A stretch of 63,961 bases of DNA. Origin: an uncultured Bacteroides sp. GTDB lineage: Bacteria; Bacteroidota; Bacteroidia; Bacteroidales; Bacteroidaceae. The notes beneath the pieces were generated by a model. That model was not told the origin of the DNA. It saw only the letters and a program-made list of their open reading frames with translations, and did not search any database. The stretch spans positions 1 through 63,961 of the forward strand of contig UQPQ01000011.1 in assembly GCA_900542985.1 (NCBI GenBank), written 5' to 3'. The translations under genes and the position numbers were made by a program. Within the stretch, counting starts at the first letter, position 1; each line of letters begins with the position of its first letter. Of this stretch, positions 1-63,961 are shown one piece after another.

Positions 1-115
1 TGGGCAACTTTTTGTTGCTCAGGAACTTATAAATAAAGTTAAATTATAGTGTTGCGGAATTAAGGATGAATAAAAAAAGGTCTAAGGGACGGATCTAAAC
101 TAAAATTTAAAGAGT

Positions 116-724
116 ATGAAAAAGTTTTTATTGACAGCAGTGTTAGGTATGTTTGCTTTGGCTGGTTTTTCTCAGGTAAAGTGGGATGCTAAAGTTGGTA
201 TGTCTATGACTAACTTGACTGGTGACATGGATGGTGATATGAAAATCGGTTACAATGTAGGTGTAGGCATGGACTATGCATTCTCAGAAGACTGGTCTTT
301 GCAGTCTGGTTTGAACTTTACTGGTAAAGGTGCTAAAGGTGAGGGTATAAAAATTAAAATGAACTATGTAGAACTTCCTATCTTGGCTGCATACAAATTT
401 GCTTTGGGAGAAAATATGAAGTTCGTTGTAAATGCAGGTCCTTACTTGGCTGTTGGATTAGGAGGTAAAATGAGTGTTGATGGAGCAGATGGAGAAGAAG
501 GTGGTGATATCAAACTTTTCTCTAAAGAAGATGGTGCTGAAGAAGCTTTGATGAAAAGATTTGATTTGGGTATCCAGTATGGTATCGGTTTGGAAGTAGG
601 TGAACATTACTTGGTAAACCTTACAGGACAGAATGGATTTATCAATCCTTTGAATGATAAAGTTTGGGGTGAAGCATCTACTAAAAACATGGCATTCTCT
701 ATCTCTGTAGGTTATAGATTCTGA
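116..724 (+). CDS. Outer-membrane beta-barrel protein, PorT-like
   Basis: The 202-residue product begins with a clear type I signal peptide (MKKFLLTAVLGMFALAGFSQ) and continues as alternating hydrophobic/polar strands rich in Gly and aromatic residues. It ends in an aromatic residue (VGYRF), as outer-membrane barrels do. It resembles the small 8-strand PorT/OmpA-like barrels common in Bacteroidota. An acidic, Gly-rich stretch near residues 120-145 is probably a surface loop. It appears monocistronic, with a strong terminator just downstream. No specific ligand or partner can be read from the sequence. Confidence 0.8.
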   Translation: MKKFLLTAVLGMFALAGFSQVKWDAKVGMSMTNLTGDMDGDMKIGYNVGVGMDYAFSEDWSLQSGLNFTGKGAKGEGIKIKMNYVELPILAAYKFALGENMKFVVNAGPYLAVGLGGKMSVDGADGEEGGDIKLFSKEDGAEEALMKRFDLGIQYGIGLEVGEHYLVNLTGQNGFINPLNDKVWGEASTKNMAFSISVGYRF

Positions 725-748
725 TCATAAAATCTTGTAATAATCTGG

Positions 749-790
749 CGGCTTCAAGGTGATTTTGCTTTGAAGCCGTTTTTTTTGATA
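749..790 (+). terminator. Rho-independent terminator of the barrel gene
   Basis: A 9-bp perfect stem (CGGCTTCAA at 749-757 with TTGAAGCCG at 770-778) is followed by a run of T. It lies 25 nt after the stop codon of the barrel gene. Confidence 0.9.
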
Positions 791-1639
791 TGTTGTTTGG
801 GAATACAGAAAACAGAGGGCATTTTTAAGATGTTATCTGCTTTGCAAATTGTCAGATTCTTAATTATCGCTGAAAACGTTTGGTGTAAAGTATCATTTTG
901 TCAATTTAGAGGCTTCTAGAATGCGTTATTTGAACCCAGATTAAGATTTCCTGAAAAATATGGCTGTTTTTAGCCGTTTTGTGAAATCATAAATCTTTTA
1001 AACAGCACGCTTTTGTATAATTATGTTGTTCTTGGGTTTAGTTTCTTGGTTGATTGTTGTACTATCTCTTGTTTAATGCGTTTTTTGTTATTTAAAAGAA
1101 GATGTAAAAAATAGGTGGAAAAGTGAAAACAAGAGGTGAATTTTCTTGGAAAACGCTTTATAGGTCGACTAAATTATTCCGACTGGTTGCGTTGGCTGAT
1201 GTTATTAGTCGCGTAAGCTGCTGTTTCAAGTAACGAAAGCCATTGTTACAAGTACCGTTGGTTCATTATACAGGTCGTGTATTCCCTTTAATCGACCCTT
1301 GGAAAGGTGTTGTATAGCATGTATTGGACTATTTTTGAGGATATTTCTGCTTTTTTTCTATGCAAAATAGAAGAAGATGAAGTTAGCGAAAATTGATAAA
1401 GGGAAACAAAAAGATACTGGCCAAGCCTTTTTTGTGTGAGATTGTAAAAATGAAATCTCGGAGCTGAAAAGAAGTTGTTTTTTGTTTGTGCCCTTTTAGG
1501 GTAAGTATTCCTGCTTTACATTCCAGTAATGCTCCAATAGCGAAATTTTCTGTATTTTGTAAGTGAATAATCGTGCTAAGTCTGCTTTTTTTCTTTTCTT
1601 TGTGTCTCGAATAAATACATTATAAAACAAATCAAAATC
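791..1639. other. Long non-coding gap with a repeat element (copy A)
   Basis: About 850 bp without a convincing gene on either strand. Short anchors in it recur in the same order in the gap at 44.6-45.1 kb: TCAAnTnAGAGGCTTCT (from 901 here, 44638 there), CTGTTTTT (963; 44701), AAAAGTGAA (1119; 44911), GGTTGCGTTG (1185; 44945), TTGTAYAGCAT (1310; 45048) and ATATTTCT followed by T (about 1342; 45059). The first and fifth anchors are 409 and 410 nt apart in the two copies. This suggests two diverged copies of one non-coding element. Function unknown. Confidence 0.5.
1162..1315. repeat. Seven tandem degenerate 22-nt units (array A)
   Basis: Units start at 1162, 1184, 1206, 1228, 1250, 1272 and 1294. 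Together with the five units at 44944-45053 they give a consensus of WRGTNNCGTNNG, four variable bases, then TKNTAC. Across the 12 units the last base is a pyrimidine in 12, the T at position 17 occurs in 11, and the G at position 3 and A at position 21 in 10 each. The array ends immediately before AGCAT, as array B does. Seen by eye; not known to me as a described repeat. Confidence 0.55.
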
Positions 1640-2464
1640 ATGTTAGGAAGTATAGTTTGGGATGTTGATCCTGTATTGGTGCATATAGGCTCATTGGAAA
1701 TCCGTTGGTATGGATTGATGTGGGGACTTGGTTTTATCTTTGCCTATGAATTTATGTCTCGTCTGTTTAAAAGAGAGAAGTATCCGGATAACTGGGCGGA
1801 TAAACTTTTTATATATTGCATTGTAAGTAGTGTTATTGGTGCTCGTTTGGGACATTGCCTGTTTTATGAATGGGATTATTACGGTGCACATCCAATGGAA
1901 ATTTTAAAGATTTGGAAAGGTGGACTAGCCAGCCATGGAGGGGTCTTTGCACTGATATTGGCGTTGATTTGGTATTCTAAGAAGGTGACAAAGAAAAGCG
2001 TGTGGTGGTTGTTCGACCGTATGATTCCTGCTGTAGCTGTGGTATGTATGTGCATTCGTTTCGGTAACTTGATGAATTCTGAAATATTTGGCTATCCTAC
2101 AACCTTGCCTTGGGGATTTGAGTTTATCCGTTCGCGTGAATGGCAGGAATTGTATAATCGGGATGGAGTGGCACAAGCCTGTCATCCTACTCAGATATAC
2201 GAGATGCTTTATTGCTTGATAGCGTTAGTGACCTCGTGGCTGATGTATTACAAATTTCACCTTCAAAAGCGAATCGGTCTGATAACTGGAGTTTCTCTCT
2301 TGATTTTCTTTGGTGCACGATTTGGACTGGAATTTATGAAAAATCCTCAGGTAGCAGAAGAGGTAAATATGACGCTTAATATCGGTCAGTGGCTCAGTGT
2401 TCCTCTTATTTTACTTGGTATATATCTTATTTCCACCTGTAAGACCCGAAAAGAATGTTTTTGA
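1640..2464 (+). CDS. lgt: Prolipoprotein diacylglyceryl transferase
   Basis: Inner-membrane enzyme that moves a diacylglyceryl group from phosphatidylglycerol to the lipobox cysteine, the first step of lipoprotein maturation. The 274-residue protein is polytopic and carries the family hallmarks: GGLASHGG at residues 94-101 with the catalytic-region His99, the signature RFGNLMNSE at 140-148, and HPTQIYE at 182-188. Length is normal. The many lipoproteins in this window (SusD, glycan-binding protein, endo-GH32, NigD-like) would be its substrates. It is not in an obvious operon; a long inverted repeat follows. Confidence 0.95.
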   Translation: MLGSIVWDVDPVLVHIGSLEIRWYGLMWGLGFIFAYEFMSRLFKREKYPDNWADKLFIYCIVSSVIGARLGHCLFYEWDYYGAHPMEILKIWKGGLASHGGVFALILALIWYSKKVTKKSVWWLFDRMIPAVAVVCMCIRFGNLMNSEIFGYPTTLPWGFEFIRSREWQELYNRDGVAQACHPTQIYEMLYCLIALVTSWLMYYKFHLQKRIGLITGVSLLIFFGARFGLEFMKNPQVAEEVNMTLNIGQWLSVPLILLGIYLISTCKTRKECF

Positions 2465-2525
2465 TGATACAAAGTGAAAGAATAGAACGTAAACTGTTAT
2501 GATATAGGAATTTAACACTGTTGAT

Positions 2526-2591
2526 AAAAATGTTTCATCCTCTTGCAAACTTGTTTCATGTAACAGATTTGCAAGAGGATGAAACATTTTT
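2526..2591 (+). terminator. Long perfect inverted repeat, probable lgt terminator
   Basis: Two 24-nt arms (2526-2549 and 2568-2591) are exact reverse complements around an 18-nt loop. The stem ends in A on the left and T on the right, so it can act as an intrinsic terminator in both directions. It separates lgt from the fructan locus. Confidence 0.75.
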
Positions 2592-2600
2592 TATGCCTTC

Positions 2601-2624
2601 CAAATGTAATGGCATGTACATTTG
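2601..2624 (+). promoter_or_regulatory. Candidate promoter/operator upstream of susC
   Basis: TACATTTG at 2617-2624 fits the Bacteroidota -7 element TAnnTTTG. It is also the right arm of a perfect dyad with CAAATGTA at 2601-2608, with an 8-nt spacer. It lies about 60 nt upstream of the susC start. No good -33 TTTG is seen, consistent with a promoter that needs an activator such as the hybrid regulator at 14601. The operator role is inference. Confidence 0.5.
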
Positions 2625-2686
2625 CAACACCGTTTAAAAACGGATGATAAGTAATTATTAATGTTAAACTTAATTTTAATGCGTAG

Positions 2687-5600
2687 ATGGAAAGCATAAA
2701 AAGAACATTTCTATTGACTATCTTATTTATGATGGTATGTTCGGTAATGCAGGCGCAAGGTTTGCAGGTATCTGGAACTGTGATTTCTAAATCTGATGGT
2801 CAGCCCGTAATTGGAGCTACTATTCTGGAGCAGGGTACGACCAATGGTACAATTACCGATTTTGACGGTAAGTTCTCTCTTTCGGTTCAGCCGGAGGCTA
2901 AAATTTCAATTTCGTATATCGGTTTCAAAACTCAAGTGGTAAAAGCGCAAAATATACTAAACATTGTGTTGGAAGAAGATACGGAAGTGCTGGATGAAGT
3001 AGTTGTAACAGGTTACACTACTCAACGTAAAGCAGATTTAACTGGTGCTGTATCTGTTGTTAGTATGGATGATTTATCTAAGCAGAATGAAAATAATCCG
3101 ATGAAAGCTTTACAAGGTCGTGTTCCAGGTATGAATATTACAGCAGATGGTAATCCGAGTGGTTCAACAACAATTCGTATTCGTGGTATTGGCACATTAA
3201 ATAACAATGACCCTCTTTATATTATTGACGGTGTACCTACTAAAGGTGGAATGCATGAATTGAATGGTAATGATATAGAATCAATTCAGGTTTTAAAGGA
3301 TGCAGCTTCTGCTTCTATTTATGGTTCTCGTGCTGCCAATGGTGTGATTATCATTACAACTAAAAAAGGAAAAGAAGGTCAGTTGAAAATAAATTTTGAT
3401 GCATCGGTATCTGCTTCTATGTATAATAATAAAATGGAGGTATTGAATGCAGAAGAGTATGGTCAGGCAATGTGGCAGGCTTATGTAAATGGTGGTCAGG
3501 ATCCAAATACTAACCCCTTGGGATATAAATATGATTGGGGATATGATAGTAATGGCTATCCAAAATTGAACAGTATTAGTATGTCTCGTTTTCTTGACTC
3601 TAATAACACAGTTCCGTCAGCAGACACAGATTGGTTTGATGAAACGACTCGTACAGGTGTTATTCAGCAATATAATGTATCTGTAAGCAATGGATCGGAA
3701 AAAGGATCTTCTTTCTTTTCTCTTGGATATTATAAGAATTTGGGTGTTATAAAAGACACTGATTTTGAAAGATTCTCTGCTCGTATGAATTCAGACTATA
3801 ACCTGATTGGAAAAGTATTGACTGTTGGAGAACATTTCACTTTGAACCGTACTTCTGAAGTACAGGCTCCAGCTGGTTTCTTGCAAAATGTATTACAGTT
3901 TAATCCTTCTTTACCAGTTTATGATATTAATGGTAATTATGCGGGACCTGTTGGTGGCTATCCTGACCGTGAAAATCCTGTAGCACGTTTGGATCGAAAT
4001 TCGGATAATCGTTATACTTATTGGCGTATGTTCGGAGATGCATATATTAATTTAAATCCGTTTAAAGGTTTTAATATCCGTTCTACATTTGGTTTGGATT
4101 ATTCTCAAAAACAACAACGTATTTTTACTTATCCTATTACAGAAGGAAATGTTGCAAATGATAATAATGCAGTAGAAGCAAAACAAGAGCATTGGACAAA
4201 ATGGATGTGGAATGCTGTTGCTACTTATAATTTGGAAGTTGGTAAACATCGTGGCGATGTGATGGCTGGTGTGGAGTTGAATCGTGAAGATGATAGCTGG
4301 TTCTCTGGCTATAAAGAGGATTATAGTATATTAAATCCTGATTATATGTGGCCAAATGCTGGTACAGGAACAGCTCAGGCTTATGGATCGGGTGAAGGTT
4401 ATTCACTGGTTTCTTTCTTTGGTAAATTAAATTATACTTACGATGATAAATATTTATTCTCTTTGACCGTTCGTCGTGACGGTTCCTCTCGTTTTGGTAA
4501 AAATAATCGTTATGCTACATTTCCGTCTGTTTCTTTGGGATGGCGTATTAGCAATGAAAAATTCATGAAGGAGCTTACTTGGCTGAATGATTTAAAAATT
4601 CGTGCTTCATGGGGACAGACAGGTAATCAAGAAATTTCAAATATAGCTCGTTATACTATTTATGTTCCTAATTATGGCGTAACTGAGTCTGGAGGACAGA
4701 GCTACGGAACTTCTTATGATATTGCTGGCACAAATGGAGGTAGTATTCTTCAGTCTGGATTTAAACGTAACCAGATTGGAAACGATGATATTAAATGGGA
4801 AACTACCACTCAGACAAACTTAGGTTTTGATTTCTCTTTATTTGATCAGGCTTTATATGGATCATTCGATTGGTTCTATAAGAAAACAACAGATATTCTT
4901 GTTCAGATGGCAGGTATTGCAGCTATGGGTGAAGGTAGCACTCAGTGGATTAATGCCGGAGAAATGGAAAACAAAGGTTTCGAGCTGAACTTAGGTTATC
5001 GTAATACGACAGCATTTGGATTGAAATACGATTTGAATGGTAATATTTCTGCTTATCGTAATAAGATTACAGCACTTCCTGCAACAGTTGCTGCAAACGG
5101 TACATTTGGAGGTAATGGGGTAGAAAGTGTAATTGGGCATCCCAATGGTTCACAGGTAGGATATGTGGCAGATGGTATCTTCAAGTCACAGGCAGAAATT
5201 GATAATCACGCAACTCAAGAGGGTGCTGGCTTGGGACGTATTCGCTGGCGTGATTTAGATGGTAATGGTGTTATCAACGAAAAGGATCAGCAGTGGATTT
5301 ATGATCCGACACCAGCGTTCAGTTATGGATTGAATCTCTATTTGGAGTATAAGAACTTTGACCTGACTATGTTCTGGCAAGGCGTACAGGGAGTTGACGT
5401 AATTAGTGACTTAAAAAAGGAAACAGACTTGTGGAGCGGGCTGAATATTGGCTTTTTAAATAAAGGAAAACGAGTGCTTGATGCTTGGAGTCCGACTAAT
5501 CCAGACTCGGATATTCCTGCACTGTCGCGTGATGATGTCAATAATGAAAAACGTGTATCTACCTATTTTGTAGAAAATGGTTCATTCTTGAAATTGCGTA

Positions 5601-5794
5601 ATCTTCAGATTGGTTACAATGTTCCTCAGAATTTTGCGAAGAAGATGAAAATGGAACGTTTACGCCTTTATTTGAGTGCACAGAATTTGCTTACTATTAA
5701 GAGTAAGGAATTTACAGGAGTTGATCCGGAAAATCCAAATTATGGTTATCCGATTCCTTTGAACTTAACTTTTGGTATTAATGTCAGCTTTTAA
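2687..5794 (+). CDS. SusC-like TonB-dependent transporter of the fructan locus
   Basis: Outer-membrane importer for fructan oligosaccharides, powered by TonB. The 1035-residue protein has a signal peptide (cleavage after about residue 24, VMQAQ), a carboxypeptidase-regulatory-like Ig domain (roughly 26-105, GTVISKSDGQPVIGATI), a TonB-box region DEVVVTGY, a plug with the SusC signature (IRIRGIGTLNNNDPLYIIDG) and a large barrel ending in an aromatic residue. It is the first gene of a same-strand cluster, 26 bp before susD. Gene order matches the levan locus of B. thetaiotaomicron (susC BT1763), so levan-type fructan is the likely cargo; specificity is inferred from the neighbours. Confidence 0.93.
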   Translation: MESIKRTFLLTILFMMVCSVMQAQGLQVSGTVISKSDGQPVIGATILEQGTTNGTITDFDGKFSLSVQPEAKISISYIGFKTQVVKAQNILNIVLEEDTEVLDEVVVTGYTTQRKADLTGAVSVVSMDDLSKQNENNPMKALQGRVPGMNITADGNPSGSTTIRIRGIGTLNNNDPLYIIDGVPTKGGMHELNGNDIESIQVLKDAASASIYGSRAANGVIIITTKKGKEGQLKINFDASVSASMYNNKMEVLNAEEYGQAMWQAYVNGGQDPNTNPLGYKYDWGYDSNGYPKLNSISMSRFLDSNNTVPSADTDWFDETTRTGVIQQYNVSVSNGSEKGSSFFSLGYYKNLGVIKDTDFERFSARMNSDYNLIGKVLTVGEHFTLNRTSEVQAPAGFLQNVLQFNPSLPVYDINGNYAGPVGGYPDRENPVARLDRNSDNRYTYWRMFGDAYINLNPFKGFNIRSTFGLDYSQKQQRIFTYPITEGNVANDNNAVEAKQEHWTKWMWNAVATYNLEVGKHRGDVMAGVELNREDDSWFSGYKEDYSILNPDYMWPNAGTGTAQAYGSGEGYSLVSFFGKLNYTYDDKYLFSLTVRRDGSSRFGKNNRYATFPSVSLGWRISNEKFMKELTWLNDLKIRASWGQTGNQEISNIARYTIYVPNYGVTESGGQSYGTSYDIAGTNGGSILQSGFKRNQIGNDDIKWETTTQTNLGFDFSLFDQALYGSFDWFYKKTTDILVQMAGIAAMGEGSTQWINAGEMENKGFELNLGYRNTTAFGLKYDLNGNISAYRNKITALPATVAANGTFGGNGVESVIGHPNGSQVGYVADGIFKSQAEIDNHATQEGAGLGRIRWRDLDGNGVINEKDQQWIYDPTPAFSYGLNLYLEYKNFDLTMFWQGVQGVDVISDLKKETDLWSGLNIGFLNKGKRVLDAWSPTNPDSDIPALSRDDVNNEKRVSTYFVENGSFLKLRNLQIGYNVPQNFAKKMKMERLRLYLSAQNLLTIKSKEFTGVDPENPNYGYPIPLNLTFGINVSF

Positions 5795-5820
5795 TTTGGA
5801 AAACTATTAAAACGAAAATT

Positions 5821-7554
5821 ATGAGAAATTTATTATATGCGACAGTTTTAGGTTTTACGTTGGCTTGCTCTGGATGTTCTAACTTTCTGGAAGATCAAGT
5901 GCCACAAGGAACTATTGATAATGAACAGTTACAGAATCCCGCTTATGTAGATAATCTGGTGATTTCTGCTTATGCGGTGTGGATTTCTGCAGAAGATATT
6001 AACTCATCGTTTTCTATGTGGAATTATGATGTGCGTTCGGATGATGCCTATAAAGGTGGAAACGGAACTGAAGATGGTGATGTTTTTCATGCTTTGGAAA
6101 TTTCACAGGGCGTTATGACTACTGCATGGAATATCAGTGATATGTGGCAGCGTTTGTATAATTGCATTTCTCGTGCTAATACAGCTTTACAGTTGCTGAA
6201 TCAGCTTGATGAGAGTACTTATCCATTAAAGCAGCAACGAATCGCTGAGATGAAATTCTTACGTGGACATGGGCACTTCTTGCTGAAGCAGTTGTATAAG
6301 CACATTGTTTTGGCAAATGATGAAAATCTTACTCCCGAAGAATATAACAATCTTTCTAATACAACTTATACAAATGATGAAAGTTGGCAGCAGATAGCAA
6401 ATGATTTTCAGTTCGCTTATGACAATCTGCCAGATACACAAGCTGATAAAGGACGTCCAACTAGAGCCGCAGCCGCAGCTTATTTGGCAAAGACTTATTT
6501 GTATAAGGCTTATCGTCAGGATAATCCTGAAAATAATGAAGTAACAAGCATTAATGCTGAAGATTTAGCAAAAGTAGTTCAGTATACTGAAAAGTCTATT
6601 ATGTCTGCTGGCGGATACGATTTAGAGTCGGATTTCCATAATAATTTCCGTCCGGAACCTCAGTATGAAAATGGATGTGAGTCATTGTGGGCTATGCAAT
6701 ATTCTATGAACGACGGAACAAACAATGGTAATTGTAACTGGTCGTTTGGATTGATTGTTCCTAATATTCCAGGAGTGACAGATGGTGGTTGTGACTTTTA
6801 TAAACCAAGTCAGAACTTGGTGAATGCCTTTAGAACTGATATGGATGGACATCCGTTGTTTGATACCTTTAATAATAGTGATTATAATATTGCAACTGAT
6901 AATGTAGACCCTCGTCTGTTTTTGACTGTAGGTATGCCTGGATTTCCCTATGAGTTTAATAAGAATTATATGATGGATAAATCTTCTACCTGGAGTCGTA
7001 GCAATGGTCTTTATGGTTATTATGTAACATTGAAGCATAATGTAGATCCTGATGGGGATTATTTAATAAAAGGAGGTTGGTGGGGTAGTCCTATGAATCA
7101 TATTGTTTTGCGTTATTCGGATGTTTTATTAATGCGTGCCGAGGCCTTGATTCAATTGAATGATGGTCGTCTAAATGAAGCAATTAGTTTGATTAATGAA
7201 GTTCGTAATCGTGCTAGCCAAAGTACTACTATGATTGCTGATTATCCTACTGCTTATGGTGTTACTTTCTATGTGAAGCCTTATACAGGAACTTACACCA
7301 AGGATGAGGCTATGAAGATGTTGAAATTTGAGCGTCGTGTGGAGTTAGCTATGGAAAGTGACCGTTTCTTTGATTTGGTTCGTTGGGGTGAAGCTGATCA
7401 GGTTCTGAATAAATATTATGCAGAAGAAGCTGACAATTGTGCTATTTACTCTAATGCTTCGTTTACTAAAAATAAAAATGAGTACTTGCCGATACCATTT
7501 GCACAGATAAGTGCTAGCAATGGTAATTATACACAGAATTGTGGCGGCTGGTAA
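5821..7554 (+). CDS. SusD-like starch/fructan-binding lipoprotein
   Basis: Surface lipoprotein that forms a lid over its SusC partner and hands it glycan. The 577-residue product has a lipoprotein signal with candidate lipidation cysteines at 16 or 19 (LACSGC), followed by the SusD N-terminal signature (NFLEDQVPQGT). The helical TPR-like core and C-terminal RagB/SusD motif are visible (FERRVELAMESDRFFDLVRWG, about residues 502-522). It directly follows susC. Orthology to the levan-locus SusD (BT1762) is inferred from order and partners. Confidence 0.93.
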   Translation: MRNLLYATVLGFTLACSGCSNFLEDQVPQGTIDNEQLQNPAYVDNLVISAYAVWISAEDINSSFSMWNYDVRSDDAYKGGNGTEDGDVFHALEISQGVMTTAWNISDMWQRLYNCISRANTALQLLNQLDESTYPLKQQRIAEMKFLRGHGHFLLKQLYKHIVLANDENLTPEEYNNLSNTTYTNDESWQQIANDFQFAYDNLPDTQADKGRPTRAAAAAYLAKTYLYKAYRQDNPENNEVTSINAEDLAKVVQYTEKSIMSAGGYDLESDFHNNFRPEPQYENGCESLWAMQYSMNDGTNNGNCNWSFGLIVPNIPGVTDGGCDFYKPSQNLVNAFRTDMDGHPLFDTFNNSDYNIATDNVDPRLFLTVGMPGFPYEFNKNYMMDKSSTWSRSNGLYGYYVTLKHNVDPDGDYLIKGGWWGSPMNHIVLRYSDVLLMRAEALIQLNDGRLNEAISLINEVRNRASQSTTMIADYPTAYGVTFYVKPYTGTYTKDEAMKMLKFERRVELAMESDRFFDLVRWGEADQVLNKYYAEEADNCAIYSNASFTKNKNEYLPIPFAQISASNGNYTQNCGGW

Positions 7555-7575
7555 TTAAATTGTAAATCTTGATAA

Positions 7576-8991
7576 ATGAATATTATGAATGCAATAAAAT
7601 ATATTAATAAAGTTTTCTTCATCCTTCTCTCTTTGGCTTTTATTGCAGGGTGTGATGATGATAATACGTCAGATCTTCAGTTGAACGGGCAAACTTGGCT
7701 GAATTCATTGCAACTTGAAGAATATCAGGGAATCATTGATAATTCGACTAAAACTGTTGTAGTTGGAGTGCCTGTCGGTTATGATACAGATGCTATGAAG
7801 GTAACGGCAATTGAAGTTTCCGAAGGTGCTGAAGCTTCAATGAAAGTTGGAGATATTGTAAATTTTTCTTTCCCTCAGACAATTAAGGTAACTAGTGGTG
7901 ATGCTTTCTTGGATTATACTGTTACAGTTAAACATGATGAAGCTAAAATTACATCCTTCAAATTGAACAATGATTATATCGGTATTATTGATGAAGAGAA
8001 TTCTTCAATCTTGGTACGAATCCCGACAACTGTTGATATAAAATCTTTGATTCCTACGATTGAAACAACTCCTGGGGCAACGGTTTCTCCAGCTTCAGGA
8101 CAAGCCGTAGACTTCACTAATCCAGTTGAATTTACAGTTACTTATCAGAGTGCAACTACTGTTTATACTGTAAATGTTGTTCAGTCTGATTCTCCTAGTG
8201 CAGTATATGTCGGTTTGGCTTCTTCAATAGATGAGTTGAATCTTGAAGAACAGGAAGCTGCAAAATGGATGTTGAAGTATATTCCAAATGCGCAGTATTT
8301 ATCATTTGATGATGTTCGTACAGGAAGAGTTGATCTGAAGGATTGTAAGGTAATGTGGTGGCATCTGCATATTGATGGTGGCATTGATTCAATGACTAAA
8401 TTTGAAGCTGCTGCTCCGAGTGCTGTACAGGCTTTATCAAAGGTGAAAGAGTTTTATGAAAATGGAGGTAGTTTGTTGCTGACTCGTTTTGCTACATTCT
8501 ATGCAGCTAAGCTGGGTGTTACCAAGGATGGAAATGCTCCTAATAACTGTTGGGGACAGTCGGAAGAGACAGGTGAAATAACTACAGGTCCTTGGAGCTT
8601 CTTTGTAACCAATCATGAAACTCATCCTCTTTATGAAGGTGTGGATATATCAACGATTGATGGTAAAAAGGGAATTTATATGTGTGATGCAGGCTACCGG
8701 ATAACTAATAGTACTGCTCAGTGGCACATCGGTTCCGATTGGGGAGGATATGAAGATCTGAATAGCTGGGAAACAAGTCATGGTGGTGTAAGTCTGGGAT
8801 ATGGCGGTGATGGTGCTGTAGTTGTTTGGGAATACCTTTCAAGTGAAACGACTGGTGGAGTACTTTGTATCGGTTCTGGATGTTATGATTGGTATTCTTA
8901 TGGAGTAGATACTTCAGCAGATTCATATCATGGTAATGTTGCAAAGATTACTCAGAATGCAATTAATTATTTAACAAGTGAATCAAAATAA
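7576..8991 (+). CDS. Surface glycan-binding lipoprotein, DUF4960-like
   Basis: 471-residue lipoprotein: hydrophobic signal then lipobox FIAGC with Cys26, followed at once by acidic residues (CDDDN). Such an acidic run resembles the surface-export signal of Bacteroidota lipoproteins. Two Ig-like segments (about 40-210) are followed by a C-terminal domain of about 260 residues with many Trp/Tyr (SDWGGYEDL, CYDWYSYG), which I assign to DUF4960. In the B. thetaiotaomicron levan locus the gene in this position (BT1761) encodes a levan-binding surface protein. Glycan binding here is inference from position, lipidation and aromatic content. A second possible start is three codons downstream. Confidence 0.75.
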   Translation: MNIMNAIKYINKVFFILLSLAFIAGCDDDNTSDLQLNGQTWLNSLQLEEYQGIIDNSTKTVVVGVPVGYDTDAMKVTAIEVSEGAEASMKVGDIVNFSFPQTIKVTSGDAFLDYTVTVKHDEAKITSFKLNNDYIGIIDEENSSILVRIPTTVDIKSLIPTIETTPGATVSPASGQAVDFTNPVEFTVTYQSATTVYTVNVVQSDSPSAVYVGLASSIDELNLEEQEAAKWMLKYIPNAQYLSFDDVRTGRVDLKDCKVMWWHLHIDGGIDSMTKFEAAAPSAVQALSKVKEFYENGGSLLLTRFATFYAAKLGVTKDGNAPNNCWGQSEETGEITTGPWSFFVTNHETHPLYEGVDISTIDGKKGIYMCDAGYRITNSTAQWHIGSDWGGYEDLNSWETSHGGVSLGYGGDGAVVVWEYLSSETTGGVLCIGSGCYDWYSYGVDTSADSYHGNVAKITQNAINYLTSESK

Positions 8992-9005
8992 AAATTAAAT
9001 AATGA

Positions 9006-9068
9006 TTGTCCGATAAAAGAATTTTAGAAAATCAGATATTTGGAATATGTAAAATGTTTATCGGACAA
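9006..9068 (+). promoter_or_regulatory. Intra-operon stem-loop between binding protein and endo-GH32
   Basis: TTGTCCGATAAA (9006-9017) pairs perfectly with TTTATCGGACAA (9057-9068) across a 39-nt AT-rich loop, inside the 99-bp gap between the two genes. There is no T-tract, so it is unlikely to terminate fully. It may stabilise the upstream susCD mRNA or partly block read-through. Confidence 0.45.
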
Positions 9069-9090
9069 CATTAAAAAAATAATGTAATTT

Positions 9091-10668
9091 ATGAAAACAA
9101 TGATATATTCTTTAGCTTTAGCTGCATTCATGTCATTAGGTAGTTGCAATGATAATGATGATCCTATATTGACACAGAAAGACTGGGATGGCACTGCAAC
9201 ATATTTTGCTTCAACAGATGAACAGTTTACTACTTATTATAAACCGTATGTTGGTTATGTAGGCGATCCGATGCCGTTTTATGATCCGATAGAACAGAAT
9301 TTTAAGATTTTGTATTTGCAGGAATTTCGTCCTAATCAGGAGGCAACATATCATCCTATTTGGGGAGTAAGTACAAAAAATGTAGACTCATACCAGTCTT
9401 TGGGGGAAGTGATTTCTACTGGTAATGCGTCGGAAGCTGATGCTGCAATAGGTACGGGTAGTACGATATACAATGATTCTGAAAAGTTATATTATACTTT
9501 TTATACAGGACATACTGCCAACCAGGAAGTTGTGATGATGGCAACTTCTTCTGACTTTAAGACATGGACGAAAAGCAAGATATTTTATTTGCAGGGAAAT
9601 GACTATGGATACAGTGTAAAGGATTTCCGCGATCCGTTTGTCTTCAAAGGTGATGATGGTATTTATCATATGATTGTTTCTACTATGCAGGGAACAAAAG
9701 GCGTTTTGGCAGAATTTGTTTCTTCTGATTTGAAGTCTTGGGAACACAAAGGTGTATTTATGTCAATGATGTGGGATCGCTTCTATGAATGTCCAGATGT
9801 CTTTAAGATGGGTGACTGGTGGTATTTGGTTTATTCAGAAAAGCATGTAGCAATCCGTAAAGTCCAATATTTTAAAGGACGTACGCTGGATGAACTGAAG
9901 GCATGTACGGCTAATGACGCTGGTAAATGGCCTGATGATCATGAAGGTCTTTTGGACTCTCGTGCTTTCTATGCAGGAAAAACTGCTTCAGATGGTATTA
10001 ATCGTTATATTTGGGGCTGGTGCCCAACTCGTGAAGGTAATAACAATACAGCTGTCGGAGCTGAGCCGAATGAACCTCAATGGGCTGGTAACTTGGTTGC
10101 TCATCGTATTATCCAGCATGAAGACGGTAGCTTATCATTGGGTAGCATACAAGGTATTGATAATAAATTTACTACTGTTTCATCGTTGAAGGTTATGGCT
10201 AAAAGTGAAAACGGAGTAAGTGAAAACGCAGGTAAGTATGTATTGACCGGAAATTCTTTCGTTTTATTCAATCGTTTGAACGTTGCTAATAAGATTTCCT
10301 TTACTGTAAAAGCTACTGATAAAACAGATAAGTTTGGTTTCTCTTTTGCCCGTGGTACTGATTCGAAGAAATATTACTCTATTGTTGTAAATCCAGAAGA
10401 TAACGGTAACAAGAAAAAACTGAACTTTGAAGAACAAGGAGAAGAAGGTATGGGATTTGTTGCAGGAATTGACGGATACCTGTTCAACACTCCTGTCGAT
10501 AATGAATATCATGTAACTGTTTATACAGACAATTCTGTTTGTGTTGTTTATATCAATGACAATGTAGCCTATACAAATCGTATTTATGGTACACAGAAGA
10601 ACTGCTGGTCTATAAATAGTTATGAGGGAACCATTGAAGTTAGCAATATTGAAGTAAGTTATTATTAA
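9091..10668 (+). CDS. Surface GH32 endo-fructanase, probably endo-levanase
   Basis: Glycoside hydrolase family 32, predicted to cut fructan chains at the cell surface. The lipobox LGSC (Cys19) is followed by acidic NDNDD, pointing to surface lipoprotein export. A five-bladed propeller carries the catalytic trio in order: Asp59 in VGDPMPF (nucleophile position), Asp181 in FRDP (transition-state stabiliser) and Glu233 in YECPD (acid/base). The first motif departs from the WMNDPNG of exo-enzymes and, as I recall, matches the characterised endo-levanase BT1760. A C-terminal beta-sandwich (about 370-525) completes the fold. Endo action on beta-2,6 levan is inferred from this and from locus order. 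Confidence 0.85.
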   Translation: MKTMIYSLALAAFMSLGSCNDNDDPILTQKDWDGTATYFASTDEQFTTYYKPYVGYVGDPMPFYDPIEQNFKILYLQEFRPNQEATYHPIWGVSTKNVDSYQSLGEVISTGNASEADAAIGTGSTIYNDSEKLYYTFYTGHTANQEVVMMATSSDFKTWTKSKIFYLQGNDYGYSVKDFRDPFVFKGDDGIYHMIVSTMQGTKGVLAEFVSSDLKSWEHKGVFMSMMWDRFYECPDVFKMGDWWYLVYSEKHVAIRKVQYFKGRTLDELKACTANDAGKWPDDHEGLLDSRAFYAGKTASDGINRYIWGWCPTREGNNNTAVGAEPNEPQWAGNLVAHRIIQHEDGSLSLGSIQGIDNKFTTVSSLKVMAKSENGVSENAGKYVLTGNSFVLFNRLNVANKISFTVKATDKTDKFGFSFARGTDSKKYYSIVVNPEDNGNKKKLNFEEQGEEGMGFVAGIDGYLFNTPVDNEYHVTVYTDNSVCVVYINDNVAYTNRIYGTQKNCWSINSYEGTIEVSNIEVSYY

Positions 10669-10678
10669 TCTAATTATT

Positions 10679-12487
10679 ATGAGTTTGAATTTTTCGTCAA
10701 AAAAAAGTTTGTTAGCTATTGCACTAGGACTCTCACTGACTGTTCAAGGTGCAGAGAACCTTGTGGTTGTCAAGCATTTGGCTAATGAACAGAATATCAT
10801 TCTTTTGGATTCGGTGAAGAAGTTTTTACTTCTTCCCGTTCAAGAGAATGCACCTGAGGGTAAGGTTAACATTATTGTTAATAATGAATTCCAGTTGGAA
10901 CAAAACATAAATATTCGTCTGGCTCGTGAAAAAGTTGACTATTATGTACCATTAGATTTGTCTGCATATCAGGGAAAATCTGTTTCTGTTGATGTTACGG
11001 GTATGCCGGCATCTTCATTGTGCTGGAAGGAAATAAAGCTTTCCGATACGTTCGATTCTTCAAATCGTGAAACTTACCGTCCTGTTTATCATCATACTCC
11101 AGTGTATGGATGGATGAACGATCCGAATGGAATGTTTTATAAAGATGGAGTGTATCATTTGTATTTCCAATATAACCCTTATGGTTCGATGTGGGCAAAT
11201 ATGACTTGGGGACATTCTACAAGTACAGATTTGGCTCATTGGACGTATGAAGGCACAGCTATTGTTCCTGATGCATGGGGAGCTATTTTCAGTGGCTCTT
11301 GTGTTGTCGATAAAGATAATACTGCTGGTTTTGGAAAAGGAACTGTTGTTGCTTTTTATACATCTGCAAAATCTACTCCGTGGGGAGATGTACAGTCACA
11401 AAGTATGGCGTATAGTTTAGATAACGGTAAGACTTTTATTAAATATGAACATAATCTGATACTGACTTCGACTGAACGTGATTTCCGTGATCCGAAGGTC
11501 TTCTGGTATGCTCCAGGAAAACATTGGGTGATGATGCTAGCTGTAGGTCAGGAAATGCAGATCTATTCATCTATTAATTTGAAAGAATGGAAGAAGGAAA
11601 GTAGTTTCGGAGCAATGCAAGGGGCACATGGTGGTGTATGGGAATGTCCTGATTTGGTAGAGTTGCCTGTAGAAGGTACTAATGAAAAGAAATGGGTTTT
11701 GATTTGTAACTTGAATCCAGGTGGTCCTTTTGGGGGAAGTGCCGCTCAATATTTTGTAGGCACTTTTAATGGCAAAAAGTTTGTGAACGAGTCTCCTACT
11801 CAGATCAAATGGTTGGATTGGGGTAAAGACAACTATGCTACCGTAACTTGGAACAATGCTCCTAACGGACGCTGTATTGCGTTAGGATGGATGAGTAATT
11901 GGCAATATCAAGCTGTATTGCCTACTTTACAATATCGAGGAGCAAATACAATAGCCCGGGATTTGACCCTGTATAAAGTAGGAAATGAATATTATTTAAA
12001 GAGTACTCCTTCTCCAGAAATAGAGAAAGCTCGAATAAAGAGTGTTTCTATGGCTCCTTTTAAAGTTTCTGATAAGTATGAAGTTGCTAATTTGTTGGAA
12101 GATAATAAGGGGGCTTATGAATTGGAATTTGTTATAAAGAATTCGGGGGCTTCTAAAATTGCATTTAGTCTGCATAATACAAAAGGGGAAAAACTGTTGA
12201 TGTATTATGATATAATGCGTAAGCAATTTGTGATGGACAGAAGCGAGAGTGGAAAGGTGGATTTTAACGTGAATTTTCCAGCAATGACTGTTGCGCCGGT
12301 AGAGAATACAACTAATATTTGTCTGCGTTTGTTTGTAGACCGTTCCAGCATAGAGGCTTTTGGAGAGAATGGTGAATTTGTGATGACAAATCGAATTTTT
12401 CCTTCTGAGCCTTACAATAAGATAACGTTTAAGACAGAAAGAGGAAATTATTCTGTGAAATCATTGAAAGTATATAAATTAAAATAA
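10679..12487 (+). CDS. Periplasmic GH32 exo-fructanase
   Basis: Releases fructose from the ends of fructo-oligosaccharides. The 602-residue protein has a type I signal peptide (about residues 1-24, no lipobox), so it is likely periplasmic. An N-terminal beta-sandwich (about 25-120, DUF4980-like) precedes a classic GH32 domain: WMNDPNG at 145-151 with nucleophile Asp148, FRDP at 269-272 with Asp271, and WECPD at 321-325 with acid/base Glu322. The C-terminal sandwich includes the usual DRSSIEAFGENGE motif. It starts 10 bp after the endo-enzyme and ends directly at the importer start, indicating one transcript. Confidence 0.92.
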   Translation: MSLNFSSKKSLLAIALGLSLTVQGAENLVVVKHLANEQNIILLDSVKKFLLLPVQENAPEGKVNIIVNNEFQLEQNINIRLAREKVDYYVPLDLSAYQGKSVSVDVTGMPASSLCWKEIKLSDTFDSSNRETYRPVYHHTPVYGWMNDPNGMFYKDGVYHLYFQYNPYGSMWANMTWGHSTSTDLAHWTYEGTAIVPDAWGAIFSGSCVVDKDNTAGFGKGTVVAFYTSAKSTPWGDVQSQSMAYSLDNGKTFIKYEHNLILTSTERDFRDPKVFWYAPGKHWVMMLAVGQEMQIYSSINLKEWKKESSFGAMQGAHGGVWECPDLVELPVEGTNEKKWVLICNLNPGGPFGGSAAQYFVGTFNGKKFVNESPTQIKWLDWGKDNYATVTWNNAPNGRCIALGWMSNWQYQAVLPTLQYRGANTIARDLTLYKVGNEYYLKSTPSPEIEKARIKSVSMAPFKVSDKYEVANLLEDNKGAYELEFVIKNSGASKIAFSLHNTKGEKLLMYYDIMRKQFVMDRSESGKVDFNVNFPAMTVAPVENTTNICLRLFVDRSSIEAFGENGEFVMTNRIFPSEPYNKITFKTERGNYSVKSLKVYKLK

Positions 12488-13657
12488 ATGTTATTAAGTA
12501 TGACTACTCAAGTGAGATATGCAAAATTGATTCCTTTGATGCTCTGCTTCTTTGCAATGGGCTTTGTAGATTTGGTAGGTATAGCATCAAATTATGTAAA
12601 AGCGGATTTGAATCTGAGTGATTCGGAAGCAAATATTTTTCCGTCATTAGTGTTTTTCTGGTTCCTTATTTTTTCAGTTCCTACTGGATTGCTGATGAAT
12701 AAAATAGGGCGTAAGAAAACAGTTCTACTTAGTTTGGTTGTAACTTTTGTATCCTTGCTTATCCCGGTATTTGGTGATAGTTATGGTATTATGCTTTGTT
12801 CTTTTTCTTTACTGGGAATAGGAAATGCATTGATGCAAACTTCTTTGAATCCGCTGTTGAGTAATATCATATCAGGAGATAAATTGGCAAGTTCTTTGAC
12901 TTTTGGCCAGTTTGTAAAGGCTATTGCGTCTTTCTTGGCACCTTATATTGCGATGTGGGGGGCTACTCAGGCTATGCCTACATTTGGATTGGGATGGAGA
13001 GTTCTGTTCCCTGTTTATATGGTTATAGCTGTAATTGCTATACTGTGGCTGGGGGCAACTCCGATTGAAGAAGAGAAAGCTGATCAAGCATCTGGGTTTG
13101 GAGATTGCTTGAAATTATTGGGCCGTCCGTTTATTTTGCTTTGCTTTTTGGGCATTATGTGTCATGTAGGAATTGACGTCGGCACTAATACAACTGCTCC
13201 AAAAATTTTGATGGAACGTCTGGAAATGTCACTTGGTGAAGCTGGATTCGCTACCAGTCTATATTTTATATTCCGTACACTGGGATGTTTTTCAGGAGCT
13301 ATTGTCTTGCAGAAAGTATCTGCTCGTTCTTTCTTTATTCTTAGCGTATGCTGTATGTTGATAGCTATGATTGGGTTGTTTATATCTCATGAACTATATG
13401 TGATTTATGCGGCAATTGCATTGATTGGTTTTGGTAACTCAAATATCTTTTCAATTGTTTTTTCACAAGCTTTATTGGCTGTTCCTGAAAAAAGAAATGA
13501 AATTTCAGGTTTGATGATTATGGGATTGTTTGGTGGTACTGTTTTCCCTTTGTTTATGGGATTTGCCAGTGATGCCATAGGACAGAATGGAGCAGTAGCT
13601 GTGATGATGGTCGGAGTGATTTATTTACTCCTTTATACATGGAAAATTAAAAAGTAA
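12488..13657 (+). CDS. MFS monosaccharide importer, probably fructose
   Basis: 389-residue inner-membrane protein with about 12 hydrophobic segments and the loop-2/3 motif GLLMNKIGRKK typical of the major facilitator superfamily. It resembles the FucP/sugar:H+ branch. The start codon follows the GH32 stop codon with no gap; an alternative ATG four codons later (MTTQVRY) would give a shorter cytoplasmic tail. Its place between the periplasmic fructanase and a fructokinase makes it the likely importer of released fructose, as in the B. thetaiotaomicron levan locus. Confidence 0.85.
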   Translation: MLLSMTTQVRYAKLIPLMLCFFAMGFVDLVGIASNYVKADLNLSDSEANIFPSLVFFWFLIFSVPTGLLMNKIGRKKTVLLSLVVTFVSLLIPVFGDSYGIMLCSFSLLGIGNALMQTSLNPLLSNIISGDKLASSLTFGQFVKAIASFLAPYIAMWGATQAMPTFGLGWRVLFPVYMVIAVIAILWLGATPIEEEKADQASGFGDCLKLLGRPFILLCFLGIMCHVGIDVGTNTTAPKILMERLEMSLGEAGFATSLYFIFRTLGCFSGAIVLQKVSARSFFILSVCCMLIAMIGLFISHELYVIYAAIALIGFGNSNIFSIVFSQALLAVPEKRNEISGLMIMGLFGGTVFPLFMGFASDAIGQNGAVAVMMVGVIYLLLYTWKIKK

Positions 13658-13686
13658 TGTCTAACTTTGATAAAAGAAACTAGAAT

Positions 13687-14577
13687 ATGGAAAATACAAT
13701 CGTCGTAGGAATGGGAGAAGCATTGTGGGATGTGCTTCCAGAAGGGAAAAAAATAGGTGGAGCTCCCGCTAATTTTGCGTATCATGTGTCTCAATTCGGA
13801 TTGGAGAGCCGGGTAGTAAGTGCAGTGGGAGATGATAAATTGGGCATGGAGATTTTGGAGAATTTCCGTGAAAAGAAACTTAGCGCAATGGTAGAAGTTG
13901 TACCATATCCTACTGGCACTGTACAGGTAGAGTTGGATGCGGAAGGAGTTCCTTGTTATGATATAAAAGAAGGAGTGGCTTGGGACAATATTCCTTATAC
14001 TCCTGCTTTAGAAGGTTTGGCTCAATGTACAAAAGCTGTTTGTTTCGGCTCTTTGGCACAGCGTAGTGTTGTATCACGTGAAACCATTAATCGTTTTCTT
14101 GATGCAATGCCTTCAGAAGATACTTGGAAGATTTTTGATATCAATCTTCGTCAGGGATTTTATACCAAGGAGATTCTCTGCAATTCATTTGAGAAATGTA
14201 ATGTATTGAAGATAAATGATGAAGAACTGGTTACTGTAAGCCGGATGTTTGGTTATCCAGGAATTGATCTTCAGGACAAATGCTGGATATTGTTGGCCAA
14301 ATATAATCTTAAGATGCTGATCCTTACTTGTGGAGTAAACGGAAGTTATGTCTTTACTCCAGGGCATGTATCTTTTGTAGAAACTCCGAAAGTAGAAGTT
14401 GCTGATACAGTTGGAGCTGGTGATTCGTTTACTGCAGCATTTGTATCTTCTGTTTTACAAGGTTTGTCGGTAACAGAAGCTCATAAATTGGCTGTAGAAA
14501 CGTCTGCTTATGTATGTACCCAAAACGGTGCTATGCCCGTGTTGCCACAGGAGTTGAGAAATTGTGTGGTAAAATGA
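13687..14577 (+). CDS. PfkB-family fructokinase
   Basis: Phosphorylates imported fructose with ATP, feeding glycolysis. The 296-residue protein shows the PfkB fold: substrate-lid region GGAPANFAYHVSQFG (24-38) and the C-terminal signature TVGAGDSFTAAF (241-252), where Asp246 is the catalytic base in the anion hole GAGD. It sits 29 bp after the importer gene and 23 bp before the regulator gene. Fructose rather than another ketose is inferred from the locus. Confidence 0.9.
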   Translation: MENTIVVGMGEALWDVLPEGKKIGGAPANFAYHVSQFGLESRVVSAVGDDKLGMEILENFREKKLSAMVEVVPYPTGTVQVELDAEGVPCYDIKEGVAWDNIPYTPALEGLAQCTKAVCFGSLAQRSVVSRETINRFLDAMPSEDTWKIFDINLRQGFYTKEILCNSFEKCNVLKINDEELVTVSRMFGYPGIDLQDKCWILLAKYNLKMLILTCGVNGSYVFTPGHVSFVETPKVEVADTVGAGDSFTAAFVSSVLQGLSVTEAHKLAVETSAYVCTQNGAMPVLPQELRNCVVK

Positions 14578-14600
14578 AGGTAGAAACAGTATTATCATGA

Positions 14601-17351
14601 ATGAAAAATGGTATGAAATATTCTTTGTTAGCTTTTATTTTCGGATGTATATGGATGTGCTGGGGATGTACTCCGCAAAAAGCACATTATATAATAGGTG
14701 TTTCTCAGTGTAGCGATGATGAATGGCGTGAACAGATGAACAAGGAAATAAAGCGTGAAGCTTTGTTTTATCCGGGAGTGAAAGTGGATATTTGTACCGC
14801 AAAGGATGATAATGCTAAACAAATTGCAGATGTAGAAGACTTTATAGATAAAGGTGTTGATTTATTGATTGTCTCTCCCAACGAAGCTGAGGCCATAACT
14901 CCGGTTATTGAAAAGGCATATGATAAAGGTATTCCTGTTGTTTTGGTCGATCGTAGAATTTATTCCGATAAATATACGGCATACGTGGGAGCAGACAATT
15001 ATGAAATAGGTTTTCAAGTAGGTAATTATATAGCTGAGAGACTTCATGGAAAAGGACAATTGGTAGAAATAGCCGGATTACATGGGTCTACATCAGCTTT
15101 GGAGCGCCATCGAGGGATAATGGCGGCTTTAAAAAAAACTCCAGATATTAAAATTGTAGCCTCTGCCGATGCTGCTTGGCTCCGAGTGTCGGCAAAAGAG
15201 GCTTTTGATTCTATTCTTAATTGCCATTCACATATTGATATGGTTGTTTCTCATAACGACAGGATGGCAGAAGGTGCTTATGAAGCAGCTTTGGAAAAAG
15301 GCCGACAAAAGGAAATGCTTTTTGTCGGCATTGATGCGTTAGCAGGAGAAGGACATGGTGTGGAGCAAGTGATTAATGGGCAATTGGATGCAACCTTTAT
15401 TTATCCGACTGGAGGGGATAAAGTATTCGAGGTTGCTATGAATATTTTGCAGAAGAAAAAATATAATCGTGAGACAATTCTTTCTACTGCTCTTGTCAAT
15501 CGGGCAAATGCTCGTATTATGCAAATGCAGACTGCACACATCAGCCAGCTGGATTCGAAAATAGAGGTACTTGATAAACGGCTTGATGCATACTTGATGC
15601 GTTATTCTTCACAACAGATGTTGTTGTATGCTTGTATTATTATTTTGATATTGGTTGGCTTGTTGCTTTTCTTTGTGGTACGTGCTTTTTGGACGAAGAA
15701 TAGAATGAATGAAGAACTTTCCGACCAGAAACGACGCTTGGAAGAACAGCGTGATCAGTTGGTGGATTTGTCTGAGCAATTAGAACAAGCTACTCATGCT
15801 AAATTGGCTTTTTTTACCAATGTCTCACACGATTTCCGAACTCCATTAACGTTGATTGCAGATCCTGTTAATCAATTGGTAGAAACGGGTAACTTGGGTG
15901 AACATGAGCGCTTTCTTTTACGTATTGTACAGAAAAATGTAACTGTATTACTTCGTCTGATTAATCAGATTCTGGATTTTCGTAAGTTTGAAAATGGAAA
16001 GTTGGACTTGACTCTTTCTAAATTTAATATAGCTGAAACCATAAAAGAATGGACAGAGGCTTTTCGTACCTTGTCTTATCGTAAGCATATACATTTTATC
16101 GTGTCAGTTGAGACTGAAAAAGAAGATTGTGTGATGATTGCTGATGCTGAAAAAATGGAACGTATTACTTATAATCTTCTATCGAATGCATTTAAGTTTA
16201 CTCCAGAAAATGGAAAGATAGAAGTTTCGATTGCAGTTTACAAACGGGACAATAATAGATGGCTGTGTTATAGGGTCTCAGATACAGGCATTGGTATGCC
16301 AGCTGAACATGTACAGCATATTTTTAAAAGTTTTTATCAGGTAGATGTACATCATGCGGGGTCGGGTATTGGACTTGCTTTGGTAAAAGCTTTTGTAGAA
16401 ATGCATGGAGGCAGTATTACTGTAGACAGCGCAGAAGGTAAGGGTACTATTTTTACCATCGACATGCCAATGGAACAGCAAGGCGTTTTAAATGATAACG
16501 TGGAAAGAAATATAGTCCTAGAAAATCTTCAGGAAGGAGCTGTGCTTTCTGCTGATCAGGAAACGCTTCAAACAGTATCAGAGCCGGTAGAATGCTGTGA
16601 TAAAGAAACAGTACTGGTAATTGATGATAATCAAGATGTTAGAGATTATGTGAAGATTCTTCTGCAAGAAACGTATACTGTCATAGAAGCATCCAATGGG
16701 CAGGAAGGATTACTTTTGGCTATGAAATATGTTCCTGATGCAATTATTTGTGATGTAATGATGCCTGTAATGGATGGAATGGAGTGCTGTCGTAAGTTAA
16801 AGTCTGAGTTGCAGACATCACATATTCCTGTCATGATGCTGACTGCTTATACAATGGATGAACAGAAAGTGAAAGGATATGAGTGTGGTGCGGACTCTTA
16901 TATTTTAAAACCTTTTAGTGCACGTTTACTCCAGGTTCGTTTGCGGAATTTAATTGATAACAGACGTCGTTTGCAGAGTTTCTTTTCCGATAAGATGACT
17001 CTTCGGAAAGAACCTATAGCAGAATTGGATAAAGGATTTGTAGAGCGCCTTCGTACGTTGATTGATGAGCATTTAAGTGACCCTGATTTGAGTGTGGAGG
17101 ATTTAGGAGATAAGATTGGCATGAGCCGTGTTCAATTGTATAGAAAGGCAAAAGCACTGACGGGGTATGCTCCTAATGAATTGTTGCGTATTGCCCGTCT
17201 TAAGAAAGCAGCTGCATTGTTGGCTTCTACCGATAAAACTGTGGCTGAAGTTACTTATGAAGTGGGATTTAGTTCTCCTTCCTATTTTACAAAGTGCTAC
17301 AAAGATTATTTTGGTGAAAGTCCTACCGATTTTTTAAAACGTAAGAAATAA
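14601..17351 (+). CDS. Hybrid two-component system regulator of the fructan locus
   Basis: One-protein sensor, kinase and transcription factor (916 aa). Order: N-terminal hydrophobic segment (residues 6-23, ending in WGC, possibly lipidated); periplasmic LacI/ribose-binding-protein-like domain (about 30-310); membrane helix about 340-361; coiled coil 370-397; histidine kinase with H-box SHDFRTPL (His410), N-box around Asn525/Asn529 and G-boxes DTGIG (561-565) and GSGIGLAL (587-594); receiver domain with Asp718 (ICDVMMP); AraC-type DNA-binding domain 815-915. All key residues are intact. This architecture matches BT1754 of B. thetaiotaomicron, whose sensor domain binds fructose. It likely activates the upstream genes when fructose accumulates in the periplasm. 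Confidence 0.93.
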   Translation: MKNGMKYSLLAFIFGCIWMCWGCTPQKAHYIIGVSQCSDDEWREQMNKEIKREALFYPGVKVDICTAKDDNAKQIADVEDFIDKGVDLLIVSPNEAEAITPVIEKAYDKGIPVVLVDRRIYSDKYTAYVGADNYEIGFQVGNYIAERLHGKGQLVEIAGLHGSTSALERHRGIMAALKKTPDIKIVASADAAWLRVSAKEAFDSILNCHSHIDMVVSHNDRMAEGAYEAALEKGRQKEMLFVGIDALAGEGHGVEQVINGQLDATFIYPTGGDKVFEVAMNILQKKKYNRETILSTALVNRANARIMQMQTAHISQLDSKIEVLDKRLDAYLMRYSSQQMLLYACIIILILVGLLLFFVVRAFWTKNRMNEELSDQKRRLEEQRDQLVDLSEQLEQATHAKLAFFTNVSHDFRTPLTLIADPVNQLVETGNLGEHERFLLRIVQKNVTVLLRLINQILDFRKFENGKLDLTLSKFNIAETIKEWTEAFRTLSYRKHIHFIVSVETEKEDCVMIADAEKMERITYNLLSNAFKFTPENGKIEVSIAVYKRDNNRWLCYRVSDTGIGMPAEHVQHIFKSFYQVDVHHAGSGIGLALVKAFVEMHGGSITVDSAEGKGTIFTIDMPMEQQGVLNDNVERNIVLENLQEGAVLSADQETLQTVSEPVECCDKETVLVIDDNQDVRDYVKILLQETYTVIEASNGQEGLLLAMKYVPDAIICDVMMPVMDGMECCRKLKSELQTSHIPVMMLTAYTMDEQKVKGYECGADSYILKPFSARLLQVRLRNLIDNRRRLQSFFSDKMTLRKEPIAELDKGFVERLRTLIDEHLSDPDLSVEDLGDKIGMSRVQLYRKAKALTGYAPNELLRIARLKKAAALLASTDKTVAEVTYEVGFSSPSYFTKCYKDYFGESPTDFLKRKK

Positions 17352-17370
17352 GATATTTTGGGGAGACTAT

Positions 17371-17406
17371 AAAGCCTTTTCTGCTGAAAGGTAGAAAAGG
17401 CTTTTT
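17371..17406 (+). terminator. Terminator closing the fructan locus
   Basis: AAGCCTTTTCT pairs with AGAAAAGGCTT around a 10-nt loop and ends in a T run. It lies 20 nt after the hybrid regulator. Confidence 0.9.
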
Positions 17407-17454
17407 GTAAATAATTTGCAGGTTGGTATAGTCAAAGCAAGAACTGCAGGTAAA

Positions 17455-17486
17455 TTTGGTGGGAAAATGTAGAATATGTATCTTTG
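17455..17486 (+). promoter_or_regulatory. Bacteroidota promoter for the DUF3256 gene
   Basis: TTTG at 17455-17458, 20-nt spacer, TATCTTTG at 17479-17486. Both boxes match the sigma-ABfr consensus. The expected start of transcription is near 17493, leaving a leader of about 20 nt. Confidence 0.8.
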
Positions 17487-17511
17487 ACTCGATTAAAAAA
17501 TAAATATTCTC

Positions 17512-18180
17512 ATGAAAAAAATACTTTTAATTCTTGGTATGTGTTTTTGTGTATTGACAACACAGGCACAAGATATCAAGTCCTTGTTTATTACTATGCC
17601 CGATTCACTTTCTCTTTTACTGACGAAAGTTAATAGGGAAGATTTTGGCGATTTCCTTGCCAGTAATATGAAGGCTGAGGTAAAGAATCGCTTTGGTAAA
17701 CCCTCTGAAATGACAAAACTTACAGCAGATTATTTGAAAATAAAGATGACTTCGGCCAGTGAAGTTGAAATGAAGCTGCTTCCTCTAAACGATTCGACAA
17801 AGATTCTTTGTGTGGTTCATACTTATATGGCCCCTACATCAGACAGCCATATTTCTTTTTATGATATGTCTTGGAGAAAATTATCGGATGAGGCCTTTCT
17901 TACTCTTCCGGAAGAAGATTCTTTTTATAGAAATGATCTTTCTGAAATTCAAACTGATTCAGTACGCAACTTGCGCATGCGTACAGATATGTATATGTTA
18001 AAGGCTGAATTGTCGGAGGATACGAATTCATTACGTTTTGTATATACTACTCCTGATTACCTTGATAAAGAAACAGCAAAAGAACTGGCTCCTTATTTGA
18101 GGAAAATGCCACTATTGTATGAGTGGAAAGAAGGAAAATTTGTTCTTTCGGAAAAAGATTCATCTATTTCAGAGAAATGA
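17512..18180 (+). CDS. DUF3256 family exported protein
   Basis: 222 residues with a type I signal peptide (MKKILLILGMCFCVLTTQAQ). The mature part begins DIKSLFITMPDSLSLLLTKVNREDF, which I recognise as DUF3256, a family of periplasmic proteins found almost only in Bacteroidales. Function unknown. It has its own promoter and is followed by about 150 nt with a weak AT-rich hairpin (about 18233-18255). Confidence 0.8.
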   Translation: MKKILLILGMCFCVLTTQAQDIKSLFITMPDSLSLLLTKVNREDFGDFLASNMKAEVKNRFGKPSEMTKLTADYLKIKMTSASEVEMKLLPLNDSTKILCVVHTYMAPTSDSHISFYDMSWRKLSDEAFLTLPEEDSFYRNDLSEIQTDSVRNLRMRTDMYMLKAELSEDTNSLRFVYTTPDYLDKETAKELAPYLRKMPLLYEWKEGKFVLSEKDSSISEK

Positions 18181-18333
18181 AATTAGAGAAAAGCGATGTA
18201 TATCAGCAGGGATACATACATTGTTTAAAACGTTCTTATGTTTAAAAACATAGAATTGACATATCTTCATTATTATGGTCTGAAAATAGATAAAAAATAG
18301 TTAATTCGTCGTGGCGGTCTGATGGAAAAAAAC

Positions 18334-18341
18334 TATCTTTG
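18334..18341 (+). promoter_or_regulatory. Candidate -7 box for the M23 peptidase gene
   Basis: TATCTTTG fits TAnnTTTG. No TTTG lies at the expected upstream distance. Transcription from here would give an unusually long leader of roughly 135 nt before the ATG at 18484. Confidence 0.5.
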
Positions 18342-18483
18342 AGACAGTTTTTGCGAAACATAACAAGTTTTCGTGATAGTTACATGGAATTTTTATAATG
18401 TGGGCTTGTATCGATACGTTTCAGTTTCTAAAGGCCAATGCTTCACTGAGTATAGATACAGGTCGGAAAATAACATAAGAGGA

Positions 18484-19392
18484 ATGATATTAAAATGTAT
18501 TAAGACCGTCGCTGTAGCAGCTTTAGCTTTTGTTAGCTTAAATGCCTCAGGACAAGATTTGCTGGCGCGTCAAGCTCCAATTGACAGAAAATTAAAAGCT
18601 GTTGATTCTTTGGCTTTGGTTCGCCAGATTAAAGCAGAGCAAGCTGTATATCCAGCTTACACTCTTTATCCTAATTGGAGTAACGACCGTGTGCATGCTT
18701 ATGGTAATACTGTTCAGATTCCAGATAGTTTCCGTATTGATTTGACAGGCTTTTGTATGCCTACTACCCATACTAAAATCACATCTAAATGTGGTCCTCG
18801 TTGGCGTCGTATGCACAATGGACTTGATATTAAGGTCTATATTGGCGATACGATTCGTGCTGCTTTTGATGGTCGTGTGCGTATTGTGAAGTATGAGCGT
18901 CGTGGGTATGGAAAATACGTGGTCATTCGTCATGATAACGGATTGGAAACTATTTATGGCCATCTTTCTAAACAAATAGTCAAAGAAAATGAATATGTAA
19001 AGGCAGGTGATCCTATCGGTTTGGGAGGAAATACCGGACGTTCTACTGGTTCTCATTTGCATTTCGAGACTCGTTTCTTAGGTGAGGTAATTAATCCTGA
19101 GTTTATGTTTGATTTCCCAAAACAGGATATTGTTGCGGATAATTATTTGTTTGTTCGTGGGGCCAATCGTTATGATTGGCAGCGTAATCGTGCTTTAGCT
19201 GCTGTAAAGGCAGGAAAGTCGGGAGCTGCAGAAGCGGAGAAATCAGCTATTCGTTATCACAAGATTCGTAAGGGAGATACATTAGGTAAAGTATCTCGTT
19301 TGTACCATGTATCTATCGATCGTTTGTGTCAGATGAATGGTATTAAACGAACTACAACTTTGCGTATTGGTCAAGTGTTGAGATGCTCTTGA
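18484..19392 (+). CDS. M23 metallopeptidase with C-terminal LysM
   Basis: Predicted peptidoglycan endopeptidase acting in the periplasm. An in-frame ATG at 18373 exists, but the start at 18484 gives a proper signal peptide (MILKCIKTVAVAALAFVSLNASGQ). The M23/LytM domain has the zinc ligands His and Asp in HNGLD and the HLH pair in GSHLHFE. A LysM domain occupies the last 45 residues (RKGDTLGKVSRLYHVSIDRL). The length of 302 residues is ordinary for this architecture. Both metal motifs are intact, so an active enzyme rather than a regulator is expected. Confidence 0.9.
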   Translation: MILKCIKTVAVAALAFVSLNASGQDLLARQAPIDRKLKAVDSLALVRQIKAEQAVYPAYTLYPNWSNDRVHAYGNTVQIPDSFRIDLTGFCMPTTHTKITSKCGPRWRRMHNGLDIKVYIGDTIRAAFDGRVRIVKYERRGYGKYVVIRHDNGLETIYGHLSKQIVKENEYVKAGDPIGLGGNTGRSTGSHLHFETRFLGEVINPEFMFDFPKQDIVADNYLFVRGANRYDWQRNRALAAVKAGKSGAAEAEKSAIRYHKIRKGDTLGKVSRLYHVSIDRLCQMNGIKRTTTLRIGQVLRCS

Positions 19393-19425
19393 AATAAGGA
19401 AATTAATTAATCTGTATACATCTTT

Positions 19426-19489
19426 AAAATGTCATTCTGAATGATAGGTAAGCTTAATGCTTATGTTTTCTCTTTCAGAATGACATTTT
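19426..19489. terminator. 16-bp perfect inverted repeat, terminator
   Basis: The arms 19426-19441 and 19474-19489 are exact reverse complements; the right arm runs into T. A smaller hairpin (TAAGCTTAATGCTTA) sits in the loop. It closes the M23 gene. Confidence 0.8.
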
Positions 19490-19539
19490 TGTTTTGTGAT
19501 TTTCACGATTTGAAATGAGAATTTTTGCTGAAAAAACAG

Positions 19540-19547
19540 TAACTTTG
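19540..19547 (+). promoter_or_regulatory. Candidate -7 box for the DUF1599-tpiA cluster
   Basis: TAACTTTG fits TAnnTTTG, 21 nt before the DUF1599 start codon. Upstream TTTG words (19524, 19509) are not at the ideal spacing. Confidence 0.5.
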
Positions 19548-19567
19548 CTGCCTATTCGGAACGTATT

Positions 19568-20110
19568 ATGAAGGAAACAAAACAGCAGTTTGAACATATC
19601 ATTGCTATTTGCCGTGATTTGTTTGCCAAAAAATTACACGATTATGGGGCTGCATGGCGTATTATGCGTCCGTCGTCCGTTACTGATCAGATTTTTATTA
19701 AGGCAAATCGTATTCGTAGTATTGAAGTGAAAGGTGTAGCTTTGATTAACGAAGGCATACGCTCAGAGTTTATTGCTATTGTTAATTATGGTATTATTGG
19801 TTTAATTCAGTTGGAGTTAGGCTATTCGGATACAGAAGATCTGACAGAGCAACAAGCACTCGATTTGTATGACAAATATGCCAATCAGGCATTAGAGTTG
19901 ATGCTTGCCAAAAATCATGACTATGATGAAGCTTGGCGTAGCATGCGCATCACTTCATATACCGATTTAATTCTGATGAAGATATATCGGACCAAGCAGA
20001 TTGAATCGTTGAGTGGAGCTACGCTGGTGTCTGAAGGTGTAGATGCCAATTATATGGATATGATAAATTATTCAGTTTTCGGATTGATTAAAATAGAATT
20101 TGGAGAATAA
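19568..20110 (+). CDS. DUF1599 protein with two tandem domain copies
   Basis: 180 residues built from an internal duplication. Copy 1 has HDYGAAWRIMRPSSVTDQ (24-41) and NEGIRSEFIAIVNYGIIGLI (61-80). Copy 2 has HDYDEAWRSMRITSYTDL (117-134) and SEGVDANYMDMINYSVFGLI (155-174). The offset is about 93 residues. DUF1599 has been proposed by comparative genomics to be a nucleotide-modification-associated domain, often near phage-type DNA-modifying genes; here it stands in a conserved housekeeping neighbourhood instead. Function is not established. The next gene overlaps its end by 11 nt. Confidence 0.85.
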   Translation: MKETKQQFEHIIAICRDLFAKKLHDYGAAWRIMRPSSVTDQIFIKANRIRSIEVKGVALINEGIRSEFIAIVNYGIIGLIQLELGYSDTEDLTEQQALDLYDKYANQALELMLAKNHDYDEAWRSMRITSYTDLILMKIYRTKQIESLSGATLVSEGVDANYMDMINYSVFGLIKIEFGE

Positions 20111-21422
20111 GCGTTTACATATAGCTGTTTTAGTTTGGACAAATTTTTGCCGGTTTCTGTTAGCACTAGTCTTTATTTTTTCCGGTTTTGTCAAGGCCAA
20201 TGATCCTTTAGGTACAGTTTACAAGATTACAGATTACTTAGAGGCATGGGGTATAGTCGATCTTGTCCCTAATGCATTGGTCTATTTAGCCTCTATGCTC
20301 ATGGGGATGGTCGAATTCACCTTGGGTATTTATTTGCTTTTTGGAATTCGTAGTCGTATCGCTTCCTCACTGGTTCTTCTTTTGATGTCAGTGATGACTC
20401 CTTTAACGTTATGGCTGGCTATTGAAAATCCAATTTCAGATTGTGGCTGTTTTGGTGACGCTATCGTTTTAACAAACTGGGAAACATTTGGAAAGAATAT
20501 TGTATTGTTACTTGCTGCTATTTCTGTTTTTAAGTGGAGAAAGCAGATTTTTCAGCTGGTCACAAGCAAAGTCGACTGGTTAGTTGCTTTATACAGTACG
20601 GTATTTATTGTTTTCTATACATTTTTCTGCATTAGCAAGTTGCCTGTTTTTGATTTTCGTCCTTATCATGTTGGAGCTGATATACGAAAAGGTATGGAAA
20701 TACCAAAAGGAGAAAAGCCTACTACCTATGAGACAACTTTTATTTATGCTAAAAATGGAGTAGAGAAGGAGTTTACTATAGATAATTTTCCGGCATCAGA
20801 TAGTACGTGGGTTTTCGTAGATTCTCGCACTCGTGTAAAAGAGAAAGGATATGAACCTCCTATTCATGATTTCTCTATAGTTTCACAGGAAGATGGAACA
20901 GATTTGACTGATGTAATATTGGATGATGAAAATTATACTTTTTTGTTGGTATCTCCTCGATTGTCTACGGCCGATGACAGTAACATTGATTTGATAAATG
21001 AGGTATACGATTATAGCTTAGAACATGGTTATCGTTTTTTTTGTGTGACAGCTTCATCAGATGAAGATATTGCTATGTGGCAAGAGTATACTGGAGCAGA
21101 ATATCCTTTTGCTTTAATGGATGATATCACACTGAAGACTATGATTCGATCTAATCCAGGTTTGATGTTGCTGAAAAAGGGAATTGTCATCAATAAATGG
21201 AGTGATGGGGATTTGCCCGATGAGTATCAATTGAACGCATCGCTGGAAAACTTACCGATAGGGCAGTTGAACAGAAAAACAGTAATTCATAAAATTGTAG
21301 AGGTTGTGGCATGGTTTGTGGCTCCTCTTTTACTGTTGACTTTATCTGATCTGGCTTGGCTTAATTATCGTAACCAGAAAATGAAGCAGAAAGAAAAAGG
21401 CAAAGAGGAAAAAGCAAACTAA
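20100..21422 (+). CDS. MauE/DoxX-like membrane protein with degenerate thioredoxin-like domain (BT_3928 family)
   Basis: 440 residues. Four to five membrane helices (about 10-175) carry the conserved motif ISDCGCFGD typical of MauE/DoxX-like proteins. A soluble region (about 190-395) resembles a thioredoxin-like fold but has no CxxC. One more helix (about 400-420) and a Lys/Glu-rich tail follow. The best start is TTG at 20100, overlapping the DUF1599 gene; no ATG lies close enough to keep the first helix, and the overlap suggests translational coupling. It sits 59 bp upstream of tpiA, as I recall for B. thetaiotaomicron BT_3928. A redox or envelope role is possible but unproven. Confidence 0.75.
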   Translation: MENKRLHIAVLVWTNFCRFLLALVFIFSGFVKANDPLGTVYKITDYLEAWGIVDLVPNALVYLASMLMGMVEFTLGIYLLFGIRSRIASSLVLLLMSVMTPLTLWLAIENPISDCGCFGDAIVLTNWETFGKNIVLLLAAISVFKWRKQIFQLVTSKVDWLVALYSTVFIVFYTFFCISKLPVFDFRPYHVGADIRKGMEIPKGEKPTTYETTFIYAKNGVEKEFTIDNFPASDSTWVFVDSRTRVKEKGYEPPIHDFSIVSQEDGTDLTDVILDDENYTFLLVSPRLSTADDSNIDLINEVYDYSLEHGYRFFCVTASSDEDIAMWQEYTGAEYPFALMDDITLKTMIRSNPGLMLLKKGIVINKWSDGDLPDEYQLNASLENLPIGQLNRKTVIHKIVEVVAWFVAPLLLLTLSDLAWLNYRNQKMKQKEKGKEEKAN

Positions 21423-21481
21423 GTTTAAGTGAAAGTATATAATAAACCAATTTGATATATTAATTTTAAAATTTAAACGAA

Positions 21482-22237
21482 ATGAGAAAAAACATTGTAG
21501 CAGGTAACTGGAAAATGAACAAGAACCTGCAAGAAGGTATTGCTTTGGCAAAAGAATTGAACGCAGCTTTGGCTGCAGACAAACCTAACTGCGACGTAAT
21601 CATCTGTACTCCGTTCATCCACCTGGCTTCTGTAACTCCTATCGTTGACAAAGCTGTAATCGGTGTAGGTGCAGAAAACTGTGCAGACAAAGTTTCAGGT
21701 GCTTATACTGGTGAAGTTTCTGCAGAAATGGTTGCTTCAACAGGTGCAGAATATGTAATCTTGGGTCACTCTGAACGTCGTGCTTACTATCACGAAACAG
21801 TAGAAATTTTGGAAGAAAAAGTAAAATTGGCTTTGGCTAACAACTTGAAACCTATCTTCTGTATTGGTGAAGTTTTGGAAGAACGTGAAGCTAACAAGCA
21901 GAACGAAGTTGTAGAAGCACAGTTGGCTTCTGTATTCTCTTTGTCTGCTGAAGATTTCGGTAAAGTAATCTTGGCTTACGAACCAGTTTGGGCTATCGGT
22001 ACAGGTAAGACTGCTACTCCTGCTCAGGCTCAGGAAATCCACGCTCACATCCGTTCTTTGGTTGCTGCTAAATATGGCCAGGAAGTTGCTGAAAATACTT
22101 CTATCTTGTACGGTGGTAGCTGCAAACCTTCAAATGCAAAAGAATTGTTTGCTAACCCAGACGTTGACGGTGGTTTGATTGGTGGTGCTGCTTTGAAAGT
22201 AGAAGACTTCAAAGGCATTATCGATGCATTTAAATAA
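21482..22237 (+). CDS. tpiA: Triosephosphate isomerase
   Basis: Cytoplasmic glycolytic enzyme interconverting dihydroxyacetone phosphate and glyceraldehyde 3-phosphate. The 251-residue TIM barrel has the substrate-binding NWKMN (residues 9-13, Lys11), the catalytic His in ILGHSERR and the catalytic Glu in [14 protein letters not shown], plus the C-terminal phosphate loop [18 protein letters not shown]. Codon choice (frequent AAC, GAA, GGT) differs visibly from its neighbours and suggests strong expression. A strong terminator follows. Confidence 0.98.
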
Positions 22238-22254
22238 TTAACCGAATCTTTTTC

Positions 22255-22298
22255 CCTCCTTCTTCCTCTTTTGGGAAGAGGAAGAAGGAGGATTTTTA
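22255..22298 (+). terminator. Strong terminator after tpiA
   Basis: A perfect 16-bp stem (22255-22270 with 22276-22291) with a 5-nt loop (TTGGG) is followed by ATTTTTATT. Confidence 0.95.
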
Positions 22299-22320
22299 TT
22301 AACTATCTACAAAACCGGTA

Positions 22321-22779
22321 ATGATGAGATACATCTTATTCTTTATATCCTTTCTTTGGGCAGGTATGTTGAGTGCTCAGACTATTGTAGAAAGCCTTGA
22401 ACAGAAGCGTCCCGGAGAAGGTACGGTAACTATTCATCAGAGTGCGCAGATTAAGGCTTTGATAGGGTTACGTTATGTTCCTTCTACTGCTGCAGGTACT
22501 CAGAAGGCTTTGAAAACACGTGGATTTCGTGTACAGGTGTATGCTGGAAACAATTCGCGTATAGCACGTAATGAAGCACATGCGGTAGCGGAAAAGATGA
22601 AAGAATTATTTCCGGATATGCCGGTATATACATATTTTCAGTCTCCCCGCTGGCTTTGCCGGGTTGGCGATTTTAAAAGTATAGAAGAAGCGCATGTGGC
22701 AATGCGCAAACTGAAAGCAAGTGGAGAGTTTAAAGAAGCTGCAATAGTGCAGGAAATAATTAATATCTCGTTAGAATAA
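22321..22779 (+). CDS. SPOR domain envelope protein
   Basis: 152 residues with an N-terminal signal (about residues 1-20, ending LSAQ) and a C-terminal SPOR domain from about residue 70 ([21 protein letters not shown] ... [14 protein letters not shown]). SPOR domains bind glycan strands stripped of stem peptides, at division sites. A second ATG directly follows the first. Its stop codon shares one base with the folE start, so the two are probably co-translated. Confidence 0.88.
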
Positions 22780-23372
22780 TGATTGATACGAATTTACTGA
22801 GTTTTCCTGAGGAAAAGGTACAGAAGCTGATGGCACATTATAAGGAGATTCTAGCCTTGTTGGGAGAAGATCCTGAACGTGAAGGATTGTTGAAAACACC
22901 GGAACGAGTTGCTAAGGCCATGCTGACTTTGACTCGAGGATATGAAGTTGATCCGAAAGCTGTATTGAGTGCAGCCAAATTTAAGGAAGAATATCGCCAG
23001 ATGGTAATTGTAAAGGACATTGATTTCTTTTCAATGTGCGAGCATCATATGCTTCCTTTCTATGGAAAAGCTCATGTAGCTTATATTCCAAACGGATATA
23101 TTACCGGATTAAGCAAGATTGCTCGTGTAGTAGATATCTTTTCGCATCGCCTGCAGGTACAAGAACGTATGACATTGCAGATAAAGGAATGTATACAGGA
23201 AACCTTGAACCCTTTGGGAGTGATGGTAGTGGTAGAAGCAAAGCATATGTGTATGCAGATGCGTGGAGTAGAAAAGCAGAATTCTGTAACTACTACTTCT
23301 GATTTTACCGGAGCTTTCAATCAGGCCAAGACGCGTGAAGAGTTTATGAATCTGATTCGGAGAGGTTATTAA
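22779..23372 (+). CDS. folE: GTP cyclohydrolase I
   Basis: First enzyme of tetrahydrofolate/pteridine synthesis, converting GTP to dihydroneopterin triphosphate. The 197-residue protein has the zinc ligands Cys87 and His90 in [11 protein letters not shown] and Cys158 in [11 protein letters not shown], with the downstream signature [19 protein letters not shown]. Length is typical of the type IA enzyme. The start overlaps the stop of the SPOR gene by one base. Confidence 0.97.
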
Positions 23373-23386
23373 GCCTCTCTTTTTTT
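23360..23386 (+). terminator. Terminator overlapping the folE stop codon
   Basis: GAGAGG (23360-23365) pairs with CCTCTC (23374-23379) around the stop codon, followed by seven T. Confidence 0.8.
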
Positions 23387-23426
23387 ATGCCATCAGATTT
23401 GCAACTGAATTGCATAGTATATTCCT

Positions 23427-23434
23427 TATCTTTG
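23427..23434 (+). promoter_or_regulatory. Bacteroidota -7 box for the Fur-family gene
   Basis: TATCTTTG, with a TTTG at 23398-23401 that is somewhat too far upstream (25 nt). It lies within the longest reading frame and supports the start at 23452 rather than 23410. Confidence 0.65.
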
Positions 23435-23451
23435 CAAAAAGAGTCAGTCAG

Positions 23452-23892
23452 ATGAACGAAGTTTCTTTTTATATACAACGCTTGGAAAAAAAGCAGATTA
23501 AGCCTACTGCTGTGCGTATTTTGGTACTGCGTACCCTGATGGAGAGTTCGTATGCCTTGTCTTTGTCTGAGTTGGAAGAACAGCTGGTTACTGTAGATAA
23601 GTCGACTATTTTCCGTACATTAAATTTGTTTTTGGCACATCATTTGGTACACGAGATGGAAGATGGAAGCGGTTCGTCCAAATATGAGGTATGCGAGAAT
23701 GAAGATTCTTGTAGTATCGAAGATATGCATGTCCATTTTTATTGCGAACGGTGTCATCGTACCTTCTGTTTTAAGAATATCCAGATTCCATTAATCAGCC
23801 TTCCCGAAAATTTCCGTATGCAAAGTGTCAATTATATGATAAAAGGTATATGTGACAATTGCATAAAAAAAACAGACCCGACAGAAGATTAA
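23452..23892 (+). CDS. Fur-family metal-responsive repressor
   Basis: 146 residues: winged helix (about 10-75, with DKSTIFRTLNLF as recognition region) and a dimerisation domain. The structural zinc site is complete: Cys98/Cys101 (YCERCH) and Cys134/Cys137 (GICDNC). His93 and His95 (DMHVHF) are candidate regulatory-metal ligands. The start at 23452 is chosen because a -7 promoter box occupies the upstream extension. Whether it senses iron, zinc or peroxide cannot be decided from sequence; the compact form resembles Zur/Fur-like proteins of Bacteroidales. Confidence 0.85.
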   Translation: MNEVSFYIQRLEKKQIKPTAVRILVLRTLMESSYALSLSELEEQLVTVDKSTIFRTLNLFLAHHLVHEMEDGSGSSKYEVCENEDSCSIEDMHVHFYCERCHRTFCFKNIQIPLISLPENFRMQSVNYMIKGICDNCIKKTDPTED

Positions 23893-23913
23893 CTTCTCTT
23901 TCCATCAGGTCTG
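23873..23913. terminator. Weak bidirectional hairpin between convergent genes
   Basis: CAGACC (23873-23878) pairs with GGTCTG (23908-23913), with a short inner GAAG/CTTC stem and A/T runs on both sides. It lies between the convergent Fur-family gene and uvrA. Confidence 0.4.
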
Positions 23914-23928
23914 CTTGCTTATTCTGTT

Positions 23929-26697
23929 TTACATTTTCTCTGCCAGATACTGGCCGGTATAGGAGGCACCACATTGTGCTACTTCTTCTGGAGTACCGGC
24001 AATTACCAGATTACCTCCCTTGTCTCCTCCTTCCGGACCTAAATCTATAATGTAGTCAGCACATTTAATAACATCCATATTATGCTCGATAATCACTACC
24101 GTATGTCCCCGGCTGATTAGCGAATCGAAAGCTTCCAACAGTTTCTTGATGTCATGGAAATGAAGTCCGGTTGTGGGTTCATCGAATACGAAAATAGTTG
24201 GTTGAGCCTTTTCTATACTGAGGAAATAAGCCAGTTTTACGCGCTGATTCTCTCCCCCTGATAGGGTAGACGATGACTGTCCCAGCTTGATGTAACCTAA
24301 TCCCACCTCTTGTAATGGAAGGAGTTTCTTTACGATTTTTTTCTGTTTATGCTCTGTAAAGAACTCGATGGCCTGGTTTACAGTCATTTCCAATATATCA
24401 TAAATGTTTTTGCCTTCATAACACACTTCCAGGGTTTCATTTTTGAACCGTTTTCCGTGGCACGATTCGCATTCCAGTACAAGGTCGGCCATAAACTGCA
24501 TTTCTACGGTAACGGTACCTTCTCCCTTACACTCTTCACAGCGTCCGCCTTCGGTGTTGAAAGAAAAATAACCGGCTGAATATCCCATTTGTTTGGAAAG
24601 AGGCTGTTCGGCAAACAGTTTACGTATTTCATCGTAAGCTTTGATATAGGTTACGGGGTTACTGCGCGAAGATTTTCCGATGGGGTTCTGGTCGACAAAC
24701 TCAATATCTTTTATCATCGACAGGTCACCTTCCATAGAAATAAATTCTCCCGGACGGTCTGTGGCTTCGCTAAACTCTCTTTTCAGTGCCTTGTAGAAAA
24801 TATCGCGTACCAGCGTACTTTTACCCGAGCCGCTTACTCCGGTAACTACAGTCATCACGTTCAGCGGAAAGCGTACATCAATGCCTTTCAGGTTGTTTTC
24901 GCGGGCTCCTTTTATTTCGATGTAATTATTCCATGAGCGGTGTGTAAGCGGACGGTCGATGGTTTCTTCTCCCAGTAAGTACTTTACAGTATAACTGTTG
25001 CTTCCTTTCTGTAAGTCTTTCATATCACCCTGGTATACGATTTCACCTCCCAGGCGTCCGGCTTTCGGACCGATGTCGATGATATAGTCTGCAGCACGGA
25101 TAATTTCTTCATCGTGCTCTACCACTACTACCGTATTGCCTAATTCCTGCAGCTGACGCAATACTTTCACCAGACGGTCTGTGTCACGGCTGTGCAGACC
25201 GATACTGGGTTCGTCTAAGATGTATAGCGAACCTACCAGACTGCTTCCCAATGAGGTAGCCAAGTTGATACGCTGGCTTTCTCCACCCGAAAGTGAGTTA
25301 CTCAGACGGTTCAGTGTCAGATAGCCTAATCCTACATCGAGCAGGAAGTTGATACGGTTGTTTATTTCATTCAGAAGACGACGTGCGATAGCCGCATCGT
25401 GCTCGTTCAACTGTAGGGTGCGGAAGAACTCTTTCAAGTCGTAGATAGGCATCTCTACCAGTTCGGCAATGGAGCGTCCGCCTACTTTTACATAAAAAGC
25501 TTCTTTTTTCAACCGGCTTCCCTGACATTCGGGGCAAACCGTTTTTCCTCTATAGCGTGCCAGCATTACACGATACTGGATTTTATATTGATTTTCTTCC
25601 AGCATACGGAAGAAAGAGTCGATACAGACTTTCTCTCTCGGACCATGCCACAGATAGTCTTTCTGCTCTTTAGTAAGTTCGTAGTATGGTGTAAATATCG
25701 GGAAATCGTGTGCCGGCGCTTCGCGTAGAAACTCTGTCAGCCATTCTCCCATTTTTTCTCCTCTCCAGCACATCACCGCACCATCGTATACACTCAGTGC
25801 ACGATTGGGGATGACAAGATGCTCGTCTATACCAATAACTTTTCCGAATCCTTCGCAGGTAGGGCAGGCACCAACAGGTGAGTTGAATGAGAACATCTGG
25901 TCGGTGGGTTCTTCGAAAGTAATACCGTCCGCTTCAAATTTGGTGCTGAAACGGTGTAGACGGGATTCCTCACCAGCCGGATAGAAACGTAGCATACATG
26001 CACCATTACCTTCGAACATAGCAGTTTCTGCAGAATCGGTCAGTCTGCTCACGGCATCTTTGCTGTCGTCGCAACTCATGCGGTCTACCAGCAGATATAC
26101 AGTATCTTCCTCTTTGTATTGATATTCATCGATGCGAATCATTTCGCCATTGACTTCCAGTCGGGTGAATCCCTGCTTCATGTCAATTTCAATCTGTTCG
26201 GCTATCGTACGTCCTTCTCTCGGACAAATAGGAGTCAGTACTGTGTATCGTGTACCTTTAGGGTATGATAACATGCAATTGACAATATCCTCCGGGCTGT
26301 CTTTCTTGACTTCCTGTCCGCTTACAGGCGAGAAAGTATGTCCTACGCGGGCAAAAAGCAGACGCAGGTATTCGTATATTTCAGTCGATGTACCGACGGT
26401 TGAACGGGGATTGCGGCTGATAACCTTTTGTTCGATGGCAATAGCGGGCGGAATCCCTTTGATGAAGTCACATTCCGGTTTGCTCATTCGTCCCAAGAAC
26501 TGGCGGGCATACGAAGATAAGCTTTCTACATAGCGACGCTGGCCTTCGGCATACAGGGTATCGAAAGCAAGAGAAGACTTACCGGAACCGGACAGTCCTG
26601 TAATGACTACCAGCTTATTTCTTGGAATGTCTACATCAATGTTTTTCAGGTTGTTTACCTTAGCTCCTTTGATGGATATATATTTACTGTCGGACAT
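23929..26697 (-). CDS. uvrA: Excinuclease ABC subunit A
   Basis: Damage-recognition ATPase of nucleotide excision repair. 922 residues from the chosen start (MSDSKYISIKGAKVNNLKN). Two ABC modules: Walker A GLSGSGKS (34-41) and GVSGSGKST, signatures SGGESQRINLA and SGGENQRVKLA. Zinc modules CPTC, CPEC and CEEC...CESC are present. A longer in-frame start at 26799 is rejected because a full promoter lies between 26727 and 26758. Confidence 0.98.
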   Translation of the reverse strand: MSDSKYISIKGAKVNNLKNIDVDIPRNKLVVITGLSGSGKSSLAFDTLYAEGQRRYVESLSSYARQFLGRMSKPECDFIKGIPPAIAIEQKVISRNPRSTVGTSTEIYEYLRLLFARVGHTFSPVSGQEVKKDSPEDIVNCMLSYPKGTRYTVLTPICPREGRTIAEQIEIDMKQGFTRLEVNGEMIRIDEYQYKEEDTVYLLVDRMSCDDSKDAVSRLTDSAETAMFEGNGACMLRFYPAGEESRLHRFSTKFEADGITFEEPTDQMFSFNSPVGACPTCEGFGKVIGIDEHLVIPNRALSVYDGAVMCWRGEKMGEWLTEFLREAPAHDFPIFTPYYELTKEQKDYLWHGPREKVCIDSFFRMLEENQYKIQYRVMLARYRGKTVCPECQGSRLKKEAFYVKVGGRSIAELVEMPIYDLKEFFRTLQLNEHDAAIARRLLNEINNRINFLLDVGLGYLTLNRLSNSLSGGESQRINLATSLGSSLVGSLYILDEPSIGLHSRDTDRLVKVLRQLQELGNTVVVVEHDEEIIRAADYIIDIGPKAGRLGGEIVYQGDMKDLQKGSNSYTVKYLLGEETIDRPLTHRSWNNYIEIKGARENNLKGIDVRFPLNVMTVVTGVSGSGKSTLVRDIFYKALKREFSEATDRPGEFISMEGDLSMIKDIEFVDQNPIGKSSRSNPVTYIKAYDEIRKLFAEQPLSKQMGYSAGYFSFNTEGGRCEECKGEGTVTVEMQFMADLVLECESCHGKRFKNETLEVCYEGKNIYDILEMTVNQAIEFFTEHKQKKIVKKLLPLQEVGLGYIKLGQSSSTLSGGENQRVKLAYFLSIEKAQPTIFVFDEPTTGLHFHDIKKLLEAFDSLISRGHTVVIIEHNMDVIKCADYIIDLGPEGGDKGGNLVIAGTPEEVAQCGASYTGQYLAEKM

Positions 26698-26726
26698 ACT
26701 AATAGAATGGTATAAATTGTAATATG

Positions 26727-26758
26727 CAAAGATACGCAAAGGCGAGTGGAGAGACAAA
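26727..26758 (-). promoter_or_regulatory. uvrA promoter
   Basis: On the minus strand: TTTG (26758-26755), 20-nt spacer, TATCTTTG (26734-26727). Both boxes are perfect matches. The predicted leader is about 25 nt. No LexA-like dyad was noticed. Confidence 0.85.
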
Positions 26759-27004
26759 CGAAAAACAGAGTTTTTCAGTTTGGCTATCCCGAGCTGCATT
26801 CTGTCTTATTGAAAGATAGCGAAAGGTGAGGGCAGAGGCAAGCGAAAACTAAGTTTTATTGGTTTGCAATCCTTGTATCATTATTTGTATCCGTGCCAAT
26901 AACTCGTATCAGCAATAGAAGAGGTGTCTTGTTTTTTCCAGACAGGAAAGGCTGTTTTGAATTCACCTTATGGATATCAAGAGAGAAAGGGATTGTTTTA
27001 AAAT
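26759..27004. other. Non-coding stretch upstream of uvrA
   Basis: No gene seen. It contains CCTTGTATCATT (about 26871-26882), the exact reverse complement of a word in array B at 44958-44969, but no regular periodicity could be followed here. Confidence 0.35.
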
Positions 27005-27088
27005 CGGCGTCGTTGAATGTAAAAACGCCGTTGTTGAATGTATAGCCAACGACGTCGGCTACACAACCGACGTCGTTGGCTATAATGT
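27005..27088. repeat. Four tandem 21-nt units with palindromic core (array L1)
   Basis: Units start at 27005, 27026, 27047 and 27068. With the four units at 59272-59355 they share a 16-nt core CRRCGWCGTYGRNTRT and a free 5-nt spacer. Over the eight units, positions 1, 5, 8, 11 and 14 are invariant and positions 4, 7, 9 and 16 agree in seven. The first 11 nt are nearly self-complementary (for example CGACGTCGTTG/CAACGACGTCG). Units 3 and 4 together form an 18-bp perfect inverted repeat (27041-27058 with 27067-27084). No fifth unit fits on either side. Confidence 0.75.
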
Positions 27089-27114
27089 ATGAATGAGACT
27101 ATGATTTTAAGGAA

Positions 27115-29580
27115 TTAGTCTTGGTAATACACTCGTTTTACTCGTTCCGATACGCTGGTCAGAATTTCGTATGGAATAGTATCGAGTATGTCGGAAAGTA
27201 CAGTGACAGGTAATTCATCGCCAAAGATAATTGCCTTATCTCCCTCTTTGCAGTCGATGTCAGTCACATCAATCATACATACATCCATACAAATATTGCC
27301 TACATAAGGAGCTTTCTGACCGTTTACCAGACAATAGCCTTTTCCGTTGCCCAAGTGTCGGTTCAGTCCGTCGGCATAACCTATCGGCAGGGCGGCAATA
27401 CGTGAATTGCGGTTTAATACTCCTTTGCGGCTGTATCCCACGGTCTCATCAGCTGGCACATCATGTATTTGCAGAATTGTAGTTTTGAGTGTGGTAACGT
27501 TGTGCAATATCTGGTTTGTGAATGGATCAATACCGTATAATCCGATACCCAAACGAACCATATCGAACTGAGCTCCAGGGTAACGCTGGATACCTGCCGT
27601 ATTGCAGATATGACGCAGAATCTTATGGCTGAAACCTGCCTGCAGTTCGGCTGCAGCCTGTTCGAATGTTTCAATCTGGTGGCGTGTAAATGCATCGAAA
27701 CGCTCGGCGTCACTGCCTACTAAATGTGAAAATACGGAACGGGGAATGACGGCAGACTGTCTTTTCAATCGTTCGATAAGCCGCGGCATATCAGCTGGGT
27801 CAAATCCCAAACGGTGCATACCAGTATCAATCTTGATATGAATAGGACAATTGGTTGCCCCTTCACGTTCGGCTGCCTTTATGAGTTCTTCCAATAAGTG
27901 GAAACTATACACTTCAGGCTCCAGCCGGTAGTCGAACATGGTTTTGAATGCGGTGACTTCTGGGTTCATGATAATAATGGAACTTCCTATACCGGCTTTT
28001 CGCAGATCGGCTCCCTCATCGGCTACGGCTACTGCCAGATAATCTACACGATGGTCTTCCAGTGTTTTGGCAATCTCAAACGAACCTGCCCCGTATGCAG
28101 ATGCTTTTACCATACACACCATTTTTGTTTCCGGCTTCAACTTATTACGGTAAAAGTTGAGGTTGTCTGTCAGCGCATTCAGGTTGATTTCCAAAATGGT
28201 TTCGTGTACTTTCAGTTCCAGTAAGTCTGTTATCTGGTCGAAGTGGAACATACGGGCTCCTTTGATCAGCACCACTTCATTTTTTAGTGTAGAAAGAATA
28301 CCCGATTCAATTAGTTCGGAAGTGGAACGGAAGAAATTTTTTTCGATTTCAAACCGTGAAGCCGAAGCTGAAATTTCTTCGCCTACTCCAATAATACGGT
28401 TTACTCCCCGGCTGTGTACAAGTTCAGCCACTTGTCGGTAAAGCAGTTTGCCGGACTGTCCGGTTTCCAGTATATCGGAAAGTATCAGTGTACGTTTGCG
28501 TTCTTTGTCTTCAGTGCGGCGTGCCATAAAGTCGAGAGCAATGTCGAGCGAAGCAAAATCGGAGTTATAACTATCATTGATGAGGATACACCCGTTCTTT
28601 CCTTCTTTTACTTCCAGTCGCATGGCGATAGGTTCCAGATGAAGCATACGTTCGGCAATGTCTTCGGGAGATACCATAAGGTATAATGCTACAGCCAGAC
28701 AGTGCAAGGAGTTCTCAATGGAAGCATCGTCGATAAACGGGATGCGGTATTCTTTGAAAAATCCTAAATAGCGGTATTTGATGGTAGTACCGGTATCATC
28801 TTTCTGTATGCTTTCTATAAACAGCGGACGTTCATTGTCTTTGGTAGACCAGGCAATTTCTCGTGCAGTGAACAGTGACTTTGATACACAACTGCTTATT
28901 AACTCGTTGTCGCCATTGTATACAATGACATCACAGTCTTTGAACAGTTGCAGTTTTTCCATGCATTTGTCTTGCAGTGAAGTAAAGTTTTCCTGATGTG
29001 CACCTCCGATGTTGGTCAGAACTCCAATGGTAGGCTGGATGATAGGTTTCAAGGCTTCCATTTCTCCCATTTCAGAGATGCCGGCCTCGAATATACCTAA
29101 TTCTGTGTGTTCGTTCATCATCCATACAGAAAGAGGCACTCCAATCTGTGAGTTGTAACTGCGTGGCGAACGGGTAATGATACGTTCCGGACTGAGTATC
29201 TGATAAAGCCATTCTTTTACGATGGTTTTACCGTTACTTCCGGTAATTCCCACTACGGGTACCTGAAATTGTTCACGATGGCGGCTGGCCAGGCGTTGCA
29301 GAGCTTTGAGCGGACTTCCCACTACCAGAAAGTTGGCATCGGGGTAAGATTCCGGTTCTGTAGTCAAGGTTCCGACAACAAAGTTTCTTACTCCACGTTC
29401 GTACAAGTCGGCTATATATTTATGTCCGTCGTTCCTTTTTGTCTTTAGTGCAAAGAACAGCGTTTCTTCCGGAAAGCAAAGCGACCGGCTGTCTGTCAGA
29501 ATCCAGTCTATATGTGCTGGATGGTTTCCTATGCGTTTGGCTCCTATAACAGAAGCTATTTCTTCAATCGAGTTTGACAT
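27115..29580 (-). CDS. Bifunctional MurF / alanine racemase
   Basis: Peptidoglycan precursor enzyme of 821 residues joining two activities. Residues 1 to about 455 are MurF (adds D-Ala-D-Ala to UDP-MurNAc-tripeptide), with P-loop GITGSNGKT at 111-119. Residues about 460-821 are a fold-type III alanine racemase with the PLP lysine Lys492 (VKASAYGAG) and the second catalytic Tyr716 (VGYSRKG). The fusion makes D-Ala and uses its dipeptide in one chain; it is known in Bacteroidales. It overlaps the upstream GSCFA gene by 25 nt on the same strand, so they are co-transcribed. Confidence 0.95.
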   Translation of the reverse strand: MSNSIEEIASVIGAKRIGNHPAHIDWILTDSRSLCFPEETLFFALKTKRNDGHKYIADLYERGVRNFVVGTLTTEPESYPDANFLVVGSPLKALQRLASRHREQFQVPVVGITGSNGKTIVKEWLYQILSPERIITRSPRSYNSQIGVPLSVWMMNEHTELGIFEAGISEMGEMEALKPIIQPTIGVLTNIGGAHQENFTSLQDKCMEKLQLFKDCDVIVYNGDNELISSCVSKSLFTAREIAWSTKDNERPLFIESIQKDDTGTTIKYRYLGFFKEYRIPFIDDASIENSLHCLAVALYLMVSPEDIAERMLHLEPIAMRLEVKEGKNGCILINDSYNSDFASLDIALDFMARRTEDKERKRTLILSDILETGQSGKLLYRQVAELVHSRGVNRIIGVGEEISASASRFEIEKNFFRSTSELIESGILSTLKNEVVLIKGARMFHFDQITDLLELKVHETILEINLNALTDNLNFYRNKLKPETKMVCMVKASAYGAGSFEIAKTLEDHRVDYLAVAVADEGADLRKAGIGSSIIIMNPEVTAFKTMFDYRLEPEVYSFHLLEELIKAAEREGATNCPIHIKIDTGMHRLGFDPADMPRLIERLKRQSAVIPRSVFSHLVGSDAERFDAFTRHQIETFEQAAAELQAGFSHKILRHICNTAGIQRYPGAQFDMVRLGIGLYGIDPFTNQILHNVTTLKTTILQIHDVPADETVGYSRKGVLNRNSRIAALPIGYADGLNRHLGNGKGYCLVNGQKAPYVGNICMDVCMIDVTDIDCKEGDKAIIFGDELPVTVLSDILDTIPYEILTSVSERVKRVYYQD

Positions 29581-30542
29581 AATGCGATTTCATTTTGTAC
29601 ATCTAAGTACGGTAATTTTTCTTTTAACCTTTCTATCTTTAACAGAATTTGACTTAAAAAAATATGATATGCTTCTGAATCCTCATTGAATGGGCGATGT
29701 TCCAATCCTTTACGTATTGCATCCCATTCTTTTATTATATGTAAAGTATTCTGACTAAAATAGGTTTGTGTAAAACACTCCCATATATATTCTATGGCCA
29801 AAGAAGAGGGGTGCAGCATATCGTCTGCATAAAAGCGGTAATCCCTCAGTTCGTCCATCATGATTTCATAAGAAGGGAAGTAATGGCAATAAGAAAAGAG
29901 ATTGCACAACTTTTCAATTGCGATAAGCAATACGGCTTTATTGAGCTGGTTGCCATGAAGGCCGTCTTTGGCATGGCGGATGGGACTGACTGTGAATATT
30001 ATTTGTAGATTGGGATTCAATGAACGGAGATGAGGAAGTAATATTCGGTACTGCTCTACAATTTCCTCTACATTGAGTAAACGGCGTTCGAATAGTTTTT
30101 CCGGTAATTTGTGGCAATTGCCTACAATGCTTCCATCTTCTTTCCATTGATATACCCGAGCGGTTCCCCAAGTCATTATCAGCCAGTCGGATTGACGAAG
30201 ATGAGCGGCTCCTTGTCTTATCCGTTCGTTGATTTTTGACAGGCAAGTTTCTTTTTCTGAACTGGAGAAAGAACCATGATGCATCAGACTATACCACATG
30301 CCTTTGTCGAAACGTAAATTTGTCTCTGTATATGTTTTCCCTGTAGTAATCTCTTCGAGTCCTTTTGCTATCGACATGGGATTATACAAAATGCCAAAAG
30401 GATTAATGTCGCAGGTAAATTTGTTATCGGACAATTGCTTACCAATGTTTTGTACGAAACAGGAGCCCCACAGCATGAGCTTGTCCGAGTGGCGTATTTC
30501 CCATTGACCGGCTGGTAATTCAACTTTTGTTCTAAACTCCAT
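29556..30542 (-). CDS. GSCFA domain protein
   Basis: 328 residues. The family-naming motif is visible as WGSCFVQNIG near residue 30, with TWGTARVY around residue 115 and the FTVSPIRHAKDG motif around 190, resembling the SGNH/GDSL-like hydrolase fold in which the Ser of GSCF would be the nucleophile. There is no signal peptide, so it is predicted cytoplasmic. Its end overlaps murF-alr by 25 nt, which ties it to cell-wall precursor synthesis by context only. The substrate is unknown. Confidence 0.85.
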   Translation of the reverse strand: MEFRTKVELPAGQWEIRHSDKLMLWGSCFVQNIGKQLSDNKFTCDINPFGILYNPMSIAKGLEEITTGKTYTETNLRFDKGMWYSLMHHGSFSSSEKETCLSKINERIRQGAAHLRQSDWLIMTWGTARVYQWKEDGSIVGNCHKLPEKLFERRLLNVEEIVEQYRILLPHLRSLNPNLQIIFTVSPIRHAKDGLHGNQLNKAVLLIAIEKLCNLFSYCHYFPSYEIMMDELRDYRFYADDMLHPSSLAIEYIWECFTQTYFSQNTLHIIKEWDAIRKGLEHRPFNEDSEAYHIFLSQILLKIERLKEKLPYLDVQNEIALCQTRLKK

Positions 30543-30580
30543 AACTTCAAGATTTATTCCTGTGTTCTAAAAAAGACTTG

Positions 30581-30588
30581 CAAATGTA
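30581..30588 (-). promoter_or_regulatory. Candidate -7 box for GSCFA/murF-alr
   Basis: TACATTTG on the minus strand, 38 nt before the GSCFA start. No TTTG at the expected distance. It is back to back with the dxs promoter. Confidence 0.5.
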
Positions 30589-30610
30589 AGCACAATACAT
30601 ATATTTATAC

Positions 30611-30618
30611 TATTTTTG
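30611..30618 (+). promoter_or_regulatory. Candidate -7 box for dxs-trkA
   Basis: TATTTTTG on the plus strand, 26 nt before the dxs ATG. The -33 box is not recognisable. Confidence 0.5.
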
Positions 30619-30644
30619 TACGATTAATTGAATAATAAAATAGG

Positions 30645-32552
30645 ATGGAATCACCCACTTCTTACGAATTATTAAATAAAATCGATAGTCCGGACGATTT
30701 GAGACAATTGCCTGCCGAGGTTTTGCCAGAGGTTTGTGGTGAGCTTCGTCAGAAGATTATCGACGAGTTGTCTCGCAATCCCGGACATTTCGGTTCCAGT
30801 CTTGGAGTTGTAGAACTGACTGTGGCCTTACATTATGTGTTTAATACACCTTATGACCGTATTGTATGGGATGTAGGGCATCAGGCTTATGGACATAAAA
30901 TACTGACTGGACGGCGGGACCGATTTTATACAAACCGTAAGTTGAACGGATTGTGTCCTTTTCCTTCTCCTTCGGAAAGTGAGTATGATACTTTTACCTG
31001 TGGTCATGCTTCGAACTCTATTTCGGCAGCTTTGGGAATGGCTGTTGCTGCTGCCAGAAAGGGAGAAGATTCCCGTAAAGTGGTAGCTGTCATTGGAGAT
31101 GGTTCGATGAGTGGAGGGCTGGCTTTTGAGGGATTGAATAACGCTTCAAGTACTCCTAATAATTTATTGATAATCCTCAACGACAATAATATGGCCATCG
31201 ACCGGAGTGTGGGTGGTATGAAACAGTATTTGTTGAATCTTCAGACTTCGGAAGGGTATAACCGGTTGCGCTACAACGTTTCACGGATGTTTCATCATTG
31301 GGGAATCTTGAATGAGGAGCGCAGAAAAAGTCTCATACGTTTCAACAATAGCTTGAAGTCGGTGATAACCCAGCAGCAGAATATTTTTGAGGGAATGAAC
31401 ATCCGTTATTTCGGCCCGGTAGACGGACACGATGTGCAGGCTTTAATAAAAGTATTGCGCGAAATAAAGGAAATGAAAGGCCCTAAACTGTTGCATGTAC
31501 ATACTGTAAAAGGCAAAGGTTTTAAACCGGCCGAAGAAGCTGCTACATTGTGGCATGCTCCTGGTATCTTTGATAAAGAAACCGGTGAGCGCATTGTGAT
31601 GGATACTACAGGAATGCCACCCTTGTTTCAGGATGTATTTGGACAGACTTTACTGGAACTGGCTCAGCAGAATGACAAGATTATAGGAGTAACACCGGCG
31701 ATGCCGACTGGATGTTCCATGAATGTATTGATGAAAGCGATGCCGGACCGTGCTTTCGATGTAGGCATAGCCGAAGGTCATGCTGTTACGTTTTCCGGAG
31801 GAATGGCAGAGGAGGGATTATTGCCTTTCTGCAATATTTACTCGTCGTTTATGCAACGTGCCTACGATAATGTGATTCATGATGTGGCTATCCAGAAACT
31901 GAATGTAGTGTTGTGTCTGGATCGTGCCGGATTGGTAGGAGAGGATGGAGCTACGCATCATGGTGTGTTCGATATGGCCTACCTTCGTCCTATACCTAAT
32001 TTGATAATTTCTTCTCCTTATGATGAAAAGGAATTGAGAAGACTGATGTACACAGCTCAGTTGCCTAATCAAGGACCTTTTGTAATCCGCTATCCGCGTG
32101 GAAGAGGGGTACTGACCGATTGGAAATGTCCACTTGAAACTGTTGAAATAGGTAAGGGACGTAAGATGAAAGATGGAACCGATATGGCTGTAATCACCAT
32201 TGGTCCGGTAGGTAATGTGGCTGCCAAGGCTATAGAAGAAGCCGAGAAGAATAATAATTGTTCGATAGCACATTATGATTTGCGATTCCTGAAACCGATA
32301 GATGAAGAAATGTTGCACGAGGTGGGCCAACGCTTTAAAAAGGTTGTGACAGTGGAAGACGGAGTCTTGAAAGGAGGCATGGGAAGTGCCGTACTGGAGT
32401 TTATGTCTGATAATGGTTATACACCAACGGTGAAACGTTTGGGTATTGAAGATACGTTTATACAGCATGGTGCAGTGAAAGAACTGTATGCAATTTGCGG
32501 TATTGACCAGACGGGAATATATAATACATTAATTCAAACGCTGAACTTATGA
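30645..32552 (+). CDS. dxs: 1-deoxy-D-xylulose-5-phosphate synthase
   Basis: First step of the MEP isoprenoid pathway: condenses pyruvate and glyceraldehyde 3-phosphate using thiamine diphosphate. 635 residues with the N-terminal [14 protein letters not shown], the ThDP/Mg motif GDGSMSGG...NDNNMAID, the central transketolase domain ([29 protein letters not shown]) and the C-terminal domain. Length is normal. Its stop overlaps the trkA start by 4 nt (ATGA), so the two genes are translationally coupled. Confidence 0.98.
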
Positions 32553-33889
32553 AAATTATCATTGCTGGGGCAGGAGCAGTAGGTACACATTTGGCCAAAC
32601 TTTTGTCAGGGGAAAAGCAAGACATTATTCTGATGGATGAGGATGAGGAAAAGTTGAGTAAGGTAGGAAGTAATCTGGACCTGATGACTGTAGACTTGTC
32701 CCCGACTTCTATCTCCGGCTTGAAAGAGGCGGGAGTAGCGGGTGCCGATTTGTTTATTGCTGTAACACCTAATGAAAGCCAGAATATGACTGCCTGTATG
32801 TTGGCTACCAGTTTGGGAGCCAAGAAAACAGTAGCACGTATAGATAACTATGAGTATCTTTTACCTAAGCACAAGGAGTTTTTTGCTAAATTAGGGGTAC
32901 ATTCTTTGATTTATCCGGAAATGTTGGCAGCAAAGGACATTGTGGATGCAGTCAAGATGAGCTGGATACGCCAGTGGTGGGAATTTGCCGGAGGGGCTTT
33001 AGTCTTGATTGGTACTAAGATGCGTGAAACTGCCGAAATTCTTAATGTATCGTTGCACGAACTCGGAGGTAGAAATATTCCTTTTCACATCGTAGCCATA
33101 AAAAGAGGAGGAGAGACAATTATCCCGCGAGGTGATGATGTGATTATGCTGAATGATGTGGTATATTTTACTACAACAAAGAAATATATTCCGTATATCC
33201 GTAAAATAGCCGGTAAGGAACATTATGCGGATATCCGTAATGTAATGATTATGGGAGGAAGCCGTATTGCTGTGCGTACAGTGCAATATATGCCGGAATA
33301 TATGCGGACGAAGATTATAGAAAGTGACTTGAACCGTTGTAATCGTCTGACTGAACTTGTGGATGATAAAGTGATGATTATCAACGGAGACGGACGTGAT
33401 ATGGAACTGCTTTTGGAAGAGGGTATCGGGAATACAGAAGCATTTGTTGCACTGACTGGAAACTCGGAAACCAATATCTTGGCTTGTTTGGCTGCTAAAC
33501 GGATGGGAGTAACCAAGACTGTAGCAGAAGTGGAAAATGTGGATTATATCAGTATGGCAGAAAGCTTGGATATCGGTACGGTGATTAATAAGAAATTTAT
33601 TGCTGCCAGCCATATTTATCAGATGATGTTGGATGCCGATGTCTCGAATGTAAAGTGTCTGACATTTGCCAATGCCGATGTAGCAGAGTTTGTGGTGAAA
33701 CCAGGAGCGCGTATTACAAAAGTACAAGTAAAGGATGCCGGTTTACCGAAAGGCGCAACAATCGGTGGATTGATTCGTAACGGCGAAGGTATTCTGGTAA
33801 CTGGTAATACAAACATTCAGGAGAATGACCATGTAGTGGTGTTCTGTTTGGGAATGATGATTAAGAAACTGGAGAAATTCTTTAATTAA
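32549..33889 (+). CDS. trkA: Trk potassium uptake regulatory subunit TrkA
   Basis: Cytoplasmic NAD-binding gating subunit of Trk K+ uptake. 446 residues in two RCK repeats, each with a Rossmann nucleotide-binding part ([13 protein letters not shown] from residue 6; [12 protein letters not shown] around residue 234) and a TrkA-C part. It overlaps dxs by 4 nt. The membrane channel gene trkH, which I would expect directly downstream in many Bacteroides, is not in this window. Confidence 0.93.
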
Positions 33890-33893
33890 TTGG

Positions 33894-33930
33894 TTTTTCA
33901 TTCTTTTTCATATGAAAGAGAATGAAAAAT
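33894..33930 (+). terminator. Terminator after trkA
   Basis: TTTTTCATTCT pairs with AGAATGAAAAA, with the stem extending through TTTCATATGAAA in the middle. It lies 5 nt after the trkA stop codon. Confidence 0.75.
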
Positions 33931-34078
33931 CTTTCTTTATCTTTCTCGTAATACGTCATGGTGCTGTGTTTTAAAAGATGAATGAAGATAAGGTAGAATT
34001 GTTTTGGAAGATTTTTGTGAAAATGTGTTCGAAAACATATTTTATAGGATGTAATTAACTCTACTCGAAATAAATTCT

Positions 34079-34086
34079 TATCTTTG
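34079..34086 (+). promoter_or_regulatory. Candidate -7 box for the small lipoprotein gene
   Basis: TATCTTTG, 23 nt before the ATG at 34110. No good -33 box is visible. Confidence 0.6.
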
Positions 34087-34109
34087 CTTCACTTTTAAAA
34101 GATGAAATC

Positions 34110-34517
34110 ATGAGAAAGTGGATGAAAGTATTCGTATTATGTCTATGGACCTTGACCATATGTGTGATAGGGAATACTATGTCGTGTATGAATCAGGATG
34201 CTGGTGGTATGGAACTTGTAAAAGAACCTGTTGTATCTCAAGAACAGGTGGTTGCACAAGATACATCGCACGATATTCAGTCTTGTATCAATTATCTTCT
34301 TTCTTCTCGATATGCCGATTTGTTGCAGCATTCATCTGTATATCATTCTGGTAGTACTAACGATTTTAAGTTTTTGCTGCGTAGTATAAATGTACTTCTT
34401 TTCAGGCAGACAGACTCTCTATTCAATAAATTATATAAGTTGACTCATTCTACTCATCCGTATATGGGTGGAAGTATTGATTATTATATCTATACACTGG
34501 AACGAATCCTGATCTAA
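34110..34517 (+). CDS. Small putative lipoprotein of unknown function
   Basis: 135 residues. A basic N-terminus (MRKWMK) and hydrophobic stretch end in NTMSC, giving a plausible lipidation site at Cys26. The mature part is polar, predicted mostly helical, and has no domain I recognise. It has its own promoter box upstream and a terminator-like hairpin before nuoA, so it is probably separate from the complex I operon despite being adjacent. Confidence 0.65.
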   Translation: MRKWMKVFVLCLWTLTICVIGNTMSCMNQDAGGMELVKEPVVSQEQVVAQDTSHDIQSCINYLLSSRYADLLQHSSVYHSGSTNDFKFLLRSINVLLFRQTDSLFNKLYKLTHSTHPYMGGSIDYYIYTLERILI

Positions 34518-34542
34518 ATACTATCTAAGACTTCTCTTTATG

Positions 34543-34577
34543 TTTTTCTGCAAAGGCGTTTTGTAGAAAAATATTTT
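34543..34577 (+). terminator. Hairpin between the lipoprotein gene and nuoA
   Basis: TTTTTCTGCAAA pairs with TTTTGTAGAAAAA with one mismatch. It is followed by TATTTTG. It could terminate the lipoprotein transcript or attenuate entry into nuo. Confidence 0.55.
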
Positions 34578-34605
34578 GTATCGTATCATTTAAAATCTTA
34601 GATAT

Positions 34606-34956
34606 ATGTTTTTTACATTTTTAATTGTCGTTATTCTGACGGCTATTGCACTCGTGGTGTTGGCTATGACTACTGCCAAACTTATTGCACCTCGTTCGTT
34701 CAATCCGCAGAAAGGCGAACCTTATGAATGTGGTATTCCTACTCGCGGACAGTCTTGGGTACAGTTTAAGGTAGGATATTATTTGTTCGCTATTTTGTTT
34801 TTGATGTTCGACATCGAAACGGTATTCTTGTTTCCGTGGGCGGTAGTCGTACACGAGGTTGGGGTTTATGCCCTTGTGAGTGTGATATTCTTTTTGTTGA
34901 TTTTAATTTTAGGCTTGGCGTATGCTTGGCGGAAAGGAGCACTTGAATGGAAGTAA
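34606..34956 (+). CDS. nuoA: Complex I subunit A
   Basis: 116-residue inner-membrane subunit with three helices. The conserved loop [19 protein letters not shown] segment ([12 protein letters not shown]) between helices 1 and 2 carries the family Cys, followed by the [11 protein letters not shown] motif. First gene of a same-strand ten-gene complex I operon. The 3' end overlaps nuoB by 10 nt. Confidence 0.96.
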
Positions 34957-35528
34957 AGAAACCCGCTATCCGGTCTATGAAGTATGAAGAATTTAAAAAC
35001 AACGATTATTTGGAGCGTTTGGTAGATGAATTGAACCGTAATGGAGCAGGAGTCGTTGTTGGAACTTTGGATGAACTGATAAACTGGGGACGAAGTAATT
35101 CTTTGTGGTCATTGACTTTTGGTACAAGCTGTTGTGCGATTGAATTTATGGCTTTGGGAGCTGCCCGGTATGATATGGCTCGTTTTGGCTTTGAGGTAAC
35201 CCGTAACTCTCCTCGCCAGGCTGATATGATTATGGTGCTGGGAACTATAACCTATAAGATGGCTCCGGTATTGAAGCGTTTGTACGATCAGATGGCAGAA
35301 CCAAAATATGTAGTGGCTGTTGGAGGTTGTACTATCAGTGGAGGACCTTTTGTCAAATCTTATCATGTGGTAAATGGAATCGATAAAATTATCCCGGTAG
35401 ATGTTTTTATACCAGGATGTCCTCCTCGTCCGGAAGCTTTCTATTATGGAATGATGCAGTTGCAGCGTAAAATAAAAGTGGAAAAGTTTTTGGGTGGAGT
35501 AAACCGAAAAGAAAAGAAAGAAGAGTAG
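34947..35528 (+). CDS. nuoB: Complex I subunit B (cluster N2)
   Basis: 193-residue peripheral-arm subunit. The four ligands of the terminal [4Fe-4S] cluster N2 are present: Cys62 and Cys63 (TSCCAIE), Cys128 (VGGCTISGG) and Cys158 (PGCPPRPEA). It overlaps nuoA by 10 nt. Confidence 0.98.
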
Positions 35529-35577
35529 AGTATAAAGTTCTTCTTTGGTAGGTATTATTTTTTCATTAAAAAAGATT

Positions 35578-37200
35578 ATGGAATTAATAGATAAAATTAA
35601 AGCCATAGCTCCTGAAGCTGTATGTAGTGAGACCGGTGAGGCGGTGATTACATTGAAAGTTGATGACTTTCGACGAGTAGCAGAGATGCTGCGTGCAGAT
35701 AAGGAAGCGCCAATGGATTATCTTCGCGATATAGTGGGGATGGATTGGGGAGAAAAAGGCTTGGGTGCATTGTATTATTTGGAATCGAGCCAGACATATG
35801 AACGGGTAGCATTGAAAATATCTACTCTTGACAGAGAGAATGCATTCCTTCCTTCTGTTTGTGACTTGTGGAAGACTGCGGAAATCAAAGAACGTGAAGT
35901 GTTCGACTTTTTTGGTATCCGTTTTCTGAACAATCCGGATATGCGCCGTTTGTTCTTACGTGAAGACTGGAAGGGATATCCACTTCGGAAAGATTATGAT
36001 ATGAGCTCCAATCCATTAAATATGGAGAACGAGGAGAATGCAGATGTAACCGATGAGTATTTTCTGAAGCCTGATGGAACGATTTGCGGTCGTAAAAATA
36101 TTGTATTCGATCAGAAGGATTTCGTGGTGAATATCGGTCCTCAACACCCTTCTACTCATGGGGTGTTACGTCTAAGAACTTCTTTGGAGGGAGAAACAAT
36201 CAGTAAAGTAGACCCTATTTGCGGATATATCCACCGTGGTATTGAGAAAATGAATGAAAGTCTGACTTACCCTCAGACTTTGGCATTGACAGACCGCTTG
36301 GATTATTTGAGCGCTCACCAAAACCGTCATGCACTGTGTATGTGCATTGAACAGGCAATGGGACTGGAGATTCCGGAACGTGTACAATATATCCGTACCA
36401 TTATGGATGAGCTTCAACGTATCGATTCTCACTTGTTGTTTTACTCTTGTCTGGTAATGGATATGGGAGGATTGACTCCATTCTTCTATGGGTTCCGCGA
36501 GAGAGAAATGATTCTGGATATCTTCGAGGAAACCACAGGAGGACGTCTGATACAAAACTACAACGTGATTGGTGGAGTACAGGCCGATTTGCACCCTGAT
36601 TTCCAAAAGAAGGTAAAAGAGTTTATCGTTCATCTGAGAAGTGTAATCAAAGACTATCATGATATCTTTACCGGTAATGTAATTGCCACTACCCGTTTAA
36701 AAGGAGTCGGATTGCTAAGTAAGGAAGATGCTATTTCTTTGGGAGCTACAGGAGGTACCGGACGTGCTTCCGGATGGGCAAACGATGTGCGTAAGCATCA
36801 TCCTTATGCGATGTATGATAAGGTAGACTTTAAGGAAATTCTTTATACCGAAGGCGATAGCTTTGCTCGGTATATGGTTCGTATGGATGAAATCATGGAA
36901 TCTTGCCATATTATCGAACAACTTATTGATAATATTCCTGAAGGAGAATTCCGGGTCAAGACAAAACCTATCATCAAGTTGCCGGAAGGAAACTATTCTG
37001 CTTCTGTAGAAACCAGTCGTGGAGAGTTTGATGTATTCCTGGAAAGCCACGGTGATAAGAGTCCTTATCGTTTGCATTACCGCAGTACAGGTCTTCCATT
37101 GGTACATGCACTTGATACCGTATGTCGGGGTAACAAAATTGCCGACTTGATTGCAATCGGGGGTACATTAGACTATGTAATTCCGGATATTGACAGATAA
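35578..37200 (+). CDS. nuoCD: Complex I fused C-D subunit
   Basis: 541-residue fusion. Residues 1 to about 150 are NuoC (30-kDa) with the signature [17 protein letters not shown]. Residues about 175-541 are NuoD (49-kDa), containing [15 protein letters not shown] and the quinone-site region. The start at MELIDKIK is preferred over an in-frame ATG 33 nt upstream because family members begin here. The C-D fusion is also known in enterobacteria and is usual in Bacteroides. Confidence 0.96.
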
Positions 37201-37228
37201 TAAATATAGAGGTAATATAGAATATAAT

Positions 37229-38329
37229 ATGAATCAGTCATTTTTAGATTATTATAATCTTCAGCCACTTTTTATGGCAATCCATTCTGCTTTGTGCAGC
37301 GTGATGCCCGAAGGTTTGGCTATTTTTCTGGAAGGATTGGTAGTTGGTGTAGTAATTTTGTTGCTGTATGCTGTACTTGCTATTATTCTTATCTATATGG
37401 AGCGCAAGGTTTGTGCTGCTTTTCAATGTCGTATTGGCCCTAACCGTGTGGGAGGCCGTGGTGGTTTGCTCCAAGTGCCTGCAGATGTATTCAAGATTCT
37501 GACCAAGGAAATTATTGAACTGAAGAATTCAGACCATTTGCTATATAACTTGGCACCGTTTCTGGTAATACTGGCTTCTATCCTTACTTTTTCATGCTTG
37601 CCTTGGAATAAAGGAGGAGAAATTCTTCATATGAATATTGGTATCTTCTTCGTATTGGCAGCTTCTTCCATTGGAGTGTTGGGTATATTGCTTGCCGGAT
37701 GGAGTAGTAACAGTAAATATACCATTATCGGTGCAGTACGAAGCGGAGCGATGATTATCAGTTATGAACTCTCTATCGGTATCACTGTACTGACAATGGT
37801 TTTGATGAGCGGTACAATGGATATTCAAGGCATTGTAAGTGGGCAGGAAGACGGATGGAATCTTTTTAAAGGACACATTCCAGCTTTTGCAGCCTTTATT
37901 ATTTATCTCATTGCCGGTAATGCAGAAGCCAATCGTGCTCCGTTCGACCTTGCTGAGGCAGAGCAGGAGCTGACTGCCGGTTATCATACCGAATACTCCG
38001 GTATGCACTTCGGATTCTTCTATCTGGCAGAATACCTGAATCTGTTTATTACAGCCGGTATTGCTACTACCTTGTTTTTAGGTGGATGGATGCCGTTGCA
38101 TATTGCAGGTTTAGATGGATTCAATGCTGTTATGGATTATATTCCGGGTGTGATATGGTTTGTGGGCAAGACTTTCGTAATAGTCTTCCTGCTGATGTGG
38201 ATCCGCTGGACATTTCCACGTTTGCGTATCGACCAGGTACTTACACTGGAATGGAAATATCTCATGCCTTTATCCTTGGTAGTATTATTACTTATGGCTG
38301 TATGTAAGGTTTTTGGTTTAGTTTTTTAA
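37229..38329 (+). CDS. nuoH: Complex I subunit H
   Basis: Membrane subunit forming the quinone entry chamber. 366 residues with 8 or so helices and the hallmark segments [20 protein letters not shown] and [19 protein letters not shown]...EYSGMHFG. The start MNQSFLDYY is preferred; an in-frame ATG at 37190 would overlap nuoCD by 11 nt and add 13 unusual polar residues. Confidence 0.95.
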
Positions 38330-38340
38330 AGAAGTGATGT

Positions 38341-38814
38341 ATGAATAGTTTTAGCAAATATATAAAAGGATATGCTTCGGGTATAAAAAGTCTGTTGATT
38401 GGTATGCGTACCTCTATGAAGGTTTTTCTTCAGCCGAATGTCACAGAGCAATATCCGGAAAATCGTCATACCACTCTTCACATACCAGAGCGTCATCGTG
38501 CAAAACTGGTGATGGTACATGATGAAGAGAATCATCATCACTGTGTAGCATGTGGACTTTGTCAGATGGCATGTCCGAACGGAACCATTAAAGTGATTTC
38601 CGAAACACGTGAAGATGAAGAGGGAAAGAAAAAGAAAGTGTTGCTCAAGTATGAATACAATTTAGGTTCGTGCATGTTTTGCGAACTGTGTGTCAATGCT
38701 TGTCCGCACGGAGCAATCAAGTTTACCAATGATTTCGAGAATGCCGTATTCGAGAAAGATAAACTGCTTCTGACATTGAACAATGAAGGTTCTTCGCTTG
38801 CTCCTAAAAAATGA
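38341..38814 (+). CDS. nuoI: Complex I subunit I (2x[4Fe-4S])
   Basis: 157 residues with two complete ferredoxin motifs: Cys68/71/74/78 (CVACGLCQMACP) and Cys111/114/117/121 (CMFCELCVNACP), with Cys78 and Cys121 completing the opposite cluster. These are clusters N6a and N6b that pass electrons to NuoB. Confidence 0.97.
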   Translation: MNSFSKYIKGYASGIKSLLIGMRTSMKVFLQPNVTEQYPENRHTTLHIPERHRAKLVMVHDEENHHHCVACGLCQMACPNGTIKVISETREDEEGKKKKVLLKYEYNLGSCMFCELCVNACPHGAIKFTNDFENAVFEKDKLLLTLNNEGSSLAPKK

Positions 38815-38837
38815 TAAGTCACTAAATAGAAGAAATT

Positions 38838-39350
38838 ATGGGAATAACACTACAAGAAATAGTTTTCTATACGGTAGCAGTTATGATTGCCGCATGTTCG
38901 GTACTGGCTGTTACTACGGGTAAGATTCTCCGTGCAGCCACTTACTTGCTGTTTGTTTTATTCGGCACTGCCGGTATTTATGGCATTCTTGGATATACAT
39001 TTTTGGGAGCTGTACAATTGATGGTGTATGCCGGAGGTATTGTGGTACTGTATGTATTCTCCATCCTGCTAACCCGTTCGGATAAGGATATGAAATACAA
39101 AATCAGTCGTCCTAAGTTGTGGAGTATGTTGCTGACTTGTATTGTCGGAGCCGGATTGGTACTCTTCTTGGTATTTACCAATGGATTTGCATTGAATATG
39201 ATACCACAAGGAGTGGAATTACCTGTCCGTGAAATAGGCTTGGCTCTGATTGGTACAGATAAATATCAGTATGTATTACCTTTCGAAGTAACCAGTATAC
39301 TATTGTTGGCCTGTATGATTGGCGGTATTCTGATTGCACGTAAACATTAA
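38838..39350 (+). CDS. nuoJ: Complex I subunit J
   Basis: 170-residue membrane subunit with five predicted helices. Contains the conserved helix-3 region LGYTFLGAVQLMVYAGGIVV, which in complex I includes the pi-bulge. The stop codon is immediately followed by an ATG, but the real nuoK start lies 18 nt further on. Confidence 0.95.
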   Translation: MGITLQEIVFYTVAVMIAACSVLAVTTGKILRAATYLLFVLFGTAGIYGILGYTFLGAVQLMVYAGGIVVLYVFSILLTRSDKDMKYKISRPKLWSMLLTCIVGAGLVLFLVFTNGFALNMIPQGVELPVREIGLALIGTDKYQYVLPFEVTSILLLACMIGGILIARKH

Positions 39351-39368
39351 ATGAAGGAGGATTTTATT

Positions 39369-39686
39369 ATGGAATTAGAAGTACATGTCATACATTATCT
39401 GGTTATCAGCACTATTATGATGTTTTGTGGTATTTACGGATTTTTTACCCGTAAAAACCTTCTGGCATTGCTTATCTCTGTAGAGCTGATGCTGAATGCG
39501 ACAAATATCAACTTTGCCGTGTTCAACCGATATCTTTTCCCAGGACAACTGGAAGGGCATTTTTTTGCATTGTTCGGCGTTGCGATTGCCGCCGCTGAAA
39601 CTGCTGTAGCAATTGCTATTATTATTAATGTATATCGGAATATCCGTCAGATACTGACTGATGATATCACCGATTTAAAAGGATAA
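39369..39686 (+). CDS. nuoK: Complex I subunit K
   Basis: 105-residue, three-helix antiporter-like subunit with the membrane glutamates in ISVELMLNATNINF and in AAAETAVAIAI. The start at 39369 is decided by a Shine-Dalgarno-like AAGGAGG at 39354-39360, 8 nt upstream, and by normal family length (about 100 residues). The in-frame ATG at 39351 would place this sequence inside the gene. Confidence 0.93.
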   Translation: MELEVHVIHYLVISTIMMFCGIYGFFTRKNLLALLISVELMLNATNINFAVFNRYLFPGQLEGHFFALFGVAIAAAETAVAIAIIINVYRNIRQILTDDITDLKG

Positions 39687-39691
39687 TATAG

Positions 39692-41587
39692 ATGAATATG
39701 GAATATACAGTGTTGATTCTTTTACTGCCGGTACTGAGCTTCCTGATATTGGGGCTGACTGGTATGTACATGAAGCATCGGGTAGCCGGACTGATTGGTA
39801 CGGCATCGCTGGCAGGAGTTACTTTTCTCAGTTATCTCACTGCCTGGAATTATTTTACTGCAGGACGTACTGCCGAAGGCGTATTCCCGACGCTTACTCC
39901 TTATAATATAGAATGGTTGCCGTTCACCGGTTCGCTGCATATTGATATGGGTATTTTGCTCGACCCGATCTCTGTGATGATGCTGGTTGTCATCAGTACT
40001 GTCAGTCTGATGGTGCATATCTACTCATTCGGTTATATGAAAGGAGAGAGAGGCTTTCAGCGTTATTACGCTTTTCTGAGCTTGTTTACATTCTCCATGC
40101 TCGGGTTGGTAGTCGCTACTAATATCTTCCAGATGTATGTGTTCTGGGAATTGGTTGGTGTTTCTTCTTATTTGCTCATCGGTTTTTATTATACCAAGCC
40201 GGAAGCCATTGCAGCCAGTAAGAAAGCTTTCATCGTAACCCGTTTCGCCGATTTGGGATTCTTGATTGGTATCCTGATTTACGGTTATTATATGCAGACC
40301 TTTACCTTTACTCCGGGACAGGAGCAGTTGATGAAGGCCGGAATGGTATTGCCTTGGGCTTTGGGACTGATGTTTGTAGGTGGAGCTGGAAAAAGTGCTA
40401 TGTTTCCCTTGCACATCTGGCTTCCCGATGCAATGGAAGGTCCTACCCCTGTCAGTGCCTTGATTCATGCCGCTACCATGGTAGTAGCCGGTGTATATCT
40501 GGTAGCCCGCATGTTCCCTCTGTTTATCGGTTTTGCCCCCAACGTGTTACATCTTATTGCGTGGGTAGGAGCCTTTACAGCTTTTTATGCAGCTTCCGTT
40601 GCCTGTGCTCAGAGCGATATCAAACGTGTGCTGGCTTTTTCTACCATTTCTCAAATTGGCTTTATGATGGTTGCACTTGGAGTATGTACAGCTGCTCATC
40701 CTCACGAAGGAGGATTGGGATATATGGCCAGCATGTTCCATTTGTTTACTCATGCCATGTTTAAGGCCTTGCTGTTCCTGGGAGCCGGATGCATTATCCA
40801 TGCCGTACACAGCAACGAAATGTCGGTAATGGGCGGTTTGCGAAAATACATGCCCATTACGCATATCACTTTCCTGATAGCTTGTCTGGCCATTGCAGGT
40901 ATTCCTCCTTTTTCCGGATTCTTCTCGAAAGATGAAATTCTGACAGCCTGTTTCCAGTTTAGTCCGGCAATAGGTTGGGTGATGACTGTGATTGCAGGAA
41001 TGACAGCCTTTTATATGTTCCGTCTGTATTATTGTATTTTCTGGGGAAAAGAAAACAAGGAACTTCATGCTGCACATGTACCTCATGAAAGTCCGCTTGC
41101 CATGACTTTCCCACTGATGTTTCTGGCTGCAGTAACTTTGGTTGCCGGCTTTATACCTTTCGGACATTTTGTTTCTTCCAATGGAGAGTTGTATGATATC
41201 CATCTCGATTGGAGTGTAGCTGCTACCAGCATTGTTGTAGCGGTATTGTCCATAGCCTTGGCTACTTGGATGTATGCACGTGAGAAACAACCGGTGGCCG
41301 ATGCGCTGGCATGTCGTTTTGCAACCCTGCATCGTGCTGCTTACCGCCGTTTCTATATGGATGAACTTTGGCTGTTTGTGACAAAGAAAATCATTTTCCG
41401 TTGTATTTCTACTCCACTTGCCTGGTTCGACCGTCACGTCATCGACCAATTCATGAATTTTATGGCATGGGGAGCACAAGCTTCCGGCGAAGAATTACAG
41501 CCCATACAGAGTGGCAAGATTCAGAGCTACACCATGTGGTTCCTGATTGGAGTGATTGTATTAACACTTGTCTTATTAATCGGTTAG
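39692..41587 (+). CDS. nuoL: Complex I subunit L (proton pump)
   Basis: 631-residue antiporter-like subunit. Conserved helix-5 Glu in MYVFWELVGVSSYLLIGF, helix-7 Lys in FVGGAGKSAMFPLHIWLPDAM, and the HL-TM15-16 C-terminal extension typical of NuoL. A second ATG two codons in (MEYTVL) could also be the start. Confidence 0.96.
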   Translation: MNMEYTVLILLLPVLSFLILGLTGMYMKHRVAGLIGTASLAGVTFLSYLTAWNYFTAGRTAEGVFPTLTPYNIEWLPFTGSLHIDMGILLDPISVMMLVVISTVSLMVHIYSFGYMKGERGFQRYYAFLSLFTFSMLGLVVATNIFQMYVFWELVGVSSYLLIGFYYTKPEAIAASKKAFIVTRFADLGFLIGILIYGYYMQTFTFTPGQEQLMKAGMVLPWALGLMFVGGAGKSAMFPLHIWLPDAMEGPTPVSALIHAATMVVAGVYLVARMFPLFIGFAPNVLHLIAWVGAFTAFYAASVACAQSDIKRVLAFSTISQIGFMMVALGVCTAAHPHEGGLGYMASMFHLFTHAMFKALLFLGAGCIIHAVHSNEMSVMGGLRKYMPITHITFLIACLAIAGIPPFSGFFSKDEILTACFQFSPAIGWVMTVIAGMTAFYMFRLYYCIFWGKENKELHAAHVPHESPLAMTFPLMFLAAVTLVAGFIPFGHFVSSNGELYDIHLDWSVAATSIVVAVLSIALATWMYAREKQPVADALACRFATLHRAAYRRFYMDELWLFVTKKIIFRCISTPLAWFDRHVIDQFMNFMAWGAQASGEELQPIQSGKIQSYTMWFLIGVIVLTLVLLIG

Positions 41588-41600
41588 GAGAGTTGAACAA

Positions 41601-43082
41601 ATGAATATATTAAGTCTTTTTGTATTGATTCCTTTGCTGATGTTGCTGGGACTTTGGATAGCCCGCAATGTCAATCAGGTAAGGGGAGTAATGGTAGTAG
41701 GATCCAGTATGTTGCTGGCTTTGGCTGCTTATCTTACCGTATCCTATATCGGATTACGTAATGGTGGAGCTACAGAAGAGATGCTGTTTACCGACAGTAT
41801 TTCATGGTATGCACCTTTACACATCTGTTATTCGGTAGGAGTAGATGGTATTTCGGTAGTAATGTTGCTTTTGAGTGCCATCATTGTATTTACCGGAACT
41901 TTTGCATCGTGGAAACTGAAACCTATGACCAAAGAATATTTCCTTTGGTTTACCTTATTGAGCACCGGAGTATTCGGATTCTTCATTTCTACCGATTTGT
42001 TTACCATGTTCATGTTCTACGAGGTAGCTCTGATTCCGATGTATCTTCTGATTGGTGTCTGGGGAAGTGGTAAGAAAGAATATGCCGCCATGAAGCTGAC
42101 CTTGATGCTGATGGGAGGTTCTGCTTTCCTTCTGATCGGTATTTTAGGTATTTTCTACGGAGCCGGAGGAGAGACTATGAATATTCTTGAAATCGTAAAA
42201 CTGCAAATTCCTACCGAAATGCAGCGTATCTTCTTCCCGATGGTTTTCCTGGGATTCGGAGTATTGGGAGCCTTGTTCCCTTTCCATACATGGAGTCCTG
42301 ATGGTCATGCTTCTGCTCCGACGGCAGTTAGTATGCTTCATGCCGGTGTATTGATGAAGCTGGGAGGTTACGGATGTTTCCGTATCGCCATGTATCTGAT
42401 GCCTACCGGAGCAGCAATCTGGGGTGACTTCTTCCTGATACTGACAACCATTTCTGTGGTATACGGAGCTTTCAGTGCAGTTGTACAGACCGACTTGAAA
42501 TACATCAATGCCTATTCTTCTGTAAGCCATTGCGGATTGGTATTGTTTGCCTTGCTGATGATGACAAAAGTCAGTGCAACGGGAGCCATTCTTCAGATGT
42601 TGAGTCACGGATTGATGACGGCACTGTTTTTCGCATTGATTGGTATGATTTACGGACGTACTCATACACGCGATATCCGCCAGCTTTCCGGCTTGATGAA
42701 GATTATGCCGTTCCTGGCTGTAGGATATGTCATTGCTGGTCTGGCTAACTTGGGATTGCCCGGATTGAGCGGTTTTGTAGCCGAAATGACTGTCTTTGTG
42801 GGTTCGTTCCAACATGCCGACTTGTTCCATCGTGTTTGCACCATAATAGCTACAATGAGTATTGTCATTACTGCAGTCTATATATTGCGTGTGGTTGGCA
42901 AGATTCTGTATGGAACTTGTACCAATCCGGAACATCTGAAACTGACAGATGCTACTTGGGATGAACGTTTTGCTGTCATCTGTCTGATTCTGGCTGTAGC
43001 CGGTTTAGGACTGGCTCCATACTGGGTAAGTCATGTCATTAGTGGCAGTGTTGAACCGATTATTTCACAGTTAATACATTGA
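41601..43082 (+). CDS. nuoM: Complex I subunit M (proton pump)
   Basis: 493-residue antiporter-like subunit with about 14 helices. Family segments [20 protein letters not shown] and [20 protein letters not shown] are clear. It ends 2 nt before the nuoN ATG. Confidence 0.97.
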
Positions 43083-43084
43083 TT

Positions 43085-44503
43085 ATGGATATAACAGCTA
43101 TATTTTCTATGCAGGCTGAATTGAGTCTGGTATTGGTAATTGTCATTATGCTACTGGCAGATTTGATTATCAAAGCCCCCAATCATAAAGCTTTGCAGGC
43201 ACTGGCTTGCGGATTGACTGCTATTCAGTTGTTGGTGAACATTGTTCCGTCGGGTGCCGAAGCATTTGGCGGAATGTATCAGAGTACTCCCATGGCATCG
43301 GTAGTAAAGACTATTCTTACTGCTGCTACGCTTTTGGTCTTTATGCAAGCCGAACGCTGGCTGGAACGTGAAGATACCCGTTTTAAGGCAGGAGAGTTTT
43401 ACTTGCTTACCTTGAGCACACTGTTGGGTATGTTTTATATGATAAGTGCCGGAAACTTCCTGATGTTCTATATCGGTCTGGAACTTGCCAGTATTCCGAT
43501 GGCTTGTCTGGTGGCTTTCGATAAATATCGCCATCACAGTGCTGAAGCCGGTGCCAAGTTTATTCTGAATGCCATGTTCTCTTCGGGTATTATGCTTTAT
43601 GGTATTTCTTTGTTGTATGGAACATGCGGTACAGTGTATTTTACCGATATGGTTTCTGCATTGGGCGGTACTCCGCTTCAGGTTGCGGCAATGGTCTTTT
43701 TCTTCGCCGGTTTAGGATTCAAGTTAAGTCTTGTTCCTTTCCACATGTGGACTCCCGATACTTATCAGGGAGCGCCGACTCCGGTCAGTGCTTATCTGTC
43801 TGTAGTTTCAAAAGGAGCAGCAGCATTCTCTTTGATGACTATCCTGATGAAGGTATTCGGTCCGATGGTAAAAGACTGGAGTCTGATGCTTAGCGTGGTG
43901 ATTGTGCTTACAATTACTGTAGCTAACTTGTTTGCTATCCTTCAGAGTGACTTGAAACGATTCATGGCCTACAGTAGTATTTCTCAGGCCGGATACATCG
44001 TATTGGCGGTACTGGCTGGTTCTGCACAAGGTATGGCTTCACTGGTTTACTATATCGCTGTGTATGTAGTAGCCAATCTGGCCGTGTTCGGTGTCATCAG
44101 TGCAGTAGAACAACAGACCGGAGGGGAAACTGCACGTGATACATACAACGGTTTCTACCGTACTAATCCCCGTTTGAGTTTTGTCATGACACTGGCGCTT
44201 TTCTCATTGGCTGGTATTCCGCCGTTTGCCGGATTCTTCTCCAAGTTCTTTGTGTTTGCATCTGCATTCCATGCAGGACATTGGCTGGTAGTTTTCCTAG
44301 CTTTGGTCAATACCATTATTTCTCTGTATTATTATCTGCTGATAGTAAAAGCCATGTATATTACTCCGAGCGAAACGCCGGTAGCTACCTTTAAAAGTAG
44401 TCCGTTGATGCGTGTCAGTCTGCTGGTCTGCCTGGCCGGAGTGGTGTTGTTAGGTATATGCAGCAGTGTATATAGTCTTTTCGACGGACTGGCTTCTTTA
44501 TAA
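43085..44503 (+). CDS. nuoN: Complex I subunit N (proton pump)
   Basis: 472-residue antiporter-like subunit. Conserved [20 protein letters not shown] and [19 protein letters not shown]. The ATG at 43085 is preferred over a TTG at 43079 that overlaps the nuoM stop. It is the last gene of the operon: neither nuoE, F nor G is present, so the complex would lack the NADH-oxidising module or take electrons from another donor. Confidence 0.96.
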
Positions 44504-44536
44504 TCTTGCAGCTTGATTAATCTGATAATACGCAGG

Positions 44537-44573
44537 GCGTACAGGCCGATGTAGTGGTCTGTACGCTTTTTTT
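44537..44573 (+). terminator. Terminator of the nuo operon
   Basis: GCGTACAGGCC (44537-44547) pairs with GGTCTGTACGC (44556-44566), allowing one G-T pair, and is followed by seven T. Confidence 0.93.
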
Positions 44574-44943
44574 ATGCCTTGACAAAATGTCAATCCTTTT
44601 TTGAAATCGGAGGTGGAAAAAGCAAAGTGGCAAAATGTCAAATCAGAGGCTTCTGTATGCTTTTGTTTGTACTCCGGTAGAGGACGGACAGAAAAGAAAC
44701 CTGTTTTTTGAAGGGTATAGAAAGTGGAAAAGATAGGAAATAGTCCTATTCCTTGTTAAAGGATGATGAACAATTCATTGTTTCTTTCTTTATGATGTAA
44801 TCTTTGTGATAAATTGTCTTTTTTGACACTTGGAAGTTGAAGCTTTACGGGATAGGGTTTGTAGTGGCAAATGTGAATAAATGTATAAAAATGGGATTCA
44901 AGGACAGGAAAAAAGTGAATCAGGGAGTCTTTTCTTGCGTGAT

Positions 44944-45053
44944 TGGTTGCGTTGCCCAATGATACAAGGACCGTTTGCCATCGATACTTGAATCATCAGG
45001 TGTTTTTACTTGTATCATTTGCCTGTGTGACTGATGTCGGAATTGTGTTGTAC
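44944..45053. repeat. Five tandem degenerate 22-nt units (array B)
   Basis: Units start exactly every 22 nt at 44944, 44966, 44988, 45010 and 45032. Every unit ends in AC (GATAC, GATAC, TTTAC, GTGAC, TGTAC). They share the consensus of array A at 1162-1315. Within it, AATGATACAAGG and CTTGTATCATT form an inverted pair. Confidence 0.55.
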
Positions 45054-45077
45054 AGCATAAATATTTCTTTTTTTAGA

Positions 45078-45121
45078 GTATAAAATCTCTCTTCTGTACA
45101 TCGTGAAGAGAGATTTTATAC
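45078..45121. terminator. 17-bp perfect inverted repeat downstream of a minus-strand gene
   Basis: The arms 45078-45094 and 45105-45121 are exact reverse complements with a 10-nt loop; the stem base is AT-rich. It lies 126 nt past the end of the minus-strand gene at 45247. A clear T-tract is missing on both sides. Confidence 0.55.
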
Positions 45122-45246
45122 AAAGAGTGAGTTATCTGTACGTGCGATTTTTGCAAATAGAGAAAGTAAAAATCTTGTTTTGAAAGAAATATGATATTTT
45201 CATTCTCCGGTTTCAGCAGAGCAGAACGGAAGGTCTTGAAATGTTT

Positions 45247-46326
45247 TTAAAACAAGAAGCCTGCGCGTATTCCCCATCGTTCAGTATAGCGTGCATTCCA
45301 GTAACCTTGTACAAAGATGTCGTGCTTTTTGAATACCCGGTACAGCAATCCTGCTCCTGCCAGTGCAGAAGCTCCGGTGTCACTGGCTTCTCCTATTTCG
45401 AATGCAAACTGTGCATCCACTTGTACAAAGGGGCGTAAGGCTTGTTGTCCGAAGATATATCGTCCACCCAGTTTGAAAGCGATGCATTGAGCTTTGAAGT
45501 CACCGTATACGAGGGCATCCGGACTGTTTGCATAGGACTGTCCGGAACCTGCATAGACTACTTCTCCCAAAAAAGCGAGTGAAGGAGAGAGACGGGGAGA
45601 AATGAAAGAAAACTGTACACCTATTTCGTATCCGCTGAGGTACTTGCTATAGTCGTGGACAATGTTTCCTGCATATCCTCCGAAGACTCCCCATTGCTTG
45701 CGTGTAGGAGACGGGTCGTTTACTTCGTAAGTCACACAGTTTTGGTCGGTACAGACGGCATTGTTGTAGTCGACTACTGCTCTGATCATGTCCTTATGGT
45801 TGAATTGTAGATTTTCGCTTCTCTTCTCGGCTTCATCCCATTGGCGCATCACGTAGCGTGTAATTCCCTTATATCGGAGGTCGGTACCTTCATAATTGGT
45901 ATTTTTCCCGCTTACTTTCACCTTTTGGTTATTGATGGCAGTCAGGGTACCCGTTTCTTCATCGTAGAAGAAATAATATTGTACGAAAGTCGTGGGATAG
46001 TAGTAGAGTGTAAGTCTTCCTTTTACAAGACATTCAAGGAATAGCAGTTTAGGTTCCTGATCGAGTGTTACTTGCTGGGAGTAATAGTGCTTTCCGTTGA
46101 TGAAATGGTAGGAATGAAGTTCGGCAGGAGAAAAGTGCTGTTCTTCACTCTGTGGATTTTCCCGGAAGATACAGCTCTTGCTGTTCTGTTCATCGGTTCG
46201 GAGCATGATTTCTCCTTGAATGGTATCCTTGCTTGCCGTGATAATATAGCCTGAATGAAAGCGTGTTTCCTGTGCTTTAAGACAAACGGAAAGAAGCAGA
46301 AAGAGTCCTAAAAATAAATATTTCAT
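45247..46326 (-). CDS. Exported beta-barrel protein of unknown function
   Basis: 359 residues with a signal peptide (MKYLFLGLFLLLSVCLKAQ). The N-terminal half begins SGYIITASKDTIQGEIMLR, a pattern seen in many uncharacterised Bacteroidota envelope proteins (a GYI...DTI.G.I motif), followed by beta-rich sequence. The C-terminal 170 residues look like an outer-membrane barrel (alternating strands, ending AGFLF). It has no obvious operon partner. No function can be assigned. Confidence 0.7.
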   Translation of the reverse strand: MKYLFLGLFLLLSVCLKAQETRFHSGYIITASKDTIQGEIMLRTDEQNSKSCIFRENPQSEEQHFSPAELHSYHFINGKHYYSQQVTLDQEPKLLFLECLVKGRLTLYYYPTTFVQYYFFYDEETGTLTAINNQKVKVSGKNTNYEGTDLRYKGITRYVMRQWDEAEKRSENLQFNHKDMIRAVVDYNNAVCTDQNCVTYEVNDPSPTRKQWGVFGGYAGNIVHDYSKYLSGYEIGVQFSFISPRLSPSLAFLGEVVYAGSGQSYANSPDALVYGDFKAQCIAFKLGGRYIFGQQALRPFVQVDAQFAFEIGEASDTGASALAGAGLLYRVFKKHDIFVQGYWNARYTERWGIRAGFLF

Positions 46327-46484
46327 AGTGGTTGTGTATAAGATTGATGCAAAGTAAACGATTTTTTTATTGTCTAAAATAATAAATTGTAGGAAAAGTG
46401 TAATAAGTATAGTCTATGTTGATTATTAATATTAAACAGACAGAATTGGGAAAGTGGTAATATTGCATTATGTTAAATAAATTG

Positions 46485-46492
46485 TATTTTTG
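46485..46492 (+). promoter_or_regulatory. -7 box for the lipoprotein/DUF5723 pair
   Basis: TATTTTTG, with ATTG at 46462-46465 at a 19-nt spacing as an imperfect -33. The leader would be about 70 nt. Confidence 0.55.
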
Positions 46493-46567
46493 CGTGCGAT
46501 AAAAACAAAAATCCAATATTTTGCGTTAGGGTTTTGGGTTAAAATAGGTATTAATTAAATTATTTTT

Positions 46568-48280
46568 ATGAACAGATTATCAACAAACAAAGTGTTGTTT
46601 GGCCTATGGGCTTTGTCATTGTTCGGTATGGTTTCGTGTGTGGACAATGATTACGATTTGAGTAAGGATATTGATATGAGTGTAACTGTTGGGGGAAATG
46701 ATTTGACAATTCCAGCCAGTGATACAAAAGACATTACACTCGAAAAAATCTTTGATTTGGAAGAAGGAAGTGCTGTTCAGGCCGATTCTGAAGGCAACTA
46801 CTCTCTTTTGCAGCACGGAGAAGGATCGGATACAAAGGTATCTATCGAAAAAGTAGTGATAGATGGAAGTGAAATTAGTGCTGAGGCTCAGGAAAAATGG
46901 ATTAACTTCAGTGTCAGTGCTCCGGGTACGTTGCAGGCAGAAATAGAAACAAATAATACAGTAAGCTTAAATAAAACCGATTTGACTCAAGAGGTGGTAT
47001 CTTTGTCTTCTTCCAAGATTAATATGCCTGCTTGGATAAGTATAGGTGTAATCTATGATAAGCCTGTTGTGTTGAAGAAGGGAGCTACTCTTACTTTTCC
47101 TTCTTATTATACTGTTTCCACAGATGATTCTCGTTGTATCTTGAATGGGAAGAGCCAGATTGTGTTTAATCAGGATGTTCAGTTCTCCAAGCAGAATCCT
47201 TTGACTATTCGTCTGAATATTACAGAGGTCAGATTTGCAGATATGGAAAAAGGGGAAGGATTGCTTGCTCCTGGCCATTTGGTCATTGAAGACGATGTGA
47301 TAATAAAGGGTACTGCCTTGATAGAAGGAGGAGAGGCTGTATCGGTAGGTATTACTACCGAATACCGTGTAGAACGCATCGAACTGTTGCAGGTAACAGG
47401 TATGGTCGATCCGGATATCAACGTGACTATTGCTCCTGTTAAAATTGAGAATTTACCCGATTTCCTGAAGGATGAAACTGTGAGAATTGATATGACAGAT
47501 CCGAGAATCTTCCTGACTGTGAGCAATAATTCACCGGTTAGTGTTGATTTCAGTGCAGTATTAAAGTCATATAAAGGAGGTTCCAATATTGCTTCTGTTG
47601 TGATTGGAGGTACTTCTTCTCCAATAAAAATTCCTGCGGGTAAGGAAAATTATGTGATTTGTCTGCATAGACAGCAGGGTAATGTAAATGGTGCAGATGA
47701 AAGCGTAACTGTTGCCAATCTGAATGATTTGATTCAGGTGATTCCGGATGAAATTCGTATGGAGAGCATTGAAGCCCGTGCTGTACAAGAGGAAATCGTG
47801 CTGAATCTGGGTGAGGAATATACTGTAAAAACAGATTATGAAATCAATGCTCCGCTGCAGTTCAACGAAGGAACGGCTATTGTGTACAATGATTCGTTTG
47901 ACGGATGGCAGGGAGATTTGAAGGATATTTATATAAAAGAACTTGTGGTAAGTATGGATGCTACCAATACCATTCCTTTGGAAATGCAGATGGCAGTGGA
48001 TGCTGTAGATACAGAAGGACAGGTGTTGGATGATGTAACAGCCGTTGTATCTGAGAATATTCAGGCAGGTACACCTGAAAATCCGGTTGTAACTTCACTG
48101 AATATTACACTGAAGACTTCTAATCCGGAAGCTTTCCAGAAACTGGACGGTTTGAAATACTCAGTATCAGCACACTCTTCTGCACAAACAGCAGGACAGG
48201 TATTGAACAAAGAGCAGCGCCTCCGTTTGGATAAAATGGTTATCAAGGTAAAAGGTGGTGTAACAGTGGATTTGAATTAA
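46568..48280 (+). CDS. Large putative lipoprotein of unknown function
   Basis: 570 residues. The signal ends in GMVSC, giving lipidation at Cys24, followed by acidic residues (VDNDYD) that favour surface export. The mature part appears all-beta, rich in Val/Thr/Asp, with strand patterns suggesting repeated Ig- or lipocalin-like units (for example segments around residues 160-280 and 400-560). I do not recognise a named family. It is 34 bp upstream of the DUF5723 barrel gene, implying a lipoprotein-barrel pair. Confidence 0.7.
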   Translation: MNRLSTNKVLFGLWALSLFGMVSCVDNDYDLSKDIDMSVTVGGNDLTIPASDTKDITLEKIFDLEEGSAVQADSEGNYSLLQHGEGSDTKVSIEKVVIDGSEISAEAQEKWINFSVSAPGTLQAEIETNNTVSLNKTDLTQEVVSLSSSKINMPAWISIGVIYDKPVVLKKGATLTFPSYYTVSTDDSRCILNGKSQIVFNQDVQFSKQNPLTIRLNITEVRFADMEKGEGLLAPGHLVIEDDVIIKGTALIEGGEAVSVGITTEYRVERIELLQVTGMVDPDINVTIAPVKIENLPDFLKDETVRIDMTDPRIFLTVSNNSPVSVDFSAVLKSYKGGSNIASVVIGGTSSPIKIPAGKENYVICLHRQQGNVNGADESVTVANLNDLIQVIPDEIRMESIEARAVQEEIVLNLGEEYTVKTDYEINAPLQFNEGTAIVYNDSFDGWQGDLKDIYIKELVVSMDATNTIPLEMQMAVDAVDTEGQVLDDVTAVVSENIQAGTPENPVVTSLNITLKTSNPEAFQKLDGLKYSVSAHSSAQTAGQVLNKEQRLRLDKMVIKVKGGVTVDLN

Positions 48281-48314
48281 CGGAGGCTTTAACTTATTCA
48301 ACAAGTATTTATAT

Positions 48315-49745
48315 ATGAAGAGAAACAATATATTGGCATATTTTATTGCAGCGGCAGGAATCTTCTTTTGTGGTACAGCTTCGGCGCAGGCATTGCATTC
48401 CGGCTATTTTCTTGAAGGGTATACATACCGTCATCTGATGAATCCTGCGTTTGAACCGGAACGTAACTATGTATCTATACCGGGAATCGGTAATATCAAT
48501 ATGGGTACACAGAGTAATGTGGGATTGAATACATTCCTTTACCCGTATGGAAATGGAAAGCTTACAACTTTTATGAACAGCGCTGTCAGCAGTGATGAGT
48601 TCTTGGGAAAGCTGAAAGATAATAACCGTATTAATATGAATATGAACCTGACCTTGCTGTCGGTAGGTTTCCGTGCATGGGGAGGTTTCAATACGTTCGA
48701 TGTCAGTTTACGTTCTAATACTTCTTTGAACTTACCGCGTGGATTGTTCGAGTTCATGAAGGTAGGTATGGATGGTACTAATCCGGTGTATGAAATGGAT
48801 GGACTGGGTATTTCATCGAACAACTATGCCGAAATTGCTTTGGGACATTCTCATCAGATTAATGAAAGATTACGTATCGGTGCTAAGGTTAAAGCTTTGC
48901 TGGGCCTGGGTAATGCCAGCATTAAGATGACTGATATGAAAGTACAGATGGCAGAGAATCAGTGGATGGTACAGGCAAACGGAGAATTGAATGCTTCTGT
49001 AAAGGGCTTGACATTACCTACAAAAGGAGAGAGTGGAAAAACATTGAACAATCCGTCGGAAGCAACTTTGATTGATTGGGATAATATGGATATTGATTCT
49101 CCGGGATTGAGTGGATATGGTATGGCTGTGGATTTGGGAGCTACTTATAAATTGCTTGATAATCTGACTTTGTCTGCTGCATTGCTCGACCTGGGATTTA
49201 TCTCATGGAGCAATACCATTAAGGGTGCTACCAGTAACGAACCATGGTTGTTCGACGGTTTTCATAATATAGCAATGGGATCTGATGATCCTAATGGAGA
49301 TAAACCGTTGGAGGATCAGTTGGAAGATTTGGGTAAGGATGTGGAAAACTATGCCAGCTTTCATCGCACAGAAACAGGGGGAAAGGCAACCAAAATGTTG
49401 GGAGCTACATTGAATATCGGTGCAGACTATGCGTTCCCGTTATATGATAAATTACATTTTGGCTTCTTGTCTTCTACCCGTATCAATGGACCTTATTCCT
49501 GGAGTGAAGGCCGTTTGTCGGCTAATGTATCACCGGTGAAATGGTTTGATGCAGGAGTAAACTATGGTCTTTCTACTTTTGGCTCTTCTTTCGGATGGAT
49601 TCTGAACTTCCATCCTTGTGGATTCAACTTCTTCGTAGGTATGGATCATACACTGACAAAAGTGACTCCGCAGTATATTCCGGTAGGAAATGCCAATACC
49701 AATGTAAGCTTAGGTTTCAACATTACCTTTGGAAAGCGTAAATAA
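48315..49745 (+). CDS. DUF5723 family outer-membrane protein
   Basis: 476 residues with a signal peptide (ending ASAQALHSG). The segment GYTYRHLMNPAFEPERNYVSIPG and the following alternating strands match what I know as DUF5723, a Bacteroidales barrel family related to PorV/FadL-like proteins. It ends in an amphipathic strand (SLGFNITFGKRK). It follows the large lipoprotein gene and is closed by a terminator, so the two form a unit. Function unknown. Confidence 0.75.
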   Translation: MKRNNILAYFIAAAGIFFCGTASAQALHSGYFLEGYTYRHLMNPAFEPERNYVSIPGIGNINMGTQSNVGLNTFLYPYGNGKLTTFMNSAVSSDEFLGKLKDNNRINMNMNLTLLSVGFRAWGGFNTFDVSLRSNTSLNLPRGLFEFMKVGMDGTNPVYEMDGLGISSNNYAEIALGHSHQINERLRIGAKVKALLGLGNASIKMTDMKVQMAENQWMVQANGELNASVKGLTLPTKGESGKTLNNPSEATLIDWDNMDIDSPGLSGYGMAVDLGATYKLLDNLTLSAALLDLGFISWSNTIKGATSNEPWLFDGFHNIAMGSDDPNGDKPLEDQLEDLGKDVENYASFHRTETGGKATKMLGATLNIGADYAFPLYDKLHFGFLSSTRINGPYSWSEGRLSANVSPVKWFDAGVNYGLSTFGSSFGWILNFHPCGFNFFVGMDHTLTKVTPQYIPVGNANTNVSLGFNITFGKRK

Positions 49746-49770
49746 AGATAGCTGAAACTGTCAGAAATAG

Positions 49771-49820
49771 AAGAAGCGGTATGAAGATGATGTTCGGACA
49801 TCATTTTTATACCGCTTCTT
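49771..49820. terminator. Bidirectional terminator between convergent genes
   Basis: AAGAAGCGGTAT (49771-49782) pairs with ATACCGCTTCTT (49809-49820), with an inner ATGATGT/ACATCAT stem and a TTCGG-type loop. It serves the DUF5723 gene (+) and yaaA (-). Confidence 0.85.
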
Positions 49821-49829
49821 TATTTTGTT

Positions 49830-50591
49830 TTAAAGTGTAAATACCATACGTTCTGGTGTACTTTCCTGTTCGTTGTAGGTGAATCCTTCCCATTCGAATC
49901 CTTTTAAATCTTCGGGATTCTCGATACGGTTTTTCAGAATGTATCTTGTCATTTCTCCCCGGCACATCTTGGCGTATATGACTACGGTAGTCAGTTTACC
50001 GTTTTTATGTACAAGAAATTCGGGAGTGACAACCCGTACTTCCTGGCAGACTCGTTTCCAGTCGAAAAGGTCTTTCATCTCGGCACTTGCCAGATTGACC
50101 AATATTCCCTGTTCTTTTTTTATTTCTTTGATAAAATGCTCGGTCAGTAACGGTTTCCAATAGTCGAACATCGAAAGGTTTCCATTTTCCGGCAGACGTA
50201 CGTCACCTTCCAAGCGGTAATTCTTGATTGTATCCAGAGGACGGAGCAGTCCGTAGAGAAACGAGGTAATGCGAAGATGCTCTTGTGCATAGGCTAATTC
50301 CTCGAGTGTGAAGTCCTTGGGGTTAATACGCTTGAACACAATACCGGTATACGACAGCAATGCAGGCAGCGGCTTGTTGTCGGCAGAATGGAAATTCTGG
50401 TATCTCAGGTAGTTTTCTGAGGCAAGCTTGTGATTGATTTTCAACAAGCGCTCCAGTTCTTCTACCGTAAACTGTGACAAGTGCATGGCATTTTCGTTGG
50501 CATGGTTTTCGAAAGCAGGATGTGTAGTAAACGGAACCTGCTGTTTGCTTTTGCCGGTCATGGTCTTGGCACATGAAATAAAAGTCATCAT
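49830..50591 (-). CDS. yaaA: YaaA/DUF328 family peroxide-stress protein
   Basis: 253 residues. Family landmarks are visible: an N-terminal ISCAKTM segment, the central LLSYTGIVFKRI, SFLYGLLRPLDTIKNYRLEGDVRLP, and the C-terminal NLASAEM and VIYAKMCRGEMTRYIL. In E. coli, YaaA limits DNA and protein damage by lowering free iron during H2O2 stress; its biochemical mechanism (DNA-binding fold) is only partly known. Monocistronic here. Confidence 0.9.
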   Translation of the reverse strand: MMTFISCAKTMTGKSKQQVPFTTHPAFENHANENAMHLSQFTVEELERLLKINHKLASENYLRYQNFHSADNKPLPALLSYTGIVFKRINPKDFTLEELAYAQEHLRITSFLYGLLRPLDTIKNYRLEGDVRLPENGNLSMFDYWKPLLTEHFIKEIKKEQGILVNLASAEMKDLFDWKRVCQEVRVVTPEFLVHKNGKLTTVVIYAKMCRGEMTRYILKNRIENPEDLKGFEWEGFTYNEQESTPERMVFTL

Positions 50592-50616
50592 ATGTATTTG
50601 TATCTTTGGTATAAAA

Positions 50617-50624
50617 CAAAGATA
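50617..50624 (-). promoter_or_regulatory. -7 box for yaaA
   Basis: TATCTTTG on the minus strand, 25 nt before the yaaA ATG. No -33 TTTG at the expected place. A plus-strand TATCTTTG at 50601-50608 overlaps the leader but has no gene to serve. Confidence 0.6.
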
Positions 50625-50664
50625 GTAAATAAGGTGTAATGTCAGTTTTTTCTTTGGATACTTT

Positions 50665-50711
50665 ATATAAAAAGAGCCGGCTGCATCGGATATGTATCGA
50701 TGCAGCCGGCT
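50665..50711 (-). terminator. carB terminator
   Basis: AGCCGGCTGCATCG (50675-50688) pairs perfectly with 50698-50711; read on the minus strand the GC-rich stem is followed by CTTTTTAT. Confidence 0.92.
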
Positions 50712-50733
50712 TTATTATGGAAGGCTGTAAGAA

Positions 50734-53700
50734 TTATTTATATTCCTGCCAGCTCTTAATTTGGATATCTTCTTGTTTCATTTGGCAGAACGCTTCGATG
50801 AAGGCTTTTGCCAGACGGGCGTTGGTCATCAACGGAATATTATGGTCGATGGCACCACGGCGGATGCGGTAACCGTTGGTCAGCTCACGTTTGCTGTGGT
50901 TCTTCGGAATATTCACAATGAGATCGAATTTATGTTCAGATATCATCTTCATTACGTTGTTTTCTGCATTCGGACGTTCATCGGGCCAGAACACCGGTGT
51001 AGTAGGTATACCGTGTGCATTGAGGAAGGTAGCAGTACCTGCTGTAGCGTAGATGTGATAGCCTTTCTTGCTTAGCATGTGACTGGCATCCAGCAAATCT
51101 ACCTTCGATTTAGTTGCTCCGGAAGACAAAAGAACTGATTGGTTTGGAATCTTGTAACCTGTCGCAATCAATGCATTCAGCAAGGCTTCGTTGAAGTCAT
51201 CGCCCAAGCAACCTACTTCTCCGGTAGACGACATGTCTACGCCCAATACCGGGTCGGCATTCTGCAGACGGGCAAACGAGAATTGAGAAGCTTTTACACC
51301 AATACGGTCGATGTCGAAAGCCGATTTATCCGGTTGACTGTACGGAGCGTCCAGCATGATGCGGGTAGCAGTTTCGATGAAGTTGCGTTTCAGAACCTTC
51401 GATACGAATGGGAAACTGCGTGAAGCGCGTAAGTTACATTCTATTACTTTAACTTCATTCTTGCGGGCAAGGAACTGGATGTTGAACGGACCGGAGATGT
51501 TCAATTCTTTTGCAATCTGACGACTGATTCTCTTGATTTGGCGTGCAGTAGAGAAATAAATCTGCTGTGCCGGGAAGACCAGTGTAGCATCACCTGAATG
51601 AACACCTGCATATTCAATGTGTTCTGAAATAGCATATTCTACCACTTCTCCGTTCTGGGCTACTGCGTCGAATTCTATTTCTTTGGTATTCTGCATGAAC
51701 TGTGATACCACAACCGGATATTCCTTCGATACTTCGCTGGCCATTTGCAGGAAGCGCTGGAGTTCTTCTTCGTCGTAGCATACGTTCATGGCAGCACCAC
51801 TCAGTACGTAAGACGGACGAACCAATACCGGATAACCCACTTTAGCCACAAATGCTTTTACATCGTCCAGACTGGTCAGTTCTTGCCAAGCAGGCTGGTC
51901 AATTCCAAGCTGGTCGAGCATTGCAGAGAACTTGTTGCGGTTTTCGGCACGGTCGATAGAGATTGGTGAAGTACCCAGAATAGGAACAGACTGGCGGTAT
52001 AACTTCATGGCAAGATTATTCGGAATCTGTCCTCCCACAGAAACAATCACACCACGTGGTTGTTCAAGGTCGATGACATCGAGTACACGTTCGAATGAAA
52101 GTTCGTCAAAGTACAGGCGGTCGCACATATCGTAGTCGGTAGATACAGTTTCAGGATTGTAGTTAATCATGATAGATTTGTATCCCAACTTACGTGCTGT
52201 CTGTATTGCATTTACTGAACACCAGTCGAATTCAACAGAGGAACCGATACGATAAGCTCCTGAACCAAGTACGACAACCGATTTTTCATTCTTGTAATAA
52301 TTTACATCGTAACCTTCTACTGCATAAGTCATGTACAGATAGTTGGTCAGTTCCGGATGCTCGGAAGCAACGGTATTGATACGTTTTACAGCTGGCAAGA
52401 TACCCAGTTTTTTACGGTATTCACGAACGGCCAGATTTTCTTTTTCCATGTTGCCACTCTTTGGTTTCAGTACGAAGCGGGCAATCTGGAAATCAGAGAA
52501 TCCCAACACCTTGGCTTCACGCAATACTTCTGCAGGAAGTTCTTCCAAAGAGTTGTACGACAATAATTTGCTCTTGTAATCAACAATGTTTTTCAGCTTA
52601 CCGATAAACCATGGGTCAATCTTTGTCAGTTCGAAGATACGGTCAATGCTGTATCCTTCTTCCAAAGCCTGTGCAATGGCAAAGATACGGAGGTCGGTTG
52701 GGTTAGCCAGTTCATCGTCAAGGTTTTCGAAGCGAGTATGGTCGTTGCCTACAAAACCGTGCATGCCTTGACCAATCATACGTAAGCCTTTCTGGATGAT
52801 TTCTTCGAACGAGCGTCCGATAGACATGATTTCACCTACCGATTTCATGCTTGAACCGATGCGGCGAGATACACCGGCAAATTTTGTCAAATCCCAACGA
52901 GGTATTTTACAGATGAGATAGTCCAGTGAAGGAGCTACATAAGCAGAGTTGGGTGTACCCATTTCACCGATTTCATCGAGGGTATATCCCAAACCGATTT
53001 TAGCAGCAACGAAAGCCAATGGATAACCGGTTGCTTTTGAAGCCAGTGCAGAAGAACGGCTCAGACGAGCGTTTACTTCAATTACACGGTAGTCGTTTGT
53101 GTCGGCATTGAATGCATACTGAATGTTACATTCGCCCACAATACCCAAATGGCGGATACATTTCTTCGACAATTCCTGCAACATTTCAACCTGAGCTTCG
53201 GTCAGTGAGCAGGTTGGAGCCACTACGATAGACTCACCTGTATGGATACCCAGCGGGTCGAAGTTTTCCATGCTGGCTACAGTAAAGCAATGGTCGTTGG
53301 CATCGCGAATCACTTCGAATTCGATTTCTTTCCAGCCTTTCAGCGATTCTTCTACCAGAATCTGTGGAGAGAAAGTAAAGGCACTTTCTGCCAGTTCAAT
53401 GAATTTCTCTTCATTCGGACAGATACCACTTCCCAATCCTCCTAAGGCATAAGCCGAACGGATCATCACCGGATAACCTATCTTGCGTGCAGCCTGCAGT
53501 GCATCTTCCATGTTTTCTACTGCCTGGCTCACGGGAGTCTTCATTTCAATTTCATCGAGCTTTTTGACAAAAAGGTCACGGTCTTCGGTATACATAATAG
53601 CTTCTACTGAAGTTCCCAATACCTGTACACCATATTTGTCGAGTAATCCTTTTTGATAAAGTTCAGTACCGCAGTTCAATGCAGTTTGTCCTCCAAAGGC

Positions 53701-53958
53701 CAACAGAATGCCGTCCGGGCGTTCTTTTTTAATAATCTCTTCTACGAAGTAGGGAGTTACCGGAAGGAAGTATACTTGGTCTGCAATACCTTCCGAAGTC
53801 TGTATGGTAGCGATGTTTGGATTTACCAATACCGAACGTATGCCTTCTTCTCTTAAGGCTTTTAATGCTTGTGAACCGGAGTAGTCGAATTCTCCTGCTT
53901 GTCCGATTTTAAGTGCTCCAGATCCTAAGACGAGTACTTTTTTAAGTTCTTTCTTCAT
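50734..53958 (-). CDS. carB: Carbamoyl-phosphate synthase large subunit
   Basis: 1074 residues, nearly the same length as E. coli CarB. Makes carbamoyl phosphate from bicarbonate, ammonia and two ATP for pyrimidine and arginine synthesis. Two homologous ATP-grasp halves are seen (VLGSGALKIGQAGEFDYSG at the N-terminus; VLGSGAYRIGSSVEFDWC at mid-protein), plus the C-terminal allosteric MGS-like domain (GYHIYATAGTATFLNAHGI). The small subunit carA is not adjacent in this window, although GlnA-type glutamine hydrolysis would be needed for ammonia delivery. Confidence 0.97.
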   Translation of the reverse strand: MKKELKKVLVLGSGALKIGQAGEFDYSGSQALKALREEGIRSVLVNPNIATIQTSEGIADQVYFLPVTPYFVEEIIKKERPDGILLAFGGQTALNCGTELYQKGLLDKYGVQVLGTSVEAIMYTEDRDLFVKKLDEIEMKTPVSQAVENMEDALQAARKIGYPVMIRSAYALGGLGSGICPNEEKFIELAESAFTFSPQILVEESLKGWKEIEFEVIRDANDHCFTVASMENFDPLGIHTGESIVVAPTCSLTEAQVEMLQELSKKCIRHLGIVGECNIQYAFNADTNDYRVIEVNARLSRSSALASKATGYPLAFVAAKIGLGYTLDEIGEMGTPNSAYVAPSLDYLICKIPRWDLTKFAGVSRRIGSSMKSVGEIMSIGRSFEEIIQKGLRMIGQGMHGFVGNDHTRFENLDDELANPTDLRIFAIAQALEEGYSIDRIFELTKIDPWFIGKLKNIVDYKSKLLSYNSLEELPAEVLREAKVLGFSDFQIARFVLKPKSGNMEKENLAVREYRKKLGILPAVKRINTVASEHPELTNYLYMTYAVEGYDVNYYKNEKSVVVLGSGAYRIGSSVEFDWCSVNAIQTARKLGYKSIMINYNPETVSTDYDMCDRLYFDELSFERVLDVIDLEQPRGVIVSVGGQIPNNLAMKLYRQSVPILGTSPISIDRAENRNKFSAMLDQLGIDQPAWQELTSLDDVKAFVAKVGYPVLVRPSYVLSGAAMNVCYDEEELQRFLQMASEVSKEYPVVVSQFMQNTKEIEFDAVAQNGEVVEYAISEHIEYAGVHSGDATLVFPAQQIYFSTARQIKRISRQIAKELNISGPFNIQFLARKNEVKVIECNLRASRSFPFVSKVLKRNFIETATRIMLDAPYSQPDKSAFDIDRIGVKASQFSFARLQNADPVLGVDMSSTGEVGCLGDDFNEALLNALIATGYKIPNQSVLLSSGATKSKVDLLDASHMLSKKGYHIYATAGTATFLNAHGIPTTPVFWPDERPNAENNVMKMISEHKFDLIVNIPKNHSKRELTNGYRIRRGAIDHNIPLMTNARLAKAFIEAFCQMKQEDIQIKSWQEYK

Positions 53959-54016
53959 TGTGTTTATATAGATTTATGGGTTGTTTCGTTTCTGCTATTT
54001 ATCTCGTCAGTATTTG

Positions 54017-54047
54017 CAAAGAAACAATTTATTTTGAAGAAAACAAA
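54017..54047 (-). promoter_or_regulatory. Candidate carB promoter
   Basis: On the minus strand: TTTG (54047-54044), 19-nt spacer, TTTCTTTG (54024-54017), one mismatch from TAnnTTTG. It overlaps the trpS promoter. Confidence 0.45.
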
Positions 54048-54064
54048 GTATTTACGTATCTTTG
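54033..54064 (+). promoter_or_regulatory. trpS promoter
   Basis: TTTG (54033-54036), 20-nt spacer, TATCTTTG (54057-54064): perfect boxes. The leader is about 40 nt. No T-box-like structure fits in it. Confidence 0.85.
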
Positions 54065-54112
54065 CGGTAATTAAAGAAAGATAGGATTGATAAATCAAAC
54101 ATTTAGCAGATA

Positions 54113-55207
54113 ATGAAGAAAGAGAAAATTATATTGACGGGAGACCGTCCGACTGGAAAACTGCATATCGGACATTATGTAGGTTCGTTGCGTCGTCGTG
54201 TTGAGTTGCAGAACTCAGGTCTTTACGACAAGATATTTATATTCGAAGCCGACGGTCAGGCTTTGACAGATAATATTGATAACCCGGAGAAGGTGCGTCA
54301 GAATGTAATAGAAGTGGCGCTCGACTATCTGGCTGTAGGATTGGATCCTCAGAAGTCTACTATCTTTATCCAGTCTCAGATACCGGAGTTGTATGAATTG
54401 AGCTTTTATTTCATGGACTTGGTTACCGTATCTCGTCTTCAGCGCAATCCGACAGTGAAGACTGAAATACAGATGCGTAACTTCGAAACCAGTATTCCGG
54501 TAGGTTTCTTTACTTATCCAATCAGTCAGGCAGCCGATATTGCAGCTTTCAAGGCTACTACCGTACCGGTAGGCGAAGACCAGGAACCGATGATTGAACA
54601 GACTCGTGAAATTGTACGCCGTTTCAATCATATTTATAGAGAAACACTCGTAGAACCGGAAATCTTATTACCCGATAATGCAGCCTGCTTGCGTTTGCCG
54701 GGTACAGACGGTAAGGCTAAGATGAGTAAATCGCTTGGCAACTGTATTTATCTTTCGGATACTGCCGATGAAGTAGAAAAGAAAGTAAAGAGCATGTATA
54801 CCGATCCTACACACATTAAAGTAAGTGATCCGGGTAAACTGGAAGGAAACTGTGTGTTTACTTATCTGGATGCATTCTGTCGTCCGGAACATTTCGGCCG
54901 TTACTTGCCGGAATATCCTAACTTGGATGAACTCAAGGCGCACTATACTCGTGGTGGTTTGGGTGACATGAAGGTGAAGAAGTTCCTGGCTGCCATCATG
55001 CAGGAAGAATTGACTCCGATACGCGAACGCCGTAAAGAGTTTGCAAAAGATATTCCTGCTGTGTACGATATGCTGAAGAAAGGTTGTGAAGTAGCGCGTG
55101 AAGCTGCAGCACAAACTATGAGTGAAGTACGTCAGGCTATGAAAATCAATTATTTTGATGATGCAGCTTTGATTGAAGAACAGGCAAAACGTTTTGCTCA
55201 GGAATAA
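54113..55207 (+). CDS. trpS: Tryptophanyl-tRNA synthetase
   Basis: Class I aminoacyl-tRNA synthetase charging tRNA-Trp. 364 residues with HIGHYVGS at 18-25 (HIGH motif) and KMSKSLGN (KMSKS motif), plus [12 protein letters not shown] typical of TrpRS. Monocistronic, with own promoter and terminator. A slightly longer than average C-terminus is normal in Bacteroidota. Confidence 0.96.
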
Positions 55208-55243
55208 TTTCCATATCAGACAGATACAATTAGTCTTTATATT

Positions 55244-55295
55244 AAAACGGAATCACCCTTACCGCAGAAAACTGTGATAAGGGTGATTTCGTTTT
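55244..55295. terminator. Bidirectional terminator after trpS
   Basis: The arms 55244-55261 and 55278-55295 pair over 17 of 18 positions, starting in AAAA and ending in TTTT. It serves trpS (+) and the minus-strand sigma operon. Confidence 0.9.
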
Positions 55296-55318
55296 AGATG
55301 TATTTTAGAATAAGACCT

Positions 55319-55669
55319 TTATGTCAGTAGATGACCGTATTTTTTGCGTAACCATCGGTTGAAGAAGAAGAGCAACACCAAAGCACCAGCTATGGGAAGG
55401 TAAAAGTCCAGTGAGATGTGCTCCAAAAGATGCGATGTGGAAGTACGCAGTGCATTCAGCATGGTTTTTCCATAAAGCCATCCGATACAGCCGATTGCCG
55501 CTATCACCGTCAGTATTAATGCTATCCGCATTCGGAGTTCCATCTGTTTCTCTTTTAAGCGGGCCTCTTCCTCTATCCGTAGCATCATACGGTATGTAAA
55601 ATTGCTGGACAGCCGGTAAGTAGGTTGTTGCTGCAAAGCTTTTTTTATTCCTTTGTCTTTTTCAGTCAT
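55319..55669 (-). CDS. Small two-helix membrane protein, candidate anti-sigma factor
   Basis: 116 residues: a charged, coiled-coil-prone N-terminal half (about 1-47), then two membrane helices (about 48-68 and 90-107) and a basic tail. It starts 5 bp after the ECF sigma gene on the same strand. The soluble N-terminal half would face the cytoplasm where it could hold the sigma factor. No known anti-sigma domain is recognised, so this role rests on position and topology. Confidence 0.6.
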   Translation of the reverse strand: MTEKDKGIKKALQQQPTYRLSSNFTYRMMLRIEEEARLKEKQMELRMRIALILTVIAAIGCIGWLYGKTMLNALRTSTSHLLEHISLDFYLPIAGALVLLFFFNRWLRKKYGHLLT

Positions 55670-55674
55670 ATCTC

Positions 55675-56220
55675 TTAGTCTTTTGTTTTCATTAATACAT
55701 ATAGTTTTTTTCGCAAGCGATGTAGTTTGACTTTAATGTTTCCTTCGCTTTGATTCAGTATATGTGCAATCTCCGCAATGGTTTTTTCTTCTTCATAGAA
55801 TAAAGTCAATAAAGCTCTTTCATCGGGAGGAAGCAGTTCCAGTATATTCCGTAATTTCTCCAGATTCTCTTCTGTCTCATCGTCCAAGGCCTCGTCTATT
55901 TCTGTTTCCGAGACGGTATTCCATAATTTATCGTCGAAAGTCAGTACCTCCGTCTGCTTTTTTCTTAAGGCAGACAGTGCTGTGTTGTAGGCTATGCGAT
56001 AAATCCAGGTGGAGAAGCTGCTGTTTCCATTGAACGAAGACAGATGCTCGAAAGCCTTCATGAAAGTATCCTGAGTCAGCTCTTCTGCATCTTCCTCCGA
56101 ACCTACCATGCGGACTATGAGGGAAAAGACCTGCGTGCCGTAGGTATCGAGGAAATAGGCAAACTCTCCTGTCTTTCCTGCCAGTATTTGGGTAATAATA
56201 TGTAGTTCGTCTGTTTTCAT
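55675..56220 (-). CDS. ECF RNA polymerase sigma factor
   Basis: 181 residues with sigma-70 region 2 (FSLIVRMVGSEEDAEELTQD then SSFSTWIYRIAYNTAL) and region 4 (LLPPDERALLTLFYEEEKT ... NIKVKLHRLRKKL). The start at MKTDELHI is chosen: the in-frame ATG at 56244 lies inside the probable promoter. The -10 element ends only 7 nt before the ATG, so the mRNA would be almost leaderless. It heads an operon with the small membrane protein and stands divergent from a DUF6249-type gene sharing the same type of promoter. Confidence 0.92.
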   Translation of the reverse strand: MKTDELHIITQILAGKTGEFAYFLDTYGTQVFSLIVRMVGSEEDAEELTQDTFMKAFEHLSSFNGNSSFSTWIYRIAYNTALSALRKKQTEVLTFDDKLWNTVSETEIDEALDDETEENLEKLRNILELLPPDERALLTLFYEEEKTIAEIAHILNQSEGNIKVKLHRLRKKLYVLMKTKD

Positions 56221-56227
56221 TTGTCTT

Positions 56228-56259
56228 TTTAGACGCAGAAGCAAAATAAAAGGTTACAA
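56228..56259 (-). promoter_or_regulatory. ECF-type promoter of the sigma operon
   Basis: On the minus strand: TTGTAACC (56259-56252), 15-nt spacer, GCGTCTAAA (56236-56228). The same two boxes occur facing the other way at 56281-56311, making a mirror-image pair around 56270. Autoregulation by the adjacent sigma factor is the natural reading. Confidence 0.7.
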
Positions 56260-56280
56260 GCGGAAGAAAATATTTTTATC

Positions 56281-56311
56281 TTGTAACCTCTTTCTGTTTT
56301 TTGCGTCTAAA
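56281..56311 (+). promoter_or_regulatory. ECF-type promoter of the DUF6249-like gene
   Basis: TTGTAACC (56281-56288), 14-nt spacer, GCGTCTAAA (56303-56311). Identical boxes to the divergent promoter of the sigma gene. The leader is about 35 nt. Confidence 0.7.
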
Positions 56312-56353
56312 GGGGCAAAGAAACAAAAAAATGTAGAACTAAAATATGATATT

Positions 56354-56758
56354 ATGGAAGAATTGATGGTAGTAGCCAATGTGGCAATTGTATTTGGAGT
56401 AATTTATAAATTGTTTGAATTGTTTGCAGGACGTCGTGAACGCATTCTGATGATTGAAAAACTGGCAGATAAGTTGGACGCCGAATCGTTGAAAGAAGGA
56501 AAGTTGCCGGCTTTTCATTTGCCAGCTTCTAGTTCCGGATTACGTTTGGGATGTTTGCTGGTAGGACTTGGCTTAGGCTTATTGGCAGGTTATGCTTTGG
56601 TTGTCGGTACTCAGCCGGAGTATTTCTCCGATTCTTATTCTTCGCGTGTAGGTGAGACCGTATCGATTATTTACGGAGCTTGTGTCTTGTTGGGTGGAGG
56701 CGCCGGACTGATTGTGTCATTTCTGATTGAAGTGGCAAGGGCTAAGAAAAGCAAATAA
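56354..56758 (+). CDS. Small membrane protein, DUF6249-like
   Basis: 134 residues: an N-terminal helix (about 3-25), a charged loop (GRRERILMIEKLADKLDAESL) and two C-terminal helices (about 64-84 and 105-126). It matches what I remember as DUF6249, small inner-membrane proteins often beside ECF sigma genes in Bacteroides. It shares the sigma factor's promoter type, so it is probably part of the regulon. Function unknown. Confidence 0.7.
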   Translation: MEELMVVANVAIVFGVIYKLFELFAGRRERILMIEKLADKLDAESLKEGKLPAFHLPASSSGLRLGCLLVGLGLGLLAGYALVVGTQPEYFSDSYSSRVGETVSIIYGACVLLGGGAGLIVSFLIEVARAKKSK

Positions 56759-56763
56759 GATTA

Positions 56764-56791
56764 ACCCGTTGGCGGAATTCCGCCAACGGGT
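56764..56791. repeat. 28-bp perfect palindrome, copy 1
   Basis: Perfect palindrome centred on GAATTC, with core GTTGGCGGAATTCCGCCAAC. It starts 6 nt after the DUF6249-like stop codon. A copy identical at 24 of 28 positions lies at 59152-59179, just after the next gene. Confidence 0.85.
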
Positions 56792-56840
56792 ATGTATATC
56801 TTTATTCTTATACATAATCTTATGTAATAAAATAGTATTT

Positions 56841-59144
56841 ATGGGAAATTTGAAGCTAACACTACTTCCGGTAGTGTTTTTTTTGTGCACTTATTCTCTT
56901 TTAGCTCAAAATATTTTAAGTGGTAGCATAACGGATGAGTCTGGTGAACCTATTTGGGGTGCTACAGTACAGGTCTTGTCGGTAGATTCAATACATGTCG
57001 GAGGTACGATAACTGATGGGATGGGTAAATTTCGGATAGAAAGCTTGAAAACGGGTGATTATGTATTGGCGGTAAGCAGTGTTGGATTCATTAAAATTTT
57101 TCTACGTTTCGAAATGCCCGATAAATCCTATACTCTTCCTACTATGGCGTTGAAAGCGGACAATATCATGCTGGAAGGAGTGACTGTGACCGGAAGTTCA
57201 TTCATTCAAAAGAAAGACCATTTGCTCGTTCTTCCAAACAAAACTCAAGTGAAGCATTCCTTTTCCGGTTACGACCTGTTGTACAACCTGATGATACCGG
57301 GATTGACTGTAGACAGGAAGAACAAGACTGTGTCGTCTATGACTGGAAGTGCTACTCTCTATATCAACGGAGTGGAAGCCGATGCGCGTGAAGTACAGAA
57401 CTTGCGGCCTAAGGACATTGAGCGGGTGGAGTATTACGTACTTCCCACGAACGGAAAGTTTGCCGGTGACGCAGCTTCCGTGAATTATATTACCAAGACC
57501 TATAGTACCGGTGGATATGTTACGCTGGATGGCAGTCAGAATGTCGGCTATTTGAAAGGGGATTACAATTTTGGTGCTAAACTTTCCTGCGGTAATACCA
57601 ACTATGCTTTTTGGAGCGGATATACAATGAGCGGTTACGATGGGGTAACGACTGGAAAACGAGAAGATTTGTCTTTCCCCGATTATGTCATCGGCAGACA
57701 ATCGGAACAGAGCGGAACCGATTATTGCAATAATCAACAATATGCTCAGTTGAAAGTGAGTAATGACAACAAGAAACGCAGTCTTTCCGCTTCCGTTTCG
57801 GTGGTTCGTGACGCTACACCGCACGACAAACAGTGGGGTATTTTGGATTACGAAGGTTACGATATTCATCATACGGAATCTGCCGGCAGCAAAGAAAGTG
57901 AAAGTATGCGTTCGTCGGTAAATCTGAACGGGATCTTCTACCTGAATCCTGCGCATCAGCTTAAAGTCCGCCTGAATGGCGGCTATACACAGAATGGTTA
58001 TAGGCGGACTTACAGTGAGGAAGGTTTACAATCTCTTTCGGATGTGAACGAGGATTTGTATGCTTTCGATGCTCAGGTTGCTCATTTGTTCCAGCCTGAT
58101 GCCGCCAATTCTTTGTATAGTCGGGTTACTCATTTCCATAATATTACTTCATCGCTCTATGGTGGTGACCATGCTTCGTGGCAGCATTTGTGGAAGGGAG
58201 AAACGCTCTTTCAATTCGATTACACACACCAGTTTGGTAAAAAATGGATACTGATGCTCAGTCCCGGTGCATCGTGTCTTACCTATAAACTACACGGTCA
58301 GGAGTTGTCAAACGCATGGAATTTACGTGTCAATTCGTGGGTGCGTTATGTACCAGACTCCAAACAATGGGCGGGTGCCGGTTTTTCGTTTGGGAATAAT
58401 CAGCCAGATATCAGTTACCTGAATACTTCCAGTCAGACTGTGGATTTGTATCAGATAAAGCGCGGAAATCCTTATTTGGACAATACCGCCTTATACAATT
58501 GGTTTGCAATGTATGCGGGGCAACTTCATACTTTGCTAGGTTTGCAGTGTCGGGCATGGTATACGATGAACAGGCATAGCGTGTCGTCCGCTTATTTTAT
58601 AGAGGGGGACAAACTGATAAGCAGTTACGTTTCGGACCATTCGTTCAATACTGCTAATGTGGAATTGTCGGTATCTAGCCGTATATCGGAAAATTTGCAG
58701 ACGAATGTTGGTGTGAAATATGGATATATGTATGTACCCGGCAAGTCTGGTTTGTCGCAGGACAATTTATCTGCTTCGATTGATGTAAACTATTTTATCC
58801 GGTCTTTCTCTGTGAACTTATATGCCCGGAGTGCCGAAAAGTTACTTGACGAGCAGACGTTAGTATTCAGAAAAATGCCTGTATCCTACGGACTTTCTGT
58901 CCGCTATAGCGGACAGAACTGGATGGCTGAAGCTGGTACGGAAAATCCGTTTACCAAACATGTCCATTACCGGGAATATGCCGATTATGGAGTTTATCGG
59001 TACAATCAAGTGAGCACAAGCCGTATATACCAGCAAACTGCTTATGTAAAATTAGCTTATACTTTCGATTTTGGTAAGAAAACCTCTCGTGAATCCAATA
59101 ATATAGATAGAAGTATTAACAGTGCAATATTGAAAATAGAATAA
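56841..59144 (+). CDS. Outer-membrane beta-barrel protein of the TonB-receptor superfamily
   Basis: 767 residues from MGNLKLTLL (an in-frame upstream ATG at 56727 lies inside the preceding gene and is rejected). Signal peptide ending SLLAQ, then a carboxypeptidase-regulatory-like domain (about 24-105, GSITDESGEPIWGATV), a plug-like region (LYNLMIPGLTVDRKNKTV ... LYINGVEADAREVQNLRPKD), and a C-terminal barrel of the OMP_b-brl_3 type. No SusD partner follows. Both sides carry the same palindrome. Substrate unknown. Confidence 0.82.
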   Translation: MGNLKLTLLPVVFFLCTYSLLAQNILSGSITDESGEPIWGATVQVLSVDSIHVGGTITDGMGKFRIESLKTGDYVLAVSSVGFIKIFLRFEMPDKSYTLPTMALKADNIMLEGVTVTGSSFIQKKDHLLVLPNKTQVKHSFSGYDLLYNLMIPGLTVDRKNKTVSSMTGSATLYINGVEADAREVQNLRPKDIERVEYYVLPTNGKFAGDAASVNYITKTYSTGGYVTLDGSQNVGYLKGDYNFGAKLSCGNTNYAFWSGYTMSGYDGVTTGKREDLSFPDYVIGRQSEQSGTDYCNNQQYAQLKVSNDNKKRSLSASVSVVRDATPHDKQWGILDYEGYDIHHTESAGSKESESMRSSVNLNGIFYLNPAHQLKVRLNGGYTQNGYRRTYSEEGLQSLSDVNEDLYAFDAQVAHLFQPDAANSLYSRVTHFHNITSSLYGGDHASWQHLWKGETLFQFDYTHQFGKKWILMLSPGASCLTYKLHGQELSNAWNLRVNSWVRYVPDSKQWAGAGFSFGNNQPDISYLNTSSQTVDLYQIKRGNPYLDNTALYNWFAMYAGQLHTLLGLQCRAWYTMNRHSVSSAYFIEGDKLISSYVSDHSFNTANVELSVSSRISENLQTNVGVKYGYMYVPGKSGLSQDNLSASIDVNYFIRSFSVNLYARSAEKLLDEQTLVFRKMPVSYGLSVRYSGQNWMAEAGTENPFTKHVHYREYADYGVYRYNQVSTSRIYQQTAYVKLAYTFDFGKKTSRESNNIDRSINSAILKIE

Positions 59145-59151
59145 AGAAATG

Positions 59152-59179
59152 ATTCGTTGGCAGAATTCCGCCAACAGGT
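59152..59179. repeat. Diverged palindrome, copy 2
   Basis: Matches the palindrome at 56764-56791 at 24 of 28 positions. It starts 8 nt after the barrel gene's stop codon, so both copies sit directly behind a stop codon. Confidence 0.8.
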
Positions 59180-59271
59180 AAGGTTATATAGAGAATGAAG
59201 CAGTTGCTTCAAATCTTGATGTGATAGTATTATAACTCTCTTATTACTTACATTTTGTTTTACTCTGTAAT
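59180..59271. other. AT-rich spacer before array L2
   Basis: The gap from 59145 to 59450 has no gene. It holds palindrome copy 2, this featureless AT-rich stretch, array L2 and a promoter box. Confidence 0.4.
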
Positions 59272-59355
59272 CGGCGACGTCGTATATACAAACAGCGTCG
59301 TCGATTGTGTATTCGATGTCGTTGGTTGTGGGAACAACGTCGCCGGTTATCTTAC
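59272..59355. repeat. Four tandem 21-nt units with palindromic core (array L2)
   Basis: Units start at 59272, 59293, 59314 and 59335, with the same 16-nt core and 5-nt spacer as array L1 at 27005-27088. As in L1 there are exactly four units and none fits before or after. The array ends 70 nt upstream of the promoter box for the radical SAM gene. Confidence 0.75.
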
Positions 59356-59424
59356 TCTGCCTGTATGGATAACTTTTTATATGATTCGCTATGGTCTGAT
59401 TATCTGGTATCCACCAAAAAATGT

Positions 59425-59432
59425 TATCTTTG
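59425..59432 (+). promoter_or_regulatory. -7 box for the radical SAM gene
   Basis: TATCTTTG, 18 nt before the ATG at 59451. TCTG at 59403-59406 is a weak -33. It lies within the longer reading frame and decides the later start. Confidence 0.65.
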
Positions 59433-59450
59433 CGGTGCAAATACAATAGG

Positions 59451-60392
59451 ATGGATAAGAAATGGCGATATAATGATTTTTCCGGCTTCTTGGCTCGTAT
59501 GTTTCCTTTCAAGGTACAGAAGATTTCTGTAAATGCCGGTTTTACCTGTCCCAATAGAGATGGCTCGAAAGGATATGGCGGGTGTTCCTATTGTAATAAC
59601 CAAACTTTTAATCCGGCTTATTGCCGTACGGAGAAAAGCGTATCACAGCAGTTGGAGGAGGGGAAAGCATTCTTTGCACGCAAGTATCCGGAGATGAAAT
59701 ATCTTGCTTATTTTCAGGCGTACACCAATACTTATGCCGAACTGGAGGAGTTGAAACGTATGTACGAAGAGGCTTTGTCTGTAGAAGGAGTAGTGGGTAT
59801 TGTGATTGGTACTCGTCCGGATTGTATGCCCGATTCTTTGCTTGATTATCTGGTTGAACTGAATAAGCGGACCTTTCTGTTGGTGGAATATGGCATCGAA
59901 AGTACGAATGATGAAACATTACGTCGCATCAATAGAGGACACGATTTTGCCTGTACAGCCGATGCGGTACGTCGTACGGCTTCGAGAGGGATATTGACAG
60001 GAGGGCATGTCATATTGGGACTTCCCGGAGAAGGTAAAGAAGAGCTGATGGCACAGGCTGAGGCTTTGTCGGAGCTTCCGCTTACTACCCTGAAGTTGCA
60101 TCAGCTTCAATTAATCCGGGGAACGCGGATGGCGCTGGAATATGCCAAAGAGCCTGATTCATTTCATCTGTATTCGGCAGACGAGTACATCGATTTGGTA
60201 ATCGACTATATTGAGCATTTACGTTCCGATATAGTGCTGGAACGCTTTGTATCGCAGTCGCCCAAAGAGTTGCTTATCGCACCAGACTGGGGATTGAAGA
60301 ATCATGAATTTACAAATAAAGTAAAGAAGCGTTTGGTGGAACGCGATGCATGGCAGGGAAAGTTTTGTAGTAAAAATAATATAACGTATTAA
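59451..60392 (+). CDS. Radical SAM protein, TIGR01212/YhcC family
   Basis: 313 residues from MDKKWRYNDF. The cluster-binding cysteines are Cys33, Cys45 and Cys48 (FTCPNRDG...GGCSYC), the spaced pattern of the YhcC/Elp3-like subfamily rather than the standard CxxxCxxC. SAM-binding GGxP-like region GGHVILGLPGEGKEEL is present. The reaction is not known to me for this family. An in-frame ATG at 59421 is upstream of the promoter box and rejected. It ends 18 bp before the flavodiiron gene. Confidence 0.88.
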   Translation: MDKKWRYNDFSGFLARMFPFKVQKISVNAGFTCPNRDGSKGYGGCSYCNNQTFNPAYCRTEKSVSQQLEEGKAFFARKYPEMKYLAYFQAYTNTYAELEELKRMYEEALSVEGVVGIVIGTRPDCMPDSLLDYLVELNKRTFLLVEYGIESTNDETLRRINRGHDFACTADAVRRTASRGILTGGHVILGLPGEGKEELMAQAEALSELPLTTLKLHQLQLIRGTRMALEYAKEPDSFHLYSADEYIDLVIDYIEHLRSDIVLERFVSQSPKELLIAPDWGLKNHEFTNKVKKRLVERDAWQGKFCSKNNITY

Positions 60393-60410
60393 TTTAGTAA
60401 GTAAAAAACA

Positions 60411-61598
60411 ATGAAACTGAAAGGTAATGTACATTATGTTGGTGTAAACGACCGTAACAAACATTTGTTTGAAAATCTGTGGCCGTTGCCCTATGGCGTA
60501 TCTTATAACTCTTATTTGATTGCAGACGAAGAAAAAGTGGTTCTGGTAGATACGGTAGACGTTTGTTATTTTGAACTGTATCTGAAGAAAATCCGCAATG
60601 TGATTGGAGACAGAAAGATTGATTACCTGATTATTAATCACATGGAACCGGATCATTCGGGTTCTTTGGCTTTGATCAAGCAGCATTATCCCGATATTGT
60701 ATTGGTAGGTAACAAGAAAACTTTCGATATGGTGGAAGGTTACTATGGGGTAACCGGTGAGCGTTTGGTGGTAGCCGACGGTGATTCTTTGAACGTAGGA
60801 CATCATAAACTGAACTTCTATCTGATTCCGATGGTGCACTGGCCGGAAACAATGGTTACATTCGATTCTACTGAAGGAATCTTGTTTGCGGGTGATGCCT
60901 TTGGCTGCTTTGGTGCATTGAACGGCGGATGTATCGATAAGGATATCAATACAGATATTTATTGGAACGAAATGCGTCGTTACTACTCAAACATTGTGGG
61001 TAAATTCGGAAATCCGGTACAGAAGGCTTTGCAGAAATGTAGCGGTCTTGATATCAAGATGATTTGTTCTACTCACGGTCCGGTATGGGAAGAAAATATT
61101 GCCAAGGTAGTAGACATGTACGATAAGATGAGCCGTTATGAAGCAGAAGAAGGAGTAGTGATTGCTTACGGTACTATGTATGGCAATACAGAAGAAATGG
61201 CTGAGACCATTGCCGAAGAACTGAGCGCACAGGGCATCCGTAATATTGTAATGTATAATGTGTCACATACACATCATTCGTTTATTCTGTCGGATATCTT
61301 CAAGTATAAAGGATTGATTGTAGGCTGTACTACATACAATATGAATCTTTATCCTGAGATGGAAGCTTTGCTGAGTAAGGTAGCTGCACGTGAGATGAAG
61401 AACCGTTATATGGGATATTTCGGCTCGTTTACATGGGCTAGTGCTGCAGTGAAGAAGTTGTGTGAATACAGTCAGAAATTGAATTTCGAATTGGTGGGTG
61501 AACCTGTAGAAATGAAGCAGAGTATGAAGGCGGATAGCTGTCAGAAGGCTAAAGAATTGGCTAGAGCAATGGCAGAGCGCTTGAAAGCCGACCGTTAA
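60411..61598 (+). CDS. Flavodiiron protein (FprA/A-type flavoprotein)
   Basis: 395 residues; reduces O2 to water and/or NO to N2O in the cytoplasm of anaerobes. N-terminal metallo-beta-lactamase-like domain with a full set of diiron ligands: His77, Glu79, Asp81 (HMEPDH), His143 (VHWPE), Asp162 (AGDAFG) and His222 (STHGPVW). C-terminal flavodoxin domain from about 245, with the FMN phosphate loop YGTMYGNTEEMA. No rubredoxin domain is fused, so a separate electron donor is needed. Confidence 0.95.
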   Translation: MKLKGNVHYVGVNDRNKHLFENLWPLPYGVSYNSYLIADEEKVVLVDTVDVCYFELYLKKIRNVIGDRKIDYLIINHMEPDHSGSLALIKQHYPDIVLVGNKKTFDMVEGYYGVTGERLVVADGDSLNVGHHKLNFYLIPMVHWPETMVTFDSTEGILFAGDAFGCFGALNGGCIDKDINTDIYWNEMRRYYSNIVGKFGNPVQKALQKCSGLDIKMICSTHGPVWEENIAKVVDMYDKMSRYEAEEGVVIAYGTMYGNTEEMAETIAEELSAQGIRNIVMYNVSHTHHSFILSDIFKYKGLIVGCTTYNMNLYPEMEALLSKVAAREMKNRYMGYFGSFTWASAAVKKLCEYSQKLNFELVGEPVEMKQSMKADSCQKAKELARAMAERLKADR

Positions 61599-61611
61599 GA
61601 TGATATATTAA

Positions 61612-61642
61612 CCGGACAGAATGTACATTGTACATTCTGTCG
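61612..61642 (+). terminator. Hairpin after the flavodiiron gene
   Basis: GACAGAATGTACA (61615-61627) and TGTACATTCTGTC (61629-61641) are exact reverse complements; part of the centre forms the loop. No long T-tract follows. Confidence 0.6.
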
Positions 61643-61648
61643 GAAATG

Positions 61649-61700
61649 AATTCTCCCTTTATGCTATTGGCTGATGTAGCCAAAAGATAAAGGGAGAATT
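61649..61700. terminator. Bidirectional composite hairpin
   Basis: AATTCTCCCTTTAT (61649-61662) pairs with ATAAAGGGAGAATT (61687-61700), with an inner TTGGCT/AGCCAA stem. It separates the convergent flavodiiron and anti-sigma genes. Confidence 0.8.
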
Positions 61701-61729
61701 TGTATATAAACGAATCTAAAAGAGCAGCT

Positions 61730-63016
61730 TTATTTTGATAAACTGAAGCGCAATCCGAATTGCAGGTTGAAGTTGAACGGGTGTTGCTTGCGTATAGTTT
61801 CTACATCGCTTCCATCATCAAAGTAATAAGCCATACCAGGTTCAATGTAGATACCGAATCGTTTGACTATATTTACCTGTGCTCCTACAGCAGCCATTAC
61901 CGACCATTGCAGAGGAGATATATCCAGCGATCTCGTCTCTTTTTCTATGCTGTTGGTATCGTATGCATAAGTAACTTCCTGTTCCCCCGATACACATTTC
62001 TCTACCATTCCTCCGGCAGAAGCATAGAAGTTGAATAGCTTGTTTTGCCAGATGGTACGGTGTATTTTCAGAGGGATACCAATATAATGTAGTTTTTGTT
62101 CTTCTTCTACGTACGATTGGGATCCCGAATGAAGTTCGGAAGACAGTAAAGTATAATTCAATCCACTTTCAATGGCCCAGTCGTCATTCAGATTCCATTT
62201 TACAGAAGCTCCTATTGTAACAGGAGTGCGATGACGTATATCGGTTTGAGTGACTTGTTCTCTGTTATTCAATAAAACCTGACTATAAGCAGCTTCTACC
62301 CGATTGGTCGGATTGAGTGTTTCGAGCGACATGACCCGTGTATCCAAACGTCCAAAGCCTCCGAAAGAGGAAGAGGTGGAATAAGGAGTGTTCCCTGCAG
62401 TTACACCCACAGACCATTTCTGTTTATTGGAAGCCTTGGATTGTGCGTATGCCAGATATTGATTTCTCTGCATTTGCCTTTTATCAGCTTCCATACGCTG
62501 CTGGCGAAGTTGCTTGGTGTCTTCTGTATTTTCTTTTTCTGCTTTCGTGATGTTATTTTCTTCTGTTTTTTCACTTTCTTCTTTTATGATAGCAGGTGCC
62601 GGAATTTTTTCTTCAACCGGCAAAGTAGCATAGGTTTGTGGTGATACTTCGTCTGTTGTTTTCTTTATTTGTCCTTGAGCAAGGTACTCATGCGCTTCGG
62701 AAGGTGTAACTTCTTTTACCGTGACCTGAGGAAGTGAACTTTCATTTACGGTATGAGGTTGTACTTCCTGTGATGCGACAGGTATCTGTTGTATATATTG
62801 TGCCGAAGGAGAAGACCAGAACCAAACTGTCAATGAAGAAACAGCCAGTACCAGTACTGCTGCTGCAGCTGTTGTTTGCCATCTGCGCCACATTGGAATA
62901 ACCTTGGGAGCAGGCAATTCTTTTTCCAGCTCTTCCCATAGATGAGAGGGAAGCGGTTCGGAATAGTCTTCCAAGCTTTTACGTATATCCTGAATCCATT
63001 TGTCCTCTTTCTTCAT
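61730..63016 (-). CDS. Dual-membrane-spanning anti-sigma factor (Dma-like)
   Basis: 428 residues. A soluble acidic/basic N-terminus (1-45, KWIQDIRKSLEDYSEPLPSHLW) would be cytoplasmic. One membrane helix spans about 48-67 (TTAAAAVLVLAVSSLTVWFW). A low-complexity Glu/Lys/Gln/Thr linker (about 70-200) is long enough to cross the periplasm. The C-terminal part (about 205-428) is an 8-strand PorT-like outer-membrane barrel ending LRFSLSK. The ORF starts within the last 4 nt of the ECF sigma gene. This matches the dual-membrane-spanning anti-sigma family reported in B. thetaiotaomicron. Sigma binding is inferred. Confidence 0.82.
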   Translation of the reverse strand: MKKEDKWIQDIRKSLEDYSEPLPSHLWEELEKELPAPKVIPMWRRWQTTAAAAVLVLAVSSLTVWFWSSPSAQYIQQIPVASQEVQPHTVNESSLPQVTVKEVTPSEAHEYLAQGQIKKTTDEVSPQTYATLPVEEKIPAPAIIKEESEKTEENNITKAEKENTEDTKQLRQQRMEADKRQMQRNQYLAYAQSKASNKQKWSVGVTAGNTPYSTSSSFGGFGRLDTRVMSLETLNPTNRVEAAYSQVLLNNREQVTQTDIRHRTPVTIGASVKWNLNDDWAIESGLNYTLLSSELHSGSQSYVEEEQKLHYIGIPLKIHRTIWQNKLFNFYASAGGMVEKCVSGEQEVTYAYDTNSIEKETRSLDISPLQWSVMAAVGAQVNIVKRFGIYIEPGMAYYFDDGSDVETIRKQHPFNFNLQFGLRFSLSK

Positions 63017-63567
63017 TGTGCTATTTGTTTTCTATATTCGTTAATTCTTTTTTGCAATAAACTTTTGGCACGGTAGAACTGTGACGATGAGGTATGTTCT
63101 GCAATGCCTAATAAAGAAGCTATTTCTTTGTGACTCTTGTTCTCGAAAATATATAAGTTTAATACCATTCGGTATCCTTCCGGTAATTCTCTGATAAATT
63201 TCATGAGAACAGAGGGAGGAATTTCGTTTATTGAATTTTCGTTTTCATTGGTTTCCTGATCGGGTACTTCTTCCATCAATACCTCTTGCTGCATCTGGGT
63301 ATTGCGTTTCCTGAGAAACCCCAGTGCTTCATTTACCATTACTTTGGATAGCCAGGCCTTTAAGGACCCTTCGCCCTGATAGGTAAATTGTCCAATTGAT
63401 TGAAAGATGCGTAAAAATCCGTCGTGCAGAATATCTTCTGCACTTTCTCTATCGCCGGAATAACGGAGACAAATAGCCATCAGCTGACCGCCGTAACGCT
63501 CATAAAGAAGCTTGCGGGCTTTGTTATCTGCTCGCTTACATTGTAACGCCAACTCTTCTTCTGTCAT
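63013..63567 (-). CDS. ECF RNA polymerase sigma factor (Das-like)
   Basis: 184 residues. Region 2 includes YGGQLMAICLRYSGDRESAED and GSLKAWLSKVMVNEALGFLRK; region 4 includes LPEGYRMVLNLYIFENKSHKEIASLLGI ... SQFYRAKSLLQKRI. Its last 4 nt overlap the start of the dual-membrane anti-sigma gene, so the two are translated together. It is divergent from a NigD-like lipoprotein gene, a likely target. Confidence 0.93.
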   Translation of the reverse strand: MTEEELALQCKRADNKARKLLYERYGGQLMAICLRYSGDRESAEDILHDGFLRIFQSIGQFTYQGEGSLKAWLSKVMVNEALGFLRKRNTQMQQEVLMEEVPDQETNENENSINEIPPSVLMKFIRELPEGYRMVLNLYIFENKSHKEIASLLGIAEHTSSSQFYRAKSLLQKRINEYRKQIAQ

Positions 63568-63678
63568 ATCCGGTTTTATTCTCTGTTTTTATTTTTAAAA
63601 TGAAGATGAGGTAAATTTACTGCATCTGATTCATTACTTTTTTTTATTAATGTATTTTAACAAACGGGCATGCAGTGA

Positions 63679-63722
63679 ACTTTCTTTTCTTGTATTTAAG
63701 AGATGAAACTAAAAAAGAAAGT
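63679..63722 (+). promoter_or_regulatory. Inverted repeat just before the NigD-like start codon
   Basis: ACTTTCTTTT (63679-63688) pairs with AAAAGAAAGT (63713-63722), ending 5 nt before the ATG. As RNA it would cover the ribosome-binding region; as DNA it could be an operator in the 160-bp divergent gap. Function is inference. Confidence 0.4.
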
Positions 63723-63727
63723 GTATA

Positions 63728-63961
63728 ATGAAACTTCTAAAACAAATGCATTGCATGTCCCTTGTATTAGGGAGTATTTTCCTTTCATCTTGTTTGAATG
63801 ATGATGAGCCGGAAGGATTTTATTCTACGTTGGGTACAGTTACGGAAGTGGGCACTAATCTGACTTTTGAATCGGACTCTTACGGCTTGTTAAAGCCTAC
63901 TAATCCGAACTGGTTTATTGTTGAAAAAGCAGACTCAGTCGGGCAACGTGTATTGTCTGGA
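63728..63961 (+). CDS. NigD-like lipoprotein (partial, cut by window end)
   Basis: The first 78 codons are present and open to the window edge. The signal ends in LSSC, with lipidation at Cys22, followed by acidic LNDDEPEG. The segment GFYSTLGTVTEVGTNLTFESDSYGLLKP is typical of the N-terminal OB-like domain of NigD proteins. It is divergent from the ECF sigma/dual-membrane anti-sigma operon; in B. thetaiotaomicron a NigD gene linked to such a system affects vesicle formation, as I recall. Confidence 0.8.
   Translation, partial: MKLLKQMHCMSLVLGSIFLSSCLNDDEPEGFYSTLGTVTEVGTNLTFESDSYGLLKPTNPNWFIVEKADSVGQRVLSG

Follow-up and report, generated by a model that had tools for sequence, protein, structure and literature searches.

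A divergent nigD and twin promoter-like sites at a probable EcfO-Reo (Das1-Dma1) locus of a Phocaeicola-like gut bacterium

Gene content and protein architecture of the locus

The window (the whole 63,961-nt stretch of DNA analyzed here) ends in an ECF sigma factor gene, an overlapping anti-sigma gene and, divergent to both, the 5' part of a NigD lipoprotein gene (Table 1), an arrangement present where a preliminary description of this DNA had placed the corresponding open reading frames. The sigma gene product matches the Pfam domains Sigma70_r2 (E 3.3e-15) and Sigma70_r4_2 (E 2.1e-12). That the three genes form one locus, as the description held, is borne out by the open reading frames, the domain matches and a comparison with relatives. 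Among 80 related loci collected, 78 were scorable for layout, and the divergent nigD/sigma/anti-sigma layout recurs in 54 of these 78, indicating that the arrangement is more than chance; 20 of the 78 have no NigD match nearby, three of them with fewer than 700 bases upstream.

Table 1. Features of the locus and their positions in the window.
Feature	Position	Strand	Remarks
Flavodiiron-type gene	60411-61598		neighbours the anti-sigma gene
Anti-sigma gene, 428 aa	61730..63016	-	start codon overlaps sigma stop, 4 bp
C-terminal outer-membrane beta-barrel, residues 201-428	61733..62416	-	PF13568, AlphaFold2, Foldseek
Periplasmic tether, residues 69-200, 132 aa	62417..62812	-	disorder to about residue 155, then helix
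Inner-membrane helix, residues 45-68	62813..62884	-	hydropathy plus AlphaFold2 helix at low pLDDT
Putative cytoplasmic anti-sigma domain, residues 1-44	62885..63016	-	conserved stretch YSEPLP
ECF sigma factor gene, 184 aa	63013..63567	-	orthologue of EcfO (P. vulgatus) / BT_4720
-10-like box CATTTT, toward sigma operon	63597..63602	-	spacer 15
-35-like box TGCAGTA, toward sigma operon	63618..63624	-	
Conserved TTTAACA element	63656..63662	+	8 nt upstream of nigD-side -35-like box
-35-like box TGCAGTG, toward nigD	63671..63677	+	
-10-like box TATTTA, toward nigD	63693..63698	+	spacer 15
Divergent NigD lipoprotein gene, 5' part, 78 aa	63728..63961	+	cut by window end

The preliminary description had also proposed that the 428-aa anti-sigma protein starts in the cytoplasm and ends in an outer-membrane barrel, and structure prediction of the full-length protein agrees: the AlphaFold2 model (mean pLDDT 65.8) comprises N-terminal helices, a low-confidence membrane helix, a disordered stretch and a barrel. 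The N-terminal helices (residues 2-16 and 24-33; mean pLDDT 57-70 over residues 1-30) lie in a region where W7, Y18, S19, E20, L22, P23 and W27 are invariant across 27 anti-sigma sequences. As pLDDT falls below 50 over residues 35-156, the inner-membrane helix leans on hydropathy equally with the model, and the most hydrophobic 19-mer of the protein begins at residue 48. Beyond it the model is disordered up to about residue 155, helical over 156-195 and a barrel thereafter. The barrel matches OMP_b-brl_2 (PF13568) at residues 191-390 (Pfam, E 1.7e-11), its 10-residue mean pLDDT is 48-60 for residues 211-240 and 76-94 from residue 241 on, and the top PDB matches of the model are OmpA barrels (Foldseek, best E 2.7e-8). 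Across 79 anti-sigma proteins, tether length ranges from 113 to 149 (median 131), and the mean majority-residue fraction is 0.20 for residues 69-155 and 0.25 for 156-200, against 0.53 in the N-terminus and 0.55 in the barrel. Taken together, the hydropathy peak, the predicted helix, the tether and the OmpA-like barrel support a two-membrane topology; anti-sigma factors spanning cytoplasm to outer membrane as a single chain are called unusual in the literature excerpts available.

The divergent gene contributes just 78 residues to the window. Residues 5-76 of this fragment align with positions 5-77 of the NigD1/NigD2 lipoprotein model NF051862 at E 2.6e-5 and 24.1 bits, below the family cut-off of 60; a Pfam search, where the family is represented by NigD_N and NigD_C, returned no match for the 78 residues. 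Three full-length positional orthologues tested all score above the NF051862 cut-off. A phmmer comparison at E <= 1e-3 links the fragment to 31 full-length open reading frames among the 80 related loci, most strongly to one of P. coprocola (1.1e-18), and every one of the 31 is divergent and directly upstream of the sigma gene. Its translation, judged by eye, carries a lipoprotein signal with an LSSC lipobox followed by acidic residues.

Orthology with EcfO-Reo and Das1-Dma1

The window locus is orthologous to EcfO-Reo-NigD of P. vulgatus. Domain matches and sequence identity identify the sigma gene as an orthologue of EcfO, with 77% identity to the P. coprocola protein, 65% to that of P. vulgatus, and 55% and 47% to the first and second (Das2-type) copies of B. 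xylanisolvens. In P. vulgatus ATCC 8482 the layout is identical to that of the window, and the anti-sigma gene M0N98_03760, the sigma gene M0N98_03761 and the regulon nigD M0N98_03762 are numbered consecutively in the available portions of PMC9308784 and PMC13114119. The window shares with EcfO-Reo (M0N98_03761/03760 in P. vulgatus; also in B. fragilis) a two-membrane anti-sigma protein encoded downstream of the sigma gene, an adjoining nigD and orthologous proteins, although the P. vulgatus anti-sigma protein, Reo, is only 46% identical to that of the window. NigD genes belong to the P. vulgatus EcfO-Reo regulon (PMC9308784 and PMC13114119, in part). The preliminary description had made no mention of EcfO-Reo.

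By synteny the window locus also corresponds to BT_4719-4721 of B. thetaiotaomicron, which we take to be the Das1/Dma1 locus (BT_4720/BT_4721), with BT_4721 presumably Dma1. The correspondence runs through B. xylanisolvens, where the genes around the orthologue read ferritin-like, LysR, aquaporin, nigD, sigma, anti-sigma, matching the order from BT4715 (DNA-binding protein) through BT_4720/BT_4721; the divergent gene corresponds in the same way to BT_4719, NigD2. The four-part layout of Dma proteins, as described in the accessible text of PMC13088901, is that of the window protein. The kinship with Dma/Das that had been suggested for this DNA stands on shared architecture, orthology and synteny. 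Das2-Dma2 (BT_1559/BT_1558) has the same architecture and sigma pair type as the window (PMC13088901, in part), but it differs in its downstream genes, which encode DUF4943, DUF4858 and nitronate monooxygenase, a neighbourhood found behind the other B. xylanisolvens copy. The divergent nigD, clade placement and the different downstream genes speak for Das1-Dma1 rather than the Dma2 operon as the counterpart.

In trees of the anti-sigma and sigma proteins, whose deeper forks are partly unsettled and leave paralogue placement unsure, the window falls in a five-row Phocaeicola-type clade with support of 99/100 and 97/88, respectively. Within the genus of P. coprocola, 57 of 61 genomes searched match the anti-sigma protein, the closest of them at 54% identity over the full length, and the flavodiiron-type gene has 80% DNA identity to P. 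coprocola, the best of 301 family genomes (115 matching). The source bacterium is called Phocaeicola-like. A link to oxygen through the flavodiiron-type gene was set aside, as that gene lies about 36 kb from the anti-sigma gene in P. coprocola, the one genome compared. No plasmid match to 61730-63961 appeared among 72,556 plasmid records searched in 'near' mode.

EcfO-Reo and Das1-Dma1 are handled separately in the portions of the literature examined. PMC13088901, PMC13114119 and PMC12596196 each name both EcfO and the Dma family, and no statement that the two are orthologous was found in their accessible text; the Dma1 (PNAS 2024) and EcfO (J Bacteriol 2013) papers may state the orthology and the motif.

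Promoter-like sites between the sigma operon and nigD

The locus itself is a further example of a switch already described, to which we add twin divergent promoter-like sites, TGCAGTA-N15-CATTTA, between the sigma operon and nigD. Both nigD-side boxes of the window are one base off the consensus. The composite pattern occurs twice in the 63,961-nt window, against 0.15 occurrences expected, both times in this intergenic region. The accompanying TTTAACA element (TGTTAAA on the other strand) occurs in 48 of the 55 intergenic regions, and in 47 of the 55 its spacing to the nigD-side -35-like box is exactly 8 nt.

With a matrix score of at least 12 defining a site, the sigma side scores in 54/54 divergent loci and the nigD side in 52/54, these being the same loci that trained the matrix; shuffled controls reach that score in 2 of 270 cases. 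In ten relatives without a nearby nigD, the sigma-facing site is kept (12.5-23.1) and the nigD-facing site is absent (-6.1 to 5.9), a test less circular than scoring the training loci. Among 23 unlinked NigD-family genes, 11 score at least 12, ten of which beat all 60 of their own shuffles, and 12 score lower, both Parabacteroides gordonii genes included. One divergent-locus nigD (L086) scores 17.3, below its best shuffle at 19.4. Not every member of the family shares this promoter code: of the 24 loci that lack a divergent nigD, 13 have no site on either side, including all six Chryseobacterium loci. The region upstream of the B. xylanisolvens Das2-type sigma gene scores 6.7 and that upstream of the P. 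vulgatus paralogue 7.9, both under the threshold.

Because of the twin sites and the site-bearing unlinked NigD-family genes, nigD is very probably a target of the sigma factor of this locus, acting through these candidate sites; the link between the two that the preliminary description had drawn is strengthened by matching promoter-like sites on both sides. Were the genes coincidental neighbours, with nigD no target of the adjacent sigma factor, the 20 related loci without a nearby NigD match would be readily accommodated, but the twin sites, the missing nigD-facing site where nigD is missing and the dependence of P. vulgatus nigD genes on EcfO (PMC13114119, in part) make this very improbable.

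Two other readings of the intergenic elements were rejected. TGTTAAA as the mark of a third regulator was discarded, as [TC]TTAAC[AC]-N8-TGCAG also precedes 3 of 11 unlinked nigD genes examined (L081, L083, L085). A housekeeping promoter over the sigma-side box is likewise not claimed for the window: GCAGTA..TTTG is found in 36/55 regions and is absent from the window (TAnnTTTG is the -7 consensus of the housekeeping promoter, as quoted in the literature excerpts available). According to the accessible text of PMC7366714, an EcfO motif is already known for B. fragilis; in the literature sampled for TGCAGTA together with Bacteroides and a sigma factor, the occurrence examined was a cloning oligo. 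The sites provide a sequence rule, usable without mutants, for the NigD and lipoprotein genes that the switch may control, and they tie work on oxygen and toxin stress and work on vesicles to one orthologous locus.

A proposed envelope-stress switch

We consider it very likely that this Phocaeicola-like gut bacterium carries here the envelope-stress switch EcfO-Reo (Das1-Dma1), working as follows. The computations made here establish the gene order, the topology, the orthology and the twin sites, and they show that relatives without nigD lack the site that would face it; for sigma binding, signal, release, use of the sites as promoters of this sigma factor and the job of NigD, we infer the following course. 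The anti-sigma protein would be anchored in the inner membrane, cross the periplasm by a length-constrained tether and end in an outer-membrane barrel, while its cytoplasmic N-terminus, judging by homology, would hold the co-encoded ECF sigma factor. Outer-membrane damage or failed barrel assembly would cause it to let go, possibly via proteolysis. The freed sigma factor would then read TGCAGTA-N15-CATTTA promoters, amplify its own operon, switch on the divergent nigD and bring about more NigD-type lipoproteins from unlinked sites, a change in vesiculation being one plausible downstream effect.

The orthologues are better documented as envelope, toxin and oxygen stress switches than for vesiculation. 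In the available portions of PMC13114119 and PMC9308784, ecfO-reo is the most induced pair in P. vulgatus under two antibacterial toxins and is strongly expressed in the mouse gut, with BcpT giving a 33-fold rise of the sigma gene (PMC9308784). B. fragilis EcfO-Reo is tied to oxidative stress, as related by citing papers. In broth, the P. vulgatus NigD M0N98_03293 is made only with reo deletion or toxin stress; the NigD blotted in that work differs from the one numbered beside the pair (PMC13114119, in part).

The preliminary description had further suggested that the locus controls vesiculation as in B. thetaiotaomicron, and in its stronger form this would make it a dedicated switch that mainly sets outer-membrane vesicle output via the divergent NigD. 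According to the accessible text of PMC13088901, loss of Dma1 raises vesicles through nigD1 and loss of Dma2 does so through Das2, and the presence of M0N98_03293 in P. vulgatus supernatant is credited by the authors to vesiculation (PMC13114119, in part). However, the extra vesicles of the B. thetaiotaomicron dma1 mutant require nigD1, BT_4005, rather than the gene beside the pair (PMC13088901), and the orthologous pairs of P. vulgatus and B. fragilis respond to toxins, outer-membrane damage and oxygen in the reports consulted in part. Loss of Dma2, moreover, raises vesicles without raising nigD1 (PMC13088901), so that the presence of a NigD gene is not readable as vesicle control. We thus regard a dedicated vesiculation switch as improbable; of the earlier suggestion the kinship with Dma/Das stands, and the vesicle control is weakened by the vesicle-active NigD not being the positional counterpart.

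The envelope-stress switch also has a version with a named signal, in which BAM would fail to assemble the sensor barrel, the exposed periplasmic part would be proteolysed and the sigma factor would be set free. The barrel and the N-terminus are the conserved parts of the anti-sigma protein, Bacteroidetocin A, whose target is BamA, induces the pair in P. vulgatus (PMC13114119), genes for BepA- and DegQ/DegP-like proteases go up under treatment of this kind (PMC8546649), and transposon insertions in the anti-sigma gene turn the regulon on (PMC9308784; all in part). Yet a folded barrel sensing ligand, tension or damage predicts identical observations, and BcpT, whose binding partner is lipid A-core and not BamA, likewise induces the pair (PMC9308784 and PMC13114119, in part), leaving this specific signal rather unlikely.

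More tentatively, and at slightly less than an even chance, EcfO-Reo and Das1-Dma1 may be one orthologous system that uses a TTTAACA-N8-TGCAGTA-N15-CATTTA code, with TTTAACA optional and the twin promoter at fixed geometry between sigma operon and nigD, for a barrel-triggered lipoprotein-coat response. The trigger would be the sensor's barrel not being kept in the outer membrane, and the lipoprotein set would comprise NigD paralogues, NigD-like genes and DUF4840 lipoproteins. If so, this single response would show itself in vesicles, in toxin protection and in oxygen tolerance alike.

Anatomy of the locus

The preliminary description read the final 2.2 kb of the window as a sigma gene, a double-membrane anti-sigma gene and a divergent NigD-like gene, and this reading agrees with the Pfam domains of the first two products, the predicted structure of the second and the relatives of the third. 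Pfam has no match for the 78-residue lipoprotein fragment and NCBIfam matches it to the NigD1/NigD2 family (NF051862) below threshold; in related loci phmmer matched it to 31 full-length ORFs, all 31 divergent and immediately upstream of the sigma gene. AlphaFold2, run on a 27-row alignment of anti-sigma relatives (A1), predicts two N-terminal helices, a helix in membrane position (residues 45-68), a disordered linker to about residue 155, a helix at 156-195 and a C-terminal barrel whose nearest PDB structure is OmpA; mean pLDDT is 65.8, with residues 35-156 below 50 and the barrel confident from 241 on.

Across 79 proteins (the window and 78 loci), 113-149 residues separate the inner-membrane helix from the barrel (median 131; 132 in the window), and the mean majority-residue fraction is 0.20 (residues 69-155) and 0.25 (156-200) in this tether, compared to 0.53 in the N-terminus and 0.55 in the barrel. 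Because tether length is kept while sequence drifts, we infer a rope obliged to span the periplasm.

At lower coordinates in the window lie a flavodiiron-type gene, which in P. coprocola is about 36 kb from the anti-sigma gene, and an 805-aa ORF that is possibly an outer-membrane receptor.

Features of the window and of comparison loci (L-numbers)
Feature	Position	Strand	Remarks
ECF sigma gene	63013-63567	-	184 aa; Pfam sigma regions 2 and 4
Anti-sigma gene	61730-63016	-	428 aa; behind sigma gene, 4-bp overlap; Pfam outer-membrane barrel
Divergent lipoprotein gene	63728 to window end	+	ORF, first 78 codons
Gap between -35-like boxes	63625-63670		
Flavodiiron-type gene	60411-61598		metallo-lactamase and flavodoxin domains (Pfam); convergent with anti-sigma gene
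805-aa ORF	56727-59144		carboxypeptidase-regulatory-like domain near start (two overlapping Pfam models)
B. congonensis lipoprotein and Yip1-domain genes	L118:1573-2911		
P. massiliensis NigD-like gene	L121:1620-2369		same gene as L106
DUF4840 genes	L060:4687-5241		
	L066:4733-5284		
	L061:4726-5328		
	L080:4735-5331		
Parabacteroides gordonii pair	L172:3613-6210		

A scan of genome contigs with A1 confirmed 176 relatives, of which the best 80 loci were kept, biasing the set to close kin; an upstream sigma ORF was identified in 78 of these, and L063 and L075 end at a contig edge. The NigD profile matched 58 of the 78 (54 divergent, 4 co-directional) and found nothing in 20, among them L054, L069 and L070, which have fewer than 700 bases upstream. 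The window locus is confirmed as a well-conserved copy of a known switch.

Twin promoter-like sites

Alignment of 55 intergenic regions (the window and the 54 divergent loci) revealed TGCAGTA, 15 nt and CATTTA facing both directions, represented in the window by TGCAGTA-N15-CATTTT toward the sigma gene and TGCAGTG-N15-TATTTA toward nigD. Within the 63,961 bases there are two occurrences of TGCAGTR-N14-16-YATTT, both at this locus; shuffled windows average 0.15, with at least two in 2 of 100. In 51 of the 53 regions readable on both sides, the two -35-like boxes lie 46-48 nt apart (46 in the window), and in 47/55 the distance from TGTTAAA to the nigD-side box is 8 nt exactly; a conserved TTTAACA lies inside the window gap. 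A weight matrix built from 98 sites, the window excluded, scored at least 12, the threshold, on the sigma side of 54/54 and the nigD side of 52/54 divergent loci, versus 2 of 270 letter-shuffled regions. As the divergent loci trained this matrix, two further tests weigh more.

The first concerns the 24 loci without a divergent nigD (the 20 without a match and the 4 co-directional ones). Ten, all Bacteroidales, retain a site toward the sigma gene (12.5-23.1) and show none toward the nigD side (-6.1 to 5.9): L006, L008, L009, L030, L033, L037, L042, L065, L073 and L069, where nigD absence is less sure with just 463 bases upstream. Both sites occur in L070, which has 230 bases of contig ahead of its sigma gene; 13 loci, including 6/6 from Chryseobacterium, have neither at 12 or more. 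Where nigD is present so is the half-site facing it, and where nigD is absent that half-site is lacking.

The second concerns NigD genes elsewhere. NF051862 gave 30 matches in seven whole genomes, 29 yielding an ORF (L108 none), each compared with 60 single-letter shuffles. Six are divergent-locus genes, five of them above all their shuffles; the sixth, L086, scores 17.3, under its best shuffle at 19.4. Eleven of the 23 unlinked genes score at least 12, and ten exceed all 60 shuffles; the other, L081 (12.2), passes its 95% mark and falls under its best shuffle (13.7). The remaining 12 score below 12, L090 (6.8) and L100 (6.3) nevertheless above their own 95% marks. [TC]TTAAC[AC] recurs at the 8-nt distance before three of these 11 site-bearing genes (L081, L083, L085). 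In P. vulgatus, sites precede the divergent nigD (L105), L088, L081 and the weak family member L109, with none before L095, L101 or L110; the EcfO regulon as published includes three nigD genes (PMC13114119). The twin sites add evidence, at the sequence level, that nigD very probably belongs to the sigma factor.

A pattern search of the seven genomes gave 48 matches versus 13 for a reversed control, and several of 12 inspected loci had no lipoprotein gene downstream. Perfect sites precede two genes: in B. congonensis a lipoprotein gene that matches no family and has a gene for a Yip1-domain membrane protein behind it, and in P. massiliensis a NigD-like lipoprotein gene at 58.4 bits, slightly below the cut-off. 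Sites also precede lipoprotein genes in B. congonensis (L125) and B. xylanisolvens (L112); L125, the one run against Pfam, is DUF4840. A DUF4840 lipoprotein gene lies directly upstream of the sigma gene, on the same strand, in 4/4 tested distant relatives, chosen by eye, and NigD precedes it in L060 and L066. Lipoprotein genes beyond NigD are leads to a wider set.

Relation to known systems and role

The layout in P. vulgatus ATCC 8482 (L029) is that of the window, and the published genes M0N98_03760 (anti-sigma), 03761 (sigma) and 03762 (regulon nigD) carry consecutive tags (PMC9308784, PMC13114119). B. xylanisolvens has two sigma/anti-sigma pairs, the first (L170) in the order ferritin-like, LysR, aquaporin, nigD, sigma, anti-sigma. 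We take Dma1 of B. thetaiotaomicron, a species outside the genomes searched, to be BT_4721. Consistent with the L170 order are BT4715, a DNA-binding protein (PMC12596196), BT4719, and BT_4720/BT_4721, sigma/anti-sigma (PMC10861873); NCBIfam names the NigD family BT4005_BT4719. Behind the second pair (L167) come genes for DUF4943, DUF4858 and nitronate monooxygenase, matching the description of the Dma2 operon and neighbours in PMC13088901. Sequence identity of the window sigma factor is 77% with P. coprocola, 65% with P. vulgatus, and 55% and 47% with the first and second B. xylanisolvens copies. Trees, each with 8 of 20 inner branches open and paralogues on long branches, group the window with P. 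coprocola, P. faecium, P. plebeius and B. mediterraneensis (support 99/100 for anti-sigma, 97/88 for sigma). From gene order and sequence, a case can be made that EcfO-Reo (P. vulgatus, B. fragilis) and Das1-Dma1 are one locus.

Another sigma gene paired with a two-membrane anti-sigma gene occurs in Parabacteroides gordonii. Immediately behind this pair comes a BF3042-type NigD_N-like lipoprotein gene, and no promoter-like site precedes its sigma gene (-3.2).

The N-terminal domain of the anti-sigma protein would hold the sigma factor until outer-membrane damage altered or destroyed the two-membrane protein, and the sigma factor would then feed its own operon and nigD. In P. vulgatus, exposure to BcpT increased sigma-gene expression 33-fold, and transposon insertion into the anti-sigma gene changed 15 genes, 14 upward (PMC9308784). 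BcpT or bacteroidetocin A induced this pair more than any other genes, and the regulon NigD M0N98_03293, not the one adjoining the pair, was produced in broth only after reo deletion or during such stress, and was not produced in mice when the pair was missing (PMC13114119). BT_4720/BT_4721 of B. thetaiotaomicron was proposed for testing in bile stress (PMC10861873). On these grounds, envelope stress is the best-supported role. Of the vesiculation control suggested in the preliminary description, the tie of nigD to the sigma factor is supported by the twin sites, but the vesicle reading depends on nigD1 (BT_4005; PMC13088901), a different gene from the divergent one; vesicle output may be a consequence of the switch.
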